DNA of 32,896 nucleotides from an uncultured bacterium (GTDB lineage Bacteria; Cyanobacteriota; Vampirovibrionia; Gastranaerophilales; Gastranaerophilaceae), in NCBI GenBank assembly GCA_902797985.1, contig CADBUZ010000027.1:1-32896 (forward strand), given 5' to 3'. The position numbers and the translations under genes were made by a program. The notes below the pieces were generated by a model. The model was not told the DNA's origin, ran no database searches, and saw only the letters and a list, made by a program, of their open reading frames with translations. Below, piece by piece: positions 1 to 32,896 of the stretch. Numbering within the stretch: the first letter of the stretch is position 1; the number at the start of each line of letters is the position of its first letter.

Positions 1-134
1 CCTATTCCGTACTCAATATGTTCGTTGCGCAAAAAATAAAAACCTATTGGTACACCATGATTTACGGATGTATCCCACAAATCTTTAGGGTTTTAAGGGG
101 TTTTGTTACAAAAGTTAATAAAGTATAAAAGCCT
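1..134. other. Left edge, no assignable gene
   Basis: No start codon with a ribosome binding site is visible here. One minus-strand frame is open from about position 87 to the window edge and reads like protein (W-D-T-S-V-N-H-G, then F-Y-F-L-R-N-E-H), but it is preceded by a stop and has only a TTG as a possible start. One plus-strand frame is open from 3 to 128. Neither can be decided without the sequence to the left. The minus strand also carries one exact copy of the TTAACTTTTGTAA motif (106-118), listed separately. Confidence 0.4.
106..118 (-). promoter_or_regulatory. TTAACTTTTGTAA motif (exact copy)
   Basis: Exact 13-mer on the minus strand, pointing left out of the window. TAAAAC follows 17 bases after TTAACT. 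It would serve a gene outside the window. Confidence 0.5.
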
Positions 135-1097
135 TTATTTGTTTAAGATGTCGCCAATTTTTATAATTCTTCTTATATATCCTTTTGTTAAAAATCTGCG
201 ATATGTTCCATAAAGTTTTACGCTGCCCATTCTTAACAGTTTATTATTTGAACAGGCAACAGTAATGCTTTTATCTTTATAATCTGTTGAAATGACTTCG
301 CCAATTTTATAGTCGCTTGTGTCAGCATCAATTATAGTTAATCTGTATGGGTTCGGGGAAATAGGTGTTTCTTTATGATAAAAATAACATCTCCCCCAAG
401 GATGAATAGCTCTAATTTGAGCAATAATATCTTCAATCGGTTTAGAAAAATCTATATCTGTATCAAAATTATTTGAAAAATATGTTGCATTATCTTCTTT
501 TTGCATAACAGGAAAAACTACATCTTCACTCATTTTTTGCAGAAGTTCACAAATAGCTCCTCTTGCAACTAGAGCAGATTTTGATTTTAATTCTTTCCCT
601 GTATCATCAGGCAAAACCTTCACTTCTCTTTGATCAAGAATAGCTCCGGTGTCGTATCCGTCATCTACTAAATGAATAGTAACGCCGGTTTTTTCTTCTC
701 TGTTTTTAATTACGTGAATATAAGGATTAGGTCCTCTATACTTTGGTAATAAAGAGGGGTGGACATTCAATGTTGCTGTTTTTGGCATATCATATGTTTT
801 CTTTTCTAATTTTTCGCTCCAAGATGCAACAATCATTATGTCAGGATTAAGCTTCAAAAGTTGCTTTCTAAAAGAGTCGCTATTTGCACTTGTAGCTTTG
901 ATTTCATGTAGGTTGTAACTTTTTATATAGCTATAATCCGTGTCAGGATTTATAATATCTTTTATCCATCTTACAAATCTGGAATATTTGATTCTGTCGT
1001 GGCGAAATACACCGACTATTTTTGCACCGGAATCTAGTGTTCCTGCAATCACATTATTAAACATTTCACCATAACCAATAATTACAACTTTTAGCAT
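135..1097 (-). CDS. Formyltransferase family protein (Fmt-like)
   Basis: This 320-residue protein has the N10-formyl-tetrahydrofolate-dependent formyltransferase fold. The catalytic triad is visible: N111 and H113 in L-N-V-H-P-S-L-L-P, then R-G, and D149 in D-D-G-Y-D-T-G. The length matches methionyl-tRNA formyltransferase (about 310). However, the region after the first strand (residues 31-60) does not resemble the tRNA-binding loop of classical Fmt, so a sugar or other amine formyltransferase is also possible. The C-terminal part (about 210-310) would correspond to the Fmt C-terminal beta domain. It overlaps the end of ribF by 7 bp, so it is translationally coupled and probably in the same transcript. 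The family is certain; the substrate is not. Confidence 0.8.
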   Translation of the reverse strand: MLKVVIIGYGEMFNNVIAGTLDSGAKIVGVFRHDRIKYSRFVRWIKDIINPDTDYSYIKSYNLHEIKATSANSDSFRKQLLKLNPDIMIVASWSEKLEKKTYDMPKTATLNVHPSLLPKYRGPNPYIHVIKNREEKTGVTIHLVDDGYDTGAILDQREVKVLPDDTGKELKSKSALVARGAICELLQKMSEDVVFPVMQKEDNATYFSNNFDTDIDFSKPIEDIIAQIRAIHPWGRCYFYHKETPISPNPYRLTIIDADTSDYKIGEVISTDYKDKSITVACSNNKLLRMGSVKLYGTYRRFLTKGYIRRIIKIGDILNK

Positions 1098-1984
1098 TGT
1101 GATAAATCCTTTTTTATTTGATTTTTTAATTCTTCTAATGAGTTAAACTTCTTTTCATCTCTAATCTTATTACATAATAATATTTCAATATTTTGATTGT
1201 ATATGTTTTCATTGAATCCAATTATATGAACTTCTGCAACAGGGTTGTTTTCTCCATTGTTAATAGTTGGTTTAATTCCATAATTTAGCATACCACTGTA
1301 AGTCCTATTATAAATTTTTACATCGGCAGAATAAACTCCAAACGGAATTTTAACTTTTTTGTGTGGATAAATTATATTTGCAGTGGGAAACCCTATAGTT
1401 CTTCCAATTTTATTACCTTCGACAACAGTTCCTTTTATTGAATATTTATAACCCAGCATATTATTTGCGTCATCAATTTTTCCGTGATTTAGTAGCTCCC
1501 TAATAATCGTTGAACTGACAACTTTTTCATTTACCATATAAGGTGGAACTTCAATGTATTTATAATTATATTTTTTTTCGTTTCTCTTTAAAAATTCGGA
1601 ATTGCCAATTTTGTCTTTTCCGAATGTGTGGTTAAAGCCTGTAATAATTGCTTTTGGATTAAAATATTTATGTAACATTGATAAATATTCTTCCGCAGAA
1701 CATTGCATTAATTCTTTTGTGAAATCAAGTTCAATAATATAATCAATTCCAAGTTTTGATATAAAATTTTCTTTTTCTTCTAATGTTGTGAGGTATTCAA
1801 CTGAGTTATAAAATATTTCAGCAGGGCTTGCTTTAAAGGTTATTATTACAGATTTGCTATTGTTTTCTTTTGCGGATGCAACAACCATGTTAATGAGTTT
1901 TTTGTGTCCAAGGTGAACTCCGTCAAAAAACCCTAATCCAATACAAGTATTTTTTATTGGAACTAACTCATTAAATATTTCCAT
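1091..1984 (-). CDS. ribF: Bifunctional riboflavin kinase / FMN adenylyltransferase
   Basis: RibF phosphorylates riboflavin to FMN and adenylates FMN to FAD. The 297-residue length is usual. The N-terminal nucleotidyltransferase domain shows G-F-F-D-G-V-H-L-G-H (HxGH at 24-27), the ATP-binding signature. The C-terminal kinase domain shows G-R-T-I-G-F-P-T-A-N, the flavokinase signature. There is no Shine-Dalgarno before the ATG. A TATAAT (minus strand, 1991-1996) ends 6 bases before the start codon, so transcription would begin at about the A of ATG and the mRNA would be leaderless. First gene of a two-gene unit with the overlapping formyltransferase. Confidence 0.95.
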   Translation of the reverse strand: MEIFNELVPIKNTCIGLGFFDGVHLGHKKLINMVVASAKENNSKSVIITFKASPAEIFYNSVEYLTTLEEKENFISKLGIDYIIELDFTKELMQCSAEEYLSMLHKYFNPKAIITGFNHTFGKDKIGNSEFLKRNEKKYNYKYIEVPPYMVNEKVVSSTIIRELLNHGKIDDANNMLGYKYSIKGTVVEGNKIGRTIGFPTANIIYPHKKVKIPFGVYSADVKIYNRTYSGMLNYGIKPTINNGENNPVAEVHIIGFNENIYNQNIEILLCNKIRDEKKFNSLEELKNQIKKDLSQC

Positions 1985-2037
1985 ATGAATATTATAGTAT
2001 TAATCCGTCCCCAATACACTTTATTAATAAATGTGAA

Positions 2038-2086
2038 CTCAATTTGAGCATGACCTGTTTATATGCTATTATTTCAAGAAAAGGAG
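2038..2086 (+). promoter_or_regulatory. Putative promoter, operator-like palindrome and SD of the GH13 operon
   Basis: TTGAGC (2044-2049), a 17-base spacer and TATTAT (2067-2072) make a reasonable sigma70-type promoter. A strong SD (AAGGAG, 2081-2086) lies 10 bases before the ATG. An 11-base palindrome CTCAATTTGAG (2038-2048) overlaps the -35 box and could be a repressor site, for example for the XRE protein two genes in. The palindrome is short and could be chance. Confidence 0.45.
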
Positions 2087-2096
2087 TTATGTTATT

Positions 2097-4370
2097 ATGC
2101 TAGAATTTTTGTTTAAGAAAAAAAATGACACAAATCGTTCACAATTAGTAAATGAGTTTTATAAACAACTTAAAACATTGTACAATACAGATTCTATTTC
2201 AGAGGAAAGAAAGAATTATCTTTTAGACTTAATGAATACTTACGGATATATTCCTTATTCATATTCAAAAGCTTGTTCAGAGTTATCTGACGCAGAAGTA
2301 ATCTTCGCTGTTGAAGAAAAATGGAAACAAAATGGGGTACTGATAAATGGTTCATTGTCATTCGGAAATTCAAGTGTTTTAGCAAGAAATAACGTAACTA
2401 ACTCAAAATGGATACAAAAAGAAGGCCATAATATAAAGCTTATTAATCTTGCCGGATTAGGTGATAATTCCGCTGAATACACAGGGAAAATGATAAATTG
2501 GTTAAGACAACTTGCAATTCTTCCTACGGGGAATATTCAATCCGGAATTTTTAACACTACTATTTATTTAATTCCGTTTCATCCGCGTGATTTTGGTTGT
2601 GCTTATTTACCGACTTCTTCGGATGCAAGTCCAGCTCTTGAAGATGCGAAATTAAAAGAGTTAACGGGTGCTGATGCAAAAGAACAAGTAAGAACATTTA
2701 TTAATTTTGCTCAGTTAGCAGGTCACCCTGTTATTTATGATGTTCTTCCTCAAACCGGAAGGTTTTCTAAAGCTGTGTTAGCAAATCCGTTTATTGCCCG
2801 TTGGTATGATATTAAATGGTTAAATGAACAATTAGATGAATCTATTGATAAAGTTGCTAAAGAGCTTGAAGAAGAATTAAATCACGATGATTTACAACTT
2901 GTTAAAGAAATGTATAAGCAGTCAATGCGTACAGGTACAGCAACTCTTACAGATTACTATAAAGAAATATACGATAAGCTTGATGAACATCTAAATGATG
3001 CTAAAAAATACTTATCAGAAAAAATGCTTGAAAAAAGTATTCAAGATAAATTAGTAAAAAAAGTTAAAGGAATTATAGCTGAAGTTGCAGGCACAAATAA
3101 AAAACTAAATGAAAATGAAATCGAAAATCAAGGGGTTATGATACAAGCGCTTATTCATGAAGGAATGTGGCCTGCTCCCGGTGGAGCTTGGTGTTCTTCA
3201 GGAGTTCCTGTTTTTGACAGAATGAGTGAATGCGCGTCATTCCCTATATTTAAGCATTATGACTACAAAGGGAAAGATGTTACTGAGTTTGCAAATTTAG
3301 ATTGCCAAACTCCATATTATTTTGTCCAGCTTGAAAATGGTAAAGAGAATCACGACGTTGTTGTATATTTCATAAATCATATGAAAGAATTACAATCATA
3401 CTTCAATTTTGATGGTTTCAGGGTTGATCATATTGACCATATTGTTGATGATGTTTCCGAAAAAGACGGTGTCCCAATTAGTTATAGAGCTCCTCGTAGA
3501 GTTTTAGGCAAGTTAAATTCAGAAATGAAAGAAAATGTTTTATATTTCGCAACTCTTGCAGAATATATGCTATGGGACAATTACTACAAAGAATATCATA
3601 AAGATATGGGATTTGATTTACTTTGGGGGAATGATATTGTCTCTCAAAGTTCAAAAACACCTGAGACAATTGTTGAAGACAATTTACGATTATCTAATTA
3701 TAATATTGAATTAGATTCTAATAAAGCTCCTCTGTCAATATTGAAGACCTATAACAATCAAGACGGTGAGTTTGAGGCAATTGACAGATATCCTGCTCAA
3801 CTTGGTCGTGATGGAGCTTTATTTAAATGGTTCAAATATAAATTTTTACCTGGTGGTAAGAATGCTCAAAGACCTGTTTTGTATATTGATGGGGATGAAT
3901 CATATACGGAACGTGGTATTGAAGAAGTCATTGGTTCTGAAATAGCAATGAAAAGAAATTGTGATGAGGATTTCTTCAAGAAGTTTGATGCGATTGATCG
4001 TTTTGTTAAGAATAATGATATTATTACCGATGGCGAAGCTCATATTATCAGACAAGATGAAGATGGCTTTGTTGCTTGGCAAATTTCAAAAGTTGATTCT
4101 AAAGAGGCATTCTTAATAATGGCTAATTATTGTTCTCCTACTGAAAAGTTTCTTGTTGAAGAAAATGACAGTTCTTATACTGAGATAAGAGAAGGTAGAG
4201 AAGTTTTTGATAAAACCGTTGTAATGCCTTGTGATTATCAAATAATGTCTGAATATAAGTTTAATGGAACTGATTATACAGAAGAACCGTTACAAGAACC
4301 AATGAGCGAAATTACTATGAACAAGTTGATGCCGGCAGAGTATAAAATTTATCTGTTAAATAGGGTATAA
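2097..4370 (+). CDS. GH13 (alpha-amylase superfamily) alpha-glucan enzyme
   Basis: This 757-residue protein acts on alpha-glucans, probably intracellularly since no signal peptide is seen. Around 436-448, F-N-F-D-G-F-R-V-D-H matches GH13 conserved region II, with R442 and the nucleophile D444. E489 in A-E-Y-M would be the general acid (region III). The stretch I-P-F-H-P near residue 160 followed by proline/serine-rich P-T-S-S resembles the early barrel loop of the family. The canonical region I (D-x-x-x-N-H) is replaced by D-V-L-P-Q-T-G, and I see no clear N-H-D region IV, so this is a divergent subfamily. A C-terminal beta domain (about 670-757) is present. I cannot assign hydrolase, glucanotransferase or another activity. 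First gene of the run to 7734. Confidence 0.75.
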   Translation: MLEFLFKKKNDTNRSQLVNEFYKQLKTLYNTDSISEERKNYLLDLMNTYGYIPYSYSKACSELSDAEVIFAVEEKWKQNGVLINGSLSFGNSSVLARNNVTNSKWIQKEGHNIKLINLAGLGDNSAEYTGKMINWLRQLAILPTGNIQSGIFNTTIYLIPFHPRDFGCAYLPTSSDASPALEDAKLKELTGADAKEQVRTFINFAQLAGHPVIYDVLPQTGRFSKAVLANPFIARWYDIKWLNEQLDESIDKVAKELEEELNHDDLQLVKEMYKQSMRTGTATLTDYYKEIYDKLDEHLNDAKKYLSEKMLEKSIQDKLVKKVKGIIAEVAGTNKKLNENEIENQGVMIQALIHEGMWPAPGGAWCSSGVPVFDRMSECASFPIFKHYDYKGKDVTEFANLDCQTPYYFVQLENGKENHDVVVYFINHMKELQSYFNFDGFRVDHIDHIVDDVSEKDGVPISYRAPRRVLGKLNSEMKENVLYFATLAEYMLWDNYYKEYHKDMGFDLLWGNDIVSQSSKTPETIVEDNLRLSNYNIELDSNKAPLSILKTYNNQDGEFEAIDRYPAQLGRDGALFKWFKYKFLPGGKNAQRPVLYIDGDESYTERGIEEVIGSEIAMKRNCDEDFFKKFDAIDRFVKNNDIITDGEAHIIRQDEDGFVAWQISKVDSKEAFLIMANYCSPTEKFLVEENDSSYTEIREGREVFDKTVVMPCDYQIMSEYKFNGTDYTEEPLQEPMSEITMNKLMPAEYKIYLLNRV

Positions 4371-4373
4371 AGA

Positions 4374-4778
4374 ATGGATACACTTGCAGAATTTGTTCAA
4401 AAAACTCGTGATAATCTTGGAATGTCAGCTAAGGGTTTAGCTCAAAAATCCAGTATAGATTTATCCGTTATAGAAGATATCGAAGCAGGGAAGGATTTAT
4501 TCCTCCCTGTTACTATTCGTCAAAAATTGGCAAAAGCGTTAAGATGTTCGCCGGAAGAATTATTAGCACTTGAAAGAGGTTATAAGGATATTGTTGTTAG
4601 TGATGATAAGATTATGGAAATTAGGCATAAAATTCTCCAACATGAAAAAAACATTCCTTGCCCTAAGTGTGGCGAACCTCTTGTTGTTAGAATTGCAAAA
4701 ATGTATGATTTAGAAGATAATCTCGTTTTGCAGCCTAAAGCCCACTGCTCAAAATGTGTATTTCAATTAAAAGATTAA
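4374..4778 (+). CDS. XRE-type HTH protein with C-terminal zinc ribbon
   Basis: This 134-residue protein starts only 3 bases after the GH13 gene stops. Residues 5-65 form a Cro/C1-type helix-turn-helix (G-M-S-A-K-G-L-A-Q-K-S-S, then A-L-R-C-S-P-E-E-L-L). The C-terminal part has C96-P-K-C99 and C125-S-K-C128, a four-cysteine zinc ribbon. The likely role is a DNA-binding regulator. Position suggests it regulates the glucan enzyme or the glycosyltransferases behind it, perhaps through the palindrome at 2038-2048; that link is inference. The domain combination is clear, the target is not. Confidence 0.8.
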   Translation: MDTLAEFVQKTRDNLGMSAKGLAQKSSIDLSVIEDIEAGKDLFLPVTIRQKLAKALRCSPEELLALERGYKDIVVSDDKIMEIRHKILQHEKNIPCPKCGEPLVVRIAKMYDLEDNLVLQPKAHCSKCVFQLKD

Positions 4779-4789
4779 TATAACTCAAA

Positions 4790-6475
4790 ATGAATTCTGA
4801 ATTATTATCTGTAAAAATAATTTCAATAGAAACAAAGATACCAAATGAAATATATAATCAGATTGGAAGTATAATTATTCAAGAAATTAACACAAAACCT
4901 AATCCTGATGAATATTTTGCTCCGTATGTTTTCCCGTTTGAAAATATAGAAAAAATATCACAGTCTGATAATATAGAATATAAAGAAAACATACGAAACA
5001 TGGCAGATGATTTGTGGTCAAAAGAATTGTGGCTGGATGCATTAATTGTTTATTATATTTTGATGCATATAACAACGTTTTTACCAACTGATTTTTATAA
5101 ATTTGGATATACTTTAGCTAAATTAAATAAGCCTGCTATGGCTCAGGATATTATTAATCTATATGAAAAAGAAGCTGTTAATAAAAAAGTTGCTTGCCAT
5201 GCAATTGCAAACTTTTATTATACGGCTTTAAATATTCCTAAAAAAGCAATTGATTATTTCGAAAAGTATTTAGAATTTGATCCGAATAATGCACAAACTT
5301 ATGCAACTTTGAGTTTTTTGTATTCTCAAATTAAAGATTATACCTCAAAAGATAAAGAATTTAATGCTATTAAAAAAGCGTATGATTTAGACTCAAAAAA
5401 TCCGGTTATTGTTAAACGGTTACTTACCTATTATGAAAAGGAACATAATATAGAGCAAGTTAAAAGATTATACCCCGAACTTATAAAAATAGCTCCATCC
5501 CCAAGACACTCTCTAAATTACGGATTATATTTAATAAGCTGGGGAAAAATAAATGAAGGTCATAAGTACTTTCTCGAGAGGTTTGATTTAGATGAATATC
5601 CTATCGGTTATCCAAAGAGTATTTTAGGATTAAATACAAAATGGAATTACAAAGATGATATTTCGGATAAAATGCTTGTTGTACATTGGGAAGAAGGTTT
5701 TGGAGATTCTATAATGTATAGTAGGTTTCTTCCTTTGATAAAACAATTTGCTAAAAAGGTTGTACTTATTGTCCAACCTGAACTGGTAAATTTATTTAAA
5801 ACTTCTCCTGTTATTTCAAATGATATAGAAATATTCGGCGGGATAAAGGATTTCGTATCAAAATATAAGGATTCCAGCTATGTTCATATGCCATTGATGG
5901 ATTTACCGTACCCTCTTGGTATAGATTCACATTTCATTCCATACTCAAATGGATATATATCAGCGACTAATCCAAGAAAGTTTGATAAATCAAAAATTAA
6001 TATTGGTATCGCATATAGTGGAGATACATCTTCAAATTATAATGATAGAAATATTGAATTGAAAGAGTTTTATAATATTTCTAAAATAGACGGAGTACAG
6101 TTATATTCTCTTCAAGTGGGTGAATCGTCAAATCAAATGGATAATTTACCGAGTGATGTATCTATTATAAATTTAGGTGAATCATTAAAAGATTTTACTG
6201 ATACGGCAAATGTAATAGCAGGATTGGATTTTATAATATCAAGTGATAATGTCGTTTTGAATTTGGCTGGAGCAATGGGTAAACTTACTTTGGGTATATT
6301 TAATAAATATCCTAATTATAGGTGGTTTAATCTTACAGGAGATAACGTTATATGGTATGATTCAGTTATTCCATTCCAATGTGAAGAAGAAAATAATTGG
6401 AATTTTGTAATGGAAAAAATTTATAATACAGTCCAATCGGCAGTAATTGAGCATAATAACAAACAAAAGGATTAG
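4790..6475 (+). CDS. TPR protein with C-terminal GT9-like glycosyltransferase domain
   Basis: 561 residues. Residues about 80-285 are helical repeats of TPR type (for example A-I-D-Y-F-E-K-Y-L-E-F-D-P-N-N-A). The C-terminal half matches the ADP-heptosyltransferase-like family often fused to TPRs: W-E-E-G-F-G-D-S-I-M-Y-S-R near 297, G-I-A-Y-S-G near 405, and I-I-S-S-D-N-V-V-L-N-L-A-G-A-M-G near 480. In most relatives the last motif reads D-T/S-A-V-A-H-L-A-G, so the usual histidine is asparagine here. This could mean altered catalysis or substrate. The start has no strong SD and lies 11 bases after the regulator, which suggests coupling. Probably cytoplasmic glycosylation of a cell-surface polymer or protein. 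Confidence 0.75.
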   Translation: MNSELLSVKIISIETKIPNEIYNQIGSIIIQEINTKPNPDEYFAPYVFPFENIEKISQSDNIEYKENIRNMADDLWSKELWLDALIVYYILMHITTFLPTDFYKFGYTLAKLNKPAMAQDIINLYEKEAVNKKVACHAIANFYYTALNIPKKAIDYFEKYLEFDPNNAQTYATLSFLYSQIKDYTSKDKEFNAIKKAYDLDSKNPVIVKRLLTYYEKEHNIEQVKRLYPELIKIAPSPRHSLNYGLYLISWGKINEGHKYFLERFDLDEYPIGYPKSILGLNTKWNYKDDISDKMLVVHWEEGFGDSIMYSRFLPLIKQFAKKVVLIVQPELVNLFKTSPVISNDIEIFGGIKDFVSKYKDSSYVHMPLMDLPYPLGIDSHFIPYSNGYISATNPRKFDKSKINIGIAYSGDTSSNYNDRNIELKEFYNISKIDGVQLYSLQVGESSNQMDNLPSDVSIINLGESLKDFTDTANVIAGLDFIISSDNVVLNLAGAMGKLTLGIFNKYPNYRWFNLTGDNVIWYDSVIPFQCEEENNWNFVMEKIYNTVQSAVIEHNNKQKD

Positions 6476-6477
6476 TT

Positions 6478-7734
6478 TTGAAAATATTTCTTTCTTATCA
6501 TAAAAATACACCTGTTTATAAATCAGACATATTTGAACCTATCTTAGTCGGGGCTCATTACAACAAGGTTGATGAAATAGAGTTAAGGGATGATTCGGGC
6601 GATAATATTTCTGAGCTAAATCCTTATTATTGTGAATTAACAGGATATTATTGGGTTCTAAAAAATTATATTGATAATTCTAATGAAGATTATATTGGAT
6701 TTGCTCATTATAGAAGGTTGCCTGATATTAAAAATATTTCTGATTCTGATACCCCTTCAATATATGGATTAAATTATTCAGAATCATTAAAGTTGTTTGA
6801 GTCTTTAATATATAAAAATCTAAAAAATGACTACAAAAAATTTGAGGTTATACTCCCTTGTACATGTTATATGTATAAAACTACGGTTAATCCTCTTTTA
6901 AGAGATAACGAAAAGAATTACAATCTATATAATCACTTTAAAGAAGAACATAAAAATGATTTATTAGATGTTTTATCAGATGTAATAAAAAATAACTATC
7001 CTGAATATATGGACTCATTGTTAGAATGTTTTAAATTAGAAAAATCTCATTTTTTCAATATATATATAATGAAAAGAGAAATATTAAAAAAGTTTTTAAT
7101 TTGGAAATTTGATATATTAAATAAAATCGGTGAGGCAATAAATGGGTGGAATCAAAGTCAATATCTTCGTATGGCCGGCTTTGTAGGTGAAGTTTTAATA
7201 AATATTTGGTTGAAAAAGCATAATAATTTGAAAATAGGCTATGTGCCTATATATATGATTGATTTTGAATCTGAATATATAACAAAAGCAAATCAATATC
7301 ATGCAGAAGGTAAATATATAGAAGAAATATCTGAATTGAAAAAACTTTATAAAATTTCCTCTGATAAATTTTCTATAAAATTCGCAATAGCACAACTTTA
7401 TGCACAGCTAAATGATATTGAATGTTCAAAATTAAATTTAAAACTCGCAGAAAAATATGCAAAAACAGAGGATGAAATATTTCAGCTTGCATCATTTTCT
7501 GCACAAAATAATATATTCGAACCTAAAAAACAGGCTGAATTGTTTGTTAAAGCTATTGAAAAATCAAAAGACAATAAATTCTATGCTCAAGAATTTCTGT
7601 TTTATGCAGAAAGAATTAAAGATCTATCTATAACAAAACAGGCATGGGACTTTATGAAAAAATATCCGCTGACAAAAAAAGAAGAAGATAGATATAAATC
7701 TTTTATGGAAATATATTCTTTAGTGCATGATTAG
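6478..7734 (+). CDS. DUF4422-type glycosyltransferase with helical C-terminal extension
   Basis: 418 residues, start TTG at 6478, 2 bases after the previous stop, with AAAAGG as SD. The N-terminal 260 residues match DUF4422, found in capsule and exopolysaccharide clusters: S-Y-H-K near the start, D-D-S-G-D-N-I-S then L-N-P-Y-Y-C-E-L-T-G-Y-Y-W, and Y-I-G-F-A-H-Y-R-R. The acidic D-D and the H-Y-R-R are the family hallmarks. The C-terminal 150 residues are helical and lysine-rich, like degenerate TPRs, echoing the TPRs of its neighbour. Last gene of the plus-strand run; probably works with the upstream GT9-like enzyme on the same glycan. Confidence 0.8.
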   Translation: MKIFLSYHKNTPVYKSDIFEPILVGAHYNKVDEIELRDDSGDNISELNPYYCELTGYYWVLKNYIDNSNEDYIGFAHYRRLPDIKNISDSDTPSIYGLNYSESLKLFESLIYKNLKNDYKKFEVILPCTCYMYKTTVNPLLRDNEKNYNLYNHFKEEHKNDLLDVLSDVIKNNYPEYMDSLLECFKLEKSHFFNIYIMKREILKKFLIWKFDILNKIGEAINGWNQSQYLRMAGFVGEVLINIWLKKHNNLKIGYVPIYMIDFESEYITKANQYHAEGKYIEEISELKKLYKISSDKFSIKFAIAQLYAQLNDIECSKLNLKLAEKYAKTEDEIFQLASFSAQNNIFEPKKQAELFVKAIEKSKDNKFYAQEFLFYAERIKDLSITKQAWDFMKKYPLTKKEEDRYKSFMEIYSLVHD

Positions 7735-7738
7735 AGTA

Positions 7739-8227
7739 TTATAATTTAGCCAACGTTTTACCTGTTTTAGAAATAAAATCTGTGAGTGTTAATTTATACA
7801 TCTGCCTACGTGATATTTTTAGCGCATCAGCTAATCTTTCACGGGTGTTTTTTACGTGTTCAGCTATTGGAGATTGTTCTCCACATAACTCTTGTAAATT
7901 TTCATAGATATTTCTTAAAAACGATTTTCCCGATTTTTCAGAAAATTCTACATATTTTACTTGGGATCTTGGTCGGTTTTTTTGTCTGACTTCGATTGCT
8001 AATTGAGAGGTATAATCTCTGCTATTTTTTTCATAATTAAATGAATCGAACATTGTTCTTGAGTCAAAAAATCTTACGGATGCATTTTTAGATTTAGCAT
8101 AGTTCCCAATAACATCTCTTGCTTCAATTAGTTTATTAACTGTACTTTCAGGCAGAGTTTCAATATTTTCAATTTTTACATTTTTAGGCAAACATGAATT
8201 ATTATGAGTCATTGTTATTGTTGTCAT
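7739..8227 (-). CDS. Orphan protein with HTH-like C-terminus
   Basis: 162 residues, no family recognised. The C-terminal part (about 125-160) reads R-L-A-D-A-L-K-I-S-R-R-Q-M-Y-K-L, which looks like a helix-turn-helix, so a DNA-binding role is possible. The middle is charged with no membrane segment. SD AAGGA lies about 8 bases before the ATG. The gene is convergent with the glycosyltransferase run (4-base gap) and divergent from the 8396 gene. A GTAC-N4-GTAC box lies just upstream (8247-8260), so SOS-type repression is possible. Function unknown. Confidence 0.65.
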   Translation of the reverse strand: MTTITMTHNNSCLPKNVKIENIETLPESTVNKLIEARDVIGNYAKSKNASVRFFDSRTMFDSFNYEKNSRDYTSQLAIEVRQKNRPRSQVKYVEFSEKSGKSFLRNIYENLQELCGEQSPIAEHVKNTRERLADALKISRRQMYKLTLTDFISKTGKTLAKL

Positions 8228-8246
8228 TATTATATTCCTTTATAAA

Positions 8247-8260
8247 AGTACTGTCGTACA
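8247..8260. promoter_or_regulatory. LexA-like box GTAC-N4-GTAC
   Basis: AGTACTGTCGTACA has two GTAC half-sites four bases apart, close to the cyanobacterial LexA consensus RGTACNNNDGTWCB but with C where D is expected. On the minus strand it directly follows a TATTAT that could be the -10 box of the 8227 gene, the right place for repression. No second copy was noticed upstream of recA in this window. Confidence 0.4.
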
Positions 8261-8306
8261 CATAATATCTGTAAAGAAATTATTTTGCTATTTTGATATA
8301 AAATTA

Positions 8307-8319
8307 TTAACATTTGTAA
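8307..8319 (+). promoter_or_regulatory. TTAACATTTGTAA motif (variant)
   Basis: One-base variant of the recurring motif. If TTAACA is a -35 element, TTATAT (8331-8336) follows after an 18-base spacer. It lies 77 bases before the 8396 gene. Confidence 0.5.
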
Positions 8320-8395
8320 AAAACCTTCTCTTATATAGCAAAATTTTTTCTTTAGAGATATTATAAAAATTGTGTGTAAAAGAAAGGACTAGACA

Positions 8396-8803
8396 ATGGT
8401 AGCAGCTGTTTCTTTCAGACCGCAAGTATATATGACTTCAACAAATAGCGTAAAGCAAGAAGCCATAAATAATGGAAAGTCTGAACTTAACGAAATTGAA
8501 TCCGAAGTCAAGAACAATCAACTTTCTGACATATCAGCAATGACTCAAAGAATGCAAATTGAATCAAAAATTCAAGATGCAAAAACTGAGCCTGTAAAAT
8601 ATGTTGAAGAAATCAAACCACAACGTACTGATTTTGCTCAACAAAAGGAAAACATTGATGCTACTAAACCTAAAACAATAACAGATGTTATTGCAAAAAT
8701 GCATAAAGGGCAAGTAGCTTCTAAACCTGAACAAACAGATGTTCTGACAAATCAAATGAATATGTTTGCGACTAGCAACAGAATTTTACACGGATTGTTC
8801 TAA
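8396..8803 (+). CDS. Small orphan protein
   Basis: 135 residues, no family recognised. SD GAAAGGA precedes the ATG. It begins M-V-A-A-V-S-F-R-P-Q, similar in style to the F-x-G N-terminal tags of other orphan genes here. The rest is hydrophilic and glutamine/lysine-rich with no membrane segment, probably disordered or helical. A variant TTAACATTTGTAA motif (8307-8319) sits upstream and a bidirectional terminator (8815-8857) follows. Function unknown. Confidence 0.6.
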   Translation: MVAAVSFRPQVYMTSTNSVKQEAINNGKSELNEIESEVKNNQLSDISAMTQRMQIESKIQDAKTEPVKYVEEIKPQRTDFAQQKENIDATKPKTITDVIAKMHKGQVASKPEQTDVLTNQMNMFATSNRILHGLF

Positions 8804-8814
8804 GAAAAAAAAGA

Positions 8815-8857
8815 CTAAAAAAGAGGTTGTCAATTCATTTGACAACCTCTTTTAAAC
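8815..8857. terminator. Bidirectional terminator between the 8396 gene and rpmA
   Basis: A 13-bp perfect stem (8821-8833 with 8839-8851), loop TTCAT, flanked by A-rich sequence on the left and T-rich on the right. It lies between convergent genes and would serve both directions; the minus-strand U-run is the longer. Confidence 0.85.
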
Positions 8858-8871
8858 TTGTTTAATAATCG

Positions 8872-9126
8872 TTAAACAGCATAAACGCTAACTTGTTTTC
8901 TGTCACGTCTATGAGCTTCAAACTTCACTTGTCCGTCAATCAATGCATATAAAGTATCGTCAGAACCAATACCAACATTATTACCGGGGTGAACCTTTGT
9001 ACCTCTTTGTCTAACTAATATATTACCGGCTTTAACGATTTCTCCGCCGAATTTTTTCACACCTAAACGCTTCGCTTCCGAATCACGACCGTTTCTGGTG
9101 GAACCCATACCTTTCTTATGTGCCAT
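8872..9126 (-). CDS. rpmA: 50S ribosomal protein L27
   Basis: 84 residues, the usual length for bL27, starting directly with M-A-H-K-K-G, i.e. without the cleavable N-terminal extension seen in many Firmicutes. G-S-T-R-N-G-R-D-S and [15 protein letters not shown] are family signatures. L27 contacts the tRNA acceptor ends at the peptidyl transferase centre. It lies 31 bases downstream of rplU in the usual rplU-rpmA order, so one transcript is expected. Confidence 0.97.
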
Positions 9127-9157
9127 TTTATATTCTCCTTATAATTGTTTTTGGTTT

Positions 9158-9511
9158 CTATTCTTCTGCTGTTGTTTCTTCAGCAGCTTTCTTACTTGCA
9201 GTTGTTCTGATTTTATTAATCATAACTCTTGCAAATTCTTGTCTATGACCACGTTTAACTCTGTAGCCTTTTTTAGGTCTTTGTTTATAAACGATAACTT
9301 TTTTAGCCTTATCGTTTTTCATAATTACACCTTCAACCTTTGCATTAGAAACATAAGGTTGACCAACTTTTGATTTTTTACCGTTAACAATCATAACGAC
9401 TTTATCAAAAACAACTTTTGAATCTGCTTCTGCTCCAAGTAATTCAACGTCTACATAACGACCTTCTTCTACTTGGTATTGTTTTCCGCCTGTTTCTACA
9501 ATTGCGTACAT
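9158..9511 (-). CDS. rplU: 50S ribosomal protein L21
   Basis: 117 residues, slightly longer than usual (about 103) because of a C-terminal A/E-rich tail. [12 protein letters not shown] and the basic [15 protein letters not shown] are bL21 signatures. It binds 23S rRNA. First gene of the rplU-rpmA unit, with a leader that can fold (9535-9637) and an AAAGGAC SD. Confidence 0.97.
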
Positions 9512-9534
9512 CTTTTTGTCCTTTCTTTTTAAGG

Positions 9535-9637
9535 AATCGTAACCTTTAAATAAGGTATTTATAAACGATTTACCTATCTAATACTTTTGAAATGCTATCT
9601 TTTGATATTATTTCGGCTATCACTACACATAGTGATA
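9535..9637 (-). promoter_or_regulatory. Possible structured leader of rplU-rpmA
   Basis: Two foldable segments lie in the 5' leader. One is a nested hairpin: AATCGT (9535-9540) with ACGATT (9565-9570), enclosing ACCTT/AAGGT (9542-9546 with 9552-9556). The other is a perfect 8-bp hairpin TATCACTA/TAGTGATA (9618-9625 with 9630-9637) with loop CACA. L21 leaders that sense free ribosomal protein are known in other bacteria; I cannot tell whether this belongs to that class. AT-rich stems of this size can occur by chance. Confidence 0.35.
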
Positions 9638-9712
9638 CATATTCATAGTATTAAAAACACCCTCTATTGTCAAATAATATTCACTCACTTTGACAAAAAA
9701 AATACCTATTTA

Positions 9713-9725
9713 TTAACTTTTGTAA
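9713..9725 (+). promoter_or_regulatory. TTAACTTTTGTAA motif (exact copy)
   Basis: Exact 13-mer, 75 bases upstream of the 9801 small ORF and 201 bases upstream of rplU on the other strand. No good -10 box lies 17-18 bases after TTAACT here, which argues for a protein site rather than a -35 box. Confidence 0.55.
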
Positions 9726-9800
9726 ACAATCTACGTTTTTCTTTAAAGAGTCATGGATTTTAATCCGTAAAAAATAATGTGGATAAGGGAGGATTTAGTA

Positions 9801-9935
9801 GTGTATCAAAATGTTGAAAAGGATAAGATTATTAATGATTTAAAAGCTCTTGTAAATGATGCAGAAAATTTCACTGAAAACATTGATATAGAATTTATAA
9901 AATTCAAAATGCTTCATTCTTCAGGAAATAACTAA
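9801..9935 (+). CDS. 44-residue small ORF with strong SD
   Basis: Begins with GTG at 9801 and ends at TAA (9933-9935). It encodes M-Y-Q-N-V-E-K-D-K-I and so on, an acidic and probably helical peptide with no membrane segment. A near-perfect SD, AAGGGAGGA (9785-9793), sits 7 bases before the start and is the main reason to believe it. Followed 42 bases later by the 9978 gene, perhaps in the same transcript. Function unknown. Confidence 0.55.
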   Translation: MYQNVEKDKIINDLKALVNDAENFTENIDIEFIKFKMLHSSGNN

Positions 9936-9977
9936 CAGAACATTTTCTATTCGAATAATTTATATTAAAATATAACT

Positions 9978-10343
9978 ATGTCAAATAGAACTGATAGAGA
10001 ATATGTTTCAAGATTAATTATTAGTGTTCTTACCGAAAGAATTTCTGTAAGAGAAGCCCTTTTACATTATCCGAAAAATGTTACGGACAAAAACCTTTTG
10101 GCGGCATATCACGCACTTATCCACTATGAAGCTGATGAAGATTTGAGGGCAAGAGATATTGCATTTAAAGAGGAACAAGATGATTATCTTAATATGATTG
10201 CAGAATTATTGTCCAACGGCAAAGATTTACCGTTAAACATAATAAAAAGTTATGAAGAATACTACCCCGAAATAGAATTGCCAAAATCTAAAAATATAAT
10301 AAATATGCTAAAAAAACTATCTAAATTTTTGAATGTAAAATAG
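9978..10343 (+). CDS. Orphan helical protein
   Basis: 121 residues, mostly helical and charged (R-E-Y-V-S-R-L-I-I-S-V-L-T-E-R and so on), no membrane segment, no family recognised. There is no SD. A TAAAAT (9966-9971) ends 6 bases before the ATG, so the mRNA could be leaderless. It has no terminator of its own before 10505. Function unknown. Confidence 0.6.
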   Translation: MSNRTDREYVSRLIISVLTERISVREALLHYPKNVTDKNLLAAYHALIHYEADEDLRARDIAFKEEQDDYLNMIAELLSNGKDLPLNIIKSYEEYYPEIELPKSKNIINMLKKLSKFLNVK

Positions 10344-10397
10344 TTTATTTTCAAGTATTTAACGAAATTATGTTGAATATTTTTAATATAATTTATA

Positions 10398-10410
10398 TTA
10401 ACTTTTGTAA
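10398..10410 (+). promoter_or_regulatory. TTAACTTTTGTAA motif (exact copy)
   Basis: Exact 13-mer in the intergenic stretch before the candidate small RNA. TTTACA (10421-10426) follows TTAACT at a 17-base spacing but is a poor -10 box. Confidence 0.5.
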
Positions 10411-10431
10411 AAATTTTGACTTTACATGCTT

Positions 10432-10530
10432 CATGATTTTCAAATCTATAGTACAATCATGCTATCAACTATCCCAAATCTCCTCCCAAGATTATGAAAA
10501 TACTAGCTGCCAAGAGCAGCTTTTTATTTT
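10432..10530 (+). ncRNA. Candidate small RNA with CUCCUCCC motif
   Basis: Between the 9978 gene and nagZ. From 5' to 3': a 7-bp stem CATGATT (10432-10438) with AATCATG (10455-10461), an unpaired C/U-rich stretch (ATCCC at 10471-10475 and TCTCCTCCC at 10480-10488), then a terminator hairpin. The layout resembles cyanobacterial Yfr1, a short RNA whose CUCC motif pairs with Shine-Dalgarno sequences. Its TCCTCCC is complementary to the GGGAGGA SD of the 9801 small ORF. It could equally be the 3' UTR of the 9978 gene. Promoter assignment is weak. Confidence 0.35.
10505..10530 (+). terminator. Rho-independent terminator
   Basis: AGCTGC (10505-10510) pairs with GCAGCT (10516-10521), loop CAAGA, followed by TTTTATTTT. 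The T-run is on the plus strand, so it ends plus-strand transcripts, not nagZ. Confidence 0.7.
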
Positions 10531-10537
10531 GCTATTT

Positions 10538-11500
10538 TTAGGATATAAGTCCGTATTTTTTCTTTAAATCAATAATTTTTTTATATGATTCATCTATTTT
10601 TTCTCTAAGGCAAGAATCTTTTTCTGCATATTTAATCACATCTTCTATAACGTTTAGCGTTTCATCAGAAGCATCCCTATATATAAACATATTCAAACCT
10701 GCTTTTATTCCCATAATACATGCTTCTGTCATTCCATACTTTGACACACCTTTCATATACATATCATCAGAAATTATAACTCCATTAAAAGATAATTTAT
10801 TTTTTAAATAATCAATACAATTTTCACTTAACGAAGTCGGCAATTCTTCCTTTTCAAAAAAAGTTGAAAACAAATGTGCCACCATAACTGCCTCAACACC
10901 ATTATCTATCGCATATTTAAAAGGATAAATGTGAACATTTTCGACATCTTTTTCGTTTAAATCGATAACAGGCAACTCTAAATGAGAATCTTTATCTGCA
11001 TCACCGTGTCCGGGGAAATGCTTTATAACAGAAATAATCTTTTTTTGTTTATAAATAGGATAAACAATATCGAAACCTTTGCAAACATCATCTACCTTGT
11101 CAGAAAACGCTCTTTCACCTATTATTGGGTTATTGGGATTAGAATTTACGTCCATACACGGTGCAAAATTCATATTAATCCCATACTCTTTTAGTTCATC
11201 CAACATCGTAACAGTTTGGGATGATAAAAATTCCTCACCTTTTTTTAATGCGTACATTGGTGACATAAATCGTTCATGAATATTTTCTGTTCTCTCTACC
11301 CGTCCACCCTCTTGGTCAATTGATAAAAACGGTGTAATCTTTGATTTATTACGGATATTCAATACTAAGTTTTTAAATTGATTTGACGATTCTATATCCG
11401 GAGTAAAGAAAATAACCCCTCCAACACCATTTTTTAGTGCATAGTCAAGATTTTTACCTGTTCCTATAATAAACATTTGAAAAATTTTATCTTTAAGCAT
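10538..11500 (-). CDS. nagZ: GH3 beta-N-acetylhexosaminidase (NagZ-like)
   Basis: 320 residues, the usual NagZ length. It cleaves GlcNAc from anhydromuropeptides in the cytoplasm during wall recycling. K-H-F-P-G-H-G (160-166) with D-S-H (H173) is the acid/base loop that distinguishes NagZ within GH3. S-D-D-M (D245) carries the nucleophile, and S-I-D-Q-E-G-G-R-V near 60-68 is the substrate-binding strand. No signal peptide, consistent with the cytoplasm. It follows mutS by 41 bases on the same strand, so it may share the transcript. Confidence 0.88.
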   Translation of the reverse strand: MLKDKIFQMFIIGTGKNLDYALKNGVGGVIFFTPDIESSNQFKNLVLNIRNKSKITPFLSIDQEGGRVERTENIHERFMSPMYALKKGEEFLSSQTVTMLDELKEYGINMNFAPCMDVNSNPNNPIIGERAFSDKVDDVCKGFDIVYPIYKQKKIISVIKHFPGHGDADKDSHLELPVIDLNEKDVENVHIYPFKYAIDNGVEAVMVAHLFSTFFEKEELPTSLSENCIDYLKNKLSFNGVIISDDMYMKGVSKYGMTEACIMGIKAGLNMFIYRDASDETLNVIEDVIKYAEKDSCLREKIDESYKKIIDLKKKYGLIS

Positions 11501-11541
11501 TCTTTTATGTTAGTACAACAACCTAATCAAATGCAAGTAAT

Positions 11542-14121
11542 TTAATTAAACAAAGATAATTGAGGGGCAGAATTATCAGACAACGTCTTACGTTTAGTAG
11601 ACAAATCTTTAGAAAAATCCTTTTGTAACTTAAGCATCAAATCTTGAGATCTATGAACAACAGAATTTGGCAAACCTGCCATTTGAGCAACGTGTATACC
11701 GTAACTTTTACTTGCACTACCCGGAACAATTTTTCTTAAAAACTCAATTTTTCCATCTGTTTCAGATATTGTGACACGGTAATTTTTAATTTGAGGGTAT
11801 GTTTGAGGCATAACATTAAGTTCATGATAGTGAGTCGCAAAAATACATCGGGCATTAATTTTAGTTGCAATGTGTTCAGCAACAGCCCAAGCAATAGCAA
11901 CCCCATCATACGTACTTGTTCCTCGTCCGATTTCATCAATCAAAATCAAGCTTTTTTCTGTTGCATTATTCAATATATGAGCTGTTTCAATCATCTCGAC
12001 CATAAAGGTTGATTGACCTAATGTCAAGTCATCACTTGCCCCAACTCTGGTAAATATTTTATCAGCAACACCCATTCTGACATAGTCAGCAGGTACAAAT
12101 GAGCCAATTTGAGCTAAAATAGCAATTAATGCGTTTTGTCGCATATATGTAGATTTACCCGCCATATTAGGACCTGTTAATATCATAAATCTTGCGGTGT
12201 CTTCCGCTTCTGTATTAGACAAAGTTAAATCATTTGGTACATAAGTTCCCAAAGGAAGAACCTTTTCTAACACAGGGTGTCTTCCATTTTTTACAATAAA
12301 CTCAGAACCTTCTGTCAACTCAGGTTTTACATAATTTGACTCCATCGCCACTGTAGCAAAAGATACATATATATCTAATTCAGCAATAGCAGAGGAAACT
12401 TCTCTAATTGTATTAACGAACTCTTTTGCATATGCTCTAAAATCAGTATAAATTTTATATTCTAACTCACAAACTTTTGTTTGAGCGGATAGAACCTCGT
12501 CTTCATGCTTCTTTAACTCATCGGTTATAAATCTTTCAGCCCCTCTGAGAGTTTGGCGTCTTACATAATTGGAAGGGACCATATCTATATTAGAATTTGT
12601 AACCTCAATATAATACCCAAAAACTCTATTATAATTAACTTTCAGATTTTTTATACCCGTCCTTTGTTTTTCTTCTTCTTCAAATTTGACAAGCCATTCC
12701 TCAGCATTATCCATCAGACCTCGAAGATAATCCAAATTCGAATCAACACTCTCTTTTATCAATCCTCCTTCTTTTATAGTTACAGGAGGTTCATCTACAA
12801 TAGTTTTTTCAATAAGATTAGAAAACTCAATCAAATCAGGAATTTTGGACACAACATTGTCAAACGTATCTAATCCGCAAGCTTTCACTAAGGCAGTCAG
12901 TTCTTCCAACTGCATTAAAGATTCTTTTAAAGAAATGAAATCTCTTGGAAGTGCAACAGAGCTGCTTAATCTTGTTGCTAAACGCTGTATGTCGTATATT
13001 TTATTCAATACATCAATAATGGCAATTCGTTCACTATTATGTTCAATCAATAATTCTGTAGATTGCTGTCTGTGGTTAATCACATTCAAATTCTTTAATG
13101 GTTGGCACAGCCATGAGGAAAGGAGTCTTGTTCCCATATTTGTATGAGTTTTATCTATAGCCCAATACAAAGAACCATACTTATTCTTTTCACGTAAAGT
13201 TTCCACTAACTCAAGATTTTTCCTTGTACTTATATCCATCAAAACGTATTCAGACAAATCATAACGTTCTAATCTATCAATATTTGGAAACGCTTCTTTT
13301 AAATTTTCCCACATATAAGCCAATAAAGCAGCTGCAGCTCTAAAACCAAGCTTGCAATCCTTATAACCTAATGTATCTAAAGTTGATAATTTTAATGCCG
13401 CTTTCAAATTATTTTGTGCAAACGTTTCAGAATAAACTTTTTGAGGGACTTTTGAACAAGTATACAAAGAAGTTATTTCATCGGGCAACTCTAACTTTTC
13501 ATCAGGTACAATTTGAAACGGCATAGCTTTTTGCGGAATAGACGGACCAATGACTTCTACAGGTTTTATTCTTGCCAGCTCAGATAAAATCATATTTAAA
13601 GGTGCTTGTGTAACCTTAAATTCACCCGTACTAATATCAGAATAAGCAAACCCATAAAGACCTTTTTCTTCAAAAATTGAACAGATATAATTATTGGAAG
13701 ATTGCTCTAAATAATTATTTTCTATAATTGTACCGGGGGTAATTATTCTAACAACATCTCTCTTTACAATTTCACCTGCTTTTAACTTTACAATTTTCGG
13801 ATCTTCAAGCTGTTCGCAAATTGCAACTTTATATCCTTTATCAATAAGTTTCCTAACATAATTATCTACAGCCTTAACAGGAATACCCGCTAAAGGGACT
13901 CTTCCGATACTCCCTGCATCTCTACCTGTTAATGTAAGCTCTAGCTCTTTTGACATGATATGAGCATCTTCAAAAAATGTTTCATAAAAATCGCCAAGCC
14001 TATACAACAATATTGCATCCGGATTTTGCCTTTTAACCCCCAAGTATTGCTGCATTACCGGTGTAGTATCAGAAATGTTAACATCTACACTATTAATATT
14101 ATTGATTTCAGACTTCCCCAT
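11542..14121 (-). CDS. mutS: DNA mismatch repair protein MutS
   Basis: 859 residues, full length. The N-terminal mismatch-recognition F-Y-E lies in G-D-F-Y-E-T-F (about 46-52). The ATPase domain has Walker A G-P-N-M-A-G-K-S (650-657), Walker B L-I-L-I-D-E-I-G-R-G-T-S and the A-T-H-Y-H-E-L switch. MutS recognises mismatches and recruits MutL; mutL is not in this window. No SD: TACAAT ends 7 bases before the ATG, so it may be leaderless. Confidence 0.98.
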   Translation of the reverse strand: MGKSEINNINSVDVNISDTTPVMQQYLGVKRQNPDAILLYRLGDFYETFFEDAHIMSKELELTLTGRDAGSIGRVPLAGIPVKAVDNYVRKLIDKGYKVAICEQLEDPKIVKLKAGEIVKRDVVRIITPGTIIENNYLEQSSNNYICSIFEEKGLYGFAYSDISTGEFKVTQAPLNMILSELARIKPVEVIGPSIPQKAMPFQIVPDEKLELPDEITSLYTCSKVPQKVYSETFAQNNLKAALKLSTLDTLGYKDCKLGFRAAAALLAYMWENLKEAFPNIDRLERYDLSEYVLMDISTRKNLELVETLREKNKYGSLYWAIDKTHTNMGTRLLSSWLCQPLKNLNVINHRQQSTELLIEHNSERIAIIDVLNKIYDIQRLATRLSSSVALPRDFISLKESLMQLEELTALVKACGLDTFDNVVSKIPDLIEFSNLIEKTIVDEPPVTIKEGGLIKESVDSNLDYLRGLMDNAEEWLVKFEEEEKQRTGIKNLKVNYNRVFGYYIEVTNSNIDMVPSNYVRRQTLRGAERFITDELKKHEDEVLSAQTKVCELEYKIYTDFRAYAKEFVNTIREVSSAIAELDIYVSFATVAMESNYVKPELTEGSEFIVKNGRHPVLEKVLPLGTYVPNDLTLSNTEAEDTARFMILTGPNMAGKSTYMRQNALIAILAQIGSFVPADYVRMGVADKIFTRVGASDDLTLGQSTFMVEMIETAHILNNATEKSLILIDEIGRGTSTYDGVAIAWAVAEHIATKINARCIFATHYHELNVMPQTYPQIKNYRVTISETDGKIEFLRKIVPGSASKSYGIHVAQMAGLPNSVVHRSQDLMLKLQKDFSKDLSTKRKTLSDNSAPQLSLFN

Positions 14122-14161
14122 GTTTATAATTGTATAATAAGAATGAGCAGAGGTAAATTAA

Positions 14162-14776
14162 TTGTATAGATTTTTTAAAAACATTATTAACACAATTATT
14201 ATAATCTTAGCTATTTTCGGATTTTTTTCACTATACAAGGCGAACACATTTAGCCACATAGGAGAGAAAATCAACAATGCTTTTAATCCTGAAAAAATTG
14301 AACAAGAGGTTGGAGATTTTTCAAAGATTGACGAAGAATTTGATATAAAAACCGCCGTAAACGTTATGGGATATAAAACGGTTGTTGCTAAACACGAACA
14401 CTCCGGACAAAAAATGATTATTGTTGACTCCGGTAAAAAAACTCTGCTTACTGAAAAAGATATAAAAAGTGAAGCAGTAAAAGACAAACTTGAAGACCTT
14501 TGCAAAAAATTAAAATACAATTCCACAAAAGTTGAAAACATAGAAATTGTAGACAAAGGATATATGACTACATACGGACAAAGAGTACCTTATGTAAAAT
14601 TTAACGCTAAAATTTCTAAACTGCCAATTTCTAATGTTAGCGGAATTATATCAGTAGTCGACTCTGACAAAACAAATCAAAGACTAATTATCTCAATAAA
14701 CGACAAAAAACATTATTCTCAGTTGATAACGTCTGAATTTTATAAAAACGTTAAAGATTCAAAACATAACAAATAG
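14162..14776 (+). CDS. Orphan protein with N-terminal membrane anchor
   Basis: 204 residues, start TTG at 14162 with SD AGAGG 8 bases before. Residues 8-28 are one hydrophobic segment (I-I-N-T-I-I-I-I-L-A-I-F-G-F-F), then about 170 hydrophilic residues, so most of the protein likely faces outside the membrane. The soluble part is rich in K, D and beta-prone residues. No family recognised. It is divergent from mutS (40 bases) and 9 bases before the gatD-like gene, so the two probably form a transcript and may share envelope work. Confidence 0.65.
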   Translation: MYRFFKNIINTIIIILAIFGFFSLYKANTFSHIGEKINNAFNPEKIEQEVGDFSKIDEEFDIKTAVNVMGYKTVVAKHEHSGQKMIIVDSGKKTLLTEKDIKSEAVKDKLEDLCKKLKYNSTKVENIEIVDKGYMTTYGQRVPYVKFNAKISKLPISNVSGIISVVDSDKTNQRLIISINDKKHYSQLITSEFYKNVKDSKHNK

Positions 14777-14785
14777 AGGTTACAT

Positions 14786-15520
14786 ATGTCAAACTTAAAA
14801 CTAAAACTTGTTCACTTATATCCACTTTTTCTCAACATATATGGAGATATTGGGAATATTAGAGTTTTTCAAAAACGTTGTGAATGGAGAAATATAGACT
14901 TAACAATAGAACAGTTTAATATTGGTGACAAACTTGAACCTGACACAGATATTTATTTTATTGGCGGAGGTCAAGACCGTCAACAAGTAGAAGTTTCAAA
15001 AGAACTTCAAAAACACAAAAACCTGCTAACTGATGAATACAACAACAATTCTGTATTTTTAGGAATTTGTGGCGGTTATCAGCTAATGGGCGAATACTAT
15101 CAACCACATGATGCAGATAGGCTCGAAGGTATAGGCATATTAGATGCCTATACGGTTGCAGGCCCAACCAGATTCATAGGAAATGTAACAGCAAAAGCTG
15201 AATACATTGGAGAAAAAAACACCCTCGTTGGATTTGAGAACCATAGCGGATTAACTTACCTTAGAGGAGATACCACTCCTATGGCGCAAGTAATTGTCGG
15301 CAACGGCAACAATGGCACAGACAAAAGAGAAGGTGCTCGTTCAAAAAATGCATTTGGTACATATTTACACGGCTCTTTCCTTCCAAAAAATCCGCATTTT
15401 GCAGATTACTTAATCAAATTAGCACTAAAAAAACGCTATAACGATGACATTGAATTAGAGCCAATCGATGATACAATAGAAAACAAAGCACATGAATCAG
15501 TCTTAAATAAAGCATATTAA
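14786..15520 (+). CDS. gatD: Lipid II isoglutaminyl synthase, glutaminase subunit (GatD)
   Basis: 244 residues, a class I glutamine amidotransferase. It releases ammonia from glutamine for amidation of the D-glutamate of lipid II by its partner MurT. C95 in L-G-I-C-G-G-Y-Q is the nucleophile and H195 in Y-L-H-G-S the histidine. N-I-Y-G-D-I-G-N-I near the start and F-I-G-G-G-Q-D-R are typical of GatD rather than of cobyric acid synthase, its closest alternative. MurT, usually adjacent, is not in the window; the upstream neighbour is the membrane orphan. SD AGAGG, spacing 7. Confidence 0.85.
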   Translation: MSNLKLKLVHLYPLFLNIYGDIGNIRVFQKRCEWRNIDLTIEQFNIGDKLEPDTDIYFIGGGQDRQQVEVSKELQKHKNLLTDEYNNNSVFLGICGGYQLMGEYYQPHDADRLEGIGILDAYTVAGPTRFIGNVTAKAEYIGEKNTLVGFENHSGLTYLRGDTTPMAQVIVGNGNNGTDKREGARSKNAFGTYLHGSFLPKNPHFADYLIKLALKKRYNDDIELEPIDDTIENKAHESVLNKAY

Positions 15521-15636
15521 TACATAATTGTTAATTTTTATTACAAAAAACTTTAAAAGTTAAGCAAATTTTTAAATAATATATACTTTATATATACATA
15601 GGAAATAATTTTAACAATTAGATATGGAGAAAATAT

Positions 15637-16014
15637 ATGACACCTGAACAAGCAGCATTATTAGCAGACGAACTGGAAACAGCAATTTCTGTTGAAGATA
15701 TAGAAGAAGTATTACCACTAACACAAGGTGATGGCTCTGTTTATAGAAAAGATGAAACAGGTGCTGTTAACCACGAAAAAGTCGTAACAGGAGCTGAAAC
15801 TGCTCGTGTCAACTTTAAAATGACAATGCCGAAACTACAAAGTCCAGATTTTAAATCATTTATGGAGGCGGCTAAACACTTAAAAGATACAGGCGTTGTT
15901 AAATTTGTCAAAACATATTCAGATGACGATATAGAAAAAGTTAAAACCGGAGGTATAATAGGTGCAATGGCGAACGAGATAATCAAACGCCAGCACGGTA
16001 AAAATGCTAACTAA
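15637..16014 (+). CDS. Small orphan protein
   Basis: 125 residues with SD TGGAG before the ATG. Acidic N-terminus (about 1-45), then a lysine-rich part with repeated V-K-F-V-K and E-K-V-K. No membrane segment, no family recognised. The upstream 116 bases are very AT-rich. A terminator (16013-16040) follows immediately, and its A-run overlaps the stop codon region. Function unknown. Confidence 0.6.
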   Translation: MTPEQAALLADELETAISVEDIEEVLPLTQGDGSVYRKDETGAVNHEKVVTGAETARVNFKMTMPKLQSPDFKSFMEAAKHLKDTGVVKFVKTYSDDDIEKVKTGGIIGAMANEIIKRQHGKNAN

Positions 16015-16040
16015 AAAAGAGCCTTTCGGCTCTTTTTTTT
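16013..16040. terminator. Terminator, copy 1
   Basis: GAGCC/GGCTC stem extended by an A-run and a T-run (16013-16023 with 16028-16038), loop TTTC. It closes the 15637 gene. It is nearly identical to the tRNA-Leu terminator at 16226-16253 and starts the 49-base direct repeat described below. Confidence 0.85.
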
Positions 16041-16049
16041 ATAATTGGG

Positions 16050-16222
16050 CGTGAAGAGACTGTCTTGGATTTGCTCCACGCTCTCAGAATTTTGTTTTCG
16101 GTACTTCGCACCTGTCAACAAAATCTGTTCGCTATCCGGACTAACTTCGTTTCGTCCGTCCGCAAATCCGCTCGAACTACTGACAAGGCTCCGCCTTGTG
16201 GAGTTCTCGTCTCTTTTTGCGC
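16050..16222. repeat. Palindromic structured element next to tRNA-Leu
   Basis: About 170 bases, clearly richer in GC than the neighbours. Nested inverted repeats: AAGAGAC (near 16055) with GTCTCTT (near 16212), GGATTTGC (16068-16075) with GCAAATCC (16162-16169), TTTTGTT with AACAAAA (about 16090-16127), CGGAC with GTCCG (about 16137-16160), GAACT with AGTTC, and ACAAGGC/GCCTTGT (16183-16189 with 16193-16199). Together they allow a multi-branched fold. Short frames translated from here are not believable genes. It could be a MITE/REP-like element or a structured RNA. Confidence 0.55.
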
Positions 16223-16225
16223 AAT

Positions 16226-16253
16226 AAAAAAAGAGCCATTCGGCTCTTTTTTT
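16226..16253 (-). terminator. Terminator of tRNA-Leu, copy 2
   Basis: GAGCC/GGCTC hairpin with loop ATTC. Read on the minus strand, the T-run falls just after the tRNA-Leu 3' end. Confidence 0.8.
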
Positions 16254-16259
16254 AATAAT

Positions 16260-16338
16260 TGGGCGTGAAGAGACTCGAACTCCCACGCTTTCGCACTAGT
16301 TCCTAAGACTAGCGTGTCTACCATTCCACCACACGCCC
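16260..16338 (-). tRNA. tRNA-Leu (anticodon UAG)
   Basis: 79 bases without CCA. The 7-bp acceptor stem GGGCGTG/CACGCCC, D-arm starting TGGTGGAATGGTAGACAC, anticodon stem CTAGT/ACTAG with loop CTTAGGA (anticodon TAG, reading CUA), a short variable arm TGCGAAAGCGT and T-arm GGGAG-TTCGAGT-CTCTT. Discriminator A. CCA is not encoded. Confidence 0.95.
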
Positions 16339-16340
16339 AC

Positions 16341-16687
16341 ATTATTTAATTTTCAATGTCTTGAGCTTGGATAAACGTTTAATTTATCCCGTGTCTACCC
16401 CTCTCTCAAAACGATACTTAATCGTTTTGTTCGGCAGAGTACCACACGCCCTCGTTATTTAATTTTCAATGTCTTGAGCTTGAATAAACGTTTAATTTAC
16501 CCCGTGTCTACCCCTCTCTCAAAACGATACTTAATCGTTTTGTTCGGCAGAGTACCACACACCCACGTTATTTAATTTTCAAGCTTGGATAAACGTTTAA
16601 TTTACCCCGTGTCTACCCCTCTCTCAAAACGATACTTAATCGTTTTGTTCGGCAGAGTACCACACGCCCTCGTTATTCAGTTTTCAA
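16341..16687. repeat. Tandem 113-base repeats derived from the tRNA-Leu 5' half
   Basis: Three copies (16341-16453, 16454-16566, 16567-16671; the third lacks 8 bases) and a short fourth remnant (16672-16687). Read on the minus strand, each holds a promoter-like AT-rich stretch (TTGAAAATTAAATAA), the first bases of tRNA-Leu (GGGCGTGTGGT), a hairpin (AAAACGAT/ATCGTTTT, e.g. 16408-16428) where the D-loop should be, then GGTAGACACG again. None can fold as a full tRNA. They sit upstream of the real gene. The units are nearly identical, which suggests recent expansion or active homogenisation. Confidence 0.8.
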
Positions 16688-16762
16688 CAAATGCTTATAA
16701 ACACCTGCAATTAAATTCTATAATAAACATATTTTTTTGTAAAATGAATAATATTTATATAT

Positions 16763-16786
16763 GTAACAATATCGTTACTTAGTAAC
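16763..16786. promoter_or_regulatory. Palindromic operator-like site before the 16839 gene
   Basis: Three half-sites: GTAAC (16763-16767), GTTAC (16774-16778) and GTAAC (16782-16786). The last two form the perfect palindrome GTTACTTAGTAAC. It lies 52 bases before the ATG and could bind a dimeric repressor. The GAGG SD is at 16827-16830. Confidence 0.45.
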
Positions 16787-16838
16787 AAATATATTTTTCA
16801 GATACGTTATTTATTTGTAATAATTTTGAGGTATTCCA

Positions 16839-18344
16839 ATGTACATTAACGCTATTCAACCAACTGATAACAAACCTACTTTTCAAGGTATTACCAAACT
16901 TATGAAACGCCAAATTTTTGTTGACGGGAAAAAAGATATTAGAGCGGTTCTTGCTCCGAGAGGAAATAAAAATACCAAAGTAGGGCAGCTTCCTCCGAAT
17001 ATTTTTTCGGCTATTCCTAACAATGAAAACAGACCAAATGTTATAAAAGAAATATTTACAACATTCGAAGAATGTGCTAACGAAATGAGAGAATTTAAAG
17101 CCAGCATTAACGGCCCAAAAGAAGAATATATAAACAGACGTCCTAATTCTTGCGTTGAAAAAATGAAAAACATTTTTGTAAAACACGGAATAATGGATAA
17201 ATCAGAAAAATTTGACTTAGAATTTATTGGCGGCGGTGAATACAAAAATGCATGGAAAATGGTTGGACTAAAAGATAAAACAAATAATGACGAACTTTGT
17301 TTCAAAGTATTCCATCTTGTTGACACTACTCCGGAATGGCATAAATATAAATGTCACGGAAATTATGCTGAAATAAACAGTTCTACATACTGGATGTCAA
17401 AAGAAGGAAGATATACAGACCAAAATAAATTCTATTTAGGTGACATCCATAACGGATATCTTATTGATAGATATGTAGACGAAACAACTCCCGCTCCACA
17501 AAAATATGTAACAATTTACGACTATGGTTCCAAAAAGGTTGATGAAGTCCAAAATGGTAATGGTCACAATAAACTCTATGAATATTGCATTGATGAAGGC
17601 GGTTCAAGAGTCGTTAACAGAGTTAAAAATACCAGCAATACTGCCAGATATGTACTTAAAGAAATTAAAAACACTCCTGAAAAGTTCAGATACAATAAAT
17701 GGTATGAAATACATTATCACTGGAAACACCTTGATAAAATTCAAAAAGAAGCAGGACTTGCACTTGCCATAAAACACCTTGAACCTGCAAAACAAGAAAT
17801 TGCAATTCAAACAAGTCTTGAAAACAGGAAACCTTTTGTTGACATGGCTATTGGATATGTTCTTAAATACTTGCCAGAAGACAAAGCTGATTACTACTTT
17901 GATGTGCTTATGAAAAGAAATAATCCTAGAACTCAAACCGTTGTTTTGAACGAAATACCGCTACTTGCGAAAAAAGATGCTAAAATCAAATACGACGATA
18001 TTGATGTCCCAAGATTTGAGCTTGACGCAGAAAAAGTTGCTAAATATTATAAAAAAGCAGAAAAATTAGTTCTTCCTGAAACACAAGAACATTTAGCAAG
18101 CTATATTCACCTTCTTCCTAAAGAAATTATGATGGAAGAAGCTGACAAACTAATCGCTAAAAACGATTATGCTATAAATGATAGACTGCTTCACAAAATA
18201 AAATTTCTTGATACTGAAGAATTAGGATTTTCTGACAAAATTGAATTAATAAACAAAATCAATGTAACAAGTTCCGATCCTTTTATAAAGCAAAAAGCTA
18301 GTCAAATAAGAACAAAAGTTATAAGAGATTCTTTAGAGGACTAA
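16839..18344 (+). CDS. Orphan protein, possibly with a kinase-like N-lobe
   Basis: 501 residues, ATG with SD GAGG. The N-terminus has T-F-Q-G, an F-x-G tag seen on other orphan proteins here. Residues 128-140 (E-F-I-G-G-G-E-Y-K-N-A-W-K), K156 in C-F-K-V-F and E178 in Y-A-E-I-N are placed like the glycine loop, ATP-binding lysine and helix-C glutamate of a protein kinase, and I-D-E-G-G (251-255) could stand for the D-x-G motif. No H-R-D loop is visible, so it may be a pseudokinase or a different fold. The C-terminal half is helical and repeat-like. No signal peptide. Probably co-transcribed with the next gene (15-base gap). Low certainty on function. Confidence 0.5.
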   Translation: MYINAIQPTDNKPTFQGITKLMKRQIFVDGKKDIRAVLAPRGNKNTKVGQLPPNIFSAIPNNENRPNVIKEIFTTFEECANEMREFKASINGPKEEYINRRPNSCVEKMKNIFVKHGIMDKSEKFDLEFIGGGEYKNAWKMVGLKDKTNNDELCFKVFHLVDTTPEWHKYKCHGNYAEINSSTYWMSKEGRYTDQNKFYLGDIHNGYLIDRYVDETTPAPQKYVTIYDYGSKKVDEVQNGNGHNKLYEYCIDEGGSRVVNRVKNTSNTARYVLKEIKNTPEKFRYNKWYEIHYHWKHLDKIQKEAGLALAIKHLEPAKQEIAIQTSLENRKPFVDMAIGYVLKYLPEDKADYYFDVLMKRNNPRTQTVVLNEIPLLAKKDAKIKYDDIDVPRFELDAEKVAKYYKKAEKLVLPETQEHLASYIHLLPKEIMMEEADKLIAKNDYAINDRLLHKIKFLDTEELGFSDKIELINKINVTSSDPFIKQKASQIRTKVIRDSLED

Positions 18345-18359
18345 TAGAAGGCAACATAA

Positions 18360-19421
18360 ATGATAACTCTATCTACAGTAAAAAGCACTAAAATTCCCGC
18401 AATAGGGAATGAATGTAAAAAGATGATCTCAAAAACCCATCCTGAAAGATTTGACACACCTGATATGCTTTTTGCAAGGTCGATGAATGTTATCGCGAAA
18501 AATAATATCTACGAAGAATACTCTAAAAAGATTCCAAAAGAAGCTTCCGACTCTGATATTTTCAGACTAACCTCTGACAAAATTGAGGATAGCTACAATC
18601 GTGCTATATGGGTAAATCCAAAAACTAAACAACCATACTATTTGTTAAAAGAAGACGAACTCGAAAATGGTGATATTGTTCTTAGAATTTTAAATAAGAA
18701 TGGAAAGTTTCTAAAAAATGCTCAAGTTACACCACAAGAAGGAATACTCTTAGATCTTGAAGATGGAAGAAAACTAAAAACACCTATATTGGACTGCGAC
18801 ATTACTCATACGGATTTTATTGATATATTAGCCAGCAGATATAATCCCTTTGCTAAATTCAAAACTATTAACATAAAAAAAGAACTCGCAGAAAACATTG
18901 ATAATATTATGTCAGGAAAAGAAAAAATAATATCTATGTCATATGGGGCATATGTAACTCTTAATGATGCTGCAAAATCAGGGAATAAAATAAAAAAAGA
19001 TATTTTTAACATTTTAGAAGAACACTATCCAGATACATTAAAAAACATACAAAATTTTAAAAAGTATACAAAAACGAAACAAATTTTAGAATCGGCAGGA
19101 AATGGCGGAGATAAACAATACTCTGCTTATTTAGGTTATACCGGTTTGCAAGGAGTAGGCGGGCTAAATCCTATCGGGAAGGTTGATACAAATTCTGCTT
19201 CAAGAAACAGTCTTTTTACTCAACACTATGAGAGATTTAACTATCCTATCACTACAACACCATACGGAATAAACATTAGCGGTTTAAAAGGAACTGACAT
19301 TGAATTACAACATAACTTAAAAAGCGGGATAATACTACACATTAAAAGAGGAACGTCCTACTCAACACCTGTAAGAGCCTCGAAAATTTTATTAAACAAT
19401 ATGATGAATGATATTATATAA
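18360..19421 (+). CDS. Divergent subtilisin-like (S8) serine protease
   Basis: 353 residues. G-T-S-Y-S-T-P (331-337) matches the catalytic-serine motif G-T-S-M-A-T-P of subtilases, with S333. S-A-G-N-G-G (245-250) matches the oxyanion asparagine motif, N248. I-I-S-M-S-Y-G (190-196) matches the strand V-I-N-M-S-L-G, and H150 followed by F-I-D-I-L-A would match H-G-T-H-V-A-G. The catalytic aspartate is unclear (D132 in I-L-L-D is the best candidate). Motifs occur in the family order. No signal peptide is visible, so it may act inside the cell or leave by another route. Preceded by SD AGAAGG in the 15-base gap after the kinase-like gene. Confidence 0.6.
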   Translation: MITLSTVKSTKIPAIGNECKKMISKTHPERFDTPDMLFARSMNVIAKNNIYEEYSKKIPKEASDSDIFRLTSDKIEDSYNRAIWVNPKTKQPYYLLKEDELENGDIVLRILNKNGKFLKNAQVTPQEGILLDLEDGRKLKTPILDCDITHTDFIDILASRYNPFAKFKTINIKKELAENIDNIMSGKEKIISMSYGAYVTLNDAAKSGNKIKKDIFNILEEHYPDTLKNIQNFKKYTKTKQILESAGNGGDKQYSAYLGYTGLQGVGGLNPIGKVDTNSASRNSLFTQHYERFNYPITTTPYGINISGLKGTDIELQHNLKSGIILHIKRGTSYSTPVRASKILLNNMMNDII

Positions 19422-19506
19422 AATAACCTCATCTCTTATAAATTATGATAAAATTATTATATAAAAGGATTTGAATTATACTCATATAAAAGTGAGAAAG
19501 GTTTAT

Positions 19507-20550
19507 ATGAAAATCTTTAACTTATCAATTTTAATAATATTTATACTTACAATATTCATTGTAAACAAAGGAGTTTGTATGGAAACAACCAATTTAACAC
19601 AAAAAGAACAAAATATTGTATACATATCTTCATATACAGCAAAAGGTGATATGCAAAACTTAGAAAAAGCTCTTAATAAAGCTTTAGATGATAAATTAAC
19701 AATATATGAAACAAAAGAAATATTAGTACAAATGTATGCTTACTGTGGTTTTCCAAGATGTCTAAATGCACTGACAACATTAATGAGGGTAACTGATGAA
19801 CGTAGTGCAAATAATAACTACGACGAATATGGAGTTGAACCGACAGAGCTACCTTCTGACAGTAACAAGCTGGATATCGGAACTGCAATACAAACAAAAC
19901 TCGTTGGGACACATGTAACAGGACGACTCTTTGAGTTTGAACCTGCAATTGATAAATACCTAAAAGAACACCTCTTTGCAGATATATTTTCAAGAGGAGT
20001 GCTATCCTACGAAGAAAGAGAAATTGCTACAATAGCAGCATTGTCCTCTCTCTCTGACGTTGAACCACAACTAAAAGCACACATTCAAATTGCACAAAAC
20101 ATAGGAGTTCCTCAATCTAAAATAGATGACATCCTAAAAATTACAGAATATAACACCTTCAAAAACATTATCTTTGAAAGAGGGAATAAAAATGATGCAT
20201 ATGCACAATATTTCGTAGGTCAAAGCTATCTTAAAATGCTAAACTCTGAGGGAATGAATATAGCAAATGTCACCTTTGAACCGGGTTGCAGAAACAACTG
20301 GCACATTCACCACAAAGGCGGACAAATACTTATGGTTATTCAAGGCAGAGGATACTACCAAGAATGGGGAAAACCAGCAAGAGAACTTCACGCGGGAGAT
20401 GTTGTAAATATTCCAGCCGAAGTCAAACACTGGCATGGAGCAGCTAAAGATAGTTGGTTTGTGCATGTGGCAATTGAAGTTCCTACCAAAAGCGGATTTA
20501 CTGAATGGTTAGAACCTGTAGATAATAACGATTACAATGAGTTAAAATAA
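19507..20550 (+). CDS. Carboxymuconolactone decarboxylase-like and cupin fusion protein, exported
   Basis: I chose ATG 19507 because a good SD (AGAAAGG) precedes it and it starts a hydrophobic leader M-K-I-F-N-L-S-I-L-I-I-F-I-L-T; an upstream TTG (19471) has a poorer SD. The protein is 347 residues. The leader (1-25) is a signal peptide or anchor; N-K-G-V-C is not a good lipobox. Then come two AhpD/CMD-like helical segments (Y-C-G-F-P-R-C-L-N-A and a second around F-S-R-G-V-L-S-Y-E-E-R-E) and a C-terminal cupin with W-H-I-H-H, G-x-G-Y-Y and H-W-H-G as metal ligands. Relatives are redox or small-molecule enzymes; substrate unknown. Confidence 0.8.
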   Translation: MKIFNLSILIIFILTIFIVNKGVCMETTNLTQKEQNIVYISSYTAKGDMQNLEKALNKALDDKLTIYETKEILVQMYAYCGFPRCLNALTTLMRVTDERSANNNYDEYGVEPTELPSDSNKLDIGTAIQTKLVGTHVTGRLFEFEPAIDKYLKEHLFADIFSRGVLSYEEREIATIAALSSLSDVEPQLKAHIQIAQNIGVPQSKIDDILKITEYNTFKNIIFERGNKNDAYAQYFVGQSYLKMLNSEGMNIANVTFEPGCRNNWHIHHKGGQILMVIQGRGYYQEWGKPARELHAGDVVNIPAEVKHWHGAAKDSWFVHVAIEVPTKSGFTEWLEPVDNNDYNELK

Positions 20551-20576
20551 TATTTTTATAATATAATTAATGTATT

Positions 20577-21812
20577 ATGGCAAATATAATTAAAGTACAA
20601 AAGGGAACAAAAGATATACTTCCACAAGAAATCAGCTTGTGGTACAAAATGGAAGACAATGCTCGCAAAATATTCTCAAACGCAGGATATGGTGAGCTTA
20701 GAACTCCTATTTTTGAAGCAACAGAACTTTTTGCAAGAGGGGTTGGTGATACGACTGATATCGTTAATAAAGAAATGTATACTTTCGAAAAAAGCGAAAG
20801 AAGTTTAACTCTTAGACCAGAAAACACCGCAGGTGTCGTCAGAGCCTTTATTGAAAACGGTATGCATAGACTATCTGCTCCTGTTAAACTTTGGTATAAA
20901 GGTCCAATGTTTAGATATGAAAGACCACAAGCAGGCAGACAAAGACAATTTCATCAAGTTGGTGTTGAAATGTTTGGAATAAAGGATGCTACAGCTGATG
21001 CAGAAATTATAGAATTGGCTGTTTCTTACCTCAAATCACTTGGCTTAAATGACCTTGATGTAGAAATCAATTCTCTGGGTTGTCCAAACTGTAGAGAAAA
21101 CTTCAAAAAACAATTAAGAGAAGTTCTTAAACCATACTTTAATGATTTGTGCGAGGATTGTCAAACAAGATATGAAAAAAATCCGCTAAGACTTCTTGAT
21201 TGCAAAGTAGAATCTTGCAAATCAATTTTCGAAAAGCCTGAAGTCAAACAGGTTATACAAGGCGACTTTATATGTGATGAATGTTCTGAACACTTTGAAC
21301 AACTAAAAACATATTTAGACGCATTAAACATAAAATATTCTGTAAATAAATTACTCGTTAGAGGACTTGACTATTACAACAGAACCGTTTTTGAAATAAA
21401 ATCTAATAACTTAGGTTCTCAAAATGCTGTATGTGGTGGAGGCAGATACGATAGCTTAGTTAAAAATTTAGGAGGAGAAGATACTCCCGCTATAGGATTT
21501 GCTATGGGGATGGAGAGATTGTATTCTCTCATGGAAAAATCTCCGGATAATAAACTTGATGCATTTGTCGTTTCTACTGACAAAACAGAAGCTTTAAAAC
21601 TTGTTAAATACCTTCGTGATAACAACAAAAAAACAGATTTTGATTTTAACGGCAAAAAATTCACAAAACAAATGGAAAAAGCCTCTAAAGTAGCAAAATT
21701 TGCTGTTATTTTAGGTGAAGACGAAATTGCAAACAACACTATATCCGTTAAAAATTTGGAAACATCCGAACAAATAACAATAAATAGAGAAAATTTACTT
21801 AACAACATATAA
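20577..21812 (+). CDS. hisS: Histidyl-tRNA synthetase
   Basis: 411 residues, the usual length. Class II motif 2 is seen in R-Y-E-R-P-Q-A-G-R-Q-R-Q-F-H-Q, the histidine-specific V-R-G-L-D-Y-Y near 260, and motif 3 in G-I-G-F-A-M-G-M-E-R. It charges tRNA-His. No SD: TATAAT (20562-20567) ends 9 bases before the ATG, so a very short or no leader is likely. Convergent with recA across a shared terminator. Confidence 0.97.
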   Translation: MANIIKVQKGTKDILPQEISLWYKMEDNARKIFSNAGYGELRTPIFEATELFARGVGDTTDIVNKEMYTFEKSERSLTLRPENTAGVVRAFIENGMHRLSAPVKLWYKGPMFRYERPQAGRQRQFHQVGVEMFGIKDATADAEIIELAVSYLKSLGLNDLDVEINSLGCPNCRENFKKQLREVLKPYFNDLCEDCQTRYEKNPLRLLDCKVESCKSIFEKPEVKQVIQGDFICDECSEHFEQLKTYLDALNIKYSVNKLLVRGLDYYNRTVFEIKSNNLGSQNAVCGGGRYDSLVKNLGGEDTPAIGFAMGMERLYSLMEKSPDNKLDAFVVSTDKTEALKLVKYLRDNNKKTDFDFNGKKFTKQMEKASKVAKFAVILGEDEIANNTISVKNLETSEQITINRENLLNNI

Positions 21813-21850
21813 AAAAAAGAACCATACATTTCTTTATGGTTCTTTTTTTT
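21811..21850. terminator. Bidirectional terminator between hisS and recA
   Basis: 16-bp stem (21811-21826 with 21835-21850) with an 8-base loop, A-run on one side and T-run on the other. It serves both convergent genes. Confidence 0.9.
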
Positions 21851-21859
21851 TGATAAAAT

Positions 21860-22888
21860 TTAATCTTCAGCTAATTTTTCTCTCACTAATCTTTCGATTT
21901 CTGCTAATAGATCAGGGTTTTCCTCTAAAAATTCTTTTGATTTTTCTCGGCCTTGTCCCAGCTTTGAATCATTATAACTAAACCAAGCTCCTGCTTTATT
22001 AACAATTCCTAAATTAACAGCTACATCTAAAATATTACCCGTTTTAGAAATACCCTTACCGAATATAATATCAAATTCAGCAGTTCTAAAAGGAGGTGCT
22101 ACTTTATTTTTAAGAACTCTGACTCTTACATGATTCCCAACATCTTCACCATCACCTTTAAGAGTTTCAGTACGTTTTATTTCCATTCTTACAGAAGCAT
22201 AATACTTAAGCGCATTACCACCTGTAGTTGTTTCAGGATTGCCGTACATAACCCCGATTTTTTGTCTTAATTGGTTAATAAAAATAACAGTTGTATTTGT
22301 TTTTCCAATAACACCGGTTAGTTTTCTCAAAGCTTTTGACATCAATCTTGCTTGAAGTCCCATTTGTTGATCTTCCATAGTACCTTCAATTTCCGCTTTT
22401 GGAACAAGCGCAGCAACTGAGTCAACAACAATAATATCTACAGCGCCCGAACGAACTAATTCTTCAGTAATATCAAGAGCTTGCTCACCAGTATCAGGCT
22501 GAGATATTAATAACTCATCAATATTAACTCCTAAATTCTTTGCATATTCAGGATCAAGTGCATGCTCTGCATCTACAAATGCTGCAATACCACCTTTCTT
22601 TTGGCATTCTGCAACAATATGTTGAGCCAAAGTAGTTTTACCAGATGACTCAGGTCCATATATTTCAATTATACGACCTCTTGGAATACCACCTATTCCT
22701 AATGCTACGTCAAGAGATAATGCCCCTGTCGGGATTGCATCTACATTAACAGTTGTCTTATCGCCCAATTTCATAATTGAGCCTTTTCCGAAATCTTTTT
22801 CTATCTTTTCTATCGCTAAATTTAATGCTTTAGCACGCTCTGCAGAAATACCTGCAGTAGTATTTTCAGTTTTTTCAGCAGTTGCCAT
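21860..22888 (-). CDS. recA: Recombinase RecA
   Basis: 342 residues, full length. Walker A G-P-E-S-S-G-K-T (78-85), Walker B V-D-I-I-V-V-D-S, and the loop with N-Q-L-R-Q-K-I-G. RecA pairs homologous DNA and triggers LexA self-cleavage. It follows the HTH/coiled-coil gene by 23 bases, so no LexA box of its own is expected or seen in that gap. Confidence 0.98.
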
Positions 22889-22911
22889 TCTTCTTTTATC
22901 CTTATAATCTT

Positions 22912-23445
22912 CTAAAATAATGTTTGTTGTACATCTTCTTTTACATACATTCCGAACATAAATGGTCTGTATGAAGCATTCTCTTTCTTTAGGGTATAAT
23001 TTTCTTTTGTTAATTCTTCTATTTGAGCTTTTAAATTTTCATTATCTGTTTTACAACGAATAAGCTCAACAACAACCTCATCCATCCCTTCAAGTCTTTC
23101 ATCCAAAATTTTAGAAACAGAATCCGTAATATTAGACTCCATTCTATGTAATGATTTTAAAAGACTATCAACAACTAATTGAGAAGCAGATTGTGACATA
23201 ACTCCATTTGAAGAAGCATTCTTTATTGATTTTAACGTTCTTACATCATCCAATGAAAAATATGTTTTGCCATCATCTGTTTTCTTTGGCTCAATATCCG
23301 CCTTTTTACAGAGTTTAACAATCTCTAAATTATCAGTATCTAAAATTTTTCTCACATCTTGTGGAGATAAAACATTTTCGTTCACTTCACCAATACCCAC
23401 TAATCTTACCCTTGGTCTTTCATAATTATAGCTTAATACACCCAA
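22912..23445 (-). CDS. HTH and coiled-coil protein upstream of recA
   Basis: 177 residues from a TTG at 23445. Residues 24-75 look like a MerR-type helix-turn-helix ([10 protein letters not shown], then [11 protein letters not shown]). Residues about 95-160 are a coiled coil. A GTG at 23400 with SD AAGGG 9 bases before it would give a shorter 162-residue form; the TTG has no SD. The architecture suggests a DNA-binding protein that oligomerises. It sits directly upstream of recA in the same direction, with a variant motif TTAAATATTTGTAA (23461-23474) before it. Confidence 0.65.
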
Positions 23446-23460
23446 TAATACTATACAATA

Positions 23461-23474
23461 TTACAAATATTTAA
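23461..23474 (-). promoter_or_regulatory. TTAAATATTTGTAA motif (variant)
   Basis: Minus strand, between the leuC-like gene and the HTH gene. One base longer than the core motif. TATTAT lies 18 bases further, but it overlaps the TTG start, which fits the GTG start at 23400 better. Confidence 0.4.
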
Positions 23475-23482
23475 GCAACTTC

Positions 23483-24730
23483 TTAACATTCTTTATCAGA
23501 TATATAACCGTTTATTGCAGTATACGCAGCCACATATGGAGATGCAAGATATATTTCACCCTTTGTATTACCCATACGACCTTGGAAATTTCTATTTTGA
23601 GTAGCTAGACATACTTCTCCATCGCCTAAAGTACCGGCATGTACCCCAACACAAGGTCCGCACCCAGGTGGAAGAATCACTGCTCCCGCATCCATAAATA
23701 TTTCTAACAAACCCTCTTTCAAAGATGCTTTATACACATCCGGAGATGCAGGACAAATCAACATTCTTACATCTTTATTAACTTTCTTTCCTTTTAATAT
23801 AGACGCTACTGTTCTCATATCTTCTAATCTGCCGTTTGTACACGTTCCGACATATACTTGATTAACTTTTATATGAGATAATTCACTGACTTTTCTTGTA
23901 TTATCAACCGTATGCGGACAAGAAACCGTACGAGGAACATCCTCTGCATTTATTTCGATTACTCTTTCATATTGAGCATCTTCATCAGGTTTTATTTGTC
24001 TAAACTTATCTTCTCTGCCTCTTTCTTTTAAATAAGCTCTTGTTGTTTCATCAGCAACAATCAACCCACACTTAGCTCCGGCTTCTACTGCCATATTTGA
24101 AAGAGTAAATCTTTCAGACATTGACATATTTTCAATAGTTTCTCCGCAAAACTCTAATGCTCTGTATGTTGCGCCATCAGCACCAATCATACCTATAATA
24201 TGAAGCATTAAATCTTTTGAATAAACACCCTCTTTTAATTTGCCATTTATTACAATTTTAAAAGTTCGAGGGACTTTTAACCACGTTTTCCCCAATGCCA
24301 TAGCAACAGCAACATCAGTAGAACCCATGCCTGTAGCAAACGCACCCAACGCACCTGATGTACAAGTATGAGAGTCTGCACCTACTAAAACTTCACAAGG
24401 ATTAACAAATTCTTCTACTAATCGTTGATGGCAAACACCTTCTCCTATATCAGATAAAACAGCTCCATACTCTTTTGAAAATTCTCTCAATACCATATGG
24501 GTATTAGATAACTCTTTTCTTGGACTTGGAGATGCGTGATCAATGAATAAAATAGTTCTTTCCGGATTATTTAATTTATCCTTACCCAATTTTTTAAATT
24601 CTTGAACAGTTAAAGGTCCTGTTCCATCCTGGACTGCTGACACATCAACCTTTGATATTATAAGTTCATCTGCGTGAACTTCTCTGCCTGCATGTTCTGA
24701 TAATATTTTTTCTACTAATGTTAATCCCAT
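23483..24730 (-). CDS. leuC: 3-isopropylmalate dehydratase / homoaconitase family, large subunit
   Basis: 415 residues, the length of the short (archaeal/bacterial type 2) LeuC group, a 4Fe-4S hydro-lyase. G-A-D-S-H-T-C-T-S-G (about 120), C-T-N-G-R (about 297) and P-P-G-C-G-P-C-V-G (about 354) carry the cluster cysteines. The small subunit (leuD) is not in the window. It follows the synthase gene by 22 bases, so it should act on that enzyme's product: isopropylmalate, homocitrate or citrate. The substrate is therefore linked to the neighbour's identity. Confidence 0.88.
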   Translation of the reverse strand: MGLTLVEKILSEHAGREVHADELIISKVDVSAVQDGTGPLTVQEFKKLGKDKLNNPERTILFIDHASPSPRKELSNTHMVLREFSKEYGAVLSDIGEGVCHQRLVEEFVNPCEVLVGADSHTCTSGALGAFATGMGSTDVAVAMALGKTWLKVPRTFKIVINGKLKEGVYSKDLMLHIIGMIGADGATYRALEFCGETIENMSMSERFTLSNMAVEAGAKCGLIVADETTRAYLKERGREDKFRQIKPDEDAQYERVIEINAEDVPRTVSCPHTVDNTRKVSELSHIKVNQVYVGTCTNGRLEDMRTVASILKGKKVNKDVRMLICPASPDVYKASLKEGLLEIFMDAGAVILPPGCGPCVGVHAGTLGDGEVCLATQNRNFQGRMGNTKGEIYLASPYVAAYTAINGYISDKEC

Positions 24731-24752
24731 AATTACCTCTATCTAACTTAAA

Positions 24753-26057
24753 CTATATAATATGCTTTGGCAGTGTTAATAAATTAGCATCAACTCTTTC
24801 TTTCAAAGCACCGGCCGGTTCGTAATAAGGTGATACTGTCATTACTCTTGCTGCAATATCAGGATAATAATAAATAAACTTCAATTCACTATCCGTCAAT
24901 GGCTTTTGAGTATGTACGTTAGCATAACGTGCAAGCTCTAATATGTTTCTGGCTTCATGTTCATCTTGGAACTCAATTTCCAACTTATCATACACGTTAC
25001 GGAAACCTTTAATTCCACCATACTCGCCTGTTGTAATCATACGACCGGTTTCAATTATTTCAGGTTCGCCCCTACCAAGTTCTTCATAATCATATAACTC
25101 ATAATTTCTTCTATCTTTTAATGCCCCATCTGCATGAATACCTGATTCATGAGCAAATGCATTATCACCAACAGCAGGCTGATTTATCGGAATATCAACT
25201 CCAAATGCATAAGCTGTATATTTCGCTAACTTCCATGCTTTGCTTAAATCTATATTCTCATCAAGTTTATATTTCCCTTTAAATCCTGCAGATTTCAAAA
25301 CAGATAATAAACAAGATACTAAATCGGCATTTCCGGCACGTTCGCCCATACCATTTATTGCAGTATTTATGTAGGTATCCTGACCTGCATCAATAGCGCC
25401 TCTAGCGCCCATGACAGAACAAGCAACAGCCATGCCTAAATCGTTATGATAATGAACTTCTATAGGCATTTCCGTAGCTTTAGCAAGTGCGTTTATTCTG
25501 CTATATGCAGTCCACGGATCTTCATAACCTAATGTGTCACAATACCTAAATCTATCAGCGCCACATTTTTTTGCTTCTTTTCCTACTTTTATTAAAAAGT
25601 CCAAATCACTTCTTGAGGCATCTTCGGCATTTACCCCAACTGTTTCTGCCCCCATAGACTTTGCACACTCAACTGCTTCACAAGTCATTCTTAAAATATC
25701 TTCTTTTGTTTTCTTTCCTAAATACTTACCATTTATCATTTGATCAGATGTAGATTGGGAAAGATTACAATGTCTTAAATTAGGAACGTTCTTAAATGAT
25801 GTTTGAACATCAGATGCTATTGCACGCATCCAACCTGACAAACGAGTATTTGTTATAACATTTCTTTTTACCAATTCCAAATTAGCATTTAAATAATTAA
25901 GTTCGTGAGTTGTAGTAGGAAACCCAAATTCTGATTGTGTTATTCCCATATCATCAAGCATTAAGTTTATAATGGTTTTTTGTAATTTTGCCAGACCTAA
26001 TCTTGATGTTTGTACTCCATCTCTGTTTGTTACGTCAACTATATATATTGTCCCCAT
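24753..26057 (-). CDS. Homocitrate/isopropylmalate/Re-citrate synthase family enzyme
   Basis: 434 residues of the LeuA/homocitrate synthase family. R12-D13 in T-N-R-D-G-V-Q-T is the active-site pair. H202 and H204 in V-H-Y-H-N-D bind the metal, and N-G-M-G-E-R-A-G-N (235-243) is the family signature. The start V-D-V-T-N-R-D-G-V-Q-T differs from the D-T-T-L-R-D-G-E-Q of LeuA and is like enzymes annotated as homocitrate synthase, some of which (clostridial Re-citrate synthase) make citrate. No C-terminal regulatory LeuA domain is seen at this length. SD GAGGTG precedes the ATG. Product unclear: isopropylmalate, homocitrate or citrate. Confidence 0.8.
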   Translation of the reverse strand: MGTIYIVDVTNRDGVQTSRLGLAKLQKTIINLMLDDMGITQSEFGFPTTTHELNYLNANLELVKRNVITNTRLSGWMRAIASDVQTSFKNVPNLRHCNLSQSTSDQMINGKYLGKKTKEDILRMTCEAVECAKSMGAETVGVNAEDASRSDLDFLIKVGKEAKKCGADRFRYCDTLGYEDPWTAYSRINALAKATEMPIEVHYHNDLGMAVACSVMGARGAIDAGQDTYINTAINGMGERAGNADLVSCLLSVLKSAGFKGKYKLDENIDLSKAWKLAKYTAYAFGVDIPINQPAVGDNAFAHESGIHADGALKDRRNYELYDYEELGRGEPEIIETGRMITTGEYGGIKGFRNVYDKLEIEFQDEHEARNILELARYANVHTQKPLTDSELKFIYYYPDIAARVMTVSPYYEPAGALKERVDANLLTLPKHII

Positions 26058-26115
26058 TTTTCACCTCAAATAAATATTATACCTATATAATACCATTAAA
26101 TACTAAATAACACTA

Positions 26116-26128
26116 TAACAAATGTTAA
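26116..26128 (-). promoter_or_regulatory. TTAACATTTGTTA motif (variant)
   Basis: Minus strand, 58 bases before the synthase gene. TTAACA, a 17-base spacer and TAGTAT follow on the same strand, a reasonable promoter. This puts the synthase and leuC in their own unit. Confidence 0.5.
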
Positions 26129-26135
26129 AATGGTA

Positions 26136-26612
26136 CTATTTATAATATTTTGTTACACTTGTTAAATATGTTTCTATAGCTTGATACCCTTTTAATACCT
26201 CATTAGAAGTATGAGTATAATTTTCAGATAACATAAACTTAAGTTCTTTAACTCTTATTTTTAATAATTCCTCAGAGTCAGTTCTTAGATTATCATCAGT
26301 AGAAGTTGCCCATTCTTTTAATTGAGCTATTTCTGAATTAGCTTTTGAAATTGTCGTATTCTCTAAGGTATCAAAATAATACCTTGAAAGCATAGCTTCT
26401 TCTACCTTTGAAATTCTGGGTTGAACAATTTGAAAAGAAAAAATTCTTCTCAACAAAACATAATTATCAGCAATCCGTCTGTGAGAATACGGAACAAAAG
26501 ATTTTGCTAACAACATAGATGTTTCTAAATCAGAACGCAAGTCATCAGAATTTAAACTAATTGTTAAGGTTGGTTTTTTCTTATTAAAAATATCTTCTAA
26601 TTTATTGTTCAT
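26136..26612 (-). CDS. Orphan helical protein
   Basis: 158 residues, mostly helical and charged, no membrane segment, no family recognised. Starts 18 bases after the stop of the WecA-like gene, so probably the same transcript. Aromatic-rich C-terminus (Y-L-T-S-V-T-K-Y-Y-K). Function unknown. Confidence 0.6.
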   Translation of the reverse strand: MNNKLEDIFNKKKPTLTISLNSDDLRSDLETSMLLAKSFVPYSHRRIADNYVLLRRIFSFQIVQPRISKVEEAMLSRYYFDTLENTTISKANSEIAQLKEWATSTDDNLRTDSEELLKIRVKELKFMLSENYTHTSNEVLKGYQAIETYLTSVTKYYK

Positions 26613-26630
26613 ATGTTCCTAAAAATAACT

Positions 26631-27722
26631 CTATTGCTTCTTTGTAAAAACATCAAACAAACTAAGCAACATCATCAATACTAACACAATGATTATATAA
26701 CAAACATAATGTTGAATTGTAATTGCATCCATAAAACACATAGCAATAGAACCCGCAATTACAGCAATTGTAGTCATTATAGCTACTGTTAATTTTTGTG
26801 AAAGACCTGCTTTAAGCAATTTGTGATGAATATGTTCAGCATCAGCCACAAAAGGAGATTGTCCTTTAAAAATACGTCTTAAACTAGAATATGTAATGTC
26901 GGCAATAGGAACAGCCAACACTAGAAATGGAAGCAATATAGCAATTGTGGCACTTTTCATAACTCCTGTAATTGAAATAGATGCGAGCATAAATCCAGAG
27001 AACAACGCACCTGAATCCCCCATAAATATTTTTGCAGGATTAAAATTAAATGTAAGAAAAGCCATCATTGAACCTGCCAATATAAATGCAATAAGCGCAC
27101 TAATCGGATTAGGAGGTGTCATAGCCAAAGCAATAATTGCAAGAGTAATGGCATTAATCGTAATAACAGAACCTGCAAGTCCGTCCACCCCATCAATAAA
27201 ATTAACTGCATTACTGATACCAACTATCCACAATAATGTCAACGGATATGAAAACCAAACACTTAAATGGATACTAGGGCCCATGATATCAAACGGATTA
27301 AAAATTGTATCAAATTTAACCCCTAAACAATAAACAAGCGTCACAATTAATATTTGGAGCAATAACTTGAATTTTGCGCTCAAATTATAAACATCATCGA
27401 TTAGTCCTAACAGGAACATTAAAGAACCACCTAATAACAGCCCTGATAAAAGACTTCCGTAAGGATAATAGCTTAACAAAACTAAGAACAAAAACGTTAG
27501 CATTGTACTTAGCCATATTGCAACACCACCTATTCTCGAAACGGGTTTTTTATGGATTTTTCTTTCATTTGGAAGATCTACCAGCCCCTCTTTTTTAGAA
27601 AAAGCAATGACCAAAGGAACAATAAAAACCCCCAATATATATGAGATTATTGCCCCAATAGCATTTATTCCAACTGTTTCTTTCCATTCAATTAAAATTG
27701 TCTTATCCTCACAAAGTTTCAT
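26631..27722 (-). CDS. WecA/TagO-family undecaprenyl-phosphate sugar-1-phosphate transferase
   Basis: 363 residues with about ten membrane segments. It moves a sugar-1-phosphate (usually GlcNAc) from UDP-sugar to undecaprenyl phosphate, the first step of surface-glycan synthesis. Visible motifs: G-L-I-D-D (about 105), [13 protein letters not shown] (about 171), F-M-G-D-S-G (about 234) and the cytoplasmic H-I-H-H-K-L loop, the WecA hallmark. It is not MraY, whose last loop differs. The ATG lies inside the end of glyA (14-base overlap). Confidence 0.9.
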
Positions 27723-28953
27723 AAAGAGGGAATTTCTTACATAATGCTAAAGAATCCTCTTTTAATTGTTTCAGTACATCTTGATTATCAGAATTTTTTA
27801 TTGCTGTAGCTATTATTCTAGCGACTTCTTTCATAGCATTTTCATCAAAGCCTCTGGTAGTAACAGCTGCAGCTCCTAATCTGATACCACTTGTTACAAA
27901 TGGACTTTGCGGATCATTAGGAACTGTATTTTTATTTGCAGTTATACCAACATCCTCAAGCACATTTGCCATATCCTTACCGGTTTTACCTGTTTTTCTT
28001 AAATCCAATGTCATTAAATGATTTTCGGTCATCCCGCCAACAATATCCATTCCGTTATCAATCAAACCTTGAGCTAAAGCCTTTGCATTTTTAACAATAT
28101 TTTTTGCATACTCTTTAAATGCCGGTTGAGAAGCTTCAAGCAAAGCAACAGCTTTACCTGCGACAATATGCTCTAAAGGTCCGCCTTGCATTCCCGGGAA
28201 TACAGCTTTATCAATAATTTGAGCAAACTCTTCATCACACATTGTAATACCCCCTCGAGGGCCTCTTAATGTCTTATGTGTAGTTGTTGTTACGAAATGG
28301 GCATAACCCGCAGGAGAAGGGTGAACCCCACCTGCTATTAAACCGGCTATATGCGCTATATCTGCTAACAAATAAGCACCCACTTCATCTGCAATTTCTC
28401 TAAATCTTTTAAAATCAATTACTTTTGAATAGTTACTTGCCCCACAGATAATCAATTTAGGCTGATGCTCTTTTGCCATCTTTAAAACGTCATCATAATC
28501 AATACAACCATTTTCATCAACCCCATAACTTTTTACATCAAAATACATTCCTGAAAAATTAACAGGTGAACCATGACTTAAATGTCCGCCATTGGATAAA
28601 TCCATGCTTAATACTTTATCACCAGGTTTTAAAACAGCCATAAAAACAGCCATATTAGCTTGCGCACCACTATGAGGCTGAACATTTGCATGAGCCATGC
28701 CAAATAATTTACATGCTCTTTCTTGTGCTAACGATTCAATTTTATCAATACACTCACATCCGTTATAATATCTTTTGTTTGGCTTACCTTCTGCGTATTT
28801 ATTAGTAAGTACAGATCCGCAAGCCTCCATAACTGCAGGGGATGTAAAGTTTTCACTTGCAATCAACTCAATTGTTGTTTGTTGACGATTTAACTCTTTT
28901 GTAATAAAACCTGCAACATCAGGATCAACCTTCATTATATTTTCTAAATTCAT
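27709..28953 (-). CDS. glyA: Serine hydroxymethyltransferase
   Basis: 414 residues, full length. It makes glycine and 5,10-methylene-tetrahydrofolate from serine. [13 protein letters not shown] holds the PLP lysine, and E-L-I-A-S-E-N-F and N-K-Y-A-E-G are family signatures. Cytoplasmic tetramer. The 3' end overlaps the WecA-like start by 14 bases. Confidence 0.97.
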
Positions 28954-29012
28954 TCTCTATCCCCTATAATACAAATATTATTTAAACGATACTCTTTAAA
29001 TGAACAATTAAC

Positions 29013-29035
29013 CCCTATGAAATTAGTTCATAGGG
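29013..29035 (-). terminator. Hairpin at the end of the LysM gene
   Basis: CCCTATGAA (29013-29021) pairs with TTCATAGGG (29027-29035), 9 bp, loop ATTAG. On the minus strand it overlaps the stop codon of the LysM gene. The following T-run is poor, so termination is plausible but unproven. Confidence 0.45.
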
Positions 29036-29568
29036 ATAATTAATTTTTGTCCAATTGTAATTGAATTAATATTCTTGAGATTATTTTTCTCTTGAATAGC
29101 TTTTAACTTAGCTTCATCATATCTTCCATAAAATCTCATTGAAATATCTTCTAAACTGTCTCCTGCTTGAACAGTGTATTCTTTTTCAGCTGGTTCAGCA
29201 ACTGTTTCTTCAGTTGGAGCTTGCTTATCAGCAGGAATAAACGTAAACTTTACATTTTCTTTTGCAGCTTTTGGAGCTGAAAAATGAAGATTACTCAATG
29301 GTGAATACCCGACAAAAAAGCTTATAAACGCTGCAACGACAAGTGACAAAACAATCCCTGAAAAGAAACCTGCTGAAAAATACGTTTTTGGACTTTTTTC
29401 AGAAGTTGCTGCAATTTTAAAATTTTGCCACAACATATCAAGCTCAGCTTGTTTATCAGTAATATGCGCATTACTTCTGCCTTTTGCATTATTATAATCT
29501 GATAATGCACTAAGCATTGCAATTTTTTCTCTTGTAATATTTGATCTTCTTAATGTAGAACTTTTCAT
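29023..29568 (-). CDS. Membrane-anchored LysM protein
   Basis: 181 residues from ATG 29568. A GTG three codons upstream (29577) is less likely because an AGGG SD fits the ATG. An N-terminal cytoplasmic segment (about 1-65) is followed by one membrane segment (about 67-90, G-F-F-S-G-I-V-L-S-L-V-V-A-A-F). A proline-rich outer linker leads to a C-terminal LysM domain (Y-T-V-Q-A-G-D-S-L-E-D-I-S, ending I-G-Q-K-L-I-I-P), which binds peptidoglycan. The topology fits a single-pass cell-wall-binding protein. First gene of the minus-strand run towards glyA. Confidence 0.8.
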   Translation of the reverse strand: MKSSTLRRSNITREKIAMLSALSDYNNAKGRSNAHITDKQAELDMLWQNFKIAATSEKSPKTYFSAGFFSGIVLSLVVAAFISFFVGYSPLSNLHFSAPKAAKENVKFTFIPADKQAPTEETVAEPAEKEYTVQAGDSLEDISMRFYGRYDEAKLKAIQEKNNLKNINSITIGQKLIIPMN

Positions 29569-29660
29569 AATCCTCACCCTAATCTTTTTTACTTAGATTA
29601 TCTTATCAAAGATTAACATAATAGTAAAATTAATTCAATAAAATCATCCATTTAGAGTAG

Positions 29661-29673
29661 TTAACTTTTGTAA
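29661..29673 (+). promoter_or_regulatory. TTAACTTTTGTAA motif (exact copy)
   Basis: Exact 13-mer before nadD. TTAACT, an 18-base spacer and TAAAAT (29685-29690) make a good promoter, so here it may be a real -35 box. Confidence 0.6.
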
Positions 29674-29728
29674 TAAGAACGAATTAAAATAAATATTTTT
29701 GTAATATAATTGTTAAAAAGGTTAAAAA

Positions 29729-30316
29729 ATGAGATTGTGTGTATTTCAGGGGACATTTAACCCAATTCATAAAATTCATATAGAAGTTGCTAAATTTGCT
29801 AAGGAACATTATCATTTTGATAGTGTAATGTTTATACCTGCGTATATACCTCCACACAAATCTGTAGATAAGAATTTAGCAGAACACCGTTTTAACATGG
29901 TTAAACTTGCAATTTCTAACTATAACTACTTTAATATAAGTGATATTGAATACAGAAATGAACAAAATTCTTACACATACAATACAATTGTAGAACTATA
30001 TAAAACAGACAACATTGATGGGAAAATAAATTTTCTGATAGGGACTGATGCTTTTATAAAAATTGAAAGCTGGTATAAATCAGAGGAATTGAAAAACCTT
30101 TTACACTTTATTGTGTTCAAGAGAACAAATGATTTTAACGAAAGAGATTTTGATTTTCTAAAGAAAAAAGGATATGATTTTGAATTTTCGCCAATGGGAT
30201 ATAAAGATGTTTCATCAACTGAATTAAGGCAAAATATAAAAAGAGGACTTTCAATATCAAACATGGAACTTCCTCAAGTAAAGGAGTATATAAAAGAAAA
30301 TGGATTATATCTCTAA
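29729..30316 (+). CDS. nadD: Nicotinate-nucleotide adenylyltransferase
   Basis: 195 residues, the usual length. It makes deamido-NAD from nicotinate mononucleotide and ATP. G-T-F-N-P-I-H-K-I-H is the HxxH nucleotidyltransferase signature (second position N instead of the usual D), and S-S-T-E-L-R is the second ATP-binding motif. SD AAAAAGG. It overlaps yqeK by 17 bases, the common nadD-yqeK order. Divergent from the LysM gene. Confidence 0.92.
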   Translation: MRLCVFQGTFNPIHKIHIEVAKFAKEHYHFDSVMFIPAYIPPHKSVDKNLAEHRFNMVKLAISNYNYFNISDIEYRNEQNSYTYNTIVELYKTDNIDGKINFLIGTDAFIKIESWYKSEELKNLLHFIVFKRTNDFNERDFDFLKKKGYDFEFSPMGYKDVSSTELRQNIKRGLSISNMELPQVKEYIKENGLYL

Positions 30317-30887
30317 AAAAGAAGTTATAAACTGGCTAAAAGAGCATTTAGATAAAGAACGCTTTGAACATTCATTGGGAGTAGCTGAAACAGCCATAGA
30401 GCTGTCAAAAAGATTTAATCTAAACATAGACAAGGCATATACGGCAGGTTTACTTCACGATTGTGCAAAGTGTTTTTCAAAAAATGAATCATTAGAAATA
30501 ATGAATAACTTTTTACAAGTTGAAGATTGTGAGCTAATAAATCCAAAGACATTTCATGCTCCTGTTGGGGCATATATTGCTGAAAAAGAATTTGGGATAA
30601 CCGATTCGGAAATTTTATCTGCCATCCGCTGGCACACTATTGGCAAACTTGATATGTCCGATTTTGAAAAAGTTATTTTTATTGCTGACAAGATAGAGCC
30701 AAGAACTCGTCCTATCGAATACATAAATAAAATCAAACCACGATTAGACGAAGAAAACGGACTGGATAAAGCTCTTTTAGAATGTTATAAGGGAACAATA
30801 AAGAGCCTTGCTGACAGAGAATTAAAAATATGTATAACTACAATTGAAATATACAATGAGTTACTAAACAAATATGAAAAAAATTAG
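30300..30887 (+). CDS. yqeK: HD-domain Ap4A hydrolase YqeK
   Basis: 195 residues with an HD domain: H-S-L-G-V, G-L-L-H-D-C-A-K (the H-D pair) and R-W-H-T-I-G-K carry the metal ligands. YqeK relatives split diadenosine tetraphosphate into two ADP. Starts inside nadD (17-base overlap) and its end overlaps panE by 14 bases, so all three are translationally coupled. Confidence 0.9.
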   Translation: MDYISKKEVINWLKEHLDKERFEHSLGVAETAIELSKRFNLNIDKAYTAGLLHDCAKCFSKNESLEIMNNFLQVEDCELINPKTFHAPVGAYIAEKEFGITDSEILSAIRWHTIGKLDMSDFEKVIFIADKIEPRTRPIEYINKIKPRLDEENGLDKALLECYKGTIKSLADRELKICITTIEIYNELLNKYEKN

Positions 30888-31770
30888 AAATATACTAATA
30901 TGCGGTCTTGGAGCTATAGGTGGATATTACGCGTCTGTGATAGAAAACCACTCTTCTTTTAATTTGAAAATTTTAGTAGATAAAGTCAGATTAAACAAAT
31001 ATCAAGCAGAACCAAGAATAATCAATGGGAAAATATACAATTTTGACTATATAACTCCTGATTATGATAATTTTAAAGCCGACTTAATTATAATTGCAAC
31101 AAAATCATCCGGATTGGAAAATGCAATAAAAAATATAAAAAACTTTGTTGATAATAGTACTATTATTCTGTCATTTTTAAATGGAATTTCAAGCGAAAAA
31201 AGAATTGCAAAATATTATGGTGAAGATAAAGTTTTATATTCATTTCTACTCGGGCATACATTTTTCAGAAGTGATAAAAATATTACTCACGATGGACAAG
31301 CAACAATATATTTTGGGCATCCGCAATTAAATCAAAAAATAGAGCAGGTAAAAAACTGCTTTGAAGAATTGAATATTTCATATAATATTCCAACTGACAT
31401 ACTAAACTCAATGTGGAACAAATTTTGCTTCAACTGTTGTGCTAATCAAATATCCGCAATTACACGAATGACTTTTGGAGAAATGATAAATTCTAAAAAA
31501 TGCAAAGAGTTGATAAAAAATATCTGTAATGAAGTTTCAATCATTGCAAAAAAAGAAGGAATTCAAGACACGGATAAATTCTTTGAAAACACTTTAAACA
31601 GCTTTAAACTAATGATTCCTGATGGAAAAACATCTATGTTACAAGATATAGAGGCAGGAATAAAACCGGAAACAGATATTTTTGGGAAAACCATTGTTTC
31701 TATGGGGGGAAAATATTCCATTAGCACCCCATACAATAAAGTTATTTCTGATATTATTGAACTATTATAA
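30874..31770 (+). CDS. panE: 2-dehydropantoate 2-reductase family
   Basis: 298 residues. The N-terminal Rossmann motif G-L-G-A-I-G-G-Y-Y (about 12-20) binds NADPH. A helical C-terminal domain has N-S-M-W-N-K-F-C-F-N-C-C, where the family carries its catalytic lysine region. It reduces ketopantoate to pantoate in coenzyme A synthesis. Overlaps yqeK by 14 bases. Other ketoreductases share this family. Confidence 0.85.
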   Translation: MKKIRNILICGLGAIGGYYASVIENHSSFNLKILVDKVRLNKYQAEPRIINGKIYNFDYITPDYDNFKADLIIIATKSSGLENAIKNIKNFVDNSTIILSFLNGISSEKRIAKYYGEDKVLYSFLLGHTFFRSDKNITHDGQATIYFGHPQLNQKIEQVKNCFEELNISYNIPTDILNSMWNKFCFNCCANQISAITRMTFGEMINSKKCKELIKNICNEVSIIAKKEGIQDTDKFFENTLNSFKLMIPDGKTSMLQDIEAGIKPETDIFGKTIVSMGGKYSISTPYNKVISDIIELL

Positions 31771-31801
31771 GAACTCTGTCATATGCACATTTTCTAACGT
31801 C

Positions 31802-32710
31802 TTAGGCTTTATTTTTCCCTTGCATAAAATTATCTAATAATCTAAACCACATTAGTCTTGTCGTTTTTGAAACTGTTTTAGGAGTATTTATAGCTTCTTT
31901 TGTTTTTGCTAAATCAATATTCTTTTTTACAAAAGAGTATGGTTTAAACTTACTTTCATAAAGATACTGCATTGTTATTTTTTTTAAATTATAAACATTA
32001 TTAGAATCCGGTATAAGATTATAGATATCTTCTGTAGATATATTGGAATTTTCTCCGAACAATTTATCAGATTTAAATAAGTTGTTTGCACTCTTCAAAG
32101 ATTGTCCACTAAAACAAAAATCCATTAAGATGTAACGTTTCCCTGATTTATTAATTTTTTCTTTAGTTAACCCGACTGATTCTAAATAGTGTTTGAACCC
32201 ATCAAGATCCTTGTCGATTAACTTGTCTACGGAATTTTTCGCACTAAATCTTGAAGCATTTGAAAGAGGAATATTTATAACATTTTCTTCTCCAATTTTA
32301 TATCCTAAAACTTTACACAAAGAAGACAATGATCTCCCAATTGGAAGTACGACATATTTACCTTCACCATATTTTTTATCAAAAGAAGCTTTCATAAAAT
32401 CTGTCACTACATCATGAATAGTTTCCATATTTTTATAGAACTTCTTATTAAAAAACATAGTTGAACACTTATATTCAAACCTCAAAAGCTTCTTATCAAA
32501 GGAATTTAGTTTTTTATAATCAGCAATAGAATAACTTTTTAATTTATTGTTAGGAAGTGTAAAAGTTTTTGATAAATTATTAAAATGCTTTCCGCAAAAA
32601 AACTCTGACTTAGCAATAGAGGAGTTAAGTCCTGTCTTTTTTAAGGAACTCATATTATGAAAATTTTTCATACCAAAATATATCTGCATATGCATACAAT
32701 AATCAAACAA
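31802..32710 (-). CDS. Orphan protein, phosphoribosyltransferase-like
   Basis: 302 residues from a TTG at 32710; ATGs at codons 6, 8 and 14 are alternative starts, and no SD is visible for any. Residues 119-127 (Y-V-V-L-P-I-G-R-S) and 194-205 (I-L-M-D-F-C-F-S-G-Q-S-L) resemble the pyrophosphate loop and the PRPP loop (hydrophobic, acidic, then T/S-G-x-S/T) of type I phosphoribosyltransferases, although the second acidic residue is replaced by F. The rest matches nothing I know. Possibly a distant PRTase-fold protein; function unknown. Confidence 0.5.
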   Translation of the reverse strand: MFDYCMHMQIYFGMKNFHNMSSLKKTGLNSSIAKSEFFCGKHFNNLSKTFTLPNNKLKSYSIADYKKLNSFDKKLLRFEYKCSTMFFNKKFYKNMETIHDVVTDFMKASFDKKYGEGKYVVLPIGRSLSSLCKVLGYKIGEENVINIPLSNASRFSAKNSVDKLIDKDLDGFKHYLESVGLTKEKINKSGKRYILMDFCFSGQSLKSANNLFKSDKLFGENSNISTEDIYNLIPDSNNVYNLKKITMQYLYESKFKPYSFVKKNIDLAKTKEAINTPKTVSKTTRLMWFRLLDNFMQGKNKA

Positions 32711-32718
32711 AAAAGTTT

Positions 32719-32747
32719 TTGCTATATTAAAGAAAAAAGTTTATAAT
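32719..32747 (+). promoter_or_regulatory. Promoter of tRNA-Ser
   Basis: TTGCTA (32719-32724), 17-base spacer, TATAAT (32742-32747). The predicted start is about 12 bases before the tRNA. Confidence 0.65.
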
Positions 32748-32765
32748 ATTTTATGTAAAATCAAA

Positions 32766-32852
32766 GGAGAAGTGTCCGAGTGGTTTAAGGTGACGACCTC
32801 GAAAGTCGTTGTGGGGGAGACTCCACCAAGGGTTCGAATCCCTTCTTCTCCG
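32766..32852 (+). tRNA. tRNA-Ser (anticodon CGA)
   Basis: 87 bases. Acceptor GGAGAAG/CTTCTCC with discriminator G, anticodon stem ACGAC/GTCGT with loop CTCGAAA (anticodon CGA, reading UCG), a long variable arm and T-arm AAGGG-TTCGAAT-CCCTT. CCA not encoded. Confidence 0.96.
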
Positions 32853-32864
32853 AATTTATAAAAT

Positions 32865-32889
32865 AAAAACAGGGGTTATCCCTGTTTTT
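32865..32889 (+). terminator. Terminator of tRNA-Ser
   Basis: AAAAACAGGG (32865-32874) pairs with CCCTGTTTTT (32880-32889), loop GTTAT, followed by a T-rich stretch. Confidence 0.85.
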
Positions 32890-32896
32890 GTATTAT

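Follow-up and report, generated by a model that had tools for sequence, protein, structure and literature searches.

Bacterial genomes commonly contain small non-coding palindromic repeats, and how most of them move is unexplained. Integrative elements use the ends of tRNA and tmRNA genes as attachment sites; partial tRNA copies flank the insertion, and the host tRNA is kept intact. Small palindromic mobile DNA is already known as a kind. REP and REPIN sequences, described together with RAYT transposases, are short extragenic palindromes present in many copies, which form hairpins, are nonautonomous and are sometimes clustered (PMC3116915, PMC3733652). Rickettsia palindromic elements (RPEs), which measure 105-146 bp, have been reported within functional genes, including the RNA genes tmRNA and M1 RNA (PMC2229807). 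The available portions of the reports on mitochondrial GC clusters and double-hairpin elements describe gene-free mobile hairpins of about 40 nt that merge and nest and that have flanking repeats of 2-3 nt (PMC4478555, PMC2800124).

The window analyzed here, a stretch of 32,896 nucleotides from an uncultured member of the Gastranaerophilaceae, gut-dwelling relatives of the cyanobacteria, contains an array of partial tRNA-Leu copies, each carrying a 41-nt hairpin to which we refer as H. The array is genuine and illustrates well a phenomenon that extends beyond this locus. H is probably a selfish element, a non-coding hairpin with tRNA genes as its targets, and the array would have arisen by tandem amplification within a transcribed leader. 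As far as open-access searches reach, it has not been described before that one 41-nt hairpin occupies the tRNA genes of a whole family in a position-specific and tRNA-preserving manner. No description was found there of this repeat in Gastranaerophilales or Melainabacteria, of pseudo-tRNA repeats or of palindromes in tRNA genes, which is weak evidence since the papers searched form an open-access subset.

The array at tRNA-Leu(UAG)

Both ARAGORN and Rfam identify one intact tRNA-Leu(UAG) in the window (16259-16339, minus strand), which is the sole copy in the genome. A repeat search revealed three units of 113, 113 and 105 nt upstream of it on the same strand, with copies of the 113-nt repeat at 16328, 16441 and 16546 and showing ungapped identities of 100, 96 and 80%. 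The proximal and middle units are 96% identical, and the distal unit lacks 8 nt, which accounts for its spacing of 105. The initial annotation had described a series of tandem tRNA-Leu 5' copies ahead of the functional gene, the D-arm of each carrying a hairpin, and this description is borne out by the repeat search and the tRNA predictions. Its count of three near-identical units also stands, whereas the uniform length of 113 bases does not apply to the distal unit. The repeat search additionally found a fourth copy of the leader and acceptor part, ending at 16687.

Read along the minus strand, each unit comprises the leader, GGGCGTGTGGT (nucleotides 1-11 of tRNA-Leu), the 41-nt hairpin, GGTAGACACG (the 3' strand of the D-stem), a small hairpin and the leader again. 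The copies of nucleotides 1-11 that precede H are located at 16441-16451, 16554-16564 (with one substitution) and 16659-16669 in the proximal, middle and distal units, and the corresponding copies of H at 16400-16440, 16513-16553 and 16618-16658. These are exactly the three copies of H in the window, where none is expected by chance; they are mutually identical and all on the minus strand. The small hairpin, GGGGTAAA-TTAAACG-TTTATCC, occurs once per unit on the 3' side of the D-stem strand (16586-16608, minus strand, in the distal unit). The leader of the intact gene, TTGAAAATTAAATAATG (16340-16359, minus strand), is repeated before the pseudo-copies at about 16453-16472, 16566-16582 and 16671-16687, the part recurring in every unit being TTGAAAATTAAATAA. 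This shared leader may resemble the boxA antitermination element of rRNA operons.

The overall order on the minus strand is a promoter-like site, the leader, the three units, tRNA-Leu(UAG), a terminator, a second palindrome designated element A, and a second tRNA 3' end with its terminator. Element A, CGGATTTGCGG...GAGCAAATCCAAGAC, occupies 16062-16170 on the minus strand in the T-loop of the duplicated tRNA 3' end. The duplicated tRNA-Leu 3' end and terminator that follow it (16013-16061, minus strand) are 96% identical to the original at 16227-16275; the initial annotation had not mentioned this duplication. Elsewhere in the window, a minus-strand ORF with a TTG start (302 aa, 31802-32710) lies directly before tRNA-Ser.

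The initial annotation had also assigned a copied promoter to each unit. This is not supported, as the best promoter-like site, TTTACA-17-TAGAAT (16743-16715, minus strand; 10 of 12 positions), is located upstream of the entire array and is likely the promoter of both array and tRNA, and what the units repeat is the leader. Many other arrays show such a site in the corresponding upstream position. The ortholog in genome G002 has TTGAAA-17-TAGAAT at the equivalent place. Promoter-like sites occur at 6.2 per kb upstream of arrays versus 1.7 per kb within them, and the units are therefore predicted to be transcribed, most likely as part of the pre-tRNA leader. A weak site matching at 9 of 12 positions, TTGAGA-17-TAAATT, recurs inside the units, from which internal transcription may start.

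With regard to relatives, tRNA-Leu(UAG) is present as a single copy in each genome where it was found, and counting units at the orthologous genes gave zero to three. There are three units in the source genome (G000), two in G020 and in G031, and one in G002, where the unit has a near-identical tail, and in G016. G004 also has one unit, the H of which is split by an A-type element. No unit is found in G014, G018 or G019, and in G014 a promoter-like sequence directly precedes the tRNA. Palindromes are located in or near a duplicated 3' end in G002, G016 and G009. The unit number differs even within the genus, and this comparison of orthologs indicates that the site is repeatedly occupied, with gain, loss and change in copy number. 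An assembly artefact is unlikely, as the units are not identical to one another and independent assemblies show H units before the orthologous tRNA with differing copy numbers. Two other assignments were dropped: an alternative, split or permuted tRNA gene, because the units have no 3' half, and an integron attC site, because inspection of the units by eye showed no attC core boxes.

Structure, conservation and distribution of H

H is 41 nt long and has the layout A-CTCTGCCGA-stem-loop-stem-GAGAGG. It starts with ACTCTGCCGA and ends with GAGAGG, and the following bases are variable; the search pattern by which copies were collected fixed CTCTGCCGA and GAGAG, which accounts for part of the conservation of these ends. 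Longer variants with different loops also exist. The hairpin of the window folds with -11.9 kcal/mol, and the fold is strong in one unit frame (z -3.7) and weak in the others (z -1.4 and -1.9). Among 35 distinct 41-mers, double changes were observed at eight of the ten stem pairs, and 96% of cells pair. Covariation reached 0.417 compared with 0.129 after shuffling, slid controls being far lower, and 72 cells were doubly changed versus 19.9 in shuffled alignments, a number attained in none of 500 shuffles; these figures, like the other statistics on H, ignore the phylogeny among genomes. In a search with the Rfam 15 covariance models, no match to H was obtained up to E = 5, and only tRNA exceeded the threshold. 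A UGCC bulge with GA opposite and GA next to the stem (columns 5-10 and 36-37 of the alignment of H) could form kink-turn-like sheared G-A pairs.

A pattern search of the source genome gave 19 rows, of which three were counted twice, resulting in 16 copies of H; the reversed pattern gave none. These copies are located before tRNA-Leu(UAG), Leu(UAA), Lys, Met, Pro and Val, at the 3' end of tmRNA and, in a few cases, at a distance from any RNA gene. The check for the same hairpin at other tRNAs, suggested by the initial annotation, was thus positive: H is present before Met, Lys, Pro, Val, Ile and others. Its view of the units as tRNA-derived repeats is correct insofar as they contain 5' parts of tRNA-Leu, but the wider unit is the hairpin, which is dispersed beyond this gene. 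Related copies were found with the pattern in 26 of 58 relatives. A covariance model applied to a sample of 386 genomes of the phylum detected H in 165 of the 170 Gastranaerophilaceae; outside the family, only a single genome, from a sister family, gave a match.

Contigs with H that carry names belong almost all to Candidatus Gastranaerophilales, Melainabacteria or gut bacteria, and three are labelled otherwise. Two of these labels (Clostridiaceae and Clostridia) are probably wrong, judging from the H arrays that both contigs bear before tRNA-Leu(UAG). Among 2.9 million viral contigs, no match to the strict pattern was found, and a loose pattern returned mainly matches with long spacers, which we took as chance.

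The strong covariation of the stem, the predicted co-transcription with the tRNA and the stable fold of one unit could also be explained if the units were functional leader RNAs kept by selection, acting for example in protein binding or in the timing of tRNA processing. We consider this quite unlikely. The units are absent from the orthologous tRNA-Leu(UAG) of G014, G018 and G019 and vary in number within the genus. H also occurs in other settings, namely in antisense orientation at 3' ends, next to genes for ribosomal proteins and within other repeats, and structure conservation alone would fit a mobile hairpin too.

Insertion sites, duplications and nesting

The position of H relative to tRNA genes was examined for 147 copies, leaving aside the deeply sampled expansions in G012, G078 and G258. 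A tRNA or tmRNA gene is located within 400 nt of 106 of them; 75 lie in sense orientation in the 5' leader, 19 in antisense on the 3' side and 12 in sense on the 3' side, and none is antisense on the 5' side. The left flank of H and the intact gene agree as far as a single point, which falls after nucleotide 11-12 in 53 of the 69 cases on the 5' side and at nucleotide 8 (Met), 18-20 or 26 in the others. On the 3' side, the break is mostly 11-14 nt from the end of the tRNA, in antisense. The target motif is N|GNA, with G at +1 in 46 and A at +3 in all of the 47 distinct targets, although the motif may in part reflect the position of insertion, since tRNA sequences are themselves conserved. By inspection, 5-6 nt of the target beyond the insertion point are usually absent after H. 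The partial copy broken by H is accompanied by a retained intact tRNA, and the duplicated stretch is 11-47 nt in single-unit cases and longer in tandem arrays. A MITE of a DDE transposon was rejected on the grounds that this stretch is not a fixed short target-site duplication.

These variable duplication lengths, together with tails that are at times inverted copies of the target (L053, L058), would also be expected if the arrays had been built by slippage during replication or by template switching at tRNA palindromes, with no mobile element involved and the hairpin as a by-product. The complementarity of the flanks around H is modestly raised (p 3e-4) and does not extend to the far flanks, which is consistent with such a process. 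However, slippage cannot produce one conserved 41-nt sequence across differing tRNAs and more than 100 genomes, and as the origin of H it is therefore very improbable; it may well explain the amplification of the units.

Two further arrangements were observed at tRNA genes. At tRNA-Pro(UGG) of the source genome (L028), two downstream copies carry H in the D-loop and each retains the tRNA 3' end; another palindrome replaces the variable arm and the start of the T-arm, and a copy of the terminator follows the first. In some units (L047, L214, L220), the D-arm position of H is taken by members of another hairpin family, AAGGACTCCG-stem-loop-GGAGG.

Element A shows a parallel behavior: its copies lie in the T-loop of tRNA 3' ends that have been duplicated (Leu, Val, Ile, Tyr and Glu), and there are copies at other places as well; one beside Ala is cut by a contig end. 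It ends in ATCCAAGA, and the duplicated tRNA 3' ends retain their terminators (16013-16275 in the window; L002, L003, L006, L008 and L023). A filled and an empty site of element A occur inside a repeat of G012 (CATCAAG|TAGTCGG). Nesting of one hairpin in another recurs, and composites containing H have multiplied in three genomes. H lies within a repeat of the type GTCATCCTGAGC...GAATGACA in G258, within CCCTCCCC...GGGGTGGGG in G078, and within a longer modular repeat in G012, which starts with GTCTGAGGCGG, ends with GTTGACAATATGAAAT and holds one identical H at no fewer than 9 places (L265-L275). Other copies of H lie beside ribosomal protein genes.

No exact pair of filled and empty sites was obtained for H outside tRNA genes, and we therefore infer its discrete insertion from the duplications and the dispersal. 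H would then be a non-coding hairpin of about 41 nt, specific to Gastranaerophilaceae-type bacteria, which spreads within genomes with a preference for structured, hairpin-rich sequence before GNA, above all tRNA and tmRNA genes. It would enter tRNAs at nucleotide 11-12 from the 5' end or, in antisense, about 11-14 nt from the 3' end. The tRNA insertions observed would be those that went along with a local duplication of the end of the tRNA and its adjoining leader or trailer, leaving an intact copy next to the one broken by H. In the window, H would have entered the 5' part of tRNA-Leu(UAG), with the resulting unit then amplified tandemly to three; at the 3' end, palindrome A would have acted in a corresponding way. 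The array, placed in the leader between promoter and tRNA, is probably selfish or neutral. The sequences directly show the distribution of H, the conservation of its structure, its target site, the duplications, the variation in copy number and an orthologous site that is empty; mobility, neutrality and this order of insertion and duplication are what we infer from them.

Candidate enzymes and comparison with known systems

Y1 genes are present in 55 of the 170 family genomes, and the Y1 protein examined is a RAYT (NF047646). H could accordingly be a REP/REPIN-type element mobilized in trans by RAYT or another Y1 transposase of the IS200/IS605 type, since it is small, structured and non-coding, recurs in arrays, and is a high-copy short extragenic palindrome as REPs are. 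Genomes with Y1 are also richer in H (mean of 9.9 versus 6.8 copies, p 2e-4, uncorrected). Nevertheless, 36 of the 115 Y1-free genomes hold at least 10 copies, and H lacks an unpaired GTAG or CGTC tag at its 5' side. At the 17 Y1/RAYT loci examined, the flanks contain mostly other repeats, largely GTAG-tagged REPs of different sequence, and H does not flank the RAYT gene as its cognate REP; the sole H near a RAYT (L471) is about 170 nt away, beside a tRNA. Mobilization by this route is thus unlikely. Several distinct GTAG REPs (e.g. GTAGGGTGCGATGTTTCGCACC) were seen at L257, L259, L263, L470, L475 and L476, and they apparently differ from RAYT to RAYT.

Other enzymes were considered as well. 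The source genome has no RVT_1 match, and a retroelement driven by reverse transcriptase was rejected because the gene is not present wherever H is. IS110 is rare. As the presence of Y1/RAYT, reverse transcriptase and IS110 does not closely track H, none of them is an obvious partner, and no recognizable transposase was found among the ORFs between paired copies of H in G258. The variable duplication length and the 5-6 nt of target missing beside H are at odds with a simple transposase. A more specific proposal, which we put forward only tentatively, is that H is the visible part of an undescribed system of structure-guided transposition, in which an enzyme outside the RAYT, reverse transcriptase and IS110 families would recognize the folded 41-nt hairpin, insert it at N|GNA in tRNA and tmRNA genes and leave a tRNA-preserving duplication; other palindromes such as A, with CGAG| as its target, would be related elements that follow target rules of their own.

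H marks nearly every genome of the family, targets tRNA genes at one position and leaves a readable record consisting of a broken copy, an intact copy and tandem units. The many natural filled and empty sites are material for studying the insertion reaction and for an enzyme hunt by gene co-occurrence. For annotation, partial tRNA copies in these genomes should be regarded as insertion scars rather than as split or novel tRNAs.

Like REP and REPIN sequences, H is short, palindromic, gene-free, present in many copies and sometimes clustered, but it carries no GTAG or CGTC tag and favors one tRNA position, and nearly all RAYTs examined are flanked by other repeats. With tRNA-targeting integrative elements, H shares the use of tRNA and tmRNA ends, the partial copies and the intact host tRNA; it has neither integrase nor cargo, and its 5'-side preference, its length of 41 nt and its tandem units do not fit such elements. 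GC clusters and double-hairpin elements are similar to H in being gene-free, about 40 nt long and nested with other hairpins, and the available parts of those reports, as here, identify no mobilizing enzyme. They are organellar, however, and the same parts describe no fixed tRNA position with a tRNA-preserving duplication. Compared by size, host and description, H resembles RPEs as a palindrome of one bacterial lineage that enters genes, RNA genes included, and differs in its host, in being 41 nt long and in residing in duplicated partial copies next to an intact tRNA.
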